DNA from: Salinicola endophyticus | GTDB taxonomy: Bacteria; Pseudomonadota; Gammaproteobacteria; Pseudomonadales; Halomonadaceae | NCBI RefSeq assembly: GCF_040536835.1 | Contig: NZ_CP159578.1 | Location: 4,255,188 to 4,319,187 of the forward strand | Length of the DNA: 64,000 nt | Reading direction: 5' to 3' | Shown here: in pieces, positions 1 through 64,000 of the stretch | Layout of the letters: each line of letters begins with the position of its first letter | Position numbering within the stretch: the first letter of the stretch is position 1 | Made by a program: the position numbers and the translations under genes | The notes under the pieces: generated by a model | The model's database searches: none | Told to the model about the DNA's origin: nothing | The model's input: only the letters and a program-made list of their open reading frames with translations

Positions 1-496
1 CGCCGCGCGCATGCGCCAGGTGCTCGACGAGGGCTACTACCGCACCGGCGATGTCGCCCGCCGCGACGCCGACGGCTACTACTGGTACATCGGCCGCGCC
101 GACGACGTGTTCAAGAGCTCCGACTACCGCATCAGCCCGTTCGAGCTGGAGTCGCTGCTGATCGAGCATGAAGCAGTCGCCGAGGCCGCCGTGGTGCCCG
201 CCCCCGACGAGCTGCGTCTCAACGTGCCCAAGGCGTATCTGACCCTGCGCCAGGGCTTCGAACCCGACCGCGATACCGCGCTCTCGATCCTGCGCTTCGC
301 CGCCGCGCGGCTGGCCCCCTACCAGCGTATCCGCCGGCTCGAATTCTTCGAACTGCCCAAGACCATCTCCGGCAAGATTCGCCGGGTCGAGCTGCGCGCC
401 CATGCAGCGACGGCCGCCGCCGACCCGAATGGCACCCACGACGAGTACCGCGAGAGCGACTTTCCCGAACTGCGCCAGCCGCCCGGCACCCCCTGA
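1..496 (+). CDS. AMP-dependent acyl-CoA synthetase, C-terminal part
   Basis: The reading frame is open to the window edge, so only the last ~165 residues of an adenylate-forming acyl-CoA ligase are present. Visible motifs are the A7-like YRTGD, the hinge and C-terminal lid signature GRADDVFKSSDYRISPFELE, and the A10 catalytic lysine motif PKTISGKIRR. The lid resembles the medium-chain ACSM subfamily, which activates short- and medium-chain carboxylates to CoA thioesters with ATP. It lies upstream of an SDR dehydrogenase, a thiolase and a second ligase, which suggests fatty-acid or branched-chain acid catabolism. The exact substrate cannot be read from this fragment. Confidence 0.88.
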   Translation, partial: AARMRQVLDEGYYRTGDVARRDADGYYWYIGRADDVFKSSDYRISPFELESLLIEHEAVAEAAVVPAPDELRLNVPKAYLTLRQGFEPDRDTALSILRFAAARLAPYQRIRRLEFFELPKTISGKIRRVELRAHAATAAADPNGTHDEYRESDFPELRQPPGTP

Positions 497-524
497 CCCT
501 GCACCGCGGCGCGTCCACCGCCAC

Positions 525-572
525 GCTAGGGTTTGAAAACGCTAAGGTTTGAAAACACTAGGGTTTGAAAAA
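525..572. repeat. Three tandem 16-bp repeats
   Basis: Three head-to-tail copies of a 16-mer, of the form gctagggtttgaaaac, occupy 525-540, 541-556 and 557-572 with one to three differences between copies. The third copy runs into a remnant of the dispersed palindromic repeat described at 557-607. The array therefore looks like a multiplied left end of that element. It lies just upstream of the SDR gene. Confidence 0.75.
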
Positions 573-607
573 AAGTCAGCGCGCGCAGGTCGTTTTTTAC
601 ACAGCCC
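557..607. repeat. Internally deleted copy of dispersed palindromic repeat (R6)
   Basis: The left part (tagggtttgaaaa...gtcagcg) matches the left end of the intact repeat at 15965-16109, and the right part (gcgcaggtcgttttttac) matches its right end. The ~90-bp palindromic middle is missing. It probably represents a deletion derivative of the element. Confidence 0.55.
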
Positions 608-621
608 AAGGAGCTTTACGC

Positions 622-1392
622 ATGCAACTGGCCGACCACACCTTCATCGTCACCGGCGGCGGCTCCGGCCTGGGCGCCGCCACCGCCCAGCGGCTGGTGG
701 CGGCCGGCGCCCGCGTGACCCTGGCCGACCATGACGAGGCAGCGGCGCAGGCCCACGCCGAGTCGCTGGGGGCGAACGCCCTGGCGGTGACCGCCGATGT
801 CACCCAGGCGGCGGATGCCGAGCGGGTGATCGCCGCCACCCGCGACCACTTCGGTGCTCTCCACGGGCTGATCAACTGCGCCGGGGTGGCGCCGGCAGAG
901 AAGATACACGGCAAGCGCGGCGTGCACGATCTCGAACGCTTCCGCCGGGTGGTCGACATCAATCTGATCGGCACCTTCAACATGCTGCGCCTGGCGGTGG
1001 CGGCGATGCAGGAGAACCCGGCGACGGAGGACGACGGCGAGCGCGGGGTGGTGATCAACACCGCCTCGGTGGCGGCCTACGAAGGCCAGATCGGCCAGGC
1101 CGCCTACGCCGCCTCCAAGGCCGGCGTGGTCGGGCTGACCCTGCCCGCCGCCCGCGAGCTGGCCAGCTCGGGCATCCGGGTGATGGCGATCGCCCCCGGC
1201 ATCTTCGACACCGCCATGATGCAGGGCATGCCGGAGGAGGTGCGCGAGAGCCTCAACGCCAAGGTGCCGTTCCCGCCGCGCATGGGCCACGCCGAGGAGT
1301 ACGCCGCGCTCGCCTGCCAGATCCTCGAAAACCGCTATCTCAATGGCGAGGTGATTCGTCTGGATGGCGGCATTCGCATGAGTGCGCGGTGA
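622..1392 (+). CDS. SDR-family 3-hydroxyacyl-CoA dehydrogenase
   Basis: A 256-residue short-chain dehydrogenase/reductase. It has the N-terminal NAD-binding TGGGSGLG motif, an NCAG motif, a catalytic serine in [13 protein letters not shown] and the YAASK catalytic pair. The overall pattern is that of type II 3-hydroxyacyl-CoA dehydrogenases (HSD10/FadB2x), which oxidise 3-hydroxyacyl-CoA or 2-methyl-3-hydroxybutyryl-CoA. The start at 622 is preferred over the upstream ATG at 565 because an aaggagc ribosome binding site sits just before it and the domain begins at once. It forms a likely beta-oxidation set with the thiolase and ligase downstream. The substrate assignment is inference from family and neighbours. 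Confidence 0.85.
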
Positions 1393-1402
1393 AAAACGAC
1401 TG

Positions 1403-1600
1403 AGAGGGTGTTTACAAATTCGACGAGCGAAGACAAGACAAGGCGAAATCGGCCGAAAAAGCGGAGTTTACAAGGGGTAAATGAGTATTTTACTCGCTCC
1501 GCTCGCCCTTCGGGCCGTCCTTCGGACGTTCTGAACTTAGTTCAGTGAGGTCGATTTCAACGCCGTATTGTCGAGCGCAGGCATTTTGTAAGCACCCTCT
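1403..1600. repeat. Dispersed palindromic repeat copy R1, with extra hairpins
   Basis: Terminal inverted repeats agagggtgtttacaaa (left) and its near-complement at 1584-1600 bound a 198-bp element. The body contains the family's conserved core (gcgaagacaagacaaggcg ... gcggagtttac ... gtaaatgag ... aacgccgtattg). It is longer than the other copies because a hairpin cluster at 1505-1545 is inserted in the middle. No ORF is present. It fills the 244-bp gap between the SDR gene and the thiolase. Confidence 0.75.
1505..1545. other. Three consecutive perfect hairpins inside R1
   Basis: Three adjacent perfect stem-loops occupy 1505-1515 (gcccttcgggc), 1516-1528 (cgtccttcggacg) and 1531-1545 (ctgaacttagttcag), each with a three-base loop. 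The other copies of the repeat lack them. They could fold as an RNA clover or act as terminator-like barriers, but there is no T-tract. Confidence 0.7.
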
Positions 1601-1636
1601 GAGCATCGATCCCTCACCTGTATGGGAGAGCAGCCT

Positions 1637-2827
1637 ATGAACACCCCGGACCCGATCGTCATCGTCGGCGCCAAGCGCACGCCGATGGGCGCTTTCCAGG
1701 GCGCCCTGGGCGGGCTTAACTGCCCGCAGCTGGGCGCGGCGGCGATTCGCGGCGCCCTCGAACAGGCCCGGCTGGGCCCCGACAGCCTCGACGAGCTGAT
1801 CATGGGCTGCGTGCTCCCCGCCGGGCAGGGCCAGGCGCCGGCGCGCCAGGCGGCACTCGGCGCGGGCCTGGCCGAGTCGACGCCCTGCACCACCGTCAAC
1901 AAGATGTGCGGCTCCGGCATGAAGGCGGTGATGCAGGCGTTCGACACGCTGTCGCTGGGTCACGCCGCCCACGCCATCGCCGGCGGCATGGAGAGCATGA
2001 GCAACGCCCCCTACCTGCTGCCCAAGGCGCGCGCCGGGCTGCGCATGGGGCATGCCCAGGTGCTCGATCACATGTTCCTCGACGGGCTCGAGGACGCCTA
2101 CGAGCCGGGGCGGCTGATGGGCACCTATGCCGAGGATTGCGCCCAGGCCTTCGGCTTCGGCCGCGAGGCCCAGGACGCCTACGCCATCGCCTCGCTGACC
2201 CGCGCGCGCCAGGCGATCGAGAGCGGTGTCTTTCGGGATGAGATCGTCGCCCTCGACGCCCCCACCGGCCGCGACACCCGCCGGGTCGACCAGGACGAAC
2301 AGCCGCACAAGGCCAATCTCGAACGTATCCCCCAGCTCAAGCCCGCCTTTCGCGAGGGCGGCAGCGTCACCGCGGCCAACGCCAGCTCGATCTCGGATGG
2401 TGCCGCGGCGCTGGTGCTGATGCGCCAGCGCGAGGCCGAGCGCCAGGGGCTGACCCCGCTGGCGCGCCTGCACGGCCACGCCAGCCACGCCATGCGCCCG
2501 GGCGATTTCCCGGTGGCGCCGATCCACGCGGTGCGCAAGCTGTACGAGCGGCTCGGCTGGTCGCGGGAGAGCGTCGAGCTCTACGAGATCAACGAAGCCT
2601 TCGCGGTGGTGGCGATGGCGGCCATGCGTGAGCTCGATCTCGACCACGAACGGATCAATGTGCACGGCGGCGCCTGCGCCCTGGGCCACCCGATCGGCGC
2701 CTCCGGCGCGCGCATTGTGGTCACGCTGCTCAACGCGCTCGCCCATCACGACCTGACCCGGGGCGTGGCGGCGATCTGCATCGGCGGCGGCGAGGCCACG
2801 GCGGTAGGTATCGAACGGCTGCGCTAG
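1637..2827 (+). CDS. Acetyl-CoA C-acyltransferase (thiolase)
   Basis: A 396-residue thiolase that cleaves 3-ketoacyl-CoA or condenses acyl-CoAs. The acyl-accepting cysteine is in [11 protein letters not shown], the NEAF motif is present, the catalytic histidine is in [16 protein letters not shown], and the C-terminal catalytic cysteine is in CIGGGEAT. Length is normal for the family. The start at 1637 follows a gggag ribosome binding site; a further in-frame ATG at 1622 would add MGEQP. It lies between the SDR dehydrogenase and an acyl-CoA ligase, consistent with the last step of acyl-CoA degradation. Acetoacetyl-CoA and branched ketoacyl-CoA thiolases cannot be told apart by eye. Confidence 0.92.
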
Positions 2828-2882
2828 GCGCGGCCTGAAAAGCGCGGCCGTTCAGGACAACGACAAGAAGAGAGGAAGAGAG

Positions 2883-4628
2883 ATGCACAGCCACGACCCG
2901 GGCGCCTCGGCGCATGCTCAAGCCCCAGCGCCCAGCTACGTCAGCGGCACCAGCGAGCAGCCGCTGCTGGGCCTGACCATCGGCGACTGTCTCGACGCCG
3001 CCGCCAGCGACTGCCCCGACCGCGAGGCGCTGGTGAGCTGCCATCAGAATCTGCGCTACACCTACGCAGAGCTGCGCGACGAGGCGGACCGCATCGCCCG
3101 CGCCCTGCTGGCGCTGGGGGTCGAGCGCGGCGACCGGGTGGGTATCTGGTCACTCAACTGTGCGGAGTGGGCGCTCACCCAGCTGGCAAGCGCCAAGCTC
3201 GGCGCGATCCTGGTCAACCTCAACCCGGCCTATCGGGCGCGCGAGCTGGAGCACGCGCTGCTGCAGTCAGGGCTCTCGGTACTGGTGCTGCAGGGCGCCC
3301 ATCGGGCCGGCGGCGAGATCCGCTCCCACTACGTCGACATCCTCTGCCAGCTCGCCCCGGAGCTGCGCGACGCCCCCGCTCCTAACGAAGAGCAGCGCCG
3401 ACTCGACTGCGCCAGCCTGCCCCAACTCAAGCAGGTGGTGTGTCTCGACCCCGAGCTCGCCACCCCGGGCATGTGGCGCTGGGACGAGCTGCACGCCCTC
3501 GCCGAGGCGGTGCCCGCCGAGCGGCTGGCAGCGCTGCAGGGCGAGCTGCAGTTCGACGACCCGATCAACATCCAGTACACCTCCGGCACCACCGGTGCGC
3601 CCAAGGGGGTGACGCTGACCCACCACAACATTCTCAACAACGGCTACTTCGTCGGCGCCGGGATGAACCTGCAGCCGGCACAACGCGTGGTGATCCCGGT
3701 GCCGCTCTACCACTGCTTCGGCATGGTGATGGGCAACCTGGCATGTCTCACCCACCGCGCCACCATGATCTACCCCAACGCCGCCTTCGACCCGGCGGCC
3801 ACCCTGCGTGCGGTGGAAGCCGAGCGCGCCGACGCCCTCTACGGCGTGCCCACCATGTTTATCGCCGAGCTCGAACACCCCGAGTTCGCCAACTTCGATC
3901 TCTCCAGCCTGCGCACCGGCATCATGGCCGGCTCCAACTGCCCGGTGGAGGTGATGAAACGGGTGATCGAGCGCATGCACATGGAAGCGGTCACCATCGC
4001 CTACGGCATGACCGAAACCAGCCCGGTGAGTCTGCAGACGCGCACCGACGCGCCGCTGGAGAAGCGCGTCTCCACCGTCGGCACCATTCATCCGCACCTG
4101 GAGGTGAAGATCATCGACCCGGCCAGCGGCCAGGTGCTCCCGCGCGGCACCAGCGGCGAACTCTGCACCCGCGGCTACAGCGTAATGCAGGGCTACTGGG
4201 ACAACGACACCGCCACCCGCCAGGCGATCGACACCCACGGCTGGATGCACAGCGGCGACCTGGCGATGATGGACGACGACGGCTATGTGGCGATCACCGG
4301 GCGCATCAAGGACATGATCATCCGCGGCGGCGAGAACCTCTACCCGCGCGAGATCGAGGAGTTTCTCTACACCCACCCGGCAATCTCCGACGCCCAGGTG
4401 TTCGGCGTACCGGATGCCCGCTACGGCGAGGCGGTGGCGGTGTGGATACGCCTGGTGGAGGGCGCCGAACTCGACGCCGAAGGCGTGCGCGCCTACTGCC
4501 GCGAGCGCATCGCCCACCACAAGATTCCGCGCTACGTGAAGTTCGTCGACGACTTCCCGATGACCGTCAGCGGCAAGGTGCAGAAGTTCCGCATGCGCCA
4601 GGCGATGAGCGACGAACTGGAGCACTGA
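2883..4628 (+). CDS. Fatty-acyl-CoA synthetase, AMP-forming
   Basis: A full-length 581-residue adenylate-forming ligase that converts a carboxylate, ATP and CoA to acyl-CoA. The P-loop-like YTSGTTGAPKGVTLTHHN lies near residue 230. The motif YGMTETSPVS follows around residue 375, the SGDLAMMDDDGY motif around 460, the hinge GRIKDMIIRGGENLYPREIE around 475, and the C-terminal catalytic lysine in TVSGKVQKFRMR. The subfamily resembles ACSF2/FadD-like medium- to long-chain enzymes. It follows the thiolase by 55 bp with an aagagaggaagag ribosome binding site, so it is probably co-transcribed. Downstream lies a convergent thioesterase. Confidence 0.9.
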   Translation: MHSHDPGASAHAQAPAPSYVSGTSEQPLLGLTIGDCLDAAASDCPDREALVSCHQNLRYTYAELRDEADRIARALLALGVERGDRVGIWSLNCAEWALTQLASAKLGAILVNLNPAYRARELEHALLQSGLSVLVLQGAHRAGGEIRSHYVDILCQLAPELRDAPAPNEEQRRLDCASLPQLKQVVCLDPELATPGMWRWDELHALAEAVPAERLAALQGELQFDDPINIQYTSGTTGAPKGVTLTHHNILNNGYFVGAGMNLQPAQRVVIPVPLYHCFGMVMGNLACLTHRATMIYPNAAFDPAATLRAVEAERADALYGVPTMFIAELEHPEFANFDLSSLRTGIMAGSNCPVEVMKRVIERMHMEAVTIAYGMTETSPVSLQTRTDAPLEKRVSTVGTIHPHLEVKIIDPASGQVLPRGTSGELCTRGYSVMQGYWDNDTATRQAIDTHGWMHSGDLAMMDDDGYVAITGRIKDMIIRGGENLYPREIEEFLYTHPAISDAQVFGVPDARYGEAVAVWIRLVEGAELDAEGVRAYCRERIAHHKIPRYVKFVDDFPMTVSGKVQKFRMRQAMSDELEH

Positions 4629-4646
4629 AAGCCGAGGCGGCCTCTG

Positions 4647-5072
4647 TCAGGCCGCCTTGACCACCGCCATGGTCAACCGCGACACGCACACCAGCCGGCC
4701 ACGCTCGTCCTCGATACGGATCTCCCACAGCTGGGTGGTACTACCCAGATGTAGCGGCCGGGCACACCCTTCGACCCAGCCTTCACGCACCGCGCGCACG
4801 TGGTTGGCGTTGATCTCCATGCCCACCGCCATCTTGCTCTCGTCGGCCAGACACAGGTTCGCCGCGATGCTACCCAGCGTCTCCGCCAGCACCACCGAGG
4901 CGCCGCCGTGGAGCAGGCCATAGGGCTGGTGGGTGCGCGCATCCACCGGCATGCGCCCGCGCAGGCAGTCGTCACCCAGCTCGGTGAACTCGATCCCGAT
5001 ATGCGCGACCAGCGTCTGCTGGCACTGGGTGGCGAGGTCTTCCAGGGAAGCGGAACGTTTCCAGATCGACAT
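4647..5072 (-). CDS. PaaI-type hotdog-fold thioesterase
   Basis: A 141-residue single hotdog-domain acyl-CoA thioesterase. The core motif is HGGASVVLAETLGSIAAN, with the preceding QPYGLLHGG loop typical of the PaaI/YbdB/EntH class that recycles CoA from stalled acyl-CoA intermediates. The start at 5072 follows a good aaggaga ribosome binding site; the longer frame beginning at 5144 has an unrelated arginine-rich N terminus. It converges on the acyl-CoA ligase. It is divergent from the GntP operon, sharing an intergenic region that holds a LiuR-type box, so both may be induced together. Confidence 0.87.
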   Translation of the reverse strand: MSIWKRSASLEDLATQCQQTLVAHIGIEFTELGDDCLRGRMPVDARTHQPYGLLHGGASVVLAETLGSIAANLCLADESKMAVGMEINANHVRAVREGWVEGCARPLHLGSTTQLWEIRIEDERGRLVCVSRLTMAVVKAA

Positions 5073-5145
5073 CGATGGTCTCCTTGATCGACAGATAGGG
5101 GCAGCGGGGAGTCTCCCCCTTTCGGCTAGTTGGCGCGACACCACG

Positions 5146-5161
5146 TTGACGTTAACGTTAA
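5146..5161. promoter_or_regulatory. LiuR-type operator, one mismatch from perfect
   Basis: The 16-mer ttgacgttaacgttaa differs at one position from the perfect palindrome found before liuA. It lies about 74 bp upstream of the thioesterase start and 137 bp upstream of the GntP start, in their shared divergent region. MerR-family LiuR regulators of branched-chain amino acid catabolism are known to use palindromes of this kind. Confidence 0.7.
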
Positions 5162-5297
5162 TCGATCTCTATGGTCATGTCGTCCCGTGCGGCATCGCGC
5201 CACGCGCGTCTCCCGCAGCGCTGACAACGTTCACAACCACAACAACGAGGCTCCGGCGTGCCTGCGCCATGAGCCCCCGACACAAGGGCCTGGCACC

Positions 5298-6695
5298 ATG
5301 AGTACCCTGGCTATCGTCGTCTCGCTGATCCTGCTGATCGTCCTCGCCTATCGCGGTATCACCGTGCTGCTGCTGGCGCCGCTGATGGCGTCACTGGCGG
5401 TGCTGCTCTCCGGTGATGGCGGGCTGCTGCTGCCGATCTACACCGATACCTTCATGAAGGCGCTCGGCGGCTATCTGATCAAGTTCTTCCCGCTGTTCAT
5501 CCTGGGCGCGCTGTTCGGCCAGCTGATGGCCGACTCCGGCGCCGCGCACGCCATCGCGCGCTGGATCATCAAGCGCCTCGGCACCCGCCATGTGGTGCTG
5601 ACCGTGGTGCTGGCCTGCGCCATTCTCACCTATGGCGGCGTGTCGCTGTTCGTAGTGGCGTTCGCGGTCTTCCCCATCGGGGCGGCGCTGTTCCGCGAGA
5701 CCGACACGCCCAAGCGGCTGATCCCCGGCGCCATCGCCCTGGGCTCGTTCACCTTCACCATGACCGCGCTCCCCGGCACGCCGGCGATCCAGAACGCGAT
5801 CCCGATTCCGTTCTTCCACACCACCAGCTTCGCCGCACCCGGGCTCGGCATCATCGCCGGGGCGATGATGCTGGGGCTGGGTACCTGGTGGCTGCAGTCT
5901 CGGGCGAGCCGGGCGACGCGCCGGGGCGAGGGCTACGGCCAGCACCCCGACGAGCAGATCGAGCCCCTCGAGGCCGCGGCCGGCGTACCCGAGATCGGTA
6001 CCCTGGCCGCCTTCACCCCGTTGGTGATGGTGATCGGCCTCAACGCCCTGTTGACCTACGCCATTCTGCCGGGTCTCGACTTCTCCGGGCTGCCGGAGGC
6101 GCGCTTCGGCACCCTCGACCCCGGCGCCATGCTCGGGCTGTGGGCGATCATCATCGCGCTGCTGGTGTCGTGCGCCTGGCTGGTCGTCAGCCGCTGGCGC
6201 CACTGGGCGGATCTCAAGGGCACCATCAACAAGGGCTGCTTCGGCTCGATGCTGCCGGTGTTCAACACCGCCTCCGAGGTCGGCTACGGCGCGGTGATCG
6301 CCAGCCTCGCCGGCTTCGTGGTCATCCGCGATGCGGTGCTGAGCCTGGCGCCGGGCAATCCACTGATCTCCGAGGCGGTGTCGATGAACGTGCTGGCGGC
6401 GGTCACCGGCTCCTCCTCCGGCGGCATGAGCATCGCCCTCAGCGTGCTCGGTGACGACTATCTGCGCATGGCCAATGCGGTCGGTCTCAACCCCGAGCTG
6501 ATGCACCGGGTCGCCACCATCGCCGCCGGCGGCATGGATACCCTGCCCCACTCCGGCGCGGTGATCACGCTGCTGGCGATCTGCGGCCTCACCCATCGCC
6601 AGGCCTATCCCAACATCGCCATGGTCACCATCGTGGTGCCGATGATCACGCTGGTCGCGGTGATCACCCTGGGCACCCTATTCGGGAGTTTCTGA
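5298..6695 (+). CDS. GntP-family carboxylate permease
   Basis: A 465-residue inner-membrane transporter made almost wholly of hydrophobic segments, about 12-14. It shows the GntP/gluconate-permease pattern, including SGGMSIALSVLGDDY and the late AGGMDTLPHSGAVITLL motif. GntP proteins import gluconate, other sugar acids or D-3-hydroxybutyrate with protons. The start at 5298 gives the usual family length; the upstream extension is hydrophilic and lacks homology by eye. It is 4 bp from an acyl-CoA synthetase and shares a LiuR-type operator, so a short-chain hydroxy- or keto-acid is a more likely cargo than gluconate. That cargo is inference. Confidence 0.85.
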   Translation: MSTLAIVVSLILLIVLAYRGITVLLLAPLMASLAVLLSGDGGLLLPIYTDTFMKALGGYLIKFFPLFILGALFGQLMADSGAAHAIARWIIKRLGTRHVVLTVVLACAILTYGGVSLFVVAFAVFPIGAALFRETDTPKRLIPGAIALGSFTFTMTALPGTPAIQNAIPIPFFHTTSFAAPGLGIIAGAMMLGLGTWWLQSRASRATRRGEGYGQHPDEQIEPLEAAAGVPEIGTLAAFTPLVMVIGLNALLTYAILPGLDFSGLPEARFGTLDPGAMLGLWAIIIALLVSCAWLVVSRWRHWADLKGTINKGCFGSMLPVFNTASEVGYGAVIASLAGFVVIRDAVLSLAPGNPLISEAVSMNVLAAVTGSSSGGMSIALSVLGDDYLRMANAVGLNPELMHRVATIAAGGMDTLPHSGAVITLLAICGLTHRQAYPNIAMVTIVVPMITLVAVITLGTLFGSF

Positions 6696-6699
6696 GCCG

Positions 6700-8370
6700 A
6701 TGAATACCCCCGACGCCAGCGCCCTGCTGCCGCCAGAGAGCGATTACGACCGCCTCCACGCCAACTTCGCATGGACGGTGCCGGCGCGCTTCAACATCGC
6801 CAGCGTCTGCTGCGACCGCTGGGCGGAGGACACCGAGCGCCTGGCGATGATCGAGATCGGTGACGACGGCAGCGCCCGCGAGATCACCTTCGCCGAGCTC
6901 CAGCGCGGTGCCAACCGGCTGGCCAACAGCCTGGTCGCCCAGGGCGTTCAGCCCGGCGACCGGGTCGGGGTGCTGCTGCCCCAGCGCCATGAGACCGTGC
7001 TGGTGCATCTGGCCTGCTTCAAGCTGGGGGCGATTTCGGTGCCGCTGTTCAGCCTGTTCGGCCCCGAGGCGCTGCTCCACCGGCTTGCCGACTGCGGCAT
7101 GCGCGCCATCGTCAGCGATGCCCGCGGCCTGGCGACGCTCGACGAGATCCGCCACCAGCTACCCACGCTGCAGGCGATCTACACCGTCGATGGCGTGCCC
7201 GAAGCGGGTAGGCCCACCTCTGACGCGCTCGACTTCCACGCCGAGCTGGCCGCTGCCAGCGAGGCCTTCGTCACCCGCGATACCCATCCCGACGACCCGG
7301 CGCTGATCATCTACACCTCCGGCACCACCGGCAGCCCCAAGGGCGCGGTGCACGGCCACCGCGTGCTGCTGGGGCATCTGCCGGGGGTGGAGATGTCCCA
7401 CAACCTGCTGCCGCAGCCCGGCGACCGCCTGTGGACGCCGGCCGACTGGGCCTGGATCGGCGGCCTGCTCGACGTGCTGCTGCCGGCGCTCTACCACGCG
7501 GTGCCGATCGTCGCCCACCGCATGCTCAAGTTCTCGCCGGAGGCGGCGTTCGCGCTGATCGAGCGCCACCGCGTGCGTAACCTGTTCCTGCCGCCGACCG
7601 CGCTCAAGCTGATGCGTCGAGTCGAGCAGCCGCAACGCCGCTGGCAGCTCGACGTGCGCAGCGTCGCCAGCGGTGGCGAGTCGCTGGGGGAGGCGCTGCT
7701 GGCGTGGGGGCAGGAGACCTTCGGGCTCACCATCAACGAGTTCTACGGCCAGACCGAGTGCAACATGGTGCTCTCGGCCTGCGCGGCGCTCGGCGTGCAC
7801 CGCCCGGGGGCGATCGGCAAGGCGGTGCCGGGGCACGAGCTGGCGATCGTCGACGCCGAGGGCCGGCGGCTCGCCGATGGCGAGACCGGGCATATCGCGG
7901 TGCGCGCACCGGACCCGGTGATGTTTCTGCACTACTGGCAGAAGCCGGAGGCGACCGCGGCCAAGTTCGCCGGCGAGTGGCTGCTGACCGGCGACATGGG
8001 CCGGCGCGATGCCGAGGGCTACTTCAGCTTTCTCAGCCGCGATGACGACGTCATCACCAGTGCCGGCTACCGCATCGGCCCCGCGCCGATCGAGAACTGC
8101 CTGCTGGGCCATCCGGCGGTGCGCATGGCCGCCGTGGTAGGCAAGCCTGACGAGCTGCGCACCGAGATCGTCGCTGCCTACGTGGTGCTCGCCGAAGGCT
8201 GGGACGCTTCCCCGGCGCTGGTGGAGACGCTGCAGCAGCACGTGCGCTCGCGCCTGGCGGCCCATGAGTACCCGCGCGAGATCCACTTCGTCGACGAATT
8301 CCCGATGACCGCCACCGGCAAGATCGTGCGCAAGGCGCTGCGAACGCTGGATCGCGACGAGACCCCATGA
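6700..8370 (+). CDS. ACSM-like short/medium-chain acyl-CoA synthetase
   Basis: A 556-residue AMP-forming ligase. It has YTSGTTGSPKGAVHGH near residue 205, ADWAWIGGLLDVLLPAL, the NEFYGQTECNM motif, LLTGDMGRRDAEGYF, the hinge SRDDDVITSAGYRIGPAPIE, and a catalytic lysine in TATGKIVRKALR. The arrangement is that of the acetyl/propionyl and medium-chain ACSM branch. It starts 4 bp after the GntP permease, so imported acid is probably activated by this enzyme. A MaoC-like protein follows 31 bp later. Exact acyl specificity is unknown. Confidence 0.88.
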   Translation: MNTPDASALLPPESDYDRLHANFAWTVPARFNIASVCCDRWAEDTERLAMIEIGDDGSAREITFAELQRGANRLANSLVAQGVQPGDRVGVLLPQRHETVLVHLACFKLGAISVPLFSLFGPEALLHRLADCGMRAIVSDARGLATLDEIRHQLPTLQAIYTVDGVPEAGRPTSDALDFHAELAAASEAFVTRDTHPDDPALIIYTSGTTGSPKGAVHGHRVLLGHLPGVEMSHNLLPQPGDRLWTPADWAWIGGLLDVLLPALYHAVPIVAHRMLKFSPEAAFALIERHRVRNLFLPPTALKLMRRVEQPQRRWQLDVRSVASGGESLGEALLAWGQETFGLTINEFYGQTECNMVLSACAALGVHRPGAIGKAVPGHELAIVDAEGRRLADGETGHIAVRAPDPVMFLHYWQKPEATAAKFAGEWLLTGDMGRRDAEGYFSFLSRDDDVITSAGYRIGPAPIENCLLGHPAVRMAAVVGKPDELRTEIVAAYVVLAEGWDASPALVETLQQHVRSRLAAHEYPREIHFVDEFPMTATGKIVRKALRTLDRDETP

Positions 8371-8401
8371 ACACGCCCCTTGCGAGCCCTGGAGTGATCG
8401 C

Positions 8402-8869
8402 ATGAATTTTGTCGGCAACGCCTTCGACGAGATCGCCGTCGATGACACCTTCGGCCAGACCCTGACCATCACCGAGGCGCATATCGTCCAGGCCTGTGGC
8501 CTGTTCGGCGACTTCAACCCGCTGCACAGCAACGACGCCTTCGCCCAGCAGACACGCTTCGGCCAGCGCATCCTGCACGGGCCGATGACCTCGGCCTACA
8601 TGACCGCCTCCATCGGCATGTACTTCTATGCCACCGCAGTCGCCTATCTGGCGCAAGACTGCCGCTTTCTGGCCCCGGTCTTCGCCGGTGACACCCTGAC
8701 CACCGAGTGGCGCATCGCCGAGCTGATCGCCAAGCCCCACCATCAGGGCGGCATCGCGGTGCTGGCGGGGCACTGCCGCAACCAGCGCGACGAGATCGTC
8801 GCCGAGGCCGACGGCAAGATCCTGCTGCTGGATCGGGCGGCGGTCCCGGAGAAGGCTGGGCGGGCCTAG
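8402..8869 (+). CDS. MaoC-like (R)-hydratase family protein
   Basis: A 155-residue single hotdog-domain protein of the MaoC/PhaJ type. The hydratase-2 motif appears as CGLFGDFNPLHSNDAFAQ with the expected Asp and His, followed by RILHGPMTSAYM. Family members hydrate trans-2-enoyl-CoA to (R)-3-hydroxyacyl-CoA. It ends the GntP-ligase unit, so uptake, activation and hydration of a short-chain acid would be encoded together. A start at 8402 follows a ggagtgatcgc ribosome binding site. Confidence 0.83.
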   Translation: MNFVGNAFDEIAVDDTFGQTLTITEAHIVQACGLFGDFNPLHSNDAFAQQTRFGQRILHGPMTSAYMTASIGMYFYATAVAYLAQDCRFLAPVFAGDTLTTEWRIAELIAKPHHQGGIAVLAGHCRNQRDEIVAEADGKILLLDRAAVPEKAGRA

Positions 8870-8885
8870 ATCTTTCTCGAAGAGC

Positions 8886-9031
8886 CTAGGTGCTGTCTGA
8901 AAAGTCGACGAGCGAAGGCAAGGCCGGGGCGCGCAGCTAAGGCAAAAATCGGCGAAAACGGACCGGGCTGGCGTTCCAGCCGATTTTTAACGACGCATGG
9001 GCGAGCGCAGTACTTTTCAGACAGTGCCTAA
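8886..9031. repeat. Dispersed palindromic repeat copy R2
   Basis: A 146-bp element with terminal inverted repeats of 19 bp (taggtgctgtctgaaaagt on the left, taggcactgtctgaaaagt as the complement of the right), differing at two positions. The interior has an inner inverted pair aaaaatcggc/gccgattttt. It is nearly the mirror of the copy at 24517-24662. It has no coding capacity and sits between the MaoC gene and liuA. Confidence 0.85.
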
Positions 9032-9066
9032 GACCATGGTCGAGGGGCTCTGGCCCTATCCAAAAT

Positions 9067-9082
9067 TTGACGTTAACGTCAA
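9067..9082. promoter_or_regulatory. LiuR operator before liuA, perfect palindrome
   Basis: The 16-mer ttgacgttaacgtcaa is a perfect palindrome, 78 bp upstream of the liuA start. Together with the copies at 5146 and 22575 it defines the box. It matches the expected target type of MerR-family LiuR. Confidence 0.82.
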
Positions 9083-9159
9083 CGTATAAAGCCGAGAGCG
9101 CCTGCGAGCCATGTCCCGCGACCCCGCGTTCTTGCCTATCGACAGCGGAGGATCATCCG

Positions 9160-10329
9160 ATGCACGCCCCCTACACCGAGCTCGATTTCGGCCTCGACGA
9201 CGAGTTGAACATGCTGCGCGAACAGGTCAACGCCTTCGCCCGCGACGAGATCGCTCCGCGCGCGGCCCAGATCGACCACGACAACGCCTTCCCCGCGGAC
9301 CTGTGGCAGAAGTTCGGCGACATGGGGCTGCTCGGCATCACCGTCAGCGAAGAAGACGGCGGCAGCGGCATGGGCTACCTGGCGCACTGCATCGCCATGG
9401 AGGAGATCTCCCGGGCCAGCGCCTCGGTGGGGCTCTCCTACGGCGCCCACGCCAATCTCTGCGTCAATCAGATCAAGCTCAACGCCACGGCCGAGCAGAA
9501 GGCCAAGTACCTGCCCAAGCTGATCAGCGGCGAGCACGTGGGGGCGCTGGCGATGTCCGAACCCGGCGCCGGCTCGGATGTGGTCTCGATGAGCCTGCGC
9601 GCCGACAGGCATGGCGACCACTACGTGCTCAACGGCAACAAGATGTGGATCACCAACGGCCCCGACGCCGACGTGCTGGTGGTCTACGCCAAGACCGACC
9701 CCGAAGCCGGCGCCAAGGGCATCACCGCCTTTCTGATCGAGAAGGGGTTCGCCGGTTTCTCCACCGCGCAGAAGCTCGACAAGCTGGGCATGCGCGGCTC
9801 CAACACCTGCGAGCTGGTGTTCGAGGATTGCCAGGTACCGGCGGAGAACGTGCTGGGCGAGGAGAACCGCGGCGTGCGCGTGCTGATGAGCGGGCTCGAC
9901 TACGAGCGCACGGTGCTCGCCGCCGGCCCGATCGGGATCATGCAGGCGTGTCTGGACGTGGTGGTGCCCTACGTCCACGAGCGCAAGCAGTTCGGCCAGG
10001 CGATCGGCGAGTTCCAGCTGATCCAGGGCAAGCTCGCCGACATGTACACCACGCTCAACGCCTGCCGCGCCTATCTCTACGCCGTGGCCGGCGCCTGCGA
10101 CCGCGGCCGGGTCAGCCGCAAGGACGCCGCCGGGGTGATCCTCTACTGCGCCGAAAAGGCGACCCAGATGGCGCTGGATGCCATCCAGCTGCTCGGCGGC
10201 AACGGCTATATCAACGAGTACCCCACCGGGCGGCTGCTGCGTGACGCCAAGCTCTACGAGATCGGCGCCGGCACCAGCGAGATTCGGCGGATGCTGATTG
10301 GCCGAGAATTGTTCTCCGAATCGGCATAG
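9160..10329 (+). CDS. liuA: Isovaleryl-CoA dehydrogenase
   Basis: A 389-residue acyl-CoA dehydrogenase that oxidises isovaleryl-CoA to 3-methylcrotonyl-CoA with FAD, passing electrons to ETF. Domains in order are the N-terminal helical domain, the beta-barrel with [14 protein letters not shown] and [12 protein letters not shown], and the C-terminal helical domain with the Glu of [11 protein letters not shown], which in isovaleryl-CoA dehydrogenases is the catalytic base. [12 protein letters not shown] and [16 protein letters not shown] are also present. The start at 9160 follows gcggaggatcatccg. It is the first gene of liuABCDE, and the operator at 9067 indicates LiuR control. Confidence 0.94.
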
Positions 10330-10338
10330 GAGGGTCGC

Positions 10339-11946
10339 ATGGCCATACTGAGTAGCCAGATAAACCCCCGCGCCGAGGCCTTCCAGGCCAACGCCCAGGC
10401 GCTGCGGGCGGAGGTCGACAAGCTCCACGCGCTGAGCGCCGAGATCGCCCGGGGCGGCGGCGACAAGGCCCGCGCCCGGCACGAGTCCCGCGGCAAGCTG
10501 TTCGTGCGCGAGCGCATCGACCAGCTGCTCGACGAGGGCGCGGCCTTTCTCGAGATCGGCGCGCTGGCGGCCCACGAGGTCTACGACACCCCGGTGCCCG
10601 CCGCCGGCGTGGTCGCCGGCATCGGCCGGGTCAGCGGCGTGGAGTGCGTGATCGTCGCCAACGACGCCACGGTCAAGGGCGGCACCTACTTCCCGCTGAC
10701 GGTGAAGAAGCACCTGCGCGCCCAGGAGATCGCCCGCAAGCACCGCCTGCCCTGCCTCTACCTGGTCGACTCCGGCGGCGCCTACCTGCCGGAGCAGGAC
10801 GAGGTCTTTCCCGACCACGACGACTTCGGCCGCATCTTCTACAACCAGGCCACGCTCTCCGCCGCCGGCATCCCGCAGATCGCGGTGGTGATGGGCTCGT
10901 GCACCGCCGGCGGCGCCTACGTGCCGGCGATGGCCGATGAATCGATCATCGTGCGCAACCAGGGCACCATCTTTCTCGGCGGCCCGCCGCTGGTGAAAGC
11001 CGCCACCGGTGAGACCATCAGCGCCGAGGATCTCGGCGGCGCGGACGTGCACGCACGGATCAGCGGCGTGGTCGACCACTATGCCGAGAACGACGCCCAT
11101 GCGCTGCAGCTCGCCCGCCGCGCGGTCTCCCGGCTCAACTGGCGCAAGCGCGGCGAACTGGCGCTGCGCGAATCCCGCCCGCCGCGGCTCGACCCTTCGG
11201 AGCTCTACGGCATCGTCGGCACCGACCTGCGCAAGCCGTATGACGTGCGCGAGGTGATCGGGCGGCTAGTGGACGACTCCGACTTCGACGAGTTCAAGCG
11301 CTATTACGGCGACACCCTGGTCACCGGCTTCGCCCACTGGTGCGGCCATCCGGTGGGTATCGTCGCCAACAACGGTGTGCTGTTCTCGGAGTCCGCACAG
11401 AAGGGCGCGCACTTCATCGAACTCTGCGCCCAGCGCCAGATCCCGCTGATTTTCCTACAGAACATCACCGGCTTCATGGTCGGCTCCAAGTACGAGCAAG
11501 AGGGCATCGCCAAGCACGGCGCCAAGCTGGTCACCGCCGTGGCCTGCGCCAAGGTGCCCAAGTTCACCGTGTTGATCGGCGGCAGCTTCGGCGCCGGCAA
11601 CTACGGCATGTGCGGCCGCGCCTATGACCCCAACCTGCTGTTCATGTGGCCCAACGCGCGCATCTCGGTGATGGGCGGCGAACAGGCGGCCAACGTGCTG
11701 GCGCAGGTGAAACGGGAGCAGATGGAGCGCGACGGCAGCGACTGGCCGGAAGACGAGGAAGCCGCCTTCAAGGCGCCGATTCGCGAACAGTATGAGCGCC
11801 AGGGGCACCCGTACTACGCCAGCGCCCGGCTGTGGGACGACGGCGTGATCGACCCGTTGCAGACCCGCGATGTGATCGGCCTGGCACTCTCCGCCGCAAT
11901 GAACGCAGAGATACAAGAGACGCGTTTCGGCGTCTTCAGGATGTAA
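10339..11946 (+). CDS. liuB: Methylcrotonyl-CoA carboxylase, beta (carboxyltransferase) subunit
   Basis: A 535-residue acyl-CoA carboxyltransferase subunit of 3-methylcrotonyl-CoA carboxylase. Visible landmarks are [60 protein letters not shown], and the C-terminal [19 protein letters not shown] and [12 protein letters not shown]. It carboxylates methylcrotonyl-CoA to 3-methylglutaconyl-CoA using carboxybiotin from LiuD. It begins 9 bp after liuA with a taggagg ribosome binding site. A 125-bp repeat separates it from liuC. Confidence 0.95.
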
Positions 11947-11947
11947 T

Positions 11948-12072
11948 CCTAAAGGGGCTGCGCTCGCTCATGCTTTGTTAAAAATCGGCTCAAAGTACTC
12001 ATTTACACGCCCGTAAACTCCGTCTTTTCGCCGATTTTTGCCTCGCCTGAGCATCGCTCGCCACCTTTAGCG
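11948..12072. repeat. Dispersed palindromic repeat copy R3, inside the liu operon
   Basis: The ends ctaaaggggctgcgctcgc and its imperfect complement (gctaaaggtggcgagcg read on the other strand) bound a 125-bp element. The interior has the inner inverted pair aaaaatcggct/gccgattttt and the conserved ctcatttacac...gtaaactccg core. It lies between liuB and liuC, so the transcript of the operon would carry a long hairpin here. Confidence 0.8.
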
Positions 12073-12091
12073 GATAGAGGGAAACGGCTAA

Positions 12092-12919
12092 ATGAGCACC
12101 CATCACTGCCAACTGGACATCGACTCTCGCGGCGTCGCGCGGCTGACGCTGGACCGCCCCGCGGTACACAACGCCTTCGACGACGCCTTGATCGCCGCAC
12201 TCAACGCCCATCTCGAGCGCCTCCACGCCCTGGCTGCGAGCGGAGAGGTGCGGGTAGTGGTGCTCGGCTCCCACGGCAAGCACTTCTCCGCCGGGGCGGA
12301 TCTCGTCTGGATGAAGCGCATGGTCGACTACAGCGTCGACGACAACCTGGTCGACTCGCGCCAGCTCTCGCGCCTGATGCACGGGCTCGACACCCTGCCC
12401 TGCCCCACGCTCTGCCGAGTGCAGGGCGCGGCCTACGGCGGCGCGGTGGGGCTGGCCGCCTGCTGCGATCTGGTCATCGCCTCGGATGCGGCGCGCTTCT
12501 GTCTTTCCGAGGTCAAGATCGGCCTCTCGCCGGCGGTGGTCGGGCCCTATGTCCAGCGCGCCATCGGCGCCCGCCAGATGCGCCGCTACGCGTTGACCGC
12601 CGAGGTGATCGACGCCGCCACCGCCCGCGAGCTGGGGCTGGTGCATCAGGTGGTGGCTGGCGACGCGCTGGATGAAGAGATCAACCGCCAGATCGACACC
12701 CTGCTCGCCGCCTCCCCCCAGGCCCAGCGCGCCACCAAGGCGCTGCTCGCGCAGATCGCCCGCGAACCGGAGAGCGACGCCACCCGCGAGGCCGCGTGCC
12801 GCACCATCAGCGAGCTACGGGTCAGCGCCGAAGGCCAGGAGGGGCTGGCCGCCTTCTTCGACAAACGCCCGCCCGCCTGGCTCGCGGCCAGCGGGGGCGA
12901 CAAGGAGCCGCGCTCATGA
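12092..12919 (+). CDS. liuC: 3-Methylglutaconyl-CoA hydratase
   Basis: A 275-residue crotonase-fold enzyme that hydrates 3-methylglutaconyl-CoA to HMG-CoA in leucine breakdown. The oxyanion-hole segments are SHGKHFSAGADLVWMKRM and QGAAYGGAVGLAACCDLV, followed by SEVKIGLSPAVVGPYV, where crotonases place catalytic acids. It overlaps liuD by ATGA, a translational-coupling arrangement. The assignment to LiuC rests mainly on its position between liuB and liuD. Confidence 0.93.
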   Translation: MSTHHCQLDIDSRGVARLTLDRPAVHNAFDDALIAALNAHLERLHALAASGEVRVVVLGSHGKHFSAGADLVWMKRMVDYSVDDNLVDSRQLSRLMHGLDTLPCPTLCRVQGAAYGGAVGLAACCDLVIASDAARFCLSEVKIGLSPAVVGPYVQRAIGARQMRRYALTAEVIDAATARELGLVHQVVAGDALDEEINRQIDTLLAASPQAQRATKALLAQIAREPESDATREAACRTISELRVSAEGQEGLAAFFDKRPPAWLAASGGDKEPRS

Positions 12920-15066
12920 GTCTCGCCACTGCGCCCCGCCCGCTCCGCGCCGTCCTGATCGCCAATCGTGGCGAGATCGCCTGCCGGGTGATCCGCACCG
13001 CGCGGCGCCTCGGCCTGCGTACCATCGCGGTCTATTCGGATGCCGACGCCCGCGCCCGCCACGTGCGCGAGGCCGACGAAGCGATCCGCCTCGGCCCGGC
13101 GGCGGCCGGCGAAAGCTATCTCGCCATCGACAAGGTCATCGCCGCCGCCCAGCGCAGCGGCGCCGACGCCATCCATCCGGGCTACGGCTTTCTCTCCGAG
13201 AACGCCGAGTTCGTCGCCGCCTGCGACGCCGCCGGGCTCGTCTTCATCGGCCCGCCGGCCAGCGCCATCGCCGCCATGGGCGACAAGGCCGCGGCCAAGG
13301 CACGCATGGCCAGCGCCGGCGTACCACTGGTGCCCGGCTATCACGGCGAAGCGCAGGACGACGCCCTGCTGCGGCAAGAAGCCGGCAAGATCGGCTACCC
13401 GGTGCTGCTCAAGGCCAGCGCCGGGGGCGGCGGCAAGGGCATGCGGGTGGTCGAGTCCGAGCGCGAGTTCCAGGCGGCGCTGGATGGCTGCCGCCGCGAA
13501 TCCCGCGCCGCCTTCGGCGATGAGCGCATGCTGATCGAGAAGTATCTGACCCAGCCGCGCCATGTCGAAGTACAGGTGTTCTGCGACAGCCTCGGCGCCG
13601 GCGTCTACCTGTTCGAGCGCGACTGCAGCGTGCAGCGACGCCACCAAAAGGTGCTCGAAGAGGCCCCCGCACCGCACCTGCCCGAAGCGCTGCGCCGCGA
13701 GATGGGTGAGGCCGCGGTGCGCGCCGCCCAGGAGATCGGCTATGTCGGCGCCGGCACGGTGGAGTTCCTGCTGGATGCCGCCGCCGAGACCACGCAGGAG
13801 CACGGCTCACCGTTCTACTTCATGGAGATGAACACCCGGCTGCAGGTCGAGCACCCGGTCACCGAGATGATCAGCGGCGAGGATCTGGTCGAGTGGCAGC
13901 TACGGGTCGCCGCTGGCCTGGCGCTGCCCAAGGCGCAGAGCGAACTGACGCTCACCGGCCACGCCGTCGAAGCGCGGCTCTATGCCGAAGACCCGGACAA
14001 CGACTTCCTCCCCGCCACCGGCAAGCTCCTGCGTTTCGCGCTGCCGCTGGCGAGCGCCGATTCGCACGGGCGAATCCGCCTGGATAGCGGCGTCGAGGCC
14101 GGTGACACGGTGACCATGCACTACGACCCGATGCTGGCCAAGCTGATCGTCCACGGCGAGGATCGCGGCCAGGCCTTGGCCGAAATGGCCCGCGCCCTGG
14201 CCGCGCTGGATATCAGCGGCGTGACCACCAATCGCCGCTTTCTGCAGCGGCTGGTGACCCACCCGGACTTCATCGCCGCCGAGCTGAATACCCGTTTCAT
14301 CGAGCATCATCACGACGATCTGTTCGCCGCGCTCCACGCCACCGACGCCGATATCGCGCGCGCGGCCCTGGTTGCTATCGATCAGCTTGCCAGGAACCAT
14401 ACCGACGGAACATCGCGCGCCGACGACCCCTGGCAGCGCCGCGACGGCTGGCGGCTCAACGCACCACACCGAGTACGTCTCGCCTTCCAGGAGACCGACG
14501 GCAGCGGCACGTACGAGGTGATCGCCACCCAGGGACTAACACAGGGTCTGACACAAGAACCAGCACAAGAGACCTGGCAGCTTCAGGTACAGCGCGACGG
14601 CGAGGAGACAAGCCGGGTCGCCGGGCAGTGCCAGCGTCTCGACAACGACACCCTGGCGCTCACCCTGGATGGCCATCGCCAGCGCCTCTTCGCCCGGCTC
14701 GACCCGGCCAGCGAAGGCGACGCCATCGTGCTCACCGCCGCAGGTCAAGAGTCGCGCCTGATCTGGCGCCGCGCCGACCGTGCCGACCATCTACCGCAAG
14801 AGACCGAAGCCAAGCTGACCGCGCCGATGCACGGCACCGTGGTGGCGCTGCTGGTCGAACCTAGCCAGACGGTGGAGAAAGGCACCCCGCTGGTGGTGGT
14901 GGAAGCGATGAAGATGGAGCACACCCTGAGCGCCCCCGCCGACGGAGCGGTGGAAGCCTTCCATGTCGCGGTGGGTGACGCCGTGGCGCAGGGGGATGAG
15001 CTGCTCGCGTTCACCAATGCCGAGGCGATGACCAACGCCGGCGCCGACACGAACGGGGACAGCTGA
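12916..15066 (+). CDS. liuD: Methylcrotonyl-CoA carboxylase, alpha (biotin) subunit
   Basis: A 716-residue biotin-dependent subunit. Residues ~1-450 form biotin carboxylase: the start LIANRGEIACRV, the ATP-grasp loop SAGGGGKGMRVVES, EMNTRLQVEHPVTE, and YAEDPDNDFLPATG. A linker/BT domain follows. The C terminus is a biotinyl domain with EAMKMEH, where the modified lysine is about residue 665. It charges biotin with CO2 and hands it to LiuB. It is somewhat longer than usual because of a loosely conserved linker around residues 490-620. The start overlaps the liuC stop. Confidence 0.95.
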   Translation: MSLATAPRPLRAVLIANRGEIACRVIRTARRLGLRTIAVYSDADARARHVREADEAIRLGPAAAGESYLAIDKVIAAAQRSGADAIHPGYGFLSENAEFVAACDAAGLVFIGPPASAIAAMGDKAAAKARMASAGVPLVPGYHGEAQDDALLRQEAGKIGYPVLLKASAGGGGKGMRVVESEREFQAALDGCRRESRAAFGDERMLIEKYLTQPRHVEVQVFCDSLGAGVYLFERDCSVQRRHQKVLEEAPAPHLPEALRREMGEAAVRAAQEIGYVGAGTVEFLLDAAAETTQEHGSPFYFMEMNTRLQVEHPVTEMISGEDLVEWQLRVAAGLALPKAQSELTLTGHAVEARLYAEDPDNDFLPATGKLLRFALPLASADSHGRIRLDSGVEAGDTVTMHYDPMLAKLIVHGEDRGQALAEMARALAALDISGVTTNRRFLQRLVTHPDFIAAELNTRFIEHHHDDLFAALHATDADIARAALVAIDQLARNHTDGTSRADDPWQRRDGWRLNAPHRVRLAFQETDGSGTYEVIATQGLTQGLTQEPAQETWQLQVQRDGEETSRVAGQCQRLDNDTLALTLDGHRQRLFARLDPASEGDAIVLTAAGQESRLIWRRADRADHLPQETEAKLTAPMHGTVVALLVEPSQTVEKGTPLVVVEAMKMEHTLSAPADGAVEAFHVAVGDAVAQGDELLAFTNAEAMTNAGADTNGDS

Positions 15067-15067
15067 C

Positions 15068-15967
15068 ATGGCAATGCCGAAGCACGTCAGTATCGTCGAA
15101 GTCGGCCCGCGCGACGGGCTACAGAACGAAGCCGAGCCCATCGCCACCGCCGCCAAGCTGGAACTGATCGAGCGGCTCGGTGCGGCGGGGCTCAAGCGGA
15201 TCGAAGTGGCGAGTTTCGTCTCGCCCAAATGGGTGCCGCAGATGGCGGATCACCGCGAGGTGATGACCGGCATTCGCCGCCGGCCGGGCGTGGTCTACTC
15301 CGCGCTCACGCCCAATCTCAAAGGGCTGGAAGCCGCGCTGGAGTGCGGCGTCGAGGAGGTCGCCGTCTTCGCGGCGGCCAGCGAAGCCTTCTCGCACAAG
15401 AACATCAACTGCTCGATTGCCGAATCGCTGGCGCGCTTCGAACCGGTGATCGAACGCGCCCGGGAAGCCGGCGTGCGCGTGCGCGGCTATGTCTCCTGCG
15501 TGCTCGGCTGCCCCTACGAAGGCAACATCGCCCCCCAACGGGTCGCCGAGGTCTCTCGGGCGCTTTATCAGATGGGCTGTTATGAAATCTCGCTGGGCGA
15601 CACCATCGGCGTCGGCACCCCGCTCGCGGCCAAGCGCCTGCTCGACGCCGTGAGCCGGGATATCCCCAGGGACAAACTCGCCGCCCACTTCCACGACACC
15701 TACGGCCAGGCGCTGGCCAACCTCTACGCCGTGCTCGAAGAGGGCATCAGCGTGATCGACAGCGCCGTCGCCGGACTCGGCGGCTGCCCCTACGCCAAGG
15801 GCGCCACCGGCAACGTTGCCACGGAAGACGTGATCTACCTGCTCAACGGCCTCGGCATCGACAGTGGCGTGGATCTGGATAACTTGGCAGAGACAGGGGT
15901 GTGGATAACACAGACGATCGGCAAGCCGAATCGGTCGAGGGTCGGCGTAGCGCTGGCGGCGCGCTAG
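15068..15967 (+). CDS. liuE: Hydroxymethylglutaryl-CoA lyase
   Basis: A 299-residue HMG-CoA lyase with TIM-barrel signature motifs: VGPRDGLQNE near the N terminus, SLGDTIGVGTP in the middle, HFHDTYGQALAN for metal binding, and the C-terminal active-site loop GLGGCPYAKGATGN holding the reactive cysteine. It splits HMG-CoA into acetyl-CoA and acetoacetate, the last step of leucine catabolism. It starts 1 bp after the liuD stop. The stop codon overlaps the left end of repeat R4. Confidence 0.95.
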   Translation: MAMPKHVSIVEVGPRDGLQNEAEPIATAAKLELIERLGAAGLKRIEVASFVSPKWVPQMADHREVMTGIRRRPGVVYSALTPNLKGLEAALECGVEEVAVFAAASEAFSHKNINCSIAESLARFEPVIERAREAGVRVRGYVSCVLGCPYEGNIAPQRVAEVSRALYQMGCYEISLGDTIGVGTPLAAKRLLDAVSRDIPRDKLAAHFHDTYGQALANLYAVLEEGISVIDSAVAGLGGCPYAKGATGNVATEDVIYLLNGLGIDSGVDLDNLAETGVWITQTIGKPNRSRVGVALAAR

Positions 15968-16109
15968 GGTTTGTACGAAAAGTCATCGAGCGAAGGCAAG
16001 ACAAGGCAAAAATCGGCGAAAACGCGGAGTTTACGGGGTGTAAATGAGCATTTTGAGCCGATTTTTAACGCCGTATTGCCGAGCGCAGGTAGTTTTCGTA
16101 AAAAGCCTG
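15965..16109. repeat. Dispersed palindromic repeat copy R4
   Basis: A 145-bp element beginning at the liuE stop codon. The left end tagggtttgtacgaaaagt and right end agttttcgtaaaaagcct are inverted relatives. The interior holds aaaaatcggcgaaaa and gagccgattttt arms around a gtttacggggtgtaaat centre. It is the most canonical copy and separates the liu operon from the region that ends in the accessory island. Confidence 0.85.
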
Positions 16110-16121
16110 GTCATTCATGGA

Positions 16122-16676
16122 TCAACCGCTCCAGGCCCCGCGATCTAGCTGAGACTGCAGCGCTAGAGACAACTCGACATAGGTGCGTGCCGCCTCTTTC
16201 GCCGGTTCCAGATCGCGAGCCACCTCACGACGCAAACGCCGCAGCTCGTGATACAACGTCACCTGTGGCTGATCGATCAGCCCTTCCCGCACCAGTAGTT
16301 CCGGCAGCCGAGCCGCTGATATCTCGCCCGGGCCACTATCTTCGCTTTCCCGTGGCGATAGCGACGCTCGGGCCGCGCGCTCCAATCGAGTCCACGCCTC
16401 CAATATCGCCGTACGGGGATGGCGCTCGGCCAGCTCGGTGAGAAACGTCTCCTCCTCACCGCCACGCACACCGACGACGTTATCCCGACCTGGCGATAGC
16501 GAGCGCAACTGCTCAAGGTCGTGCTCGAACTCAGCCTCGATAGGCCCGGCCCGCAGCTTCTTGATGAAGGACCCAAACTGCAGGATCTGGTCGCGGAAGA
16601 GAAGCGCGAGAATCAGAGCGAACACCGGCCAGGCCAGCGACCGGACGAGGCTCGAAATGAACGTCAGCCAATCCAT
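16122..16676 (-). CDS. Membrane-anchored protein of unknown function
   Basis: A 184-residue protein with one strong N-terminal membrane helix (about residues 8-29, LVRSLAWPVFALILALLF). A soluble, charged, probably helical tail of ~150 residues follows. I do not recognise a named family with certainty. The tail has an acidic stretch ending in a helix rich in Arg and Glu (RRLRREVARDLEPAKEAA). Base composition is closer to the core genome than to the cassettes that follow, so it may be the last native gene before the island. The start at 16676 begins immediately with the membrane helix. Confidence 0.72.
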   Translation of the reverse strand: MDWLTFISSLVRSLAWPVFALILALLFRDQILQFGSFIKKLRAGPIEAEFEHDLEQLRSLSPGRDNVVGVRGGEEETFLTELAERHPRTAILEAWTRLERAARASLSPRESEDSGPGEISAARLPELLVREGLIDQPQVTLYHELRRLRREVARDLEPAKEAARTYVELSLALQSQLDRGAWSG

Positions 16677-16728
16677 CGTCAGTACTCGGTTGGTTCCACG
16701 TGCATGAGTCTAGGCACTAGCTGCCACG

Positions 16729-17115
16729 TCATACATTCACCGAATATTGTAGATCACGTGCTTCATCTCCGGTCATGCCACGAAATCCCCAGCAGTGAGC
16801 GGGCTGCTCCTTGAGCGTGATCTCGATATCGATGGGCGATATGCCGATCTCGGCTTCTATCTGGCGGAAAAGCGCCTTGATTAGCGCCTTTTGTGTCTCC
16901 TTGGACCGCCCCTGCATCATGTTGATTTCGATAACCGTGTAAGCCGACGTTCTATCGTCAGGGAAATAGAAATCCTCTGAGTCCAGCGGTACGAACCGTT
17001 GAGCTCGCTTGCCCGCCGGCATCCCGAGAACATCCTGCATGCAGCCATGAATGACATTCGAAAGCTGCGCCTTGATAGGATTCAAGTACTCTTTGATGCC
17101 ATAAACGACGACCAT
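16729..17115 (-). CDS. Tautomerase-superfamily protein lacking Pro-1
   Basis: A 128-residue protein of two fused tautomerase (4-oxalocrotonate tautomerase/MIF fold) halves. The second half is clearest: YTVIEINMMQGRSKETQKAL and then EITLKEQPAHCWGFRGM. Tautomerases normally use the amino-terminal proline exposed after Met removal, but here the protein starts MVVVYG, with valine in that place. The start at 17115 is supported by a gggggctc ribosome binding site; the longer frame from 17166 lacks one. It is probably the last gene of the cassette-like array. The reaction is unknown. Confidence 0.78.
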   Translation of the reverse strand: MVVVYGIKEYLNPIKAQLSNVIHGCMQDVLGMPAGKRAQRFVPLDSEDFYFPDDRTSAYTVIEINMMQGRSKETQKALIKALFRQIEAEIGISPIDIEITLKEQPAHCWGFRGMTGDEARDLQYSVNV

Positions 17116-17183
17116 GTGAGCCCCCAAAGAATGTGTGTTTAATAAATCGACCTGCAAATATATCAATTAGTAGAACCACTGAC

Positions 17184-17255
17184 GAGCTAACATTTTGCAC
17201 AGCGGCGCGAGGAACGAGCGTCTGGCGCCGCAGGCGTGAACTGATGCAACTAGCT
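17184..17255. repeat. attC-like imperfect palindrome 1
   Basis: Outer arms agctaacattttgca and tgatgcaactagct are complementary with a small bulge. Inner arms gcggcgc (17202-17208) and gcgccgc (17225-17231) are perfect complements. The stop codon of the upstream membrane-protein gene lies in the outer arm, as is usual for integron cassettes. The core triplets are degenerate, so it is a candidate only. Confidence 0.5.
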
Positions 17256-17640
17256 ATGCATTTACAACGCCCTGGACAAATAAGCACGCTCCTATTCCGT
17301 AAGCTATAATTTGCAGCCAAAAGCAGCCCCACGTGACCGAACCACAACATTTAGCCATGAGAGCATTAAAGCAACCTCCATCTTTGATCTTCCTCGCGGT
17401 GTATCGATAGTCAATGAGCCGCGATACGGTAGCAACACAACCAAGCCCTGCCGAAACTGACCAAACAATAATCACACAATTCAGAGGCAATGCCTGCTGA
17501 GCAACTTTTCCCAACTTTATATTTATAGCATAGGCTAGTGATGCAACAGCGAATCCAAGAAACAAGTTGATTGAAAATGACAATTGGGTAATGCGATAGT
17601 TTTGCCACCGTATGTACCGCTCTTTCTGATCTTGATCCAT
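17254..17640 (-). CDS. Small integral membrane protein of unknown function
   Basis: A 128-residue, AT-rich orphan gene. Hydropathy suggests four membrane segments (SINLFLGFAVASLAYAI, CVIIVWSVSAGLGCVAT, a weak one, and WLQIIAYGIGACLFVQG) with a charged N terminus (DQDQKERYIRWQNYR). The start at 17640 has an aggaag ribosome binding site; an upstream in-frame ATG at 17655 overlaps the attC-like core and is less likely. Similar small membrane proteins are common integron cassette cargo. No function can be assigned. Confidence 0.7.
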   Translation of the reverse strand: MDQDQKERYIRWQNYRITQLSFSINLFLGFAVASLAYAINIKLGKVAQQALPLNCVIIVWSVSAGLGCVATVSRLIDYRYTARKIKDGGCFNALMAKCCGSVTWGCFWLQIIAYGIGACLFVQGVVNA

Positions 17641-17653
17641 GGGCTTCCTATTC

Positions 17654-17690
17654 ATAACGCCGCATTCACCGGCTTGACCGGCATAATGCT
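17654..17690. repeat. attC-like hairpin 2 (short)
   Basis: A cataacgcc core at 17654 is followed by gcattcaccgg-cttga-ccggcataatgc (17663-17690), an imperfect hairpin. The stop codon of the acetyltransferase gene falls inside it. It is shorter than a typical attC and may be degraded. Confidence 0.42.
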
Positions 17691-18409
17691 TTATTATGCA
17701 CCTTATCTATATAGAAGGCACCTGAATTATAGGCCACCCCTATTGCACTTGCTTCGGAGTACTTTGCCTTATCAAAATAAACAGACTCACCATCTACGCA
17801 TATTTTAATCATCGCATCGCCTTTATAATTTTCGCTCCTGACGTAGGCCGCCACCCGATTTTGGAAATGTATTACTCCTTGATTATCTAGCACAGCAGTC
17901 GGAGAAAAGGACTTTATCGGTACTGTTTCGGATATCCATTTTGCTTGCTCTGGATAAAACATTATCTTTACGTTTACCGGCGAGCCGTCAGTAGGAACAT
18001 CCAGGTACTTTTCAAAAACAAATGACGCTTCATTGTTATTATGAAATTCGAACCCCATTTTTTTCCAAAAAGGAATGGACGATTCGGGTTTACACTCGAT
18101 GGAAACAGCAATTCTGCCACTGCTAATGGCACGTTGCATTGCATATTCTACTAGCTGCTTTCCAACGCCCTTCTTTCTAAGATCTTCACGAACCTCCAGT
18201 ATGCCAAAATCGCCCCAGATGTAGGCGACCGGCTCATCCTCGAGAGTGGCCACGAAAAGCTGATGTTCGTCATGAACGCGCTGCGTTAAATTCCAATTGC
18301 ATAAAAATGATCCATACACCTCCCGGCGATCATGCTCTAAAAGCCATGAATATATTGTTGCGACATCATGGTCAGTAGCCAATCCAAATGACAAATTTGA
18401 TTCTCTCAT
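17666..18409 (-). CDS. GNAT-family acetyltransferase with extra C-terminal domain
   Basis: A 247-residue protein. Residues ~5-140 form a GNAT N-acetyltransferase domain with a V-x-x-x-x-R-x-x-G-x-G acetyl-CoA loop (VREDLRKKGVGKQLVEYAM) and a terminal FWKKMGFEF. Residues ~145-247 form a second, unrecognised segment containing IKICVDGESVYFDKAKYSEA. Codon use is AT-rich, unlike the flanking core genes. The start at 18409 has a gaggg ribosome binding site. It lies between two attC-like sites, so it looks like a cassette. Substrate unknown. Confidence 0.78.
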   Translation of the reverse strand: MRESNLSFGLATDHDVATIYSWLLEHDRREVYGSFLCNWNLTQRVHDEHQLFVATLEDEPVAYIWGDFGILEVREDLRKKGVGKQLVEYAMQRAISSGRIAVSIECKPESSIPFWKKMGFEFHNNNEASFVFEKYLDVPTDGSPVNVKIMFYPEQAKWISETVPIKSFSPTAVLDNQGVIHFQNRVAAYVRSENYKGDAMIKICVDGESVYFDKAKYSEASAIGVAYNSGAFYIDKVHNKALCRSSR

Positions 18410-18440
18410 CTTCAGCCCTCGATGGTTCTGACATACACTG

Positions 18441-18505
18441 CATAACGCCCGTGGTAATGGGTACCAACGGAGCGCAGCGTAGTTGGCGTCCCGTTGACCA
18501 CTTTG
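18441..18505. repeat. attC-like imperfect palindrome 3
   Basis: A cataacgcc core opens the site. Arms gtggtaatgggtaccaac (18451-18468) and gttggcgtcccgttgaccac (18482-18501) pair over about 15 positions with extra unpaired bases on one side. This asymmetry is a hallmark of attC recombination sites. It follows the region of the broken DUF5677 gene and precedes the acetyltransferase. Confidence 0.6.
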
Positions 18506-18511
18506 CTACTG

Positions 18512-18527
18512 AGAGCCTTCGGGCTCT
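18512..18527 (+). terminator. Hairpin with TTCG loop followed by T-rich tract
   Basis: A perfect 6-bp stem (agagcc/ggctct) with a ttcg tetraloop is followed on the plus strand by attttaattg. It would terminate plus-strand transcription, opposite to the cassette genes. It may insulate the array, or be part of a degenerate attC tail. Confidence 0.4.
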
Positions 18528-18578
18528 ATTTTAATTGTTGCCTCAAAGTCCCGGAACGCTTGCCGAGTTGCAGAAGCA

Positions 18579-19325
18579 TCAGAGATCACGCCAAGTTAAT
18601 GAAGCAGCTCCACATTGCGAACCATTACTTTTACAGCGAGGATAGCCATTAAAGATGCTGAATTTTTCAAGTCGTTCCGGATTTGGGTAACTCGCTTGAA
18701 AAATCGCGCGCAAAACAGCTACTGGTGCTCCATGAGCATGCATAGACGCCAGATGGTAGACCAATGTATATTCATATTCTCAAGGCTCACCAAGCTCAGT
18801 CGCCCTATCGTGAATCCTGGCCACTGCGAAATTGCCATACGACCGATTACACCCCCTTTTATCTTGATATCTGAAACGTTCTTGAAAACGCTTGGTAGCC
18901 TTATCGAAGTCGTCAATCTGGTGGCTGGCATCTGCTTTACTGAGTAACTTCCGGCATTCCATGACCGTATAGTTGCAGAAATCCCTTGACCGTTTTTCAG
19001 CGTCTATTCCGACGCCATGAAGATTGAGTGATACCTCCCAGAGTTGGCGCACGACAGCGGCTGCCGCTTCATGATAAAACTGAGGCAGAAGAAAGCTGAT
19101 TGCTTTGTAAAAATTAAAAGCATAGATAAAAGATTGATTGACCAGAAGATCAGGCAAATCTTCGGGCACAATGTGCTCTGTGGTAGCGATAGCATCTCGA
19201 ATAATCGCATAGTGCTCCAGGATCCGGTCCAAGGGCAGCTCCACAGAAATTTTTGGACTCCCTATAAACAGCGTTTCTTCCAAAGACATTGCCCGACCTA
19301 CCTTCTCAGTAATGCCTGCCGTCAC
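18579..19325 (-). pseudogene. DUF5677-like helical protein interrupted by an in-frame stop
   Basis: An upstream frame of up to 181 codons (start at 19325, or 19289 with a gaaggtagg ribosome binding site) ends at a TGA at 18780-18782. Reading on in the same frame gives a further 66 residues beginning EYEYTLVYHLASMHAHGAP and ending at 18579. Both halves look like one DUF5677-type all-helical protein: the first contains AAAAVVRQLWEVSLNLHGVG and the second the characteristic xHA/Gxx helix end. The simplest reading is a nonsense mutation that removed the C terminus. The function of DUF5677 proteins is unknown. A functional truncated protein cannot be excluded. Confidence 0.6.
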
Positions 19326-19357
19326 CGAAGGAAAAACTGAAGAGAAGCGCTGATATT

Positions 19358-19387
19358 GGCATCAGGTGTACGGCCTGGTTATATGTT
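19358..19387. repeat. Half attC-like sequence 4
   Basis: The string tggcatcaggtgtacggcc followed by tggttatatgtt closely matches the sequence at 20914-20947 (tggcatctgatgcatggcc, then tggttaattatgtt). Each abuts the stop codon of the upstream reading frame. They appear to be the same type of recombination-site end, with the opposite half eroded. Confidence 0.42.
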
Positions 19388-19528
19388 CTATCGGTCATCA
19401 CCGGACTCACTTTCATCTATTTTTTCGACCAAGCCCTGTAGCTCTTTAGCAACATCACCACAACCTCGGATAGTAATTCGGTGTCCTTTATAGTCAACCG
19501 TGATCTCTTTCTGAGGGCGAGTCTTGAG
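19388..19528 (-). pseudogene. Fragment of an unknown small protein
   Basis: An open frame of 46 codons ends at TAG 19388-19390 and reads KTRPQKEITVDYKGHRITIR and then GCGDVAKELQGLVEKI, with good coding character. It has no ATG/GTG/TTG start. It opens after an in-frame TAA at 19529-19531; upstream of that TAA the same frame continues as CGHHFCRIPSKHCAPLIIE. A gene broken by a nonsense change or 5' truncation is likely. It would have been missed as too short and start-less. Confidence 0.42.
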
Positions 19529-19556
19529 TTATTCGATTATCAGTGGGGCGCAATGT

Positions 19557-19799
19557 TTAGAAGGAATCCGGCAAAAGTGATGGCCGCAGGTATAAAAACC
19601 CCAAGATCAAGTCACTGGCAATCTGAGCGGAAGAGCTATTAGCACGAAATCCCGAGGTCATGAGTTTTGACTTTTTCTCATCATGAAATTCGCACTCGTG
19701 CATCAGTTGATTGACAACTTCTGCTTGCCCCTTTTCATCGGTTAGCTTCCATCGATCAACGTCATACAGCGAGACCGCAAATCTGTTCTCCATGGCCAT
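19557..19799 (-). CDS. Small cassette-encoded protein of unknown function
   Basis: An 80-residue orphan protein starting MAMENRFAVSLYDVDRW, with a hydrophobic C-terminal stretch (ASDLILGFLYLRP). The start lies 10 bp after the attC-like site at 19809-19892, the typical spacing of integron cassettes, with a gagtgagaa ribosome binding site. Its 3' end overlaps the alternative frame noted for the adjacent fragment, so the C terminus may have been altered by a frameshift. No family recognised. Confidence 0.5.
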   Translation of the reverse strand: MAMENRFAVSLYDVDRWKLTDEKGQAEVVNQLMHECEFHDEKKSKLMTSGFRANSSSAQIASDLILGFLYLRPSLLPDSF

Positions 19800-19808
19800 T
19801 TCTCACTC

Positions 19809-19892
19809 ATATAACGCTTGCAGCATGCGCGCCCATGAAATGGAGCCGGAGGCGCAATGTAATGGACGTCACCGTGCATGCACTGGTTAGGC
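19809..19892. repeat. attC-like recombination site 5 (best example)
   Basis: An 84-bp site opens with tataacgcttgcagcatgcgcg and closes with gtgcatgcactggttaggc. The arms are complementary around a gcatgc core with unequal unpaired bases. The gttaggc end is an exact GTTRRRY core and overlaps the TAA stop of the gene at 19887-20225. The left half is related to site 6 (taacgc, then gcagcatgcgcg, then ggcgca...atg...gacgtc). Confidence 0.7.
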
Positions 19893-20225
19893 AAACCCAG
19901 GCTCATTGAAGACACGAAAGCGATAAACATGCACAGGCCCTTGAGTCTTTCCACCCCAGAGGAGCAAGCCACCGATTTTCTGATTAGGTGATACAAAAGA
20001 CCCTAGTTTCTCATTAATATCCTTTGCCAAGTCCAAATACTCTTCAGCAGTTAATGCGACAGCATCTTGGCCAGGCAAAGATAGCATTAGAAGCTCTTTG
20101 TTCTGACGAGAGTAGGCCAACGCTGACGGGGGGGAATTGCCCCACTCAAAAACTTCATATCTCCCAGCCTCGGATCTACCAAGGCCATCCCTTAAAGCAT
20201 GCTTTATTTCGTCGATTAAATCCAC
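19887..20225 (-). CDS. Cassette-encoded protein of unknown function
   Basis: A 112-residue protein with an intact frame, GTG start at 20225 and an excellent ggaggactc ribosome binding site. It contains a helix-rich N terminus (DLIDEIKHALRDGLG) and two beta-rich segments (RYEVFEWGNSPPSALAYSR; IGGLLLWGGKTQGPVHVYRF). The gene is bounded on both sides by attC-like palindromes, and its stop codon lies within site 5, which is the standard layout of an integron cassette. I do not recognise a family. Confidence 0.66.
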   Translation of the reverse strand: MDLIDEIKHALRDGLGRSEAGRYEVFEWGNSPPSALAYSRQNKELLMLSLPGQDAVALTAEEYLDLAKDINEKLGSFVSPNQKIGGLLLWGGKTQGPVHVYRFRVFNEPGFA

Positions 20226-20240
20226 GAGTCCTCCATCATT

Positions 20241-20336
20241 TTGCCTAACGCCCGCAGCATGCGCGACTTTATAATAAGGCGCAGCCGCAATGGAAAAGAC
20301 GTCGCCATGTCAGCGATTTTTAGCGACTTGGTTCAC
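20241..20336. repeat. attC-like recombination site 6
   Basis: A gcctaacgcccgcagcatgcgcgac half and a gacgtcgccatgtcagcgat half pair through gca-catg-cgac steps. The gcctaac end is a perfect inverse core (RYYYAAC). The opposite core is degenerate (ggttcac). The stop codon of the 20320-20928 gene lies inside the site. Length is about 95 bp, near the upper part of the usual attC range. Confidence 0.62.
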
Positions 20337-20928
20337 GCCACACATTTGGCATGCGTTTCCCCGCTAGCCAATCCTCGTAGGAAAGCATTCGCTCCCATGA
20401 CTCTTCATTACTCATTCTGACAATATTCCTGTCATTTTCATCTTGCTGCTTCGCGAACAGCCGCGATCTCTGAGTAAAGCCTTTCCTGATTTTTATCGGT
20501 CGATCTTCATACTCTTTTGAAGCATTAGAATCTGGTAAGAAGAGCACCTTTTTCTCACCATCTGTATTGAAGGTTGGATCGATTAGAGCGCCGTCTTTCT
20601 TCCAAATGACGTGGCGCTCGGCTTCAATATATTTGTTTTTCTTATACCAAATTTTATAGCCAATAACTTTCTTCCCTCCATCTTTCTCAATAAGTCGACC
20701 CACATTCATTTCGCAGCAACTTTGCCGGCACCATGGCTCAGGGTGAACTTCAACATATACCGGAGTCTCACTGCTCAGGCTCCTACAAAATGAAGCTACT
20801 TTCTGGTCTATTGATTCAGGTGTAGTAAGAGATTTTCCATCAAGTTGCACGAAGCTATTCCTCTCGCTAACGCTGCCATCACCGGTGACAAAACCAGCAC
20901 GAAACAGAGGTTTTGGCATCTGATGCAT
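20320..20928 (-). CDS. Putative Cys-His-Asp hydrolase-like cassette protein
   Basis: About 202 residues from an ATG at 20928; a TTG at 20961 would overlap the preceding gene and lacks a ribosome binding site, and an ATG at 20919 is also possible. The middle has the ordered pattern HPEPWCRQSCCEMNVGRLI, then KKVIGYKIWYKK, EAERHVIWKKDG and LIDPTF. The same spacing of Cys, conserved IW, H and D occurs in a widespread family of small hypothetical proteins and resembles a papain/transglutaminase-like triad. The catalytic idea is inference. The gene is AT-rich and lies between attC-like sites. Confidence 0.6.
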   Translation of the reverse strand: MHQMPKPLFRAGFVTGDGSVSERNSFVQLDGKSLTTPESIDQKVASFCRSLSSETPVYVEVHPEPWCRQSCCEMNVGRLIEKDGGKKVIGYKIWYKKNKYIEAERHVIWKKDGALIDPTFNTDGEKKVLFLPDSNASKEYEDRPIKIRKGFTQRSRLFAKQQDENDRNIVRMSNEESWERMLSYEDWLAGKRMPNVWREPSR

Positions 20929-20947
20929 GGCCTGGTTAATTATGTTC
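20914..20947. repeat. Half attC-like sequence 7
   Basis: This is the near copy of the sequence at 19358-19387. It contains cctggttaattatg, whose tta is the stop codon of the NYN gene. It lacks a clear partner arm because the next gene starts within about 12 bp. Confidence 0.4.
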
Positions 20948-21732
20948 GTTTTTGATGACAAGGATTACAACACGGTTGCGCTCTTGTAGGAATAGGAGCT
21001 GGGCGCGAGAACACCTTGTTGCAATGTACGCATGAATAGACGTTACACCCTTCCAATATCTCTTCCGCTTTTCGCTCTAAGAAGAACGGCTCAATAGAAT
21101 AATCAAAATCTGCAAGTGCGTAGGATGTTTGCCTTGATTCTGACTTAAGTTGATCCGGATGAGTTGTTGCAACAAAAACATTATTTGAATATTCAGGATA
21201 CGCAACCCTGATTGCAGGGAGTATGTCAGCATCACCGGTGATGATTACATGTACATTCTCTGGTTGCGTGATAGCCGACTTCACAAGCAAAGCAACAACG
21301 GTGGTGTCTACTTGTTTTTCCTGAAATTTATGTCCTTTGAGATTCTCAATCATCCAGCCCTTCAGCCGAGGACGGAAGATAGCATCCTCAAGAAAACCGG
21401 CATCGATAGCCCTTTGGGTGAAGACATCCCTTGCTCCGGTGCTTCTCCGAACATTATCGATATCGGCGGGTGAGATATTGTCGCGCTCATTTGGCCATTC
21501 GTCTAAGTCATCGGGAAGATCAAAAATGCTGGTAGAAAAAAAGAGATTCCCGAGCTCTGCACACCCGCCTTCCGCATGTTTATTTGCATGCTTCAGCATG
21601 CGAGTCGACAAGCTTTTTAAAATCAAGTTTGAACAAACGGTCCGGGTATTCGAGCCGGTATGCTAGCGCCCTCTCTGGGGCACAAGCCTTAAAAAGCCAT
21701 GATCCATCTACAAATACGTTTAATTTTGACAA
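20940..21732 (-). pseudogene. NYN/PIN-like nuclease with C-terminal zinc ribbon, frameshifted
   Basis: The N-terminal part starts at a TTG (21730-21732) after a strong aaaaggag ribosome binding site and reads LSKLNVFVDGSWLFKAC, with the NYN-domain aspartate. It ends at a stop near 21580. The downstream frame, shifted by one base, continues as MLKHANKHAEGGCAEL and carries DTTVVALLVKSAIT, VHVIITGDADILPAI (the second acidic NYN motif) and a C-terminal CVHC...CCNPC zinc ribbon. The two frames overlap around 21590-21612, where one inserted or lost base would restore a ~265-residue protein. NYN proteins are RNases. A sequencing error is possible. Confidence 0.68.
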
Positions 21733-21744
21733 AACATACTCCTT

Positions 21745-22134
21745 TTCAATTAACAGGTGTCAGATAGCCCGCTCGCTTTGCAACTTGAAAAAGCTCACAC
21801 GTTTTGCTCGCTCCGATATAACTGTGCATAGACACAGTCGTGTGGCGTTGGGTCGTCCGGTTAGCTATTGAGGAAGGCCGCCACGCTACCGCCAGCCATG
21901 GAGGATGACGATGGTTACCATCATCCCAGCGCGGCTGTCCCTTGTGAGCTTGTGACGCTGTAAGCCATCTCTTGTGCTGTTCTACGCACAGTAACCAAGC
22001 ATTACATTAGAGACAACGCCACGAAAGGATTAATCAATCGTGGCGTCAGAGGGAGAGGCGCTGGTGCGTTGGAAACCGAAGATTATTTAGGAGACGGGGG
22101 CACTTTACGCTTGGCATAACGAGAGCGGCCAGGT
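21745..22134. other. Non-coding stretch between island and liuR
   Basis: No credible gene is seen in 390 bp. Composition is intermediate. A tataac...ggttagct pair at ~21818-21863 could be a decayed attC or attI end, but the arms do not pair convincingly. An integron integrase would be expected on this side, divergent from the cassettes, and is absent. A perfect dyad lies at 22016-22046. Confidence 0.6.
22016..22046. promoter_or_regulatory. Perfect 9-bp dyad with palindromic centre
   Basis: The arms acgccacga (22016-22024) and tcgtggcgt (22038-22046) are exact complements. The 13-bp spacer contains the palindrome gattaatc. The nested symmetry suggests a protein-binding operator or a small hairpin. 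It lies ~90 bp from the end of liuR, in a non-coding gap. Confidence 0.5.
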
Positions 22135-22539
22135 TCAAGAACGCTCGGATGCCTTCAATTCACCTAGTGCACTCTGGCACCGCGCTTCGACCTGATCGAG
22201 TTCGCGCTGCATGGCGCGGATGTCTTCCAGCTGGCGTTCGAGGTTGGCGCGCTTGTCGGCGAGGATTTCGAGCATGCGTTCGAGCTGGCGCACGCTGCCG
22301 TGGTTGCGGTCGTCGTAGAGATCGAGCACTTCGCGTATCTCGATCAACGAGAAGCCGAGCCGTTTGCCACGCAGGGCGAGTTTGAGGCGCACGCGGTCCT
22401 TGTCGCGGTAGACGCGGGTCTTGCCCCGGCGCTCGGGGGAGAGCAGGCCTTCCTGCTCGTAGAAGCGGATGGTGCGGGTGGTAACGTCGAACTGCTGCGC
22501 GAGTTCGCCAATGGCGTAGGTTGGGCCGGACACGGGCAT
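22135..22539 (-). CDS. liuR: MerR-family regulator of leucine catabolism
   Basis: A 134-residue MerR-type activator/repressor. The N-terminal winged helix reads YAIGELAQQFDVTTRTIRFY and is followed by EQEGLLSPERRG. The C terminus is a dimerising coiled coil (ERMLEILADKRANLERQLED). It closely resembles LiuR, which senses branched-chain acyl-CoA catabolism and binds palindromes such as ttgacgttaacgtcaa. A variant of this box (22575-22590) lies 36 bp upstream of the start, implying autoregulation. The liu operon it should control ends at 15967, so the gene has been separated from its targets by the accessory island. Confidence 0.85.
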   Translation of the reverse strand: MPVSGPTYAIGELAQQFDVTTRTIRFYEQEGLLSPERRGKTRVYRDKDRVRLKLALRGKRLGFSLIEIREVLDLYDDRNHGSVRQLERMLEILADKRANLERQLEDIRAMQRELDQVEARCQSALGELKASERS

Positions 22540-22574
22540 TGCCTGTTGTTAACTTTTCTTCACCCTACCGGGAT

Positions 22575-22590
22575 TTGACCTTAACGTGAA
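22575..22590. promoter_or_regulatory. LiuR-type operator before liuR
   Basis: The 16-mer ttgaccttaacgtgaa keeps the ttga.cttaacgt.aa skeleton of the perfect box at 9067-9082 with two changes. Its position just upstream of liuR suggests autoregulation. Confidence 0.68.
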
Positions 22591-22641
22591 GATCAACCAA
22601 GGCAGGGTGTGCCGCCGGTGTTTCTAGCGGGGGGATACCAC

Positions 22642-23514
22642 TCAGAACAGGGATTCCTGCCGGTCACCGGCAAACTCGGCCAGCGGGGGTAGCGCAACCC
22701 GCTCGGCGAGCCGGCTGTAGCACTGGCGCGCCAGCTCCGGCGCCTGGCGATTATCCGGCGTATGCACAAAGAGAAAAGGGGTTTTCCCCTGTTTTATCCA
22801 CAGGCTAAGCCGTTCTATCCACGGCGCGAAGCGCGCTGCGTTGATCGCTTCATCGAAGTGTCCGATGAAGCGCACGACAGGGTTGACCGCCGTGGAGAGC
22901 ACGTGTAGTGGGACTTTCGGCTTTTCGCCTTGAGCGGCTGCGAGCTTTTTGTCAAGCCCCGCGGGTGTGGCAAATAGCGCGCGAACGTCGAGCATCACGC
23001 GATCCACGTCTTGACTTATCAACAAGCGGTTGAGTGACTGTTCCGCCAACCCCTTGTGGAAAAATTCAAGCTCCCGCACTTCCACTGCGCAGGGCAGGCC
23101 CGGCGGCCAGCGCGAGAGTAGCTGCGCCAGCGCCGGCAGCTCGGCGTGGCCGAAATCCCGCGGTAGTTGCACCATCAGCGGGCCGAGCCGATCCGCCAGC
23201 GGGCCGAGGCCCTCTACGAAGCGGGCGAACTCGTCGTCGATCTCTCGCAGGCGCTTGGCGTGGGTAAGCTGGCCCGGCAGCTTGAAGCAGAAGCGAAAGG
23301 TCGAAGGCGCCTGCGCGGCCCAGGCGGCGATGGTCTCCGCCTTGGGCAGGCCGCTGTAGAAGGTGGTGTTGCCCTCCACCGCGTTGAACACTCGGGCGTA
23401 GTCGGCCAGGCCGGCGTCACCGTGGGCCGGCAGCAGGCTGCCGCGCCAGTCGTTGTTGGCCCACATCGCCATGCCCAGGTAGAGCGGCGGCTGGGGTGTC
23501 TCCGCAAGGGTCAT
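22642..23514 (-). CDS. yecE: DUF72 (YecE-type) protein
   Basis: A 290-residue protein of the DUF72/YecE family, a TIM-barrel-like domain of unknown biochemical role. Typical landmarks are the N-terminal GMAMWANNDWRGSLLP, the VFNAVEGNTTFYSGLP segment, FKLPGQLTHAKRL, and the late RFIGHFDEAINAARF region. It starts 3 bp after the pdxY stop codon, so the two are co-transcribed. No catalytic role should be assumed. Confidence 0.85.
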   Translation of the reverse strand: MTLAETPQPPLYLGMAMWANNDWRGSLLPAHGDAGLADYARVFNAVEGNTTFYSGLPKAETIAAWAAQAPSTFRFCFKLPGQLTHAKRLREIDDEFARFVEGLGPLADRLGPLMVQLPRDFGHAELPALAQLLSRWPPGLPCAVEVRELEFFHKGLAEQSLNRLLISQDVDRVMLDVRALFATPAGLDKKLAAAQGEKPKVPLHVLSTAVNPVVRFIGHFDEAINAARFAPWIERLSLWIKQGKTPFLFVHTPDNRQAPELARQCYSRLAERVALPPLAEFAGDRQESLF

Positions 23515-23517
23515 CGG

Positions 23518-24390
23518 TCAGCGCAGGCGCTCGGCGTGCAGGGTCACCCTCGGCGAGACGATATCGTGCTGGGCGCTGATCATCGCCAGTTCGCGGGTGC
23601 CGGCGCGGCGGGTGTGTTCGAATAGCATCTGCACCGCGGCGGCGGTCTGCTCCAGCGCCCGCGCCGGGCCTTCGTCGCCGAGCCCGGCGCGCAGGCTCTG
23701 AGCCAGGAACATGGCGGCGGTGAAGTCACCCGCACCGTTGGGCGGAATGGCGAAGTCTACCTTGGGCGTGGCGATGCGCCAGCTGCCGCCGGCGGCATCC
23801 ACCAGCATGCCGATATGGCCGGCGTCGTCGTCCGCCACCTCGAGCGAGGTGACCAGCACCACCCGCGGGCCCTGGGCCCGCAGCGCCGCGGTGGCGGCGA
23901 GGGCGTCTTTCAGGGTGTGAATCTCGCGCCCGGAGAGGAAGCCGAGTTCGAACTGGTTGGGGGTGACGATATCGGCGCGGCGGATGGCGTGGTCGCGCAT
24001 CCACTCGGGGATACCTTCGCGCACGAAGAAGCCGCGGCCGACATCGCCCATCACCGGGTCGCAGCAGTAGAGCGCCTCGGGGTTGGCCTGCTTGACCCGG
24101 TCGACGCTGTCGAGCACCGCACGGCCGATGCCTTCGTCGCCCATGTAGCCGGAGAGCACCGCATCCACGCCGCCCAGACCGACCAGCGATTCGACCCCGT
24201 CGAGCACATTCCGCAGGTGAGCGGGCGAGAACACCTCGCCGGTGAAGGCGCCGTAGCCGGTGTGGTTGGAGAACTGGACCGTGTTGATGGCGGTGACTTC
24301 CAGCCCCAGCCGCTGCAGCGGGAAGACCGCGGCGCGGTTGCCGACATAGCCGTAGGCGACGTGGCTCTGGATGGAGATGACATGGGTCAT
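23518..24390 (-). CDS. pdxY: Pyridoxal kinase
   Basis: A 290-residue ribokinase-family enzyme that phosphorylates pyridoxal in the vitamin B6 salvage pathway. The N terminus [17 protein letters not shown] and GYMGDEGIG are typical of Pdx[16 protein letters not shown] and the anion-hole/catalytic motif [14 protein letters not shown] are also present. The start at 24390 follows a cagga ribosome binding site and begins at the family's usual first residue; the longer frame from 24441 is not needed. It is the first gene of a two-gene unit with yecE. Confidence 0.92.
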
Positions 24391-24516
24391 GGGGCGTTCC
24401 TGCCGCGGGAAAAAGCACAGTGTAATGCCGCAGCCGAGCAAGGGGCAGGGTCATGCCTGGGCACGGCGGCGTCTCGACGCTGGCAGGCGGTGGCGATATG
24501 CTCGCGGGTTGGCGAC

Positions 24517-24662
24517 TTAGGCACTGTCTGAAAAGTACTGCGCTCGCCCATGCGGTGTTAAAAATCGGCTCAGAATGCTCATTTACACCCTGTAAACTCC
24601 GCGTTTTCGCCGCTTTTTGCCTTGCCTGGCCTTCGCTCGTCGACTTTTCAAACAGCACCTAG
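24517..24662. repeat. Dispersed palindromic repeat copy R5 (inverted orientation)
   Basis: A 146-bp element starting ttaggcactgtctgaaaagt and ending with its near-complement acttttcaaacagcacctagg. It is the mirror image of the copy at 8886-9031 but keeps the ctcatttacaccctgtaaactccg centre that R2 has lost. It lies between pdxY and mltA, divergently read genes. Confidence 0.85.
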
Positions 24663-24845
24663 GCCCCGCCGCGCCGCCACCTTACCGTGTTCAAGGATCG
24701 AAACCGTATGCTGTCAGCCGAGCGCGCCGCCGCTTATCCTTCCGCGTTGTCTTTACCCGCGTCGTCTTCCCCCGCGCTGTCTTTTTCCGCGTCGTCTTGC
24801 CCGCTATCGGCGTCTCTTTCGGCGCCGCGCTCGCGCCGCCGCCCG

Positions 24846-25946
24846 ATGGCGGCGCTGCGCCGGCATGCGGCACTGCTGGGGAGCCTGCTGCTGGCGCTGG
24901 TAGTGGCCGGCTGCAGCAGCGCGCCGATCACCAGCGTGGCGCCGAGCGGTGATGCCGAGACCCGGGTCGAGCGCCAGGATCGCGCCACCAGTTGGCAGCA
25001 CCTCCCCGGTTGGAGCCGGGATCAGCCGATGGCGGCGTGGAGCGCCTTTCGTGAAAGCTGCACCCGGCTGGCGCGCAAGCCGCTGTGGCGCGGGGTGTGT
25101 GCCGATGCGAAATCGGTCGACCCGCTCAATGCCCAGGCGATTCAGCAATTCTTCGAGACCCGCTTCACGCCCTACCGGGTGACCAACAGCGACGGCAGTT
25201 CCACCGGGCTGATCACCGGCTACTACGAACCCATCCTGCGCGGCTCGCGGGTGCGCGGCGGCCCCTACCAGACGCCGCTCTACGAGTATCCGAAGTACTG
25301 GAAGAAGCACACCCACGTCGGCCCGACCCGCCGCGAGCTGATGCGCAGCGGCGATCTGAAGGGTACCGAGCTGGTATGGGTCGATGACCCGGTAGAGGCA
25401 GCCTATCTACAGATCCAGGGCTCGGGGCGCATCGAGATGACCGATGGCACCACCATGCGCGTGGCCTATGCCGGCACCAACAATCAGCCGTTTCGCTCCT
25501 TCGCCAAGCGGCTGATCGACCGCGGCGAGATCACCCCCGCCGAGGCCACGCTGCCCGGCGTGCGCGCCTGGGCCCGGCGCCACCCGAGCCAGGTGGAAGA
25601 GATGCTCAACGTCAATCCGCGCATGGTGTTCTTCCGCGAGCTGACCGGCGACCAGGCGCTCTCCGACAGCAGCGGCCCGGTGGGCGCGCTGGGGGTGCCG
25701 CTCACCTCGGAGCGCAGTATCGCAGTGGACCCCAGCGAGATCCCGCTCGGCGCGCCGGTGTTTCTCTCCACCACCCAGCCGCTTTCGCAGCAGCCGCTGC
25801 AACGCCTAATGGTGGCGCAGGACACCGGCAGCGCGGTGAAGGGCGCGGTGCGCGCGGACTTCTACTGGGGCCACGGCGACGCCGCCGGCGAGGCCGCCAG
25901 CCGCATGAAGCAGCGGGGCGAGATGTGGGTGCTGATGCCCAAGTGA
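24846..25946 (+). CDS. mltA: Membrane-bound lytic murein transglycosylase A
   Basis: An outer-membrane lipoprotein that cleaves the glycan strands of peptidoglycan. The signal MAALRRHAALLGSLLLALVV is followed by the lipobox AGC-SS, then an MltA barrel (STGLITGYYEPILRGSR; QIQGSGRIEM; AYAGTNNQPF). The C-terminal 3D domain (LMVAQDTGSAVKGAVRADFY) holds the catalytic aspartate. The frame stays open upstream to 24687 through a Ser/Ala-rich stretch. I prefer 24846 because it gives a normal lipoprotein signal, although 24708 has an aagga sequence ahead of it. Confidence 0.88.
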   Translation: MAALRRHAALLGSLLLALVVAGCSSAPITSVAPSGDAETRVERQDRATSWQHLPGWSRDQPMAAWSAFRESCTRLARKPLWRGVCADAKSVDPLNAQAIQQFFETRFTPYRVTNSDGSSTGLITGYYEPILRGSRVRGGPYQTPLYEYPKYWKKHTHVGPTRRELMRSGDLKGTELVWVDDPVEAAYLQIQGSGRIEMTDGTTMRVAYAGTNNQPFRSFAKRLIDRGEITPAEATLPGVRAWARRHPSQVEEMLNVNPRMVFFRELTGDQALSDSSGPVGALGVPLTSERSIAVDPSEIPLGAPVFLSTTQPLSQQPLQRLMVAQDTGSAVKGAVRADFYWGHGDAAGEAASRMKQRGEMWVLMPK

Positions 25947-26009
25947 GCGGAAACATGCTCGACCCTGCCGTGCCGGGCGTTCCGCGACCCGGCGACGGAG
26001 GGGCTCCCC

Positions 26010-26576
26010 TCAAAGGCCGGAAAACGCCTTACGCACGCGCAGCGCGGCGATGATCTGGATCACCCCGTAGATCAGCGCGACGACGCCGATCCACAGCGCG
26101 GTGGCCACCAGGCCGCTCAGCGGGCTGGCGATCAGCAGGATACCCAGCAGCAGCGCCAGCACCCCACTGAGCACGGTCCAGCCCTCGCCGGGGGCGGTCC
26201 AGCCCTGGCCCGGCACCGGGCGGCGAATGCGCAGTGCGAGCAGCAGGCGGAACACCCCGGCGATCACCAGCCAGATACCCACCAGCACCAGCAGTGCACT
26301 GGCCATGGAGAGCGGGTCGAAGATCGCGAGCAGGCCGAACAGCACCGAGAACAGCGCATAACCGATCAGCCAGCCCTTGCCGGCGCCACGATAGGCGGTG
26401 GCCGTGGTCACCAGCGTGGTGATGCCTTCCGCCAGCGCCAGGATGCCCATGATCCAGGTCAGCGCGGCGATCGCCCCCAGCGGCTTGAAGATCGCGATCG
26501 CGCCGAAGATCACGGCGACCACGCCGAACGCCATCAGGATGATCCAGCTACGCCCGATCAGACTTCTCGTTGCCAT
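26010..26576 (-). CDS. HdeD-family membrane protein
   Basis: A 188-residue integral membrane protein with six hydrophobic helices in three repeated pairs (WIILMAFGVVAVIFGAIAI; LTWIMGILALAEGITTL; WLIGYALFSVLFGLLAIFD). This is the DUF308/HdeD architecture. HdeD is linked to acid resistance in enterobacteria, but most family members are uncharacterised. It is convergent with mltA (64 bp gap) and divergent from an SDR gene. Confidence 0.82.
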   Translation of the reverse strand: MATRSLIGRSWIILMAFGVVAVIFGAIAIFKPLGAIAALTWIMGILALAEGITTLVTTATAYRGAGKGWLIGYALFSVLFGLLAIFDPLSMASALLVLVGIWLVIAGVFRLLLALRIRRPVPGQGWTAPGEGWTVLSGVLALLLGILLIASPLSGLVATALWIGVVALIYGVIQIIAALRVRKAFSGL

Positions 26577-26737
26577 CTTTCACTCCCCTCGTGACTACTG
26601 AAACAGGGTATCCCTGAGTATCAAGGCTTGCTGATATGTCCGCCTGCCGCCACGCTAAAGGTGCCGCGATAGGCGGTCTCAATGGCCAAGCCTGCAGGCT
26701 GACACTCAAAAGATAGTCCGATACCGGAGCCAGCTCG

Positions 26738-27655
26738 ATGATCGCCAAGACTCACACCGCCGACGCGCCACTCGCCGTGGTCACCGGCGCCACCGCCGGG
26801 CTCGGGCTGGAGACCGCCAAGGGCCTGGCGGCAGCGGGCTATCGCGTGGTGATCGCCGCGCGCAGCGAAGAGCGCGGGCGCCTCGCCTGCCACGCCGTAC
26901 GGTCGCAGCATCCGCACGCACAGGTGCGCTTCGAGCTGCTCGATCTCGACTCGCTGGACTCCGTACGCGCCTTCGCCGAGCTGCTGCGCCAGCAGGAAAA
27001 GTCGCTGGCCCGGTTGATCAACAACGCCGGTCTGCTCGCCCCGCCCAGCCGTGAGACCACCCGTGACGGCTTCGAGCGTCAGTTCGGGGTCAACTACCTG
27101 GGTCACTTCCTGCTCACTAGCCTGCTGCTGCCGCTGCTGCTGGCCGCTGGCCCGGCCACCCCGGCCCGCGTGGTCCAGCTTTCCAGCCTGGCCCACCGCA
27201 GCGGCCGGATCGACTTCGACAATCTCGACGCCGCGCGTGACTACGACCCCTGGCGCGGCTATCGCCAGTCCAAGCTGGCCATGCTGCTGTTCGCCCAGGC
27301 GCTGGCGCGGCGCAGCGAGGCCGATAGCTGGCCGCTGGTGAGTGTCGCCGCGCACCCGGGGCTCTCGCGTACCGCGCTGTTCGACAGCGGCGTGAAGAGC
27401 CGCCCGCTGCTGGGGCGCACCTTCAAGCTGCTGCTGCCGCTGATCAGCCAGTCCGCCGCCGACGGCGCCCGGCCCACGCTGCATGCGGCCCTCGCCGAGG
27501 ATGTCCACAACGGCGACTACTTCGGCCCCAATGGGCTCGGCGAGACCCGCGGCGCGCCCAAACCCGCCCACCGCAGCGAGGCCGCCCGCGACCGCGCGGT
27601 GGAAGAGCGGCTGTGGCAGGTCTCCTGCGAGCTGACCGGGGCGAGCTGGGGTTAG
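26738..27655 (+). CDS. SDR-family oxidoreductase (retinol dehydrogenase-like)
   Basis: A 305-residue short-chain dehydrogenase. It shows VVTGATAGLGLETA for cofactor binding, LINNAG, FGVNYLGHF, a catalytic serine in VQLSSLAHRSG, and YRQSKLAMLLFAQ supplying the catalytic Tyr and Lys. The overall pattern matches the retinol dehydrogenase/WW-domain oxidoreductase group, whose bacterial substrates are mostly unknown. The stop codon overlaps, by 4 bp, the stop of the convergent histidine kinase. Confidence 0.83.
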   Translation: MIAKTHTADAPLAVVTGATAGLGLETAKGLAAAGYRVVIAARSEERGRLACHAVRSQHPHAQVRFELLDLDSLDSVRAFAELLRQQEKSLARLINNAGLLAPPSRETTRDGFERQFGVNYLGHFLLTSLLLPLLLAAGPATPARVVQLSSLAHRSGRIDFDNLDAARDYDPWRGYRQSKLAMLLFAQALARRSEADSWPLVSVAAHPGLSRTALFDSGVKSRPLLGRTFKLLLPLISQSAADGARPTLHAALAEDVHNGDYFGPNGLGETRGAPKPAHRSEAARDRAVEERLWQVSCELTGASWG

Positions 27656-28722
27656 CGCGAAGGGGTGAGCGGCCAGCGCAACACGAAGCGAGTACCGCCT
27701 TGGGCGGACGGCTGACAGTACGCCTGCCCGCCGTGCGCCTCGATGATCGCCTTGACCACCGCCAACCCCAGGCCGCTGCCGCCACTCTGGCGCGAGCGCG
27801 AGGGCTCGCCACGGCGGAAGGCCTCGAAGAGGTCGGCAGCCAGGGCGCTGTCGAGACCGGGGCCATCGTCTTCCACGCTCAGCAGGCAGTCGTCGTCGAC
27901 CCGTGCCAGGAGCACGTGCAGGGCGCCCGGGTCGGCATGGCGCAGGGCGTTTTCCAGCAGCGCCATCAGCGCCTGGCGGAGCCGCACGGCATCGCACGCC
28001 ACCTCCAGCTCGGTATCCAGCTGCGCATCCAGCCGAAAGCCCTTGTCCGCCAGCGGCGTGGCGAAGGCCTGCAGGACGGCGCGCAGTTCATCGGCCAGCC
28101 TCACGCGGATCCGCTGCACGTCCAGATGGCCGCTGTCGTTGAGGCTCACCACGCGTAGGTCCTCGACCAGCCGGCCAAGGCCATCCACCTGGCGCAGCAG
28201 CCCCTCGAACAGCTCGCTGCTGGGAGTGAACACGCCCTCCGCCAGGCCCTGCAGGCGGCCGCGCAGCACGGTCAACGGGGTGCGCAGTTCGTGGGCGATG
28301 GCGGCATTCCAGAACTCGCGCTCGCGGGTCATGCCCTGCAGACGTTCGGCCATGGCGTTGAAGTCGCGCACCAGTTGCGCGGTCTCGCCCATGGCCTGGT
28401 CGTCCAGCGGGGCGCGGGCATCGAGCTTGCCCTCGGCCACGTCACGCAGGCTGTGCGCCACCGCGTTCAGCGGCGAGATCAGGCGTCGCGACAGCCGAAT
28501 GGCGACGACTACCGCCAGCGCCAGGGCGGCGATGATGGTGCAGACGATCCAGACCAGCTCCACCCGGGAGGGCACCAGAGAGTCTGAGATGCTGCCCGGC
28601 AGGTAGGTCAGCGCAAAGCCATAGAACACGTAGCTGCCGATCACCGAGAGGCCGATGATGCCCAGCGCCATCACCGCCAGGGACTGGATGATCTGCCGGC
28701 GCAGCCCCGGTGTCGGCTTCAT
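27652..28722 (-). CDS. AdeS-like sensor histidine kinase
   Basis: A 356-residue inner-membrane kinase. Two membrane helices (about residues 12-35 and 55-78) flank a very short periplasmic loop. They are followed by a HAMP domain (LSRRLISPLNAVAHSLRD), the H-box IAHELRTPLTVLRGRLQG, the N-box LLENALRHAD and the G boxes EDDGPGL and GGSGLGLAV. It overlaps the response regulator by ATGA. The H-box context resembles AdeS/BaeS kinases that control RND efflux. The divergent RND operon supports that role. The short sensor loop suggests sensing within the membrane. Confidence 0.88.
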   Translation of the reverse strand: MKPTPGLRRQIIQSLAVMALGIIGLSVIGSYVFYGFALTYLPGSISDSLVPSRVELVWIVCTIIAALALAVVVAIRLSRRLISPLNAVAHSLRDVAEGKLDARAPLDDQAMGETAQLVRDFNAMAERLQGMTREREFWNAAIAHELRTPLTVLRGRLQGLAEGVFTPSSELFEGLLRQVDGLGRLVEDLRVVSLNDSGHLDVQRIRVRLADELRAVLQAFATPLADKGFRLDAQLDTELEVACDAVRLRQALMALLENALRHADPGALHVLLARVDDDCLLSVEDDGPGLDSALAADLFEAFRRGEPSRSRQSGGSGLGLAVVKAIIEAHGGQAYCQPSAQGGTRFVLRWPLTPSR

Positions 28723-29447
28723 GGCGCCACACCGAAGCGATAGCCCACGCCCCAGACGCTGGCCGGCACGCCCTGGATATCGAAGGCTTCGAGTTTCTTG
28801 CGCAGCTTGCTCACGTGGCTGTCCACGGTGCGCTCCAGCGTGTCGCCTTCGGGCAGGCAGCTCACCAGCAGTTCGGTGCGGCTGAATGCCCGCTGAGGCG
28901 TTCGCATCAGGCACGCCAGCAGCTTGAACTCGGTCAGGGTCAGCGCCAGCGCCTGCCGCTGGCCGTCGATCTCCACGCTGGCCTCATGGCTCTCCAGGTC
29001 AACCTGGAACGGGCCTACGCGTAGCACCTGCGTGGCGGCGGGGATACTCGCCCGGGTGCGCCGCAGCACCGCCTGCACCCGCGCCACCACCTCGGCCGCG
29101 TTGAAGGGTTTGACCACGTAGTCGTCGGCGCCCAGGCGCAGGCCCATCAGCTTATCGATGTCCTGATCGAGCGCGGTGAGCATGATCACCGGCGTCTCGC
29201 CGCGGGCGCGGATCTCGCTGAGCACCTTCCAGCCATCGACAACGGGCATCTGCACGTCGAGCAGCAACAAATCCGGTTTGAGCGATTGGTGCAGGGCCAA
29301 TGCCTGCTGGCCATCGGTGGCGTGGCGGGTACGCAGGCCGCTGCGCTGCAGATAGGCGGCGAGAATCTCGGCGATCTCGGTTTCGTCTTCGGCGATCAGC
29401 ACCAGCCCCTGAGCGGGTGTACCAGGTTGCGCTGCAGTATCAGACAT
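28719..29447 (-). CDS. AdeR-like OmpR-family response regulator
   Basis: A 242-residue regulator. The receiver domain has the acidic pocket EDE, the phospho-acceptor Asp in LLLLDVQMPVVDGW, TALDQDID and the conserved Lys in YVVKPF. The C-terminal winged helix has LTLTEFKLLACLM and the terminal VDSHVSKLRKKLE. The receiver segment LDQDIDKLMGLRLGADDY is typical of the AdeR/BaeR efflux regulators. It is divergent from the RND adaptor gene. A candidate AdeR-type site lies between them at 29488-29506. Confidence 0.88.
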   Translation of the reverse strand: MSDTAAQPGTPAQGLVLIAEDETEIAEILAAYLQRSGLRTRHATDGQQALALHQSLKPDLLLLDVQMPVVDGWKVLSEIRARGETPVIMLTALDQDIDKLMGLRLGADDYVVKPFNAAEVVARVQAVLRRTRASIPAATQVLRVGPFQVDLESHEASVEIDGQRQALALTLTEFKLLACLMRTPQRAFSRTELLVSCLPEGDTLERTVDSHVSKLRKKLEAFDIQGVPASVWGVGYRFGVAP

Positions 29448-29487
29448 GGGCGGGCTCGATAACGGCGGCGCTCGATGGTAACGCGCC

Positions 29488-29506
29488 CTCCACACTTTCT
29501 CCATCA
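29488..29506. promoter_or_regulatory. AdeR-type direct-repeat site
   Basis: On the minus strand this reads tgatggagaaagtgtggag: the perfect 10-mer aagtgtggag preceded by a second, degenerate half (tgatggag). From memory, AdeR of Acinetobacter binds two 10-bp aagtgtggag units separated by 2 bp. It lies 41 bp upstream of the regulator and ~100 bp upstream of the adaptor start. A separate tcgaca direct repeat of 11-bp period lies at 29511-29527. Confidence 0.5.
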
Positions 29507-29604
29507 GGCCTCGACACCCTCTCGACATCGCCAGGCCAGACTGCCGCCACGGCTGTCGCCCGACGCGGCGGCCGGATCGCACAGCGCGTTCAACGAGGTG
29601 GGAA

Positions 29605-30891
29605 ATGGCAGGCCGGAGAGTGAATCGAAGAGCGTACCAGCCGCGTGGCGGCATATCCGAGGCGCATGCGGCGCCTGGTTTGCGTCTGCGCCAGGGGCGG
29701 GCCGGGTTACGGGCGGCGTTGGTCGCGCTGGCCCCGACCCGGCCGATGATCGCCCGAATGATCATCGTCGGGCTGATGATCGCCGGGCTGGCCAGCTGCG
29801 ACTCCCGGTCCGCCGCCACCGACGCGGCCCCAGCCGCACCGACCCCGGTCTCGGTGATGACACTGACCGCCCACCAGCTGTGGGTGCATGAAGCGCTGCC
29901 CGGGCGCGTGGCCGCCGTACGCAGCGCCGAGGTGCGGGCCCAGGTCTCCGGCATCGTCAAGCGGCGTCTGTTCGAGGAGGGCAGCCAGGTCGAAGCCGGC
30001 ACCACGCTCTTCCAGATCGACCCGGCAACCTTCAAGGCCGAGGTCGACGTCGCCGCGGCGGCGCTGCAACGGGCCCAGGCGACGCTGACCCAGGCCCGCA
30101 CCAAGGCTGAGCGTTTGACCACGCTGAGACGCAGCGAGGCGATCAGCCGCCAGGCCTACGACGACGCCATCGCGCTGCGCGATCAGGCCGCCGCCGATGT
30201 GACCCAGGCCAGAGCGACGCTGGCAAGGCGCCAGCTGGACCTGCGCTTCGCCAGCGTCGAGGCGCCGATCGCCGGACGCATCGACCAGGCAATGGTCAGC
30301 GAAGGCGCGCTGGTCTCATCCACCGATACCACGCCCATGGCGCGCATCCAGCAGATCGATCAGGTCTACGTCGATGTGCGCCAGCCCGCCTCGCGACTGG
30401 AGACGCTGCGTCAGCAGGTCGGCTCGGCGACGCCGGAACCGAACGTGGAGATCCTCGGCAGCGACGGCAAGCCCCTGGGCCTGCTCGGGCGCATCCTGTT
30501 CTCCGGCATCCAGGTGGATGCCGGCACCGGCGACGTGCTGCTGCGCGTGCGGGTGGACAACCCGCAGCACCGCCTGCTGCCCGGCCTCTACGTGCAGGCG
30601 CGGATTCCCCGCGCGCATTACCCCGCCGCGCTGAGCGTGCCGAAGCAGGCGGTGACCCGCACGGCGGGCCAGGCCAGCGTGTGGGTGGTCGATGGCCAGG
30701 ACCTGGTGCGCCAGGTGCCCGTCGAACTCGGCGAGCTGGTCGCGGGCCGCTACCGCGTGGTGTCCGGGCTCAGCGCCGGGCAGCAGGTGGTCATCGAGGG
30801 CATCGAGCGCCTGAGACCCGAGACCCAGGTCGCCACGCGCCGCTGGCAGCCCGCTGCCAGCGGCGAACCCCTCAGCGCCGCCGCGCGCTGA
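29605..30891 (+). CDS. RND efflux periplasmic adaptor (lipoprotein)
   Basis: An AcrA/AdeA-type membrane fusion protein that links the RND pump to an outer-membrane channel. A lipobox lies in LMIAGLASC-DS. Next come a lipoyl half (VRAQVSGIVKRRLFEEGSQV), an alpha-hairpin coiled coil (about residues 150-210) with R-rich heptads, the second lipoyl half (APIAGRID), and beta-barrel and membrane-proximal domains. The ATG at 29605 has a perfect gaggtg ribosome binding site but puts ~50 residues ahead of the signal peptide. ATGs at 29746 and 29758 are more signal-like but lack one. The start is therefore uncertain. Confidence 0.87.
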   Translation: MAGRRVNRRAYQPRGGISEAHAAPGLRLRQGRAGLRAALVALAPTRPMIARMIIVGLMIAGLASCDSRSAATDAAPAAPTPVSVMTLTAHQLWVHEALPGRVAAVRSAEVRAQVSGIVKRRLFEEGSQVEAGTTLFQIDPATFKAEVDVAAAALQRAQATLTQARTKAERLTTLRRSEAISRQAYDDAIALRDQAAADVTQARATLARRQLDLRFASVEAPIAGRIDQAMVSEGALVSSTDTTPMARIQQIDQVYVDVRQPASRLETLRQQVGSATPEPNVEILGSDGKPLGLLGRILFSGIQVDAGTGDVLLRVRVDNPQHRLLPGLYVQARIPRAHYPAALSVPKQAVTRTAGQASVWVVDGQDLVRQVPVELGELVAGRYRVVSGLSAGQQVVIEGIERLRPETQVATRRWQPAASGEPLSAAAR

Positions 30892-30907
30892 GTTCGGAGA
30901 GATCGTC

Positions 30908-33900
30908 ATGCCGCAGTTCTTCATCAACCGCCCGGTATTCGCCTGGGTCATCGCCCTGTTCATCGTGCTGGTCGGGGTCATCGCCATCCCGCAGCTACCC
31001 ATCGCCCGCTACCCCTCGGTGGCGCCGCCCTCGGTCAGTCTCACCGCCACCTACCCGGGGGCCACGCCGCAGACCCTCAACGACTCGGTGGTTAGCCTGA
31101 TCGAGCGCGAACTCTCGGGGGTCAAGAACCTGCTCTACTTCGAGTCCTCGGTGGATGCCTCGGGCAGCGCGCAGATCACCGCCACCTTCAAGCCGGGCAC
31201 CAATCCCGAGCTGGCCCAGGTGGACGTGCAGAACCGCATCAGGGCGGTCGAGTCACGCCTGCCCCAGGCCGTGCGGCAGAACGGCCTGGAGGTGGAGTCG
31301 GCCGCCTCCAACTTTCTGATGATGGTCGGCATGACCTCGCCCAACGGCCAGTTTGATGAGATCGCGCTGAACGACTACCTGGCGCGCAATATCGTCCAGG
31401 AGCTGCGTCGTATCGACGGCGTGGGGCGCGTGCAGCTGTTCGGCGCCGAGCAGGCGATGCGCGTCTGGGTCGACCCGCACAAGCTCACCGCCTACGGGCT
31501 GACCATGAACGACCTGGCCCAGGCGATCGAACAGCAGAATACCTCGATCGCTCCCGGCCGGATCGGTGACGAGCCAACCGTGCAGGGCCAGCGCGTGACC
31601 GTGCCGCTGACCGTACAAGGGCAACTCTCCACCCCGGAACAGTTCGCCGCCATCGTGCTGCGCGCGAGCGTCGATGGCGCCAAGGTGGTGCTCGGCGACG
31701 TGGCCCGGGTCGAGCTGGGCGCGCAGTCCTATGGCTTTTCCAACCGCGAGAACGGGGTGGCGGCGACCAGTGCCGCCATTCAGCTCTCGCCCGGCGCCAA
31801 TGCCGTACGCACCGCCGCGGCGGTGCGTGAGCGTCTCGCCGAGCTGGCGCCGAGCCTGCCAGCGGGCATGACCTACTCGGTGCCGTTCGACACCGCGCCC
31901 TTCGTCAAGGTCTCCATCGAGAAGGTGGTCCACACCCTGTTCGAGGCCATGGCGCTGGTGTTCCTGGTGATGCTGCTGTTCCTGCAGAACCTGCGCTATA
32001 CGCTGATTCCGGCCATCGTCGCCCCGATCGCGCTGCTCGGCACCTTCGCGGTAATGCTGCTGGCCGGCTTCTCGATCAACTCGCTGACCATGTTCGGCAT
32101 GGTGCTGGCCATCGGCATCATCGTCGACGACGCCATCGTGGTGGTGGAGAACGTCGAGCGGCTGATGGCCACCCAGGGCCTGTCGCCGAAAGCCGCGACC
32201 CTGCGGGCGATGCGCGAGATCACCGGGGCGATCATCGGCATCACCCTGGTGCTCACCGCCGTCTTCATCCCCATGGCCTTCGGCAGCGGCTCGGTGGGGG
32301 TGATCTACCAGCAGTTCACCCTGTCGATGGCGGTATCGATCCTGTTCTCGGCCTTCCTCGCCCTGAGCCTGACCCCGGCGCTGTGTGCCACGCTGCTGCG
32401 CCCGGTAAGCGCGGATCATCATGCCAAGCGCGGCTTCTTCGGTGCCTTCAACCGCGGCTTCGAGCGCCTCACGGCGAACTACAGTACGCGGGTGACGCGC
32501 CTGCTCGGGCGCAGCGGGCGGATGATGGCGCTCTTCGCCGTGCTCTGCGCGGTGCTGGCCTTCGCGGCCACGAGGCTGCCGTCGTCCTTCCTGCCCGACG
32601 AGGACCAGGGCTACTTCATGACCTCCATCCAGTTGCCCACCGTCGCCACCAGCGAACGCACGCTGGAAGTAGTCAAGGCCTACGAGGCGCACGTGGCCAC
32701 GCGCCCGGCGCTGGATGCCAATCTGGTAGTGCTGGGCTTCAGTTTCTCCGGCTCTGGCCCCAACGCGGCCATCGCCTTCACCATGCTCAAGGACTGGGAT
32801 CAGCGCGACGGCGCCACCGCCGCCGAGGAAGCCGAGCTGGCGCAGCAGGCCATGGCGGACAACGTCGAGGGTACGGTGATGAGCCTGATGCCGCCGGCGA
32901 TCGACGAGCTGGGTACGTCATCCGGTTTCAGCCTGTTCCTGCAGGATCGCGCCAATCGGGGCGAGGCCGCGCTGCTGACGGCCCAGGCGCAGCTGGTGGC
33001 ACTGGCCGCACAGAGCAAGCTCGTCAGCGATGTCTACCCCGATGGCCTGCCCCCCGGCGAGAGCATCCGTCTGGAGATCGACCGCCAGAAGGCCGAAGCC
33101 ATGGGGCTGTCCTTCGCCGCCGTGAGCAACACGCTGTCGGCGGCCATGGGCTCGCTCTACGTCAACGACTTCCCCAATGCCGGGCGCATGCAGCAGGTGA
33201 TCGTGCAGGCCGACGCCCCGGCGCGCATGCAGCTCGACGACGTGCTCGGCCTGCGCGTGCGTAACGCCAGCGGCGGCATGGTGGCGCTGCGCGAGGTGGT
33301 GACGCCGGTATGGGGTGAGATGCCGCAGCAAATGCTGCGCTTCCAGGGCTTTCCCGCCGTGCGCATCGCCGGGGGCGCCGCGCCGGGTGTTTCCAGCGGT
33401 GCGGCGATGGCCGAGATGGAGCGCCTAGTGACGCAGTTGCCGCCGGGCTACGCAGTGGCCTGGACCGGGCAGTCGCTGCAGGAGCGCCAGTCGGCGTCGC
33501 AGGCGCCAATGCTCATGGCGCTCTCGGCGCTGGTGGTGTTCCTGGTGCTGGCGGCGCTCTACGAGAGCTGGTCGATCCCGCTGTCGGTGATGCTGGTGGT
33601 GCCACTGGGTCTGCTCGGCGCGGTAGCCGCGGTGATGCTGCGCGGCCTGCCCAACGATGTGTTCTTCAAGGTGGGGATGATCACCCTCATCGGCCTGTCG
33701 GCGAAGAACGCCATCCTGATCGTCGAGTTCGCCCGCCAGCTGCACGCCGAAGGCCGCCCGCTGGTGGAATCCGCCGTGACCGCCGCGCGTCTACGCCTGC
33801 GCCCGATCCTGATGACCTCGCTGGCCTTCACCCTCGGCGTGGTGCCGTTGATGATCGCCTCCGGCGCCAGTGCCGAAACCCAGCACGCCATCGGCACCGG

Positions 33901-34027
33901 CGTGTTCGGCGGCATGCTCAGCGGCACCCTGCTGGCAGTGTTCTTCGTACCGGCGTTCTTCGTCTTCGTCATCGGCACCCAGGAACGCTTCAGCGCCTGG
34001 CGCGCAGGGCGTCGCCGCAGGTCCTGA
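30908..34027 (+). CDS. RND multidrug efflux permease (AcrB/AdeB type)
   Basis: A 1039-residue HAE1-family inner-membrane trimeric pump. The N terminus MPQFFINRPVFAWVIALF is canonical. The GIIVDDAIVVVENVE motif in TM4 has the paired Asp of the proton relay, and the TM10 Lys is in GLSAKNAILIVEFARQL. Two large periplasmic loops and 12 helices are visible. It exports hydrophobic drugs using the proton gradient. It starts 16 bp after the adaptor. No outer-membrane factor gene is present, so TolC or another channel must be encoded elsewhere. Confidence 0.94.
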   Translation: MPQFFINRPVFAWVIALFIVLVGVIAIPQLPIARYPSVAPPSVSLTATYPGATPQTLNDSVVSLIERELSGVKNLLYFESSVDASGSAQITATFKPGTNPELAQVDVQNRIRAVESRLPQAVRQNGLEVESAASNFLMMVGMTSPNGQFDEIALNDYLARNIVQELRRIDGVGRVQLFGAEQAMRVWVDPHKLTAYGLTMNDLAQAIEQQNTSIAPGRIGDEPTVQGQRVTVPLTVQGQLSTPEQFAAIVLRASVDGAKVVLGDVARVELGAQSYGFSNRENGVAATSAAIQLSPGANAVRTAAAVRERLAELAPSLPAGMTYSVPFDTAPFVKVSIEKVVHTLFEAMALVFLVMLLFLQNLRYTLIPAIVAPIALLGTFAVMLLAGFSINSLTMFGMVLAIGIIVDDAIVVVENVERLMATQGLSPKAATLRAMREITGAIIGITLVLTAVFIPMAFGSGSVGVIYQQFTLSMAVSILFSAFLALSLTPALCATLLRPVSADHHAKRGFFGAFNRGFERLTANYSTRVTRLLGRSGRMMALFAVLCAVLAFAATRLPSSFLPDEDQGYFMTSIQLPTVATSERTLEVVKAYEAHVATRPALDANLVVLGFSFSGSGPNAAIAFTMLKDWDQRDGATAAEEAELAQQAMADNVEGTVMSLMPPAIDELGTSSGFSLFLQDRANRGEAALLTAQAQLVALAAQSKLVSDVYPDGLPPGESIRLEIDRQKAEAMGLSFAAVSNTLSAAMGSLYVNDFPNAGRMQQVIVQADAPARMQLDDVLGLRVRNASGGMVALREVVTPVWGEMPQQMLRFQGFPAVRIAGGAAPGVSSGAAMAEMERLVTQLPPGYAVAWTGQSLQERQSASQAPMLMALSALVVFLVLAALYESWSIPLSVMLVVPLGLLGAVAAVMLRGLPNDVFFKVGMITLIGLSAKNAILIVEFARQLHAEGRPLVESAVTAARLRLRPILMTSLAFTLGVVPLMIASGASAETQHAIGTGVFGGMLSGTLLAVFFVPAFFVFVIGTQERFSAWRAGRRRRS

Positions 34028-34069
34028 CACGTCCCGGCACTCTCTCAAGCCCGACAATGGAGGAGCGCG

Positions 34070-35611
34070 ATGTCACGGTTGCCCACCATTCCTCGCCGCT
34101 GGCTGATCCTGCTGGCGGTGATGCTGGCTTTCCTGCCGGTGGTCATCGACATGACCATCCTGCATATCGCCGTGCCCTCGCTGACCCTGGCGCTCGGCGC
34201 CTCGGCCACCGAGGTGCTGTGGATCATCGACATCTATCCGCTGCTGATGGCGGGCCTGCTGGTGCCGATGGGTACCCTGGCCGACCGGGTCGGCAACCGC
34301 CACGTGCTGCTCGGCGGTCTGGTGGTATTCGGCCTCGCCTCGCTGCTAGCCGCCTTCGCGCCGACCCCGGCCCTGCTCATCGGCGCGCGGGTCCTGCTGG
34401 CCCTCGGCGGCTCGATGATCATGCCATGCGTACTGGGCATCATCCGCCGCACCTTCGAGGACGAGCGCGAGCGCGCCCTGGCACTCGGGTTGTGGGGCAC
34501 GGTGGGCGCGGCCGGCGCGGCGCTGGGGCCGCTGATCGGCGGGGCGCTGCTGGAGCACTTCTGGTGGGGCTCGGCATTTCTGCTCAACGTGCCGATCATG
34601 CTCGGGGTCGTGCCGCTGGTATTCCTCCTGCTGCCGCGCAGCGAGGTGACCACGCCGGGCACCTGGACACCGGGCCAGGCGCTGCTACTGATCGGCGGCA
34701 TGCTGGGGCTGGTGTATGGCATCAAGGCCTCAGTGGGAGGCACCCAGCCGCTAGGCGTGGCGCTGCCGGCCACCCTGCTGGGGGCCGCGCTGCTGGGCCT
34801 GTTCGCGCGCCTGCAACTGCACGCGACGACGCCCATGCTCGATCTGGCGCTGTTCTCGCGCCCGGCGATCCTCGCCGGCATCATCATGGCCACGCTCGCC
34901 AGCGGTGCCCTGGCGGGGGTCGAACTGACCCTGGCACAGGAGCTGCAGTACGTACTGGGCAAGACACCGCTGCAGGCCGGCATTTTTATGATCCCGATCA
35001 TGGCCGCGGCCGCGCTCGGGGGGCCGGTCGCCGGTCACCTGTCCCACCGCTATGGCTTGCGTCTGGTGGCCAGTGCGTCCCTGGCACTCTCCGCCGTGGC
35101 ACTGGCATGGCTGGCCGTGGCCGACTTCCATCATCCCGGTGTCGGCGTACCGGCCCTGCTGGCGCTGCTGGGTCTGGCCCTGAGCATCGGCCTGACCGCT
35201 TCGTCCATCGCCATCATGAGTTCGGTGGCGCCCAGCGAGGGCGCGGCGGCCGGCTCGCTCGAAGCGACCGCCTACGAGCTGGGTACGGGCCTGGGCATCA
35301 CCCTGTTCGGCGTGTTCATGAGCCGCGTGTTCCGTCACAGCCTCACCCTGGACCCCGAACTGGCCACGCCCCTGGCCGAACGCGCGTCGCGCTCCATCGG
35401 CGACAGCTACGTGATCGCCGAAAGCCTCACCGCGCCCCAGGCTCGCGCCCTGGTCGAGGCCGCCAAGGCAGCGTTCTCGATCACCCATTCGCTGCTGTTG
35501 ATGAGCGCCGCCGTCCTGCTCGCGGCCCTGGCGATGCTGGTGTGCCATCTGCTGCGGGGATATCGTCCGGCGTCAGCAGATCCAGACCGGCGCCCAGAAT
35601 CAAAGAGATAG
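34070..35611 (+). CDS. MFS drug-cation antiporter, DHA2/SmvA-QacA type
   Basis: A 513-residue transporter of the 14-helix DHA2 family. The early motif VVIDMTILHIAVPSLTLAL has the membrane Asp important for cationic drugs. The motif-A-like LADRVGNRHVLLGGL and motif C (LGLWGTVGAAGAALGPLIGG) follow. Its closest named relatives are SmvA, LfrA and QacA, exporters of quaternary ammonium compounds and methyl viologen. A tggaggagcg ribosome binding site precedes the ATG. It follows the RND pump by 42 bp and probably shares its transcript. It ends the operon before a hairpin at 35681-35710. Confidence 0.9.
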   Translation: MSRLPTIPRRWLILLAVMLAFLPVVIDMTILHIAVPSLTLALGASATEVLWIIDIYPLLMAGLLVPMGTLADRVGNRHVLLGGLVVFGLASLLAAFAPTPALLIGARVLLALGGSMIMPCVLGIIRRTFEDERERALALGLWGTVGAAGAALGPLIGGALLEHFWWGSAFLLNVPIMLGVVPLVFLLLPRSEVTTPGTWTPGQALLLIGGMLGLVYGIKASVGGTQPLGVALPATLLGAALLGLFARLQLHATTPMLDLALFSRPAILAGIIMATLASGALAGVELTLAQELQYVLGKTPLQAGIFMIPIMAAAALGGPVAGHLSHRYGLRLVASASLALSAVALAWLAVADFHHPGVGVPALLALLGLALSIGLTASSIAIMSSVAPSEGAAAGSLEATAYELGTGLGITLFGVFMSRVFRHSLTLDPELATPLAERASRSIGDSYVIAESLTAPQARALVEAAKAAFSITHSLLLMSAAVLLAALAMLVCHLLRGYRPASADPDRRPESKR

Positions 35612-35680
35612 AATCAGAACGATAGCGTTATAAAAACAGCATCAGAAAAATAGTGGCCTCATCAAAGTCCGTTCTCACGC

Positions 35681-35710
35681 CAACGCCCGACTCTGACGAG
35701 CCGGGCGTTG
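35681..35710. terminator. Hairpin between the efflux operon and frmA
   Basis: The 9-bp arms caacgcccg (35681-35689) and cgggcgttg (35702-35710) are perfect complements with a 12-bp loop. It lies between convergent genes and can serve both. It lacks a long T-tract on either side. Confidence 0.55.
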
Positions 35711-35743
35711 ATGCGAGTTCAAGCTGCGCTAAATCGTTGGCGA

Positions 35744-36928
35744 TCAGGCGGGCTCGGGGGTCTTCTTGCTGTCGCCGAGGGTCACCCCGGGGAGATCGCC
35801 GGTCATCGTCTCCTGCGGCTGGTAGTGGATCACCGAGCGTATCGCCTCACCGCGATGGAGCAGATCGAACGCCGTATTGATCTGATCGTGGGTCATGTTG
35901 TGGGTGATGTAGGGGTCGACGTCGAAGCGCCCCGACAGCCACTCGTCGACCATGCCCGGCAGCTCCGACCGCCCCAGCACGCCACCGAAGGCGCTGCCAC
36001 GCCAGACTCGCCCGGTGACCAGTTGGAACGGCCGCGTGGCGATCTCCTCACCGGCCCCGGCGACGCCGATGATGATGCTCTCGCCCCAGCCCTTGTGGCA
36101 GCACTCCAGCGCCGCGCGCATCAGGCGCACGTTGCCGACACACTCGAAGGAGAAGTCGACGCCGCCGTTGGTCATGTCGATGATCACTTCATGCAGCGGC
36201 TCGGGGTGCTCGTTCGGATTCAGGCACTCGGTGGCGCCCAGCGACTCGGACAGGGCGAACTTGGCCGGGTTGACGTCGATCCCGATGATCCGCCCCGCGC
36301 CCTGCAGCTTGGCGCCCTGGATCACCGCCATGCCCACCGCGCCGAGGCCGAATACGGCGACGGTATCTCCCGGCTGCACCTTGGCGGTGTTACGCACCGC
36401 GCCGATACCGGTGGGCACCGCACAGCCCATCACGCACGCCTTGGATAGCGGCGCCTGTGGGTTGATCTTGGCCACCGCGATCTCCGGCAGCACGGTGTAC
36501 TCGCTGAAGGTGCTGGTGCCCATGTAGTGGCGCAGCATCTTGCCCTTGTAGGAGAAGCGGCTGGTGCCATCCGGCAACAGGCCCTGCCCCTGGGTCTTGC
36601 GAATCGTCTGGCACAGGTTGGTCTTGCCGGACTGGATATAGGGGCAGTTGGGGTCTTCCGGGGTGTAGAGCGGGATGATGTGATCGCCCGGGGCGACCGA
36701 GGTGACGCCCTTGCCGATCTCCTCGACGATCCCCACGCCCTCGTGACCCAGCACGCAGGGGAAGAGCCCTTCGGGATCGCGCCCCGAGAGCGTGAACATA
36801 TCGGTGTGGCAGAGGCTGGTGGTGACGATCCGGACCAGCACCTCGCCCGCCTTGGGCCCTTCGAGATCGATCTCTTCGATCTCCAGCGGGCGATTCGGCT
36901 CCCAGGCAATGGCGGCACGCGTTTTCAT
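35744..36928 (-). CDS. frmA: S-(hydroxymethyl)glutathione dehydrogenase / class III ADH
   Basis: A 394-residue zinc alcohol dehydrogenase that oxidises S-hydroxymethylglutathione in formaldehyde detoxification and reduces S-nitrosoglutathione. Catalytic-zinc ligands are in SLCHTD, GHEG and [12 protein letters not shown]. The NAD fold has GLGAVG and GIDVNPAKF. The structural-zinc loop, normally four cysteines (C-x2-C-x2-C-x7-C before SGKTNLC), here reads [17 protein letters not shown]. The first and third cysteines are therefore replaced by Asp and Ile. The start at 36928 is chosen for the usual MKTRAAIAW beginning. It is divergent from the COG0523 gene. Confidence 0.9.
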
Positions 36929-37042
36929 GAGGACCTCCGACAACGAAAAGTGAGGGCGATGTCATATCGACCCTGTGGGTGTCACCGCGACGGGCCGACA
37001 CGCCAACGGCGTGACGATGCCGACATGACACGTTATAGATAC

Positions 37043-37055
37043 GTTATAACATAAC
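37043..37055. promoter_or_regulatory. Zur-like operator upstream of the COG0523 gene
   Basis: The 13-mer gttataacataac, a gttat-aac-ataac dyad, is identical to the one at 43592-43604 before the ABC transporter. Gammaproteobacterial Zur boxes have the same gttat...ataac core. It lies 76 bp upstream of the GTPase start and ~115 bp upstream of frmA. Confidence 0.7.
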
Positions 37056-37130
37056 AATAACGGCATGCTATGGTATCCCGACACAAAGCTTCTCATCGAC
37101 GACACGCATCCACTCTCTGGTCCGACCGCC

Positions 37131-38222
37131 ATGCCCAACACCGCGACGACACCCATCCCCGTCACCCTGCTGACCGGCTTTCTCGGCAGCGGCAAGACCA
37201 CCCTGCTCAATCGTCTGGTGCGCCAGCCGGCGATGGACCGCACCCTGGTGATCATCAACGAGTTCGGCGAGATCGGGCTCGATCATCGCCTGTTCAGCGC
37301 CACCGACGAGACCGAGGTGGTGGCGCTGGAGAGCGGCTGCCTGTGCTGCACCATTCGCGGCGACCTCGCCCGCACGCTGCGCGATGCGCCCTGGCGCTAC
37401 GCGCGAGAAGGGCGGCGCCAGTTCGACCGTGTGGTGATCGAGACCACCGGCCTGGCCGACCCGGCGCCGATCCTGCACACCCTGATGACCGAACTCAGAC
37501 TGGTCGGCCAATACCGTCTCGATGGCATCGTCACCACCGTCGATGCCGTCCACGGCAGCGCCACCCTCGACCAGCACGCGGAAGCGCTCAAGCAGGCCGC
37601 CGTGGCCGACCGCCTGCTGCTGACCAAGGCCGATCTGGCCCCCGCTGAGACGCTGGCAGCACTCGCCCGGCGCCTGGCCGAGATCAACCCGGGGGCCGGC
37701 CAGCGCCAGGTGGTGCAGGGGGAGATCGAGGCCAGCGCCTTGACCGGGCTGGGCCTGATGGGGGAAGACGGCACCCGCCCCGATCTCGCCCGCTGGATCG
37801 ACGCCTACGCCCAGCCACCGAGTCTGTCCGGGCTGGCCTTCAGTGCCGGCCCCGCGGGTGCCGGACCGCTGCTCACGTCGATGGACGGTGATGCACCCGA
37901 TCCCACGCGCGACCCCAACCGCCACGACGACCGCATACGCGCCCACTGCTTCATCCTGGATGCACCGATCGACCTCGGCCGCTTCGAGGCCTGGCTCGAA
38001 CTGATGGCGGCACTGATGGGCGAGAACATGCTGCGCATCAAGGGCATCCTCAATCTTGCCGGGCGCGAGCGCCCCACCGTGATCCATGGCGTGCAGCACA
38101 TCTTCCACCCGCCGGTGGAGCTCGATGCCTGGCCCGACGAAGACCGCCGCTCGCGGCTGGTGTTCATCACTCGGGATATCCCGCGCGAGTCGCTGGAGAG
38201 CCTGCTGGTGGCGGTGAGCTAA
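37131..38222 (+). CDS. COG0523 (CobW/ZagA-type) GTPase, putative zinc metallochaperone
   Basis: A 363-residue G3E GTPase. Walker A is GFLGSGKTTLLN, followed by INEFGEIGLDH, the metal-binding CxCC motif in ESGCLCCTIRGDL, the Walker B-like ETTGLADPAP, and TKADLA. The C-terminal CobW domain ends with HPPVELDAWP. Such proteins deliver zinc to client enzymes when zinc is scarce and are often Zur-regulated. Here a Zur-like box lies in the promoter. Ribosome binding is weak. The in-frame ATG at 37065 would place the box region closer but adds residues without family support. Confidence 0.88.
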   Translation: MPNTATTPIPVTLLTGFLGSGKTTLLNRLVRQPAMDRTLVIINEFGEIGLDHRLFSATDETEVVALESGCLCCTIRGDLARTLRDAPWRYAREGRRQFDRVVIETTGLADPAPILHTLMTELRLVGQYRLDGIVTTVDAVHGSATLDQHAEALKQAAVADRLLLTKADLAPAETLAALARRLAEINPGAGQRQVVQGEIEASALTGLGLMGEDGTRPDLARWIDAYAQPPSLSGLAFSAGPAGAGPLLTSMDGDAPDPTRDPNRHDDRIRAHCFILDAPIDLGRFEAWLELMAALMGENMLRIKGILNLAGRERPTVIHGVQHIFHPPVELDAWPDEDRRSRLVFITRDIPRESLESLLVAVS

Positions 38223-38223
38223 A

Positions 38224-38266
38224 GACGCCTCGTGGCACCGATGTCCTATGGGTGGCGAGAGGCGTC
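38224..38266. terminator. Bidirectional hairpin between convergent genes
   Basis: Arms gacgcctc (38224-38231) and gaggcgtc (38259-38266) are perfect complements, with an inner cacc/ggtg pair. It lies in the 79-bp gap between the COG0523 gene and the permease stop codon. It may terminate both transcripts. Confidence 0.55.
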
Positions 38267-38301
38267 GCGTCTGGCAAGGAGACCACGGTAGCCGCGGGCG
38301 T

Positions 38302-40110
38302 TCAGGCCGGGGCCGGCGCTGCCGCCCGACGCCACCGCGGTAGCGACCCGGCGCTGGAGAGCGAGACCGCCAGGATCGACATCAGCACCAGCGCCAGCGC
38401 GGGCACCAGTACCGCCCAGGGCGCGCGTTCGAGATAGGGCAGGCTCTCGGCCAGCAGCAGCCCCCACTCGGGCGCCGGTGGCCGTGGGCCCAGCCCGAGA
38501 AAGCCCAGCGCCGCCAGCGCCAGCGCGGTGCCCGGCAGGCGCAGCATGGCGTGGCGGAACACCGGGCCGACCACCGCCGGCAGCAGATAGCGGGTGAGCA
38601 ACCGCAGCCGCCCCACGCCGAGCATCGGGGTGATGCGCACGTGCGGCTGGCCCAGCGTTTCGGTCACCAGCGCTGCGGTGTGGGCCGCCAGCGGCGCCCA
38701 GCTCACCAGGGTGACCGCTATTACCGCGCCGCTGGCGCTGGGCCCCATCAGGCCGGCGACGACCAGCCCGGCGATCACCGGCGGGGTGGCGTTGGTGATC
38801 TCGATCGGCCCGGCGGCGAGACGCGGCATCAGCCCGATCGTCACCCCGAGCACGAAGGTGATGCCCACAGCCAGCAGCGCCATGCCCATGGTCGAGAGCG
38901 CGCCATGGCTGACCCGCGCCAGAATATCGCGACCGATACCGTCGGCCCCCAGCGGCAGCGCCAGGCTCGGCGGCTGCAGCCGCAGGTAGGCCGAACTCAG
39001 CGGATCGCGCCAAAGCCCCGCGACGATGATCAGCGCGAGCGCCGCCGCCGCGAGCGCAGGTACCAGCCAGCGCCAACGCCCGGGGCGGGGTGGCGTCACC
39101 GCCACCGGCACCGCGCCGGCACGCAGCGTACGCCCCAGCAGCAGCGTCCGGCACAGATTGGCGGCGCCACCCAGCACGATGGCGATGACGAGCAGAATCA
39201 GGATACCGGTCTGCAGTGCAGGCAGGTCCTGGGCCGAGGCGGCCCCCAAGGTGGCCCGCCCCAACCCGGGGATGGAGAACACCTGCTCCACCGCGATCGC
39301 GCCACCGGTCAGCCCCACCATCACCAGCCCCACCTGCGGCAGCAGGCTGGGCAAGGTGCGCTGGATCGCCGCCAGAGCGATACGCCGGCGCGCAAAGCCG
39401 GCCACGTGCCAGGTCACCACCCAGCGCTCGGCGAATGCCGCTGTCAGCGCGTCGCTGAACAGCCGCCCGAGCAGCCCGCCGCCGGGCAGGCCGAGGGCAA
39501 CCGCCGGCAGAATCAGATGGCGCCAGTCACCCCAGCCATAGGGCGGCAGCCAGTTGAGCCAGGCGGCGAATACCACCAGCAGCAGCGCCGCGAGCAGGAA
39601 TTCCGGCAGCGCGGTGAGCGCCGCCCCCAGCGCGCCGGAGGTCGGGGCCGACTCGCCGGCGAGCCCGCGCTTGAGCGTCGGCAGGCAGAGCAGCAGGGTG
39701 ACCACCAGCGCCACGCCCAGCGCTGCCGCCATCAGCGTCAGCGAGACCTGTGACGCCTGCAACATGCCCGGCAGCACCGGGGTGCCGGAGATCCAGGAGA
39801 CACCGGCATCGCAGTGCACGAGCCCGCTCAGCCAGTGGCCCAGCTTCTCGAACGGCCCCATGGTCAGGCCGAGCTGGGTACGGATGGCACCCAGCGCCTC
39901 TGCACTCGGATTCTGATCACCGGCGCGGGCACGCAGAATACTCAGCGCCGGATCGCGCCCGGAGAGCCACGGCAGCAGCCCCACCAGTACCACCACGCCG
40001 GCCAGCGTCACCAGCCGCGACAGCGTCGGCAGCAGGCGCTGCCACGCCTCCCAGCGCCATGCCATCCCGGCAGCCCCCGGGGTCGCACTCGATGGCTGAC
40101 TAGCGGGCAT
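38302..40110 (-). CDS. Fused double permease of a peptide/nickel/opine-type ABC importer
   Basis: About 602 residues containing two BPD-type permease domains in one chain, where DppB and DppC (or NikB and NikC) are normally separate. The first half has the DppB-like amphipathic loop ending LTGGAIAVEQVFSIPGLGRA. The second has the DppC-like LPLGADGIGRDILARVSHGA and an EAA-like loop (TPMLGVGRLRLLTRYLLPAV). A linker of ~40 residues rich in Pro and Arg joins them (RTLRAGAVPVAVTPPRPGRW). The start at 40110 overlaps the binding-protein stop; 40140 is an alternative. The lack of a frameshift and the clean linker favour a genuine fusion. Confidence 0.85.
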   Translation of the reverse strand: MPASQPSSATPGAAGMAWRWEAWQRLLPTLSRLVTLAGVVVLVGLLPWLSGRDPALSILRARAGDQNPSAEALGAIRTQLGLTMGPFEKLGHWLSGLVHCDAGVSWISGTPVLPGMLQASQVSLTLMAAALGVALVVTLLLCLPTLKRGLAGESAPTSGALGAALTALPEFLLAALLLVVFAAWLNWLPPYGWGDWRHLILPAVALGLPGGGLLGRLFSDALTAAFAERWVVTWHVAGFARRRIALAAIQRTLPSLLPQVGLVMVGLTGGAIAVEQVFSIPGLGRATLGAASAQDLPALQTGILILLVIAIVLGGAANLCRTLLLGRTLRAGAVPVAVTPPRPGRWRWLVPALAAAALALIIVAGLWRDPLSSAYLRLQPPSLALPLGADGIGRDILARVSHGALSTMGMALLAVGITFVLGVTIGLMPRLAAGPIEITNATPPVIAGLVVAGLMGPSASGAVIAVTLVSWAPLAAHTAALVTETLGQPHVRITPMLGVGRLRLLTRYLLPAVVGPVFRHAMLRLPGTALALAALGFLGLGPRPPAPEWGLLLAESLPYLERAPWAVLVPALALVLMSILAVSLSSAGSLPRWRRAAAPAPA

Positions 40111-41740
40111 CGTCAGCCTGACGGAAGTGGGTGTGCTCATCGATCAGCTCGCGCTCGCGCGGGTCGCGCAGTGCCCCGACCACGCCGGTGGCTTCGCCCT
40201 GGATCACCCGCTCGTGAAGCATGGGGATCGCGGCGTCCGTTTTCAGGATCGCCGCCTCGGCAGCGATGATCGCCTGGCGCCGTTCGGGGCCCGGCGGCAG
40301 ATCGCCGGCCTTCGCCAGCGCCGCGTCGATCGCCGGATCGCACAGCTGGGCGATATTGAACGAGCCCGCGCAGGAGAAGTCGCTGACCATGTAGGCGACC
40401 GGGTCGCCGGAGTCGAGCAGGGTCGCCCGCGACAGGATGAAGGCGTCGAACTTGCCCGCCAGCATGTCGGATTCGATATGCGCGTACTGGCGCACCTCCT
40501 GCTGAACATCGAAACCCGCCGCCTCGAGCTGCTGCTCGAGCAGCACGGCCACTTCCGGCAGCTCGGCGCGATCGGTGAAGGTGGCCAGTGTGATGGAAGC
40601 CCCCTTCGGCTCGGCGGCCGCGGTGCGCGAATCGTGCGGCTGGCGCAGCCCGCTGGCCCAGGCCAGGGCCGGGCCCAGCAGCCCCTCGGCGACATCGGCG
40701 CGCCCCTCGTAGACGGTGCGCACGATGGCACCACGGTCGAGCGCCTCGCGTGCCGCCGCACGCAGAGCCGGGTCCTGGAACGCACCGGAGGCGGTATTGA
40801 GATAGAGGGTGTTGGTACGCGGCATCGGCACTTCATGAATCAGCGTGGGGTCGATCAGCGCCACCTGCGACACCGGTACAGCTTCGACCACATCCGCCGC
40901 CCCGGTGCGCAGCGCGGCGCCGCGGGCAGTGCCATCGGGTACGTAGTCGGCGTCGATGCCGGCGAGTTCGGCACGCTCGCCCCAGTAGCCGTCGTAACGC
41001 TCGAGGGTGGCGCTCTGGGTGCCGTTGATCTCGGTGAGCACGAAGGGCCCAGTGCCCGCGCGGGTGGGGTCGACGTGGCCCGCCTGGGTATAGGCCCGCT
41101 GCGCCATGATCGCCAGCTGCGGGCTGGAGAGCCGGTTGGGCACCAGCGGGTCGGCATCCGCGGTGCGCACGATGACGGCGTTCTCGCCGTCCGCCTCGAT
41201 ATGCATCTCGACCCCATCGAGAATGCGCGGCTTGGGCACGGCGTTGGTCGCGGCGGTGAGCGAGGCGACCACGCGCTCGGCAGTCAGCGCACTGCCATCG
41301 TGAAAGGTCACGCCCGGGCGGATGGTGAAACGCCAGGTCTGCGGGTCGAGCCGTTCCCATTCGGTGGCCAGAAACGGCTGCGGATCGCCATCGGTATCGA
41401 GCCGAATCAGCGTCTCGGCGGTGCGCCAGCGTGACAGCTTGAAAGCGTCATCGGTCAACGGATTGAGCCCAGAGCGCGGCGGCTGCAGCATGGCGACGCG
41501 GAGGCGCCGATCCTGCGTCTGCGTCTTCTCGGGAGCATCGTCACGCGCCGCCGAGGTCTCCTCATCCTGCCCGCAGCCGGCGAGGAGAGAAAACGACAGC
41601 AGCATCAGCGGCAGCGCCAGGGCGCGACGCAACAGGCTGACTGGTTGGCGTGTGGCCGCGCCGCGCCGGGACGCGGCCAGCATCGAGGAAGCGCGCAGCG
41701 GCGCGGCGGTGCCGAACATCGCGGTAGCAGGGAAGGTCAC
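40100..41740 (-). CDS. Periplasmic substrate-binding lipoprotein (SBP_bac_5 type)
   Basis: A 546-residue family-5 solute-binding protein. The GTG start at 41740 overlaps the ATPase stop (GTGA) and follows a perfect caggag ribosome binding site. The signal ends in a lipobox (LMLLSFSLLAGC-GQ). The family motif appears as WRFTIRPGVTFHDGSALTAERVV. Members bind peptides, nickel, haem or opine metallophores; this one lacks an obvious His-rich metal loop. Because of the Zur-like operator upstream, a zinc-metallophore complex is a reasonable guess, not shown by the sequence. Confidence 0.85.
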   Translation of the reverse strand: MTFPATAMFGTAAPLRASSMLAASRRGAATRQPVSLLRRALALPLMLLSFSLLAGCGQDEETSAARDDAPEKTQTQDRRLRVAMLQPPRSGLNPLTDDAFKLSRWRTAETLIRLDTDGDPQPFLATEWERLDPQTWRFTIRPGVTFHDGSALTAERVVASLTAATNAVPKPRILDGVEMHIEADGENAVIVRTADADPLVPNRLSSPQLAIMAQRAYTQAGHVDPTRAGTGPFVLTEINGTQSATLERYDGYWGERAELAGIDADYVPDGTARGAALRTGAADVVEAVPVSQVALIDPTLIHEVPMPRTNTLYLNTASGAFQDPALRAAAREALDRGAIVRTVYEGRADVAEGLLGPALAWASGLRQPHDSRTAAAEPKGASITLATFTDRAELPEVAVLLEQQLEAAGFDVQQEVRQYAHIESDMLAGKFDAFILSRATLLDSGDPVAYMVSDFSCAGSFNIAQLCDPAIDAALAKAGDLPPGPERRQAIIAAEAAILKTDAAIPMLHERVIQGEATGVVGALRDPRERELIDEHTHFRQADDAR

Positions 41741-42711
41741 GAGGGGATCTCCTGGATCATGGTGCGGCACGCGGCAGCCTTTGAAGGCGCCCCGGGCGCG
41801 GGAAAAGCCGTGGAAAAGGTCGTGGCGGCGCGCAGCAGCGCCGCGGTATGCGCCTGCGCCGGTTGGCGGAACAGCGCCGCGGTGGGGCGGTCTTCGATGA
41901 TCTCGCCGGCGTCGAGGATCAGCGTGCGCTGGCACAGCCGGCACACCACCGAGAGATCGTGGGAGATCAGCAACAGGCCGATGCCGGCATCGTGGTTGAG
42001 CGACTTGAGCACCTGGGTGACCTTGGCCTGCACCGGCAGGTCGAGCCCGCTCAGCGGCTCGTCCGCCAGCAGCAGCCGGGGCCGCACCACGATCGCCCGC
42101 GCAATCGCCACGCGCTGCGCCTGCCCGCCCGAGAGCGACGCCGGGCGGCGCTCGAGAAAGCTGCCATCCAGCCCCACCTGCGCCAGCGCCTCGCTCACCC
42201 GGCGCCGGTGATCGTCATCGATACCCAGATGTACCAGCGGCTCGCGCACCAGTTCACGGACTCGCATACGCGGGTCGAGGGAGGCCGCCGGGTCCTGCGG
42301 GATGTACTGCACCACCCGGCGGTACCAGCGCAGCGCACGCACCGAGCCGGGCCGAATGCGCCGGCCCTGGCACCAGATCTCGCCGCTGTCGGCACGTGCC
42401 AGACCCAGCATCAGATTGAGCAGCGTCGACTTGCCCGCCCCGGAGACCCCGGCGAGGCCAATCAGCTCACCCGGGCGCATAGCGAAATCCACTGCCTTCA
42501 AGATCGGCAGCCACTCGCGCCGCCAGCCCCAGCGCCGTGGCCCCGCCACCCAACGGCTCAGCCCGCTGACGCGCAGGAGAGAGCCATCAGCGTTTAAACA
42601 AGCGCCATCGGCGTTTAGAGAAGCGCCTTCAGCGCTAATAAGAGAGCCATCAGCGTCTGGGCGAACGCCCTCGTCGCGTTTCGACGGATGGCAATCATCG
42701 AGGTGTCTCAT
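41737..42711 (-). CDS. ABC transporter ATPase, second of pair (DppF/NikE type)
   Basis: A 324-residue ATP-binding subunit. Walker A is GVSGAGKSTLLNL, the signature is SLSGGQAQRVAIARAI, Walker B is RLLLADEPLSGLD, and the switch His is in LLISHDL. The N terminus is preceded by ~45 residues containing four copies of a seven-residue repeat (ADGSLIS, AEGASLN, ADGACLN, ADGSLLR) encoded by 21-bp tandem repeats. It overlaps the first ATPase (ATGA) and the binding protein (GTGA), so translation of the operon is coupled. A C-terminal oligopeptide-type domain seems reduced. Confidence 0.88.
   Translation of the reverse strand: MRHLDDCHPSKRDEGVRPDADGSLISAEGASLNADGACLNADGSLLRVSGLSRWVAGPRRWGWRREWLPILKAVDFAMRPGELIGLAGVSGAGKSTLLNLMLGLARADSGEIWCQGRRIRPGSVRALRWYRRVVQYIPQDPAASLDPRMRVRELVREPLVHLGIDDDHRRRVSEALAQVGLDGSFLERRPASLSGGQAQRVAIARAIVVRPRLLLADEPLSGLDLPVQAKVTQVLKSLNHDAGIGLLLISHDLSVVCRLCQRTLILDAGEIIEDRPTAALFRQPAQAHTAALLRAATTFSTAFPAPGAPSKAAACRTMIQEIPS
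42577..42660 (-). repeat. 21-bp in-frame tandem repeat in ATPase N terminus
   Basis: Four imperfect copies of a 21-bp unit (core gccatcagcgtttaaa, with variants gccatcggcgttta, gccttcagcgctaat and gccatcagcgtct) fill the start of the ATPase gene. The period is a whole number of codons. Copy number may vary between strains. Confidence 0.7.
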
Positions 42712-43556
42712 CGCTCACCCACCGCAGCATCGGCGGGCCAGGCGTTCGCTGCCGGCAGCATCTCGGGCGCTATCTCGGCACTGCGCATCGCAGCCACCAG
42801 CTCGCGGGTGAAACGCTGCTGGGGCGACGCGACCAGATCCGCCAGCGGACCACTCTCGATCATCCGCCCCTGCTCCAGAATCACCGCGCGCTGACACAGC
42901 CGGCTGGCCGCCCCCATGTCGTGGGAGATGAACAGCAGCGCGGGCTTCCCGGCGCCACCGGTGGTCTCATGCAGCAGCGTCAGCACCTCCGCCTGGGTCA
43001 ACGCATCCAGCGCGGTGGTCGGCTCATCGGCCACGATCAGTGAAGGCTTGCAGGCCAATGCCAGCGCCACGCAGACCCGCTGGCGCTGGCCACCGGAGAG
43101 TTCAGCGGGCGAGCGCATCAGCAGCTCATTAGCCGCCGTCAGTCGCATGCGGGCCAACAGCTCGGCGGCGGCGACTCGCGCCGCCCGGCGCGATAGACCG
43201 TGGAAGCGCACGAACGGCTCGCTCAGTTGGGCGCCCACGCTCACCAGCGGGTTCAGGGCCGCCTGGGTGTTCTGGAACACCATGCCGATACGCAGCGCAC
43301 GCGGTCGCCGGGCCGCCGCCACACCAGCGACCTCATGCGCGCCGAGGCGAATACGCCCTTCGACGCTCGCCGTGGGCGGCGTGATGCCCAGGATCGCCGC
43401 CGCGGTGAGCGACTTGCCCGAGCCCGAAGGGCCGATCAGACAGACGCGCTCACCCGCCCCGACCGTGAAATCGAGACCATCCACCACGCGCTGCGCACCG
43501 AGACGCACCGACAGATTGTCCACCCGTAACACGGGCTCATTGGGCTCGGGCACCAC
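42708..43556 (-). CDS. ABC transporter ATPase, first of pair (DppD/NikD type)
   Basis: A 282-residue ATP-binding subunit with Walker A IGPSGSGKSLTAAA, the Q-loop VFQNTQAALNPLVSVG, the signature ELSGGQRQRVCVALAL, Walker B SLIVADEPTTALD and a switch His in FISHDMG. The GTG start at 43556 follows aggagcgtggc. It is the first gene of the ABC operon. The Zur-like box at 43592-43604 lies just upstream, so the operon is probably repressed by zinc. It is transcribed away from glmS, with ~190 bp of spacer. Confidence 0.88.
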   Translation of the reverse strand: MVPEPNEPVLRVDNLSVRLGAQRVVDGLDFTVGAGERVCLIGPSGSGKSLTAAAILGITPPTASVEGRIRLGAHEVAGVAAARRPRALRIGMVFQNTQAALNPLVSVGAQLSEPFVRFHGLSRRAARVAAAELLARMRLTAANELLMRSPAELSGGQRQRVCVALALACKPSLIVADEPTTALDALTQAEVLTLLHETTGGAGKPALLFISHDMGAASRLCQRAVILEQGRMIESGPLADLVASPQQRFTRELVAAMRSAEIAPEMLPAANAWPADAAVGER

Positions 43557-43591
43557 GCCACGCTCCTGCTGGAAAGGCCGAGAATCGCGAA

Positions 43592-43604
43592 GTTATAACA
43601 TAAC
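43592..43604. promoter_or_regulatory. Zur-like operator upstream of the ABC importer operon
   Basis: An exact copy of the 13-mer gttataacataac found at 37043-37055. It lies 36 bp upstream of the first ATPase start codon. Two exact copies only in front of these two units, and none seen elsewhere in the window, support a shared regulator. Confidence 0.72.
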
Positions 43605-43747
43605 GATTTAGCGATGCGCTATGGCCATATGCATGGCTTCGGTGTCGGTACGCGCGGGTGATGGGTGAGGCTGTCTGGCAGCAGAGATGACTCAATGCAA
43701 CGGTTGGCACGACGGGCACCGCTTGGTCCCCGTCGCGCCGTCGCGAT

Positions 43748-45589
43748 TTATTCCACCGTTACGCTCTTGGCCAGGTTGCGCGGCTGATCCACGTCGGTGC
43801 CCTTGAGCACGGCGACATGGTAGGAGAGCAGCTGCAGCGGCAGGGTGTAGAGGATCGGCGCAAGCACTTCGTCGACCTGCGGCAGGTGCAGCACGCGCAG
43901 GTCGGCGGCGGCGGTCAGCCCGACGTCGGCGTCGGCGAAGACGAAGAGTTCACCGCCGCGGGCGCGCACTTCCTGCAGGTTGGACTTGAGCTTCTCCAGC
44001 AGCTCGTCGTTGGGCGCCACCGCGATCACCGGCATGTCGGCGTCGACCAGCGCCAGCGGGCCGTGCTTGAGCTCGCCCGCCGGATAGGCCTCGGCGTGGA
44101 TGTAGGAGATCTCCTTGAGCTTGAGCGCGCCCTCCAGGGCGATCGGGAACTGGGTGCCCCGGCCCAGGAACAGCGCATGGTGCTTTTCGGCGAAGGCTTC
44201 CGAAAGTTCGGCGATCGGGCCATCCATCTCCAGCGCCTGTTCGAGCAGCGCCGGCAGCCCACGCAGGGCCTGCACCAGCGCCGTCTCGCGGGCATCGCCG
44301 CGCTCGCGGCGCAGCGCCAGGGTCAGCAGCAACAGCGCCACCAGCTGGGTGGTGAATGCCTTGGTCGAGGCGACCCCGATCTCCGGCCCGGCCTGGGTCA
44401 TCAGCGCCAGATCCGATTCACGGGTCAGCGAGCTGCCCGGCACGTTGCAGATCGCCAGCGCGCCGAGATAGCGCTGGCCGTCCGTGCGGCCCTTGGCGTA
44501 GCGCAGCGCGGCCAGGGTGTCAGCGGTTTCGCCGGACTGGGAGAGGGTGACGAAAAGGGTATTCTTCGGCACCACCACCTCGCGGTAGCGATACTCCGAG
44601 GCGACCTCCACCTGGGTCGGGATGCCGGCCAGCTTTTCCAGCCAGTAGCGCGCCACCAGACCGGCGTGATAGCTGGTGCCGCAGGCGATGATATGGATCT
44701 GCTCGACGCGCTCGAACAGTGCCTTGGCGTCGACCCCGAAGCTGTTCTCCAGTACCCGGCTACCGCTGAGGCGCCCCTCCAGGGTGGCGGCGACCACCGC
44801 CGGTTGCTCATGGATCTCCTTGAGCATGAAGTGGCGATACTCGCCGCGGCTGGCGGCGCCGTCACCATGTTCGAAGACGTGGGCTTCGCGCTCGACGCGT
44901 TCGCCGTCAGCGCTGTGGATCTCGATCCCGTGGGCGTCGGAGAGGCGCACCACGTCGCCCTCCTGCAGATAGATGAAGCGGTCGGTGACCTGCAAAAGCG
45001 CCAGGGCGTCGGAGGCGAGGAAGTGCTCGTCGATCCCTACGCCGACCACCAGCGGGCTGCCCTTGCGCGCGCCGACGATCTCGCGCGGCGCCTCCACGTG
45101 CATCACTGCCAGCGCATAGGCGCCGTCGATCCGGGCCAGGGTCGCCTGCACCGCGGCGAGCAGATCACCATGGGCGTCGAAGGCGCGTTCGAGCAGATGC
45201 GCCACCACCTCGGTGTCGGTCTCGGAGTGGAAGGTCACGCCTTCGGCCTCGAGATCGCGCTTGAGCGGTTCATAGTTCTCGATGATGCCGTTGTGCACCA
45301 GCGCCAAACGGCCACCGGCGACGTGCGGGTGGGCATTGGCCTCGGAGGGTTTGCCGTGGGTCGCCCAGCGGGTGTGGGCGATACCGATATGTCCCTTGAG
45401 ATCCTCCGCAGCGAGCTTTTCTTCCAGCGCCGCGACCTTGCCCAGCGCGCGCCGGCGTGCCAGCGCACCATCGCCGCACAGCACCGCCATGCCGGCGCTG
45501 TCGTAGCCGCGATACTCGAGCCGCTTGAGCCCTTCCAGCAGGATGCCCTGCACGTTGCGCGCTGCCAGCGCGGCGACGATTCCACACAT
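43748..45589 (-). CDS. glmS: Glutamine-fructose-6-phosphate aminotransferase
   Basis: A 613-residue enzyme that makes glucosamine-6-phosphate from fructose-6-phosphate and glutamine, opening amino-sugar and cell-wall synthesis. The N-terminal glutaminase domain begins with the nucleophile Cys after Met (MCGIVAALA). It is followed by RRALGKV and AHTRWATHG. Two SIS isomerase domains follow ([49 protein letters not shown]). The C terminus LAKSVTVE is the expected end. It lies 17 bp after a DeoR-type regulator. No glmS ribozyme was seen in the short leader. Confidence 0.97.
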
Positions 45590-45606
45590 GTTCGATGTCC
45601 TCGAGA

Positions 45607-46377
45607 TTATTGGGGCGCGTCGGCGACCACCAGCGTCACGCCCTGGGCCTCGATGGCGGCGGCATCCGCCGTCGCGAGGCGCCAGTCGGTCACCAGGGTG
45701 TCGATACGTGCCCAGGGGAGTTCCAGATTGGGAATACGGCGGCCGAGCTTGTCGGCCTCGACCATCACCACCACTTCACGCGCGACCTCCGCCATCACGC
45801 GGGTAAGGCCGAACAGCTCGTTGTAGGTGGTGGTGCCGCGGTCGATGTCGATGCCGTCGGCACCGACGAAGAGCTGATCGAAGTCGTAGGCGCGCAGCAC
45901 CTGTTCGGCGACCTGCCCCTGAAAGGATTCGGAGTGCGGGTCCCAGGTGCCGCCGGTCATCAGCAGCGCCGGCTCGGGTTCGAGTTCGCGCAGGGCGCCG
46001 GCCACGGCGAGGGAGTTGGTCATCACCACCAGCCCGCGCAGGCCACCGAGTTCACCGATCAGCGCCGCCGTGGTGGTGCCGCTGTCGACGATAATGCGGT
46101 TGTGCTCACGGATACGCGCCCGGGCGGCGCGGGCGATGGCACGCTTGAGGGGCGAGAGCGTCTGCGCCGGTTCGGCCAGCATCTCCTGGGGCAGCGGCGC
46201 CGCTCCGCCATAGCGGCGCAATAGCAGGCCGCTGCTCTCCAGGGTGGCGAGATCCTTGCGCACCGTGACCTCGGAGATGGCGAAGCGCGATGCCAGCGCC
46301 TCCACCGGTGTCTCGCCATGGGCGTTGACGTAGGCGAGGATGGCGTGGCGTCGCTGGGCGGTGTCGCGTTTCGGCAT
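45607..46377 (-). CDS. DeoR-family transcriptional regulator
   Basis: A 256-residue regulator. The N-terminal helix-turn-helix reads [23 protein letters not shown] with the DeoR RRYGGA signature. The sugar-phosphate-binding C domain has [36 protein letters not shown] and [12 protein letters not shown]. It probably senses an amino-sugar phosphate and controls glmS, which follows at once. A dyad ctttc-acttc-gaaag at 46379-46393, just upstream of its start, could be the operator. The start at 46377 is preferred over 46470. Confidence 0.87.
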
Positions 46378-46378
46378 T

Positions 46379-46393
46379 CTTTCACTTCGAAAG
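46379..46393. promoter_or_regulatory. Candidate DeoR-type operator
   Basis: A ctttc/gaaag dyad with a 5-bp spacer touches the start codon of the DeoR-family gene. Another cgaaac word lies downstream at ~46409. The placement would allow autoregulation and control of glmS. The divergent apbE start is ~155 bp away. Confidence 0.42.
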
Positions 46394-46546
46394 ATAATTG
46401 AGAGCGAATCGAAACTTAAAGTGCGTCTCATGTCAAGCGAGCGGGCGACGATCCGCCATCTTCCGCGCACGGGCAGCCCGGTCGTCAGCCGATCTGCGAT
46501 AATCGATTCCGTTCATCGGTCTCCCGTTCAGTCAGGTCACTCCACG

Positions 46547-47617
46547 ATGCCGCATTCCGTCTCGCTCGCTGCGCGCCGCCGCCCGCTCGGCTGGCTCATC
46601 ACCATCGTCACGCTGTTCGCCATGCTGCTGCTGGGGGGCTGTTCGCGCCCGCCGGAGATCCACAAGCTGGCGGGGGCGGCCGAGGGCACGACCTATCACA
46701 TCAGCTGGTGGTCGCAGCGCGAGGTCGACCCCGATGCGCTCGAAAAGAACATCGATCAGGCGCTGCGACAGGTCGATCTGTGGATCTCCAACTACCGCGA
46801 CGACTCCCTGATCGAGCGCTTCGACCGTGGGTCGTCCACTCAGTGGCAGACATTCCCCAGCGATGTCGTCCAGCTGCTGGCGATCGCGCAGACGGTGCAC
46901 CGCGAATCGCGGGGCTGCTACGACCCCACCATCGCGCCGCTGTTCGATCTATGGGGCTTTCGCGCCGACCACTTCCAGCCGCCGAGCCCGGCGCGCATCA
47001 CGGCGACCCTGGACGAGATCGGCTTCGATCATCTGCAGCTCGACCCGGCGCAGGATCGGGTCCGCAAGACCCTGCCCGGGCTCTCGGTGGACATGTCCTC
47101 GATGGGCGAGGGTTACACCCTGTGGCGCCTGCGTCAGGTGCTGGAGAACGCCGGCATCCAGGCCTATCTGATCGAGTTCGGTGGTGACATGCTGGCGCGC
47201 GGGCGCAAGCCGGATGGCAGTACCTGGAAGGTGGCGATCGAGCGCCCCTCGCCGGATCGCATGGCGGTCGAGCGGGTACTGGAGATCACTGGTAAATCGG
47301 GGGTGTCGATCAATACCTCGGGCACCTATCACCACTTCTTCGATGACGCGGGCCACCGCTACTCGCATATTCTCGATCCGCGCACCGGCGCCCCGGTGAC
47401 CCACGACCTGGTCTCGGCGAGTGTGATCGGCAGCGACCCGCGCCTGGGCGATGCCTGGGCCACGGCGATGCTCTGCCTGGGTCAGCAGGCGGGCATGGCG
47501 GTGGCGCGAGCCCAACATCTGGCGGTGCTGTTCATCCAGGAGGATGGCGATGGCAAGCTGCACGAGAGCCGGAGCCCGGCGCTCGCCGAGTCCGACCTGG
47601 TGAAGGCGCTGCCTTGA
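46547..47617 (+). CDS. apbE: FAD:protein FMN transferase (ApbE)
   Basis: A 356-residue lipoprotein that flavinylates threonines of partner proteins such as NqrB/NqrC and RnfG/RnfD. A lipobox signal (ITIVTLFAMLLLGGC-SR) precedes the ApbE domain: MGTTYHIxW-like GTTYHISWW, the SGCYDPTIAPLFDLWGF-like segment, VDMSSMGEGYTLWRL with the flavin site, and the C-terminal HILDPRTGAPV. The ATG at 46547 fits the signal peptide. It diverges from the DeoR gene and is convergent with kdpE, 22 bp away. Confidence 0.9.
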   Translation: MPHSVSLAARRRPLGWLITIVTLFAMLLLGGCSRPPEIHKLAGAAEGTTYHISWWSQREVDPDALEKNIDQALRQVDLWISNYRDDSLIERFDRGSSTQWQTFPSDVVQLLAIAQTVHRESRGCYDPTIAPLFDLWGFRADHFQPPSPARITATLDEIGFDHLQLDPAQDRVRKTLPGLSVDMSSMGEGYTLWRLRQVLENAGIQAYLIEFGGDMLARGRKPDGSTWKVAIERPSPDRMAVERVLEITGKSGVSINTSGTYHHFFDDAGHRYSHILDPRTGAPVTHDLVSASVIGSDPRLGDAWATAMLCLGQQAGMAVARAQHLAVLFIQEDGDGKLHESRSPALAESDLVKALP

Positions 47618-47639
47618 GCGGCGCGGCGAAAGGCTCGAC

Positions 47640-48344
47640 TCAGGGGGTCGCCACCAGGCGGTAGCCGACCCCCGGCTCGGTCTGGATCAGGCGCGGCGCG
47701 TCGGGGTCGTCGCCCAGCTTGTGGCGCAAGCGGCTGATGACGATGCGCAGATAGTGGGTGTCGTGGACATGCACCGGGCCCCAGATCTCGGCCAGCAGCT
47801 GATGCTGGGTGACCACCCGATCCGGCTGGCGCGCCAGCATCGCCAGCACGCTGAACTCGCGCGGCGTCAGGTGCAGCGCTTCGCCGCGCCGGGTGACACG
47901 GTGCCCGGCGATATCCAGCGTCAGCTCGCCCAGATGATAAAGCGTGGGGGTGGCACCGGGGGCGGGCGCGCGCAGCGCCACACGCACCCGCGCCAGCAGT
48001 TCCTGGATACCGAACGGCTTGGTCACGTAGTCATTGGCGCCGGCGTCCAGCGCGGCGACCTTCTCGCGCTCGCTGCCGCGGGCCGAGACCACCAGCACCG
48101 GCACCTCGCTCTGGGCGCGCAGGGCGTCGAGCACCTCCATGCCGTCGACGTCGGGCAGGCCGAGATCGAGCAGTACCAGCGCCGGCGGCTGGCGGTTGAA
48201 CGCCGCCACCCCGGCGGCGCCGCTCTCGCACTCCTCCACCTCGAAGCCCTGGGAGCAGAGACTGATGCGTAGAAAGCGCCGAATCTGGCGGTCATCCTCG
48301 ATCACCAGCAGGCGCGGCCCGCGCTCGGGGGAGACATCAGTCAT
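47640..48344 (-). CDS. kdpE: Response regulator KdpE
   Basis: A 234-residue OmpR-type regulator that activates kdpFABC under potassium limitation or osmotic upshift. The receiver has the acidic pair in VIEDDRQIRRFL, the phospho-accepting Asp in LLDLGLPDVDGMEV, and the Lys in YVTKPFGIQELLARV. The winged helix contains LTPREFSVLAMLARQPDR, and the C terminus reads THYLRIVISRLRHKLGDDP, as in KdpE. It overlaps kdpD (ATGA). Confidence 0.94.
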   Translation of the reverse strand: MTDVSPERGPRLLVIEDDRQIRRFLRISLCSQGFEVEECESGAAGVAAFNRQPPALVLLDLGLPDVDGMEVLDALRAQSEVPVLVVSARGSEREKVAALDAGANDYVTKPFGIQELLARVRVALRAPAPGATPTLYHLGELTLDIAGHRVTRRGEALHLTPREFSVLAMLARQPDRVVTQHQLLAEIWGPVHVHDTHYLRIVISRLRHKLGDDPDAPRLIQTEPGVGYRLVATP

Positions 48345-51058
48345 GACGGGGTTGGCTCTCCCTCTTGATATCGATCTCGGGGGGGCGTGTCGGTCTCGGG
48401 CAGCGCCCACAGCGGCAGCCGGATCACGATCTCGCTGCCGCTGCCCCAGTCCGCTGCGCGGGCACGGATCTCGCCACCGTGGGCGCCGACCATGCCGCGG
48501 CAGATGGCCAGACCCAGACCGCTGCCCTGGGGGCCCCGGTCGCCGTCGCCACCGCTGAAGAACATGTCGAAGATACGCTCACGCAGCGCTTCCGGAATAC
48601 CCGGCCCCTGATCGGCGACCCGAATCACGATCCACTCCCCTTCCCGTTCGCCCACCAGCCGCAGCCGCCCGCCCGGTGGCGAGAAACGCGCAGCATTCTC
48701 GATCACGTTGATCAGCGCCTGCTCGATCAGCGCCGGATGCACGTAGAGCAGTGGCAACTGGGGGTCGAGGTGACGCTCGATGCGCAGCGGCTCGACCACC
48801 GAGCCCAGACGCTTGAGCGCCGAGTGGAAGATATCGGCAAGGGCGACCCAGTCGCGCTCGAGCTTGAGTCCGCCGTGTCCGAGCCGGGTCATGTCGAGCA
48901 GGTTCTGGATATAGCGGTTGAGACGTTCGCTCTCGCCGAGCACGCCGTCGAGCAGCTCGCGGCGGTCGCTCTCCGCCAGTTCTGCCCACAGGTCGCGCAG
49001 CGCGCTGGCGGAGCCGATGATCGCCGCCAGCGGCGTACGCAGGTCGTGGGAGACCGACGACAGCAGCGCCGAGCGCAGGCGTTCGTTCTCTTCCGCCAGC
49101 CTGGCCGCGCCAAGCTCCTCGACCAGCCGGGTGCGCGCCAGCGCGGCGCCCAGTTGATTGACCAGGTTGGCCACCAGCGCCTCCTCGGCCTCGTCGAGCC
49201 CCGCCCCGCGCTCGCCGAGCGCCAGCCCCAGCACCGCCGGCACCGGCCCCTCGCTGGCGCCCTGCTCGAGGATCGGCACGAAGCGCCAGCGCTGCGCGGC
49301 CAGGGTCTGGGTGCCGTGGCCACTGGGACGGGCGTGGCGCTGACTCCAGTGCGCCGCCTGCAGCGTCGCGGCGTCGAGTGAGATGCTACCGGGGTGCGAG
49401 GCGCTGACCCGCGGCGGCGCCTCGGCCTCGGGGCTGTCGACGAACACGCACGGCAACTCGAGCTGGTCCGCCAGCACCTTGACCGCGATCTCGCGGACCC
49501 GCTCGCGGTCCGCCGCCGCCGCCAGGGCACGCGAGATCGACAGCATCTCCTGGATCTGATGCCGGCTCTGACGCAGCAGCAGCAGCTGGCGCCGCACCTT
49601 GCCGGCCAGCTGCCCGGCCACCGCCGCGACCAGGCAGAATACGAGCACCGTGAGCACCTGGTCCTGATGGATCATCGCCAGGCTGAAGCGCGGCTCGGTG
49701 AACAGGAAGTTGTAGACCAGGGCGCTCAGCGCCACCGCCAGCATCGCCGCGCGGGTCCCCGCCTTGAGCGCGCAGGCCAGCACCGCGGCGAGGAACACCA
49801 GCGACAGGTTGGCCAGATCGAGCAGGCTCGACAGACCCGCCGCCACCGCTGCCGCCAGGGCCACGCTGGCCAGTGGCCATAGCCCTTCGCGCCAGCGCGG
49901 CCAGCGCCACTGCCGGGTACGCCGCGACGGTACCGAGGGCGCCTCGGCAAGCAGGATCAGATCGAATGGCGGGCGGCGGGCGAGCAGACGATCGACCAGC
50001 GGCGCCTGCCACCAGCGCCACTTTAGCGGGGTGCGTCCGAGCATCAGCGTGGTGACATTGTGGCGCGTGGCGTATTCGAGCAGCTCGGCCAGCGGATCGT
50101 CACCGCGCAGGGTCTCCCAGCGGCCGCCGAGCTGTTCGCTCTGCTGACGCAGCGTGCCCACCTCGCCGGCCGCCGCGGCGTCGAGCTCGCGCAGCGGCGT
50201 CACCAGCACCACCACCCACGGCGCCTGATGGCGCTGCGCCCAGCGGCTGGCGGCGCGCAGCAGCGCCTGGTCGCCGCGCCGCCCCTCCACCGCCACCAGC
50301 AGACGCGCGCGCACCGGCCAGGGCCCGGCGACACCGCCGGCATCCATCACCCGGCGCACATCGCTGTCGAGCCGCTCCGCCATCACCTGCAGCGCCAGCT
50401 CACGCAGCGCGGTCAGGTTACCCGGGGAGAAGTAGCGCGCCAGCGCCGCGCGGGCCTGCTCGGGGACATACACCTTGCCCTGCTTGAGCCGCTCGATTAG
50501 CTCCTGCGGGGTGAGGTCGATCAGCGACAGGTCGCGGGCCCGGGCGATCAGCGCGTCGGGCACCGTTTCGCGCATGCGCACGCCGGTGATCCGGGCGACG
50601 TCGTCGTTGAGCCGCTCGACGTGCTGGACATTGAGCGTGGTCCACACCTCGATGCCCGCGTCGAGCAGCTCTTCGATATCCTGCCAACGCCGCGCGTGGC
50701 GCCCACCGGGAATATTGCGGTGGGCCAGCTCGTCGACCAGCAGGATCGCCGGACGCCGGGCCAGCGCTGCGTCGAGATCGAACTCCGAATAGCCACGACC
50801 GCGGTAGTCGCGCGTCACCGGTGGCAGTTGCTCGAGCCCGACGCACAGCTGCTCGGTCTCGGCCCGCCCGTGGGCCTCGATCACCCCCAGTACCACCTCC
50901 TCGCCGCGCTCGTGGCGTTCGCGGGCGGTACGCAGCATGGCGCTGGTCTTGCCCACCCCCGGCGCGGCACCCAGAAAGATGCGTAGCGCAGCGCCATGCT
51001 GAGTGGTGGCCAACAGCGCATCCGGGTCCGGACGCGGGGGGTCTTGGGTGTGGTTCAC
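48341..51058 (-). CDS. kdpD: Sensor kinase KdpD
   Basis: A 905-residue membrane sensor kinase for K+ and turgor. The N-terminal KdpD domain has Walker A GAAPGVGKTSAML and LVDELAHRNIPGGRH. A USP domain (PVRARLLVAVEGRRGDQAL) follows, then four membrane helices around residues 425-520, a GAF-like region, the H-box SVSHDLRTPLAAI, and ATPase boxes (NVIENAARFSPPG; DQGPGIPE; GSGLGLAICRGMV). The GTG start at 51058 follows a ggag sequence and gives the normal length. The ATG at 51148 would overlap kdpC. Confidence 0.94.
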   Translation of the reverse strand: MNHTQDPPRPDPDALLATTQHGAALRIFLGAAPGVGKTSAMLRTARERHERGEEVVLGVIEAHGRAETEQLCVGLEQLPPVTRDYRGRGYSEFDLDAALARRPAILLVDELAHRNIPGGRHARRWQDIEELLDAGIEVWTTLNVQHVERLNDDVARITGVRMRETVPDALIARARDLSLIDLTPQELIERLKQGKVYVPEQARAALARYFSPGNLTALRELALQVMAERLDSDVRRVMDAGGVAGPWPVRARLLVAVEGRRGDQALLRAASRWAQRHQAPWVVVLVTPLRELDAAAAGEVGTLRQQSEQLGGRWETLRGDDPLAELLEYATRHNVTTLMLGRTPLKWRWWQAPLVDRLLARRPPFDLILLAEAPSVPSRRTRQWRWPRWREGLWPLASVALAAAVAAGLSSLLDLANLSLVFLAAVLACALKAGTRAAMLAVALSALVYNFLFTEPRFSLAMIHQDQVLTVLVFCLVAAVAGQLAGKVRRQLLLLRQSRHQIQEMLSISRALAAAADRERVREIAVKVLADQLELPCVFVDSPEAEAPPRVSASHPGSISLDAATLQAAHWSQRHARPSGHGTQTLAAQRWRFVPILEQGASEGPVPAVLGLALGERGAGLDEAEEALVANLVNQLGAALARTRLVEELGAARLAEENERLRSALLSSVSHDLRTPLAAIIGSASALRDLWAELAESDRRELLDGVLGESERLNRYIQNLLDMTRLGHGGLKLERDWVALADIFHSALKRLGSVVEPLRIERHLDPQLPLLYVHPALIEQALINVIENAARFSPPGGRLRLVGEREGEWIVIRVADQGPGIPEALRERIFDMFFSGGDGDRGPQGSGLGLAICRGMVGAHGGEIRARAADWGSGSEIVIRLPLWALPETDTPPRDRYQEGEPTPS

Positions 51059-51119
51059 ACAGGGCTCCGACAGGGGCGGTACGCTGGCCGGGCAGATTCC
51101 TGGCACGCGCCACGCAGGC

Positions 51120-51761
51120 TCACGGCAGCGGCCGCACGGCGATGCCATCGAGGGCCAGATTGAGCGGCAGCACCGCTACCCGCGGCTGGCCGAACCCGCC
51201 GCTGTCACTATAGCGCGCCACCAGCGCGCGGACATCCGCCTCGCGCAGGCCGCGGGCGCGGGCCACCCGGGCGATCTGGATCGCCGCCGCCTGAGGGCTG
51301 ATATGCGGGTCGACCCCGGAGCCCGAGGCGGTCAGCAGATCCCCCGGTATCCGGCCCGGCGCCACGCCGTCACGGGCCGTGATGCGCTTGGCATCGGCTT
51401 CGACGCGCTGACGCAGCGCCGGATTGCTCGGCGCCAGATTGGAGCCACCGAGGGTGTCGGCGGCGTAGTCCACCGCCGAGGGCCGGCCCTGGAAGTAGCG
51501 CTCGCCGGTGAACGCCTGCCCCACCAGCGTCGAGCCGAGCACCCGCCCCTCGGGGTCGGCCAACAGACTGGCGTTGGCCTGATGGGGAAACAGCCACTGG
51601 CCCAGCCCGACCACGGCCAGCGGGTAGAGCAGGCCCAGCAGCAGCGCCATGGCGAGCGTGAAACGCAGCGCCGAGCCCCAGCCGGCGCCAGCCCGGGCCG
51701 GCGCGCCGGTCGCGCCAGTCTCATCGACCATCTTCACATCACTCATCGTCTCGTTGCTCAT
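51120..51761 (-). CDS. kdpC: Potassium-transporting ATPase subunit KdpC
   Basis: A 213-residue membrane-anchored subunit that stabilises the KdpFABC complex and helps ATP binding. It has one N-terminal membrane helix (FTLAMALLLGLLYPLAVVGL). The KdpC motifs LVGQAFTGERYFQGRPSA, SGGSNLAPSNP-like GGSNLAPSNP and ASGSGVDPHISPQAA follow. The start at 51761 is preceded by gagaggg. A Met five codons downstream (51746) is an alternative. It is separated from kdpB by ~90 bp carrying a REP-like repeat. Confidence 0.93.
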   Translation of the reverse strand: MSNETMSDVKMVDETGATGAPARAGAGWGSALRFTLAMALLLGLLYPLAVVGLGQWLFPHQANASLLADPEGRVLGSTLVGQAFTGERYFQGRPSAVDYAADTLGGSNLAPSNPALRQRVEADAKRITARDGVAPGRIPGDLLTASGSGVDPHISPQAAAIQIARVARARGLREADVRALVARYSDSGGFGQPRVAVLPLNLALDGIAVRPLP

Positions 51762-51802
51762 CGTCTTGTCCCTCTCGGAGCGTCTTTCACGACCTTTTCT
51801 GA

Positions 51803-51853
51803 GAACGTCTTTCCCAACCGGTAGAAGCAGTCGACTTATCCAGCGGCAGGGCG

Positions 51854-51855
<2 letters not shown>
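51803..51855. repeat. REP-like repeat between kdpC and kdpB
   Basis: A 53-bp sequence with ccaaccggtag, then tcgacttatccagcggcagg and gcgtc, about 85% identical to 57081-57136. The pattern ccgg-tag-ga...cttatcc-gg resembles enterobacterial REP units. It lies within the kdp operon. Confidence 0.55.
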
Positions 51856-53884
<2,029 letters not shown>

Positions 53885-53914
53885 GGAAGCTCCTCGTGAT
53901 GTCCGGGCGCGGGC

Positions 53915-55615
53915 TCAGCCGGCCAGGCTCAACTGTTCGGCGATGGGGCCCAGCACCAGCACGGGCAGAAACCCCAGCAGATTGACGATGACGATGACCC
54001 CGGCGGTGAGCCCGACGCAGGCGCCGCTCTCCAGATCCAGGCTGCCACGCCCCTGCGGCGCCTTGCGCTTGCCGGCCAGCCAGCCGGCGACCGCCAGTGG
54101 CACCAGCATGGGCAGGAAGCGCCCGAGTGCCAGCGCCACGACGCAGCTCAGGTTCCACCACGGCGTGACGTCGGCGAGACCTTCGAAGCCCGAGCCGTTG
54201 TTGGCGAACGCCGAGGTATATTCGTAGAGCACCTGGGAGAGCCCGTGATAGCCCGGGTTGCTGGTGCCGGCGAGGCCGGGGAAGCTCACCGCCAGGGCGC
54301 TCAGGCCGAGCACGCTGAGCGGCTGGGCCAGGATCGCCAGCGAGATCCAGCGCATCTCACGAGTCTCCAGAGGTTTGCCGAACAGCTCCGGCGCCCGCCC
54401 CACCATCAGCGAGCCGATGAAGGCCGCCAGCATCAGGTAGAGCAGATAGCCGATCAGGCCGACCCCGATACCGCCGAAGGTGACGTTGACGAACATGTCC
54501 ATCAGCAGACCCAGCCCACCGAGGGGATTGAAGCTGTCGAGCATCGCGTTGACCGAGCCGTTGGAGGTCTGGGTGGTCCAGCTACCCCACAGCGCCGAGA
54601 GATCGCTGCCGAAGCGCAGCTCCTTGCCCTCCAGGTTGGGCCCGGCCAGCGCCAGGCCGTGGAGGGCGGCATTGGGCAGGCGCTCGGAGAACATCACCAG
54701 GGTGGTGCTCGACAGCGACAGCGCCAGCATCACCCCACCGATCCCTAGCAGGAGCCGACGGCGCCCGCTGATCATCGCCACCGCGATCAGCGAGGCCACC
54801 GGAATCAGCAGCAGGGCCACGCTCTCGACCACGTCGGCGAGCGCGGTGGGGTTCTCCAGCGGCACGCTCGAATTGGGCCCGTACCAACCCCCGCCATTGG
54901 TACCCAACTGCTTGATCGCCACCATCGCAGCCACTGGCCCGCGCGGGATCGTCTGCAGCGCGCCACCCTCGAGCATCGTCACCCGCTGGGCGCCCTGGTA
55001 GGTCGCCGGCACGCCCTGCCACACCAGGACCAGGGCAGTCACCAGCGCCAGCGGCAGCAGTACCCGGATCACGATGCGGGTCAGATCGAGGTAGTAGTTG
55101 CCCACGCCGGTGGCCGCGCTGTCCATGGCTGCGGCTGCGGGGCGGCGCAGCAGGCTGCGGGTGATCGCCAGCAGCACCGCAAGCCCGGTGGCCGGGGTCA
55201 GGAACTGCAGGGTGACGATGGCCAGGGTCTGGCTCAGGTAGGAGAGCTGGGCCTGGCCCGAGTAGTGCTGCTGATTGGTGTTGGTGGCGAACGAAACGGC
55301 CGTATGCAGCGCCGTATCCCAGTGCATGCCGGGAATGCCATCGGGGTTGAGCGGCAACACCCCCTGGCCCATGAAGACGAGCCAGGCCAGCCCGATCAGC
55401 AGCAGGTGGAGTTTCAACACCGCGAGCAGATAGGCCGACCAGGTCATCGACGCGCGTCGGTCGACGCCGGCCAGGCGCATCAGGGCCGCCTCCAGCGGCC
55501 CGAACAGGCGATCCAGCGCGCTGGGGCGATGCGTATCCAGCGCACGCCCCATGTAGAGGCCCAGGGGCAGCGCCAGGCCGATGAGCAGCGCATAGCAGAG
55601 CGTCAGCGCACTCAT
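53915..55615 (-). CDS. kdpA: Potassium-transporting ATPase subunit KdpA
   Basis: A 566-residue membrane subunit that binds and translocates K+. It has about ten hydrophobic segments and four P-loop-like selectivity segments, for example SFATNTNQQHYSG, GTNGGGWYGPNSS, SLMVGRAPEL and SAFANNGSGFEG. It starts 1 bp after the KdpF stop codon. The length is normal for the family. Confidence 0.96.
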   Translation of the reverse strand: MSALTLCYALLIGLALPLGLYMGRALDTHRPSALDRLFGPLEAALMRLAGVDRRASMTWSAYLLAVLKLHLLLIGLAWLVFMGQGVLPLNPDGIPGMHWDTALHTAVSFATNTNQQHYSGQAQLSYLSQTLAIVTLQFLTPATGLAVLLAITRSLLRRPAAAAMDSAATGVGNYYLDLTRIVIRVLLPLALVTALVLVWQGVPATYQGAQRVTMLEGGALQTIPRGPVAAMVAIKQLGTNGGGWYGPNSSVPLENPTALADVVESVALLLIPVASLIAVAMISGRRRLLLGIGGVMLALSLSSTTLVMFSERLPNAALHGLALAGPNLEGKELRFGSDLSALWGSWTTQTSNGSVNAMLDSFNPLGGLGLLMDMFVNVTFGGIGVGLIGYLLYLMLAAFIGSLMVGRAPELFGKPLETREMRWISLAILAQPLSVLGLSALAVSFPGLAGTSNPGYHGLSQVLYEYTSAFANNGSGFEGLADVTPWWNLSCVVALALGRFLPMLVPLAVAGWLAGKRKAPQGRGSLDLESGACVGLTAGVIVIVNLLGFLPVLVLGPIAEQLSLAG

Positions 55616-55616
55616 C

Positions 55617-55697
55617 TCAAAACCGCTCCGGCCGCCACAGGGCGACTCCCAGATACAGCGCGGTGGCGGCGACGATCGCCAGCATCAGGTAGGACAT
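55617..55697 (-). CDS. kdpF: KdpF, small stabilising subunit
   Basis: A 26-residue single-helix peptide, MSYLMLAIVAATALYLGVAL then WRPERF. It has the family's hydrophobic helix and terminal R-P-E-R-F. An ATG at 55697 has a ggag ribosome binding site. It lies directly before kdpA with a 1-bp gap. It is too short for usual ORF thresholds but completes the kdpFABC operon. Confidence 0.9.
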   Translation of the reverse strand: MSYLMLAIVAATALYLGVALWRPERF

Positions 55698-55793
55698 GCC
55701 GAGCACTCCAGGTCAGGGGAGGCTCAGTCTCGATGCCGGCGGCGTAAAAATTCGAGATCGAAAAGCGCCGTGAGGCGTAAAGAGGGCGTAAAA

Positions 55794-57038
55794 ATGTCCC
55801 ACGTCATGGTCAAGCCGTCGCGGGCTGGGCATCATCCCCCCTTCTCGCCCATGGAGACCCGCGTGACGACTTCCCTGCTATCACCCCTCGCCCCGGCCCT
55901 GCCTGGCGGGCGCCCTCGTCATGAGGCTCGTCACCGCGACCGCGTGAGGCGCCCGCCCCGCCGCTGGCTGGGCGTGGCGCTGCTGGCCCTGCTCGCCGGC
56001 TGCAGCTCGCAGGCGCCGCAGCCGGGCTTCGACCAGCCCCCGGCGAGCGTCAAGCAGCAGTTGTTCACGCTGATGCCTGCCGGCACCCGCGACCGCGACG
56101 GCTGGGCCACGGATATCACGGCGGCGTTCGCGGCCCAGAACCTGCCGGCCACGCGCGAGAACCTGTGCGCCACGCTGGCGGTGATCGGCCAGGAGTCGAC
56201 CTTCGACGCCGACCCGCAGGTGCCCCATCTGGCGCGTATCGCCCGGGAGGAGATCGAACGTCGTGCCGCGGCGCTGCATGTGCCCGGTTTTCTGCTCGCG
56301 GCGGGGCTGAAGCTGACCTCGCCCACCGGCGAGACCTACGCCGAACGCCTCGACCAGGTGCGCAGCGAGCGCCAACTGAGCGAGCTGTACGAGGATTTCA
56401 TAGACATGGCGCCGCTGGGTCGGGAGCTGTTCGGCGGTCTCAATCCGGTGCATACCGGTGGGCCGATGCAGGTCAGCGTCGACTTCGCCGAAAAGCACGC
56501 CGACAACTACCCGTACCCGATCGACGGCTCGATCCGTCACGAGGTGTTCACCCGGCGCGGCGGCGTCTATTTCGGCATCGCCCACCTGCTCGGCTACCCG
56601 GCCCACTACGCTGAGCCGATCTACCGCTTCGCCGACTACAACGCCGGCTGGTACGCCAGCCGCAATGCGGCCTTTCAGGCTGCAGTGAGCCAGCTCTCCG
56701 GCATTCCGCTCGCCCTCGACGGCGACCTGATCATTCCCGGCTCACGCCAGGCCGGACAGACCGAACTCGCGGTACGCACGCTGAAACCCCGCCTGGGGAT
56801 GGATGACGGCGAGATCCGCGACGCCCTCGAGCAAGAAGACTCCCTCGACTTCGAGCGTACCGCGCTCTATGACAAGGTCCGCGCGCTGGCGGCGCGGCAG
56901 GCGGGTCATCCGCCCCCCTACGCACGCCTCCCGGGGATCAAGCTCGAAAGCCCCAAGATCACCCGCAACCTGACCACCGCCTGGTTCGCCCAGCGGGTCG
57001 AAACGCGCTGGCAGCAGTGCATGGCCCGCGCTCGGTAG
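55794..57038 (+). CDS. DUF1615-type lipoprotein, lysozyme-like
   Basis: About 414 residues. A lipobox (LGVALLALLAGC-SS) sits about 50 residues after the first ATG. The mature part has a DUF1615-type lysozyme-like fold with a conserved Glu in LAVIGQESTFDADP, RRGGVYFGIAHLLGYPAHY and YRFADYNAGWYASRNAAFQ. Start choice is open: 55794 has an agaggg sequence, and 55863 (GTG, after ggag) gives a more normal signal length. The family is found in Gram-negative bacteria; no enzyme activity is proven. It diverges from kdpF. Confidence 0.8.
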   Translation: MSHVMVKPSRAGHHPPFSPMETRVTTSLLSPLAPALPGGRPRHEARHRDRVRRPPRRWLGVALLALLAGCSSQAPQPGFDQPPASVKQQLFTLMPAGTRDRDGWATDITAAFAAQNLPATRENLCATLAVIGQESTFDADPQVPHLARIAREEIERRAAALHVPGFLLAAGLKLTSPTGETYAERLDQVRSERQLSELYEDFIDMAPLGRELFGGLNPVHTGGPMQVSVDFAEKHADNYPYPIDGSIRHEVFTRRGGVYFGIAHLLGYPAHYAEPIYRFADYNAGWYASRNAAFQAAVSQLSGIPLALDGDLIIPGSRQAGQTELAVRTLKPRLGMDDGEIRDALEQEDSLDFERTALYDKVRALAARQAGHPPPYARLPGIKLESPKITRNLTTAWFAQRVETRWQQCMARAR

Positions 57039-57080
57039 ACGGATACAAAAGGGTAGACGCCAAGGAATGGCCAATGCCGA

Positions 57081-57136
57081 TTTAGAACGCCTTTCCAACC
57101 GGTAGATGGCGTGGGCTTATCCGGCGGCAGGGCGTC
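57081..57136. repeat. REP-like repeat after the DUF1615 gene
   Basis: A partner of the 51803-51855 sequence (gaacgcctttccaaccggta, then gcttatccggcggcaggg and cgtc), sharing its ccgg...cttatccggc core. It lies between convergent genes. The gap 57039-57271 (233 bp) is non-coding; it also holds a hairpin at 57171 and a tttgtaaacaccctct word at ~57233, identical to the complement of the R1 end. Confidence 0.55.
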
Positions 57137-57170
57137 GCGAGGGCGCTGTGAACCCTTCCCTGGGCGCTAC

Positions 57171-57190
57171 CTTTGCCATCCCTGGCAAAG
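57171..57190. terminator. Bidirectional hairpin between DUF1615 gene and glmU
   Basis: A perfect 8-bp stem ctttgcca/tggcaaag with a tccc loop lies between the convergent DUF1615 and glmU genes. No strong T-tract follows. Confidence 0.5.
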
Positions 57191-57271
57191 GACCCTCGCT
57201 TTGCCCTGCCCCCAGCGCCCATCATCAGTGGGTTTGTAAACACCCTCTTGGAACATCGGTCAGACGCAACA

Positions 57272-58639
57272 TCAACGCTTCGGTGTCTTCACCGGGCGCT
57301 GCCAGCCGGGCTTGGCGGTCTGTCGACTCCGGGCGATCGCCAGCTCGCCCTGCGCTACCTCGCGGGTGATGGTGGAGCCGGCGGCGATGGTGGCGTCGTC
57401 GGCGATCGCCAGCGGCGCGACCAGAGCAGTGTTGGAGCCGACGAAGACCCGCTCGCCGATCCGGGTAAGGTGCTTGTTGGCACCGTCGTAGTTGCAGGTG
57501 ATGGTGCCGGCGCCGACGTTGGTGTCGCGGCCGATCTCGGCATCCCCCAGATAGCTGAGATGCCCCGCCTTGACGCCCTCGCCGAGGGTGGCGTTCTTGG
57601 TCTCGACGAAGTTGCCGATATGGGCGCGGGCGCCGAGACGCGTCCCCGGGCGCAGACGCGCGAAGGGCCCGCAGTCGCTCTCCTCGCCCATCTCGGCGCC
57701 GTCGAGGTGGCTGTGCGCCTTGATCACCGCACCGCGGCGGATGACGCTGTCCTTGATCACGCAGTGGGGGCCGATCACCACGTCATCCTCGAGAGTGACA
57801 TGGCCTTCGAGGATCACCCCGACATCGATCTCGATGTCGCGCCCCACAGTGACGTCGCCGCGTAGATCGAAGCGTGCCGGGTCGGCCAGGGTCACCCCGG
57901 CGGCCATCAGCCGTTCGGCCTGGCGGCGCTGGAAGGCGCGCTCCAGGGTGGCGAGCTGGCGGCGCTCGTTGACCCCCTCGACCTCGATCGGCGACGCCGG
58001 CTGGGCAGCCTTGACCTCGACCCCATCGCCGGCGGCCATGGCGATCACATCGGTCAGGTAGTACTCGCCCTGGGCGTTCTCGGCGGAGAGCTGCGGCAGC
58101 CAGCGCTTGAGCTGGGCCGCGGTCATCGCCATGATCCCGGTGTTGCACTCGCGGATGGCGCGTTGCGCACTGGTGGCATCCTTGTGCTCGACGATCGCCA
58201 CCACCGCCTGCTTGTCGTTACGCACGATGCGCCCGTAGCCGCTGGGGTCGTCGAGGGTCACGGTCAGAAGCCCCATGTGCTGCTCGTCGACCCCCTCCAG
58301 CAGCGCCTTGAGGGTCTTGGCCTGAATCAGCGGCACGTCGCCGTAGAGCACCAGCACCTTGCCATCGCCGAGGTCGTCGAGGGCCTGGGCAACGGCATGG
58401 CCGGTCCCCTTCTGCTCGGCCTGCTCGCAGAAGTTCAGGCCGCGTCCGTCGAGGGCTTCGCGCACCGCCTCACCGCCATGACCGACGACCACGTGCAGAC
58501 GCGCCTCTTCGAGCCCCGCGGCGGTGTCCACGACGTGCTGCACCAGCGGTCTGCCCGCCAGGCGGTGCAGCACTTTGGGGGTCTTGGAGCGCATGCGGGT
58601 TCCCTGGCCGGCGGCCAGAATCACGACGTCGAGTGACAT
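57272..58639 (-). CDS. glmU: Bifunctional GlmU (uridyltransferase/acetyltransferase)
   Basis: A 455-residue enzyme that acetylates glucosamine-1-phosphate and then makes UDP-N-acetylglucosamine. The N-terminal domain has [16 protein letters not shown] and LYGDVPLI. The C-terminal left-handed beta-helix has hexapeptide repeats ([20 protein letters not shown]) and the acetyl-CoA site near [15 protein letters not shown]. The start at 58639 gives the standard [11 protein letters not shown]. It follows the atp terminator and is probably transcribed on its own or by readthrough from atpC. It serves the same pathway as glmS. Confidence 0.96.
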
Positions 58640-58701
58640 GGGATCATCCTTTCCTGTTCGGTATCGGGTCGGTGCCATTATCGAGGTAACCGCACCGCAT
58701 G

Positions 58702-58731
58702 AAAAAGGCGACTCCGGAGAGTCGCCTTTTT
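58702..58731. terminator. Rho-independent terminator after atpC
   Basis: A perfect aaaaaggcgactc-cgga-gagtcgccttttt hairpin. The T-run on either strand fits termination of the atp operon (minus strand), and the structure is symmetric. It lies 44 bp past the atpC stop and ~60 bp before glmU. Confidence 0.9.
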
Positions 58732-58774
58732 CGGGTCCTGCCAGCGGAGTCGGCGCCTGCGCAGGTGCGCAGGA

Positions 58775-59200
58775 TCAGCCGCGCCCGCCCTTGCGCCTAA
58801 GCTGCTGCAGCGTACGCAGCTGGGCGGCGGCTTCGGCAAGCTCGGCGGCGGCACGCGTGTAGTCGAGCTCCGACTGCTGGTCGTTGAGCGACTGCAGCGC
58901 ATGCTGGCGCGCCTGCTCGGCTTCGGCTTCGTCCAGGTCGCTGGCGCGAATGGCGGTATCCGCCAGCACCGAGACCACGTCCGGCTGGACTTCGAGGAAG
59001 CCGCCGGTGACGTAGTAGAGCTCTTCCTCGCCGCTCTCCTGGATGACGCGCACCGGACCGGGCTTGAGCTCGGTCAGAAGCGGCGCGTGACCGCGCAGGA
59101 TACCCAGATCGCCAGCCACGCCGGCAGCGATGAGCTGCTCCGCGCTGCCCGAGAAGATCTCCTTCTCGGCGCTGACGATATCGCACTGAAATGTGGCCAT
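58775..59200 (-). CDS. atpC: F1 ATP synthase epsilon subunit
   Basis: A 141-residue subunit with the beta-barrel N domain ([35 protein letters not shown]) and a C-terminal helical hairpin ([18 protein letters not shown]). It inhibits ATP hydrolysis and couples rotation. It is the last gene of the atp operon. A hairpin (59227-59245) separates it from atpD. Confidence 0.95.
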
Positions 59201-59226
59201 AGCGCTATCCTCTTGTGCCAGAGGCC

Positions 59227-59245
59227 CCGGGGTACGATACCCCGG
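59227..59245. other. Intercistronic hairpin, atpD-atpC
   Basis: An 8-bp perfect stem ccggggta/taccccgg with a 3-base loop lies 13 nt after the atpD stop. No T-tract follows, so it is not a conventional terminator. Confidence 0.72.
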
Positions 59246-59257
59246 AACCAGGCTGAC

Positions 59258-60727
<1,470 letters not shown>

Positions 60728-61618
60728 TCATACCGCCGCGGCACCACCGACGATTTCCGAAATTTCCTGGGTAATGGCCGCCTGACGCGCCTTGTTGTAC
60801 ACCAGTTGCAGATCGTCAATCAGATTGCCAGCGTTGTCGGTCGCGTTCTTCATCGCGATCATGCGCGCAGCCTGCTCGCAGGCCGCGTTCTCGACCACGG
60901 CCTGATACACCTGGGATTCGACGTAGCGAACCAGCAGGTGATCGAGCAGGGTCTTGGCATCCGGCTCATACAGGTAGTCCCAATTACCCTGATTCGTACC
61001 GGGACTGGGTTGTTCATCGCCTTGGGTGTCGTCCTCGACCGCCTCGAGCGGCAGGAGCTGACGCACCACGGGTTTCTGGCTCATGGTGTTGACGAACTCG
61101 TTGTACACCACGTAGAGCCGATCCAGACTGCCTTCGTCGAAGGCATCGAGCATCACCTTGATGCTGCCGACCAGATCCTGGACTTCCGGCGCATCGCCGA
61201 GCCCTTTCTTGGCCGCCAGCAGATTGCCGCCACGCTTGCGGAAGAAGCCGCCGGCCTTGCTGCCGATGGCCGCGAAGTCGGCGCCGACACCCTTGTCGTG
61301 CCAGTCGCGGGCGTGGTTGACCACGGCCTTGAACAGATTGACGTTCAAGCCGCCGGCCAGGCCCCGATCACTGGAGACCACGATATAGCCCACGCGCTTG
61401 ACCTCACGCTCGAGGGTATATTCGTGACGGTACTCCGGATTGGCCTTGGCGACGTGGCCGACCACCCGGCGGATCAGGTTGGCATAGGGCTGGCTGGCCG
61501 CCATGCGGTCCTGGGCCCGACGCATTTTCGACGCAGCGACCATTTCCATGGCGCTGGTGATTTTCTGCGTGTTCTTGATGCTCCCGATCTGGGATTTGAT
61601 CTCTTTTGCAGCTGCCAT
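60728..61618 (-). CDS. atpG: F1 ATP synthase gamma subunit
   Basis: A 296-residue central stalk subunit. The N-terminal helix reads [20 protein letters not shown] with [11 protein letters not shown], and the C-terminal helix has [15 protein letters not shown]. It has an acidic loop around residues 190-215 ([13 protein letters not shown]) that makes it a little longer than E. coli gamma. Such insertions are often seen in halophile proteins. It lies between atpA and atpD. Confidence 0.97.
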
Positions 61619-61655
61619 CGCGGATCACCTGATTCCTGCCGCTCAGCTGGGCGAG

Positions 61656-61684
61656 GCGGCCCGCTCCCGGAGGAGGCGGGCCGC
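61656..61684. other. Intercistronic hairpin, atpA-atpG
   Basis: A 9-bp perfect stem gcggcccgc/gcgggccgc, with a further tcc/gga step inside. It lies 6 nt after the atpA stop codon. It is the third such hairpin, each directly after a stop codon of the F1 genes. Confidence 0.75.
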
Positions 61685-61689
61685 ACCGC

Positions 61690-63234
61690 TTACCAGGTCT
61701 GAGTGGACTTGAACGACTCGAGACCCGACTTGAGACCCTTCTGGATCTCGTCGTCGTAGCCGCCGCTTGAGTTGATCTTGTCGAGCAGGTCGGCGTGCTC
61801 GGACTTCATGTAGTCCTGCAGGGCACGCTCGAAATCGAGGACCTTGTCGACCGCGACATCGTCCAGATAGCCTTCGTTGGCGGCGTACAGCGTCAGCGCC
61901 ATCTGAGCCACGGACATCGGCGAGTACTGCTTCTGCTTCATCAGCTCGGTGACACGCTGACCGTGCTCGAGCTGCTTGCGGGTCGCCTCGTCGAGGTCGG
62001 ACGCGAACTGCGAGAACGCCGCCAGCTCACGGTACTGGGCCAGCGCCAGACGCACACCGCCGCCGAGCTTCTTGATGATCTTGGTCTGGGCCGAACCACC
62101 CACACGGGAGACCGAGAGACCGGCGTTGATGGCCGGACGGATACCCGAGTTGAACAGGCCGGTCTCGAGGAAGATCTGGCCGTCGGTGATCGAGATCACG
62201 TTGGTGGGAACGAACGCCGAGACGTCACCACCCTGGGTCTCGATGATCGGCAGCGCGGTCAGCGAGCCGGTCTTGCCCTTCACTTCACCGTTGGTGAACT
62301 TCTCGACGTACTCGGCGTTGACGCGCGCGGCGCGCTCGAGCAGACGCGAGTGGAGGTAGAAGACATCACCCGGATAGGCTTCACGGCCCGGCGGACGGCG
62401 CAGCAGCAGCGAGATCTGACGGTAGGCGACGGCCTGCTTGGAGAGGTCGTCGTAGACGATCAGCGCATCTTCGCCACGGTCGCGGAAGTACTCGCCCATG
62501 GTGCAGCCGGCGTAGGGCGCCAGGTACTGCATGGCGGCCGGATCGGCGGCGCCGGCGGCGACTACGATGGTGTGGTCCATGGCGCCGTGCTCTTCGAGCT
62601 TGCGCACCACGTTGGCGATGGTCGACTGCTTCTGACCGATCGCGACGTAGATACAGGTGACCCCGGTGCCCTTCTGGTTGATGATCGTGTCGATCGCCAC
62701 CGCGGACTTACCGATCTGACGGTCACCGATGATCAGCTCACGCTGACCGCGGCCGATCGGCACCATGGCGTCGATCGACTTGAGGCCGGTCTGCACCGGC
62801 TGGTCGACCGACTGACGGGTGATGACGCCCGGAGCGACCTTCTCGATCGCGTCGGTCTGAGTGGTCTCGATATCGCCCTTGCCGTCGATCGGGTTGCCCA
62901 GCGCATCGACCACACGGCCGACCAGCTCCGGACCCACCGGCACTTCGAGGATACGACCGGTGCACTGCGCGGTCATGCCCTCTTCGAGCTCGAGGTAGTC
63001 ACCCAGGACCACGGCGCCGACGCTGTCGCGCTCGAGGTTGAGCGCCATGCCGTAGACGCCACCGGGGAATTCGATCATTTCGCCGAGCATCGCATCGGCC
63101 AGGCCGTGGATGCGGACGATGCCGTCAGCGACGCTGACGACGGTGCCCTGATTACGGGCTTCGGAGGCGACATCCAGCTTGTCGATACGCTGTTTGATGA
63201 TGTCGCTGATCTCGGAAGGATTCAGTTGCTGCAT
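61690..63234 (-). CDS. atpA: F1 ATP synthase alpha subunit
   Basis: A 514-residue non-catalytic nucleotide-binding subunit. The P-loop is [14 protein letters not shown], the arginine finger is in [17 protein letters not shown], and [15 protein letters not shown] is Walker B. It follows atpH by 16 bp. It forms the alpha3beta3 head with AtpD. Confidence 0.98.
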
Positions 63235-63250
63235 GCCATGTCCCTCGAAC

Positions 63251-63799
63251 TCAAGCGGTGAGCGCTTCGCGCAGACGCTGCAATCGACCGCGTACCGACC
63301 CGTCGATGACGGTGTCGCCGGTACGCAGGATCACGCCGCCCAACAGCTCGCGGTCCACCTGAGTGGTAATGGAGATTTCACGATTCAGACGCTTCTTCAG
63401 AGCCTCGGCGAGGACGTTCTGCTGCGCCTCGTCCAGGTCGAAGGCGGAGACGATGGTGACGTCGACCCGCTTCTCTTCCTGGGCGCGCAGCGCCTCGAAC
63501 TCCTCGAAGATGTCGGGCAGTGCAGCCAGACGCCCCTTCTCGCCGACGAGGTGCAGAAAGTTCTGCACGCTCGTGTCGTTCAGGTCGTCGCCGCACACTT
63601 CCAGCAGCAGCCGGGTCTTGTCCGCGGCGGTCAGCCGCGGATTGCCCAGCACACGCTCGCCCACATCTGCGTTCCCGGCCACCTGCGCGGCCAGGGCAAG
63701 ACTCTGAGACCACGCTTGAAGCGCCTGCTTGTCGCGCGCGAACTCGAACGCCGCCTTGGCGTAGGGTCGTGCAACGGTTTCGCTAGACGTTTGAGCCAT
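63251..63799 (-). CDS. atpH: F1 ATP synthase delta subunit
   Basis: A 182-residue peripheral-stalk subunit. The N terminus has [14 protein letters not shown], the middle has [21 protein letters not shown], and the C-terminal domain has [20 protein letters not shown], as expected. It connects F1 to the b subunits. It starts 11 bp after atpF. Confidence 0.96.
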
Positions 63800-63810
63800 G
63801 GTGCGCCTCC

Positions 63811-64000
63811 TTAGAGCTCGGCAGCGAGCTTGTCGACGAGTTCACGATGCTTCGACTCGTCGATGGAGGATTCCAGGATGCGCTCGGCGCCGGCCACGGC
63901 CAGCAGCGCCACCTGGGCACGCAGCTCTTCCTTCGCGCGATTGATCTCCTGATCGATTTCGCTGCGAGCGCCTGCAATGATGCGCTCGCCTTCCGCCCGC
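63811..64000 (-). CDS. atpF: F0 ATP synthase subunit b, C-terminal part
   Basis: The last ~62 residues, running off the right edge. The sequence is an uninterrupted amphipathic helix ([39 protein letters not shown]) that forms the peripheral stalk with delta. The stop is TAA at 63811-63813. The membrane anchor lies beyond the window. Confidence 0.92.

Follow-up and report, generated by a model that had tools for sequence, protein, structure and literature searches.

A cassette array without an integrase in Salinicola endophyticus, a probable remnant of an ancestral chromosomal integron beside the HMG-CoA lyase gene

A row of small genes in the genome of Salinicola endophyticus raises the question of what kind of element it forms and from where it descends. 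The stretch of DNA analyzed, called the window here, comprises 64,000 nucleotides of the sole contig of this 4.32-Mb genome. Eight small genes, a tautomerase gene included, lie in it between positions 16729 and 21732, all on the minus strand, and this segment has a G+C content of 46.2%, compared with 67.9% for the remainder of the window. An initial annotation had described AT-rich genes pointing the same way, separated by imperfect palindromes in the manner of a CALIN, a cluster of attC sites lacking an integron-integrase. This description held up and could be refined: the array is very probably what is left, stranded, of a sedentary chromosomal integron of ancestral origin that was fixed beside the lyase gene, lost its integrase, kept part of its attI and is now static and decaying.

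Since no Rfam family matched in the window at the gathering thresholds, an attC covariance model was built from 34 training sites, all from loci with an integrase in other genera of the family; these were picked by a motif scan, which biases the model towards canonical sites. Seven attC matches were obtained between 17185 and 20941, on the minus strand and one in each gap between neighboring genes, where the palindromes had been noted; the initial annotation had set fewer than two as the limit below which its reading fails. The seven sites cluster within 3.8 kb in one orientation, each on the 3′ side of a cassette gene, leaving out only the tautomerase gene, on whose 3′ side the model found no attC. 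Counted from the attI end, both core boxes are kept in attC 1 (20865-20941, 41.8 bits, AAC and GTT present) and in attC 3 (19809-19892), the best at 45.1 bits. The R″ box is damaged in attC 2 (20243-20325, 27.4 bits), attC 5 (18440-18511, 21.3 bits), attC 6 (17652-17699, 19.4 bits) and attC 7 (17185-17259), the weakest at 14.2 bits, and the R′ box in attC 4 (19308-19384, 18.1 bits). The RYYYAAC/GTTRRRY-like ends said to overlap stop codons were thus confirmed in part: stop codons overlap the R″ box in the genes designated tm133, p112, p213 and NYN, whereas AAC and GTT are both kept in only two of the seven sites.

With the default filters no further attC was detected in the window up to E = 10. 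With the filters off, the model picked up six more matches beyond the array, of which the best is partial and scores 16.4 bits; therefore, six of the seven array sites exceed all background and the weakest does not. That weakest site adjoins the tautomerase gene, and attC of 29 to 40 bits occupy this place in four relatives (L099, L100, L101, and L102). The array could be imagined as ordinary small genes with chance palindromes and no integron at all, as the weakest site lies below background and the folding energies are mostly no better than those of shuffled sequences (bottom-strand folding was clearly better in one of the seven, z = −2.2, plain DNA folding energy not being diagnostic). However, this is scarcely credible: six sites exceed all background of the 64 kb, they share one strand and lie in the gaps between genes, and to this come the attI homology and the synteny with intI-bearing loci presented below. 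Scans for promoters and terminators in the array were not above shuffles, and so no cassette promoter is claimed. Because a genome-wide attC search, which scored 150 of 1736 candidates, missed three of the seven window sites and one near 3.246 Mb, the numbers of attC given for sequence beyond the window are minimum values.

The genes carried by the array, all on the minus strand, were then compared with known families. Cassette 1 (20940-21732), which adjoins attI, encodes an NYN-type protein and is frameshifted, being split into frames of 50 and 228 aa where the closest relative has 263 aa. The protein of cassette 2 (20320-20850; 176 aa, with the start taken from its closest relative, which it matches at full length) belongs to a family of unknown function for which a profile search gave no relative in the PDB. 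No family match was obtained for cassette 3 (19887-20225, 112 aa) or the cassette 4 ORF (19557-19799, 80 aa), and none over the cut-off for cassette 7 (17254-17655, 133 aa). Cassette 5 (18509-19325) is a broken DUF5677 gene, whose open frame stops at 18780 while 261-aa relatives match as far as 18509, across the stop and a change of frame. Cassette 6 (17666-18409) codes for a 247-aa GNAT acetyltransferase, and the distal end of the array is formed by the Tautomerase_2 gene (16729-17166). As the initial annotation had stated, no resistance gene was found: none of nine proteins passed an NCBIfam resistance-family cut-off, and the GNAT protein reached 20.7 bits against the AAC(6′) family, with a cut-off of 140. 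An anti-phage defence cargo of the PADLOC HEC-09 type was also considered and rejected, the NYN gene being broken and the match (20.8 bits, E = 6e-5) confined to one of its pieces. None of the 28 plasmid records that matched 16001-22500 covered 80% of it, and the 15 listed covered 4% or less. With two genes broken and the rest in widespread families or without a family match, the suggestion that an undescribed system might lie here found no support.

The flanks of the array point to its origin. On the left stands an HMG-CoA lyase-type gene (15068-15967, plus strand), presumably liuE, followed by a gene for a 184-aa protein without a Pfam match (16122-16676, minus strand), present in nine of the 11 same-genus relatives that span the site and partial in one of those nine. 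At the right end an attI relic was recognized (21751-21830, minus strand), with a core at 21751-21765 that has two mismatches. About 100 bp are missing after this core relative to loci L102, L103, and L110, and the attI block can be aligned to the sequence that precedes intI in L125, L131, and L134. The position where intI starts in intact loci is taken by a conserved block with no listed ORF of its own (21831-22139), beyond which a regulator gene (22135-22539, minus strand), which we take to be of the MerR family, serves by synteny as the right anchor. To the right of attI, a scar about 50 bases long was examined as a degenerate intI start and discarded, as the likeness is too short.

The search for an integrase elsewhere in the genome, as proposed beforehand, gave no match over the TIGR02249 cut-off, and the genome does not present the functional intI of a complete sedentary chromosomal integron. 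Using intI proteins in tblastn, no convincing relic was found inside the window, the best match (E = 0.60) lying outside the array. The same absence of intI over the cut-off was observed in 17 of 18 same-genus genomes, this one included, and none of the 12 that span the lyase site (the window and 11 relatives) has intI there. In G003, a 19-codon intI relic, a short 5′ piece, is found at the site (tblastn, E = 0.001-0.009). A weaker tblastn match (E = 0.02) was seen in L106.

Outside the genus, the integrase-bearing integrons of related genera were found to occupy this very place too, in the same orientation and downstream of the HMG-CoA lyase gene, and this gene is the common anchor of the same-genus arrays and of the intI-bearing loci. 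At least 12 of 67 intI-matching genomes, 10 in one genus and one each in two others, have intI on the same contig and strand as the lyase gene, 2-40 kb farther on; in at least eight further intI genomes, among the matches listed, both genes are on one contig and far apart. In L131 and L134 the attC sites start some 65 bp past the lyase gene and run up to intI, ending immediately ahead of it; a single 6.6-kb stretch in L131 is free of attC matches. Moreover, a record named uncultured Halomonas (L021) has, besides the lyase gene and two attC, an attI core and the beginning of intI. The lyase-linked array thus occupies a fixed chromosomal site across species. To the right of intI, the three intI-bearing genomes examined for this, L143-L145, gave no match to MerR, DUF72 or a kinase; as the right flank is not common to the intI loci, the deletion cannot be reconstructed as one excision with known boundaries, which counts against the remnant reading.

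The array of the window is now decaying. Because the motif-picked training set favors canonical sites, its attC were compared only with 58 non-training attC of intI loci (99 matches minus 34 training sites and seven matches in the same-genus loci L150 and L151). AAC or GTT is damaged in five of seven window sites against 10 of the 58 (Fisher p = 0.006), predicted R box pairing is lower (p = 0.002), and so are the bit scores (p = 0.04); the two broken genes, DUF5677 and NYN, add to the picture. The attC of the relatives did not differ significantly from those of the intI loci in bits (p = 0.65), boxes (p = 0.41) or R pairing (median 0.17 versus 0.45, p = 0.14), an observation that counts against the remnant reading.

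The history of the cassettes was followed in the same-genus relatives, with one genome per species, leaving out of the counts the contig-end loci L109 and L111; G006, G009, G014, and G016 have no lyase match. All 11 spanning relatives carry attC at the site, one to five found in each, and the 31 sites share the array orientation without exception, three of them with E above 0.01. The initial annotation had regarded a gene order universal in the genus as an argument against its reading, and across the 12 arrays the order is not universal. The cassette-sized pieces in common are limited to the distal tautomerase gene, present in six genomes, a distal gene that a second pair has in common, and a single gene common to a third pair. 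This far-end tautomerase is the only window gene common to relatives (five of the 11), and the other window cassettes are at the site in none of them. Each species has its own attI-proximal cassettes, which would be odd after a single loss of intI before the species split.

Three accounts of this turnover were weighed. One long ancestral array may have lost intI and kept a different piece in each species; the arrays are short, the most widespread cassette is the distal one, and the lyase-to-intI distance of up to 40 kb in other genera would allow for such length. However, random survival should leave some proximal overlap with the relatives and none was seen, so that this differential loss is held as a possibility with some reserve. 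With a comparable degree of doubt, homologous recombination in the conserved flanks may have moved whole arrays from one species to another. The flanks are indeed mosaic: the window is 95-96% identical to G005 and G010 in the lyase gene and 80-81% in the DUF72 gene, in which identity is 98% between these two and 94-95% between them and G007 and G002, genomes that are more distant in the lyase gene. The right boundary, additionally, has insertions and partial MerR gene copies in several relatives. Yet the 98% segment of G005 and G010 stops short of the array, and the non-coding block adjoining it is only 88% identical.

The third account, which we consider unlikely, attributes the turnover to an integrase acting in trans, for example from another chromosomal locus or a passing element, after the resident intI was lost. 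The pieces common to the 12 arrays lie distal or mid-array and never beside attI, as insertion at attI predicts; the likeness of the relatives' attC to those of intI loci is in line with it, and intI relics or an almost complete intI occur at other loci in G000, G006, G009, and G014. Against it stand the 17 of 18 genomes without intI over the cut-off, the damage to the window's own attC and attI, and the fact that differential loss or exchange could yield the same picture. No flank match was found between the relic at 3.25 Mb and the intI loci of G006, G009, and G014. A bolder form, in which the lyase site is an integrase-free capture platform whose attI-proximal cassettes were replaced in every species in trans, appears rather improbable; if true, CALINs could be living platforms and not debris alone.

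The reading of the array as a stranded remnant would involve the following events. An ancestral sedentary integron was presumably fixed downstream of the lyase gene in Halomonadaceae, and its integrase would have built the array by inserting cassettes at attI, all in one orientation, with each folded attC bottom strand recombining with attI, a chemistry that is established integron knowledge. Later, intI would have been deleted from the site in the genus of the window, leaving behind seven cassettes, the distal tautomerase gene and a truncated attI, which are probably immobile at present.

The array adds a new case to a known class of genome relics and does not represent a new system. Mobile resistance integrons of the class 1 type have the same attC architecture and cassette orientation; the array differs from them in being chromosomal, without intI, conserved in position across species, and in having no resistance gene over a family cut-off. 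By the IntegronFinder definition, clusters of at least two attC without integrase are CALINs, proposed to be degraded integrons with fewer cassettes (available text of PMC9024848), and the array agrees with this class in both respects. Unlike in CALINs generally, which are common and usually taken as debris of unknown parentage, a parent can be traced here through the site, a piece of attI, the integrase relic of one species in the same genus and the intI that other genera keep at the site. For Halomonadaceae, a CALIN of Halomonas sulfidaeris strain SST4 is listed in a table whose available text does not describe its site (PMC10295459). No description of the lyase site was found in the open-access papers searched, most subscription papers falling outside this scope: in the text available, the integron matches for the family in PMC3606827 and PMC5015195 were only a cited title or an unrelated word, and the halophile integron paper PMC7923331 did not mention "Halomonas". 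The closest parallel, as far as the available text of PMC12444791 goes, is given by the ilvD-linked sedentary integrons of Xanthomonas, which are ancestral, sit at one fixed gene and have lost intI in several species, their arrays being left as CALINs with many single-strain cassettes. Both cases share a fixed ancestral chromosomal site, the loss of intI and the CALINs left behind. They differ in family and in anchor, here the HMG-CoA lyase gene, and also in that some Xanthomonas species, according to the same text, keep intI at the site versus none of the 12 spanning genomes in the present genus. The Halomonadaceae lyase site therefore offers, besides Xanthomonas ilvD, a second natural series for following the fate of cassettes after integrase loss.

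The window is the final 64 kb of a single contig of 4,319,187 bases, and between 16729 and 21732 it carries eight small genes, all on the minus strand, with a G+C content of 46.2% against 67.9% in the remaining window; the small, AT-rich, co-oriented genes of the initial annotation were thus recovered. To their left lies an HMG-CoA lyase-type gene (hereafter the lyase gene), whose closest named records are from Halomonas (83%). Mutually related repeats of about 120–140 bases were observed at 15977–16097 and 24524–24661, as well as in several relatives, and the first of them also matches Pseudomonas and Halomonas plasmid records.

The attC covariance-model search proposed in the initial annotation, with fewer than two sites as its refuting limit, was run and seven sites were found. 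The model was built with canonical R and L stems from an alignment of 34 canonical attC sites, picked by motif scan from 15 integrase-bearing loci of the family, none of the 34 coming from the genus of the window. With default filters, all seven matches (17185–20941) were on the minus strand, and no further match was detected elsewhere in the window up to E = 10. With filters off, six of the seven scored at least 18 bits and the remaining one 14.2 bits; the top match outside the array, over the whole window, was partial and reached 16.4 bits. The 14.2-bit site adjoins the tautomerase gene, a position at which attC sites scoring 29 to 40 bits are present in four relatives (L099, L100, L101, and L102). 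A specificity check on 80 named lyase loci (1.55 Mb) yielded 24 matches (E up to 1). Six loci accounted for 20 of these, in clusters of two to five; the four singles (L019, L020, L021, and L023) scored 17.6 to 38.2 bits.

Among the array proteins, Tautomerase_2 and a GNAT acetyltransferase were over the Pfam cut-off. DUF5677 was just under it (23.8 bits vs. 27.1), and relatives of that protein do carry this domain. The match to NYN was weak, and among the 120 of 293 relatives listed some are named NYN or LabA/DUF88. The 176-aa protein of cassette 2 falls in a family that Pfam does not name; 69 relatives were found, including some in Xanthomonas, Shewanella, Pantoea, and Lonsdalea; in 28 aligned members one Cys and one His are invariant and one Asp nearly so, and no solved structure was found among the relatives. 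No resistance family was over cut-off among the array proteins, in line with the absence of resistance genes noted previously, and the defence families gave a single match below E = 0.01, a weak one on one piece of the broken NYN gene.

The lack of an integrase was also borne out, since nothing was over the TIGR02249 cut-off across the whole genome. Elsewhere, an N-terminal fragment of the integrase gene (intI) with two stops was detected, at C1:3250349–3250639, about 1.0 Mb away from the array; 4.3 kb from it lies one attC site, oriented as it would be in an integron. An attC-like site of 33.9 bits stands alone at C1:2928545–2928627, with no neighboring attC reported by a search that scored part of its candidates. 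Both are relics separate from the array. The former (C1:3245953–3250639 in the same genome, G000; L112:4954–9640) is a second integron relic, which comprises the intI fragment, a putative insertion-sequence-like gene and the attC site, and is flanked by a putative HIT-like gene and, on the other side, by a large gene pair.

Seventeen same-genus relatives were available for comparison. Thirteen stretches were fetched, and two that run into contig ends (L109 and L111) were left out. All 11 remaining relatives carry attC sites in the interval from the lyase gene to attI; there are 31 of them, three with E above 0.01, and every one has the array orientation. Across the 12 arrays compared, the cassette-size piece common to the window and five relatives was the tautomerase gene, distal (at the lyase-gene end); two further genes recur at this size, a distal one in L104 and L105 and another in L106 and L108. 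Smaller matches had the size of attC or attI, except for 118 and 161 bp that L108 shares with L107 and L106. The other window cassettes have no relative in any of the 11 loci, and the gene order is therefore not genus-wide. The lyase gene had no match in three genomes of the genus (G014, G009, and G006; stretches L142, L148, L150, and L151), which carry intI at another shared locus, almost complete and in two pieces in G014 and as fragments in G009 and G006; the tautomerase gene, at 75% identity, is also present at the G006 locus.

The probable parent site of the array is seen in other genera: of 67 intI-matching genomes, at least 12 have intI on the same strand as the lyase gene and 2–40 kb past it (both searches took in 250 genomes each, and the count is a lower bound), and at least eight further genomes have both genes on one contig, far apart. 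In L131 and L134, attC sites begin about 65 bp past the lyase gene and stop just before intI, with one 6.6-kb stretch without match within the run of L131. In L125, L131, and L134, the sequence preceding intI can be aligned with the right end of arrays from the window genus. In the window, the attI core is kept at 21751–21765 with two mismatches, and about 100 bp present in L102, L103, and L110 are missing. At the attI point of G003 (L107), 57 bases (19 codons) resemble the intI start (79% identity, E about 0.002). In L021, a named record of an uncultured Halomonas, a span of 3.1 kb holds the lyase gene, a pair of attC sites, the attI core, and a match to intI residues 1–133.

The window array looks less well kept than those of its neighbors, because most of its attC sites are damaged and two of its genes are broken, while the sites of the relatives show no significant difference from those of intI loci. 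Core boxes without AAC or GTT were found in 5/7 window sites vs. 10/58 non-training intI-locus sites (p = 0.006), and predicted R-box pairing (p = 0.002) and bit scores (p = 0.04) were also lower than in these 58. The 31 sites of the relatives were not significantly different from the same 58 in bits (p = 0.65), boxes (p = 0.41) or R pairing, the median of which was lower in the relatives (p = 0.14). A frameshift splits the NYN gene (cassette 1), and in the DUF5677 gene (cassette 5) there are one stop and one frame change; their closest relatives (263 and 261 aa, respectively) are intact.

A single loss of the integrase would call for an explanation of why the proximal cassettes, next to attI, have been completely replaced in each species. 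This may lie in differential loss, starting from a long ancestral array, or in an integrase acting in trans. It may also lie in an exchange of arrays through the flanks, which are clearly mosaic: the identity of G005 and G010 to the window is 95–96% in the lyase gene vs. 80–81% in the DUF72 gene of the right flank. Partial second copies of the MerR-type regulator gene lie by the right flank in the window (22030–22600) and in relatives, where a boundary of flank identity falls, and L103 has an insertion of about 5 kb beside this flank. In L099, L100, L104, L105, L106, L108, and L110, the lyase gene has its 3′ end duplicated, with the second copy lying between this gene and the array after 0.7–3.8 kb of other DNA, which resembles the mark of a site-specific insertion into a gene end; in L125, from another genus, the second copy comes directly after the first.

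With seven attC sites and no integrase over cut-off in the genome, the array fits the CALIN class proposed for it, as IntegronFinder uses the term: at least two attC sites, in what are proposed to be degraded integrons (PMC9024848). The hope of an undescribed system was not sustained; the array is a further example of this known genome feature and offers no new mechanism, its value lying rather in the natural series to which it belongs. For another Halomonas, a published table already lists a CALIN (PMC10295459), and the window array repeats the story of the Xanthomonas ilvD case (PMC12444791).
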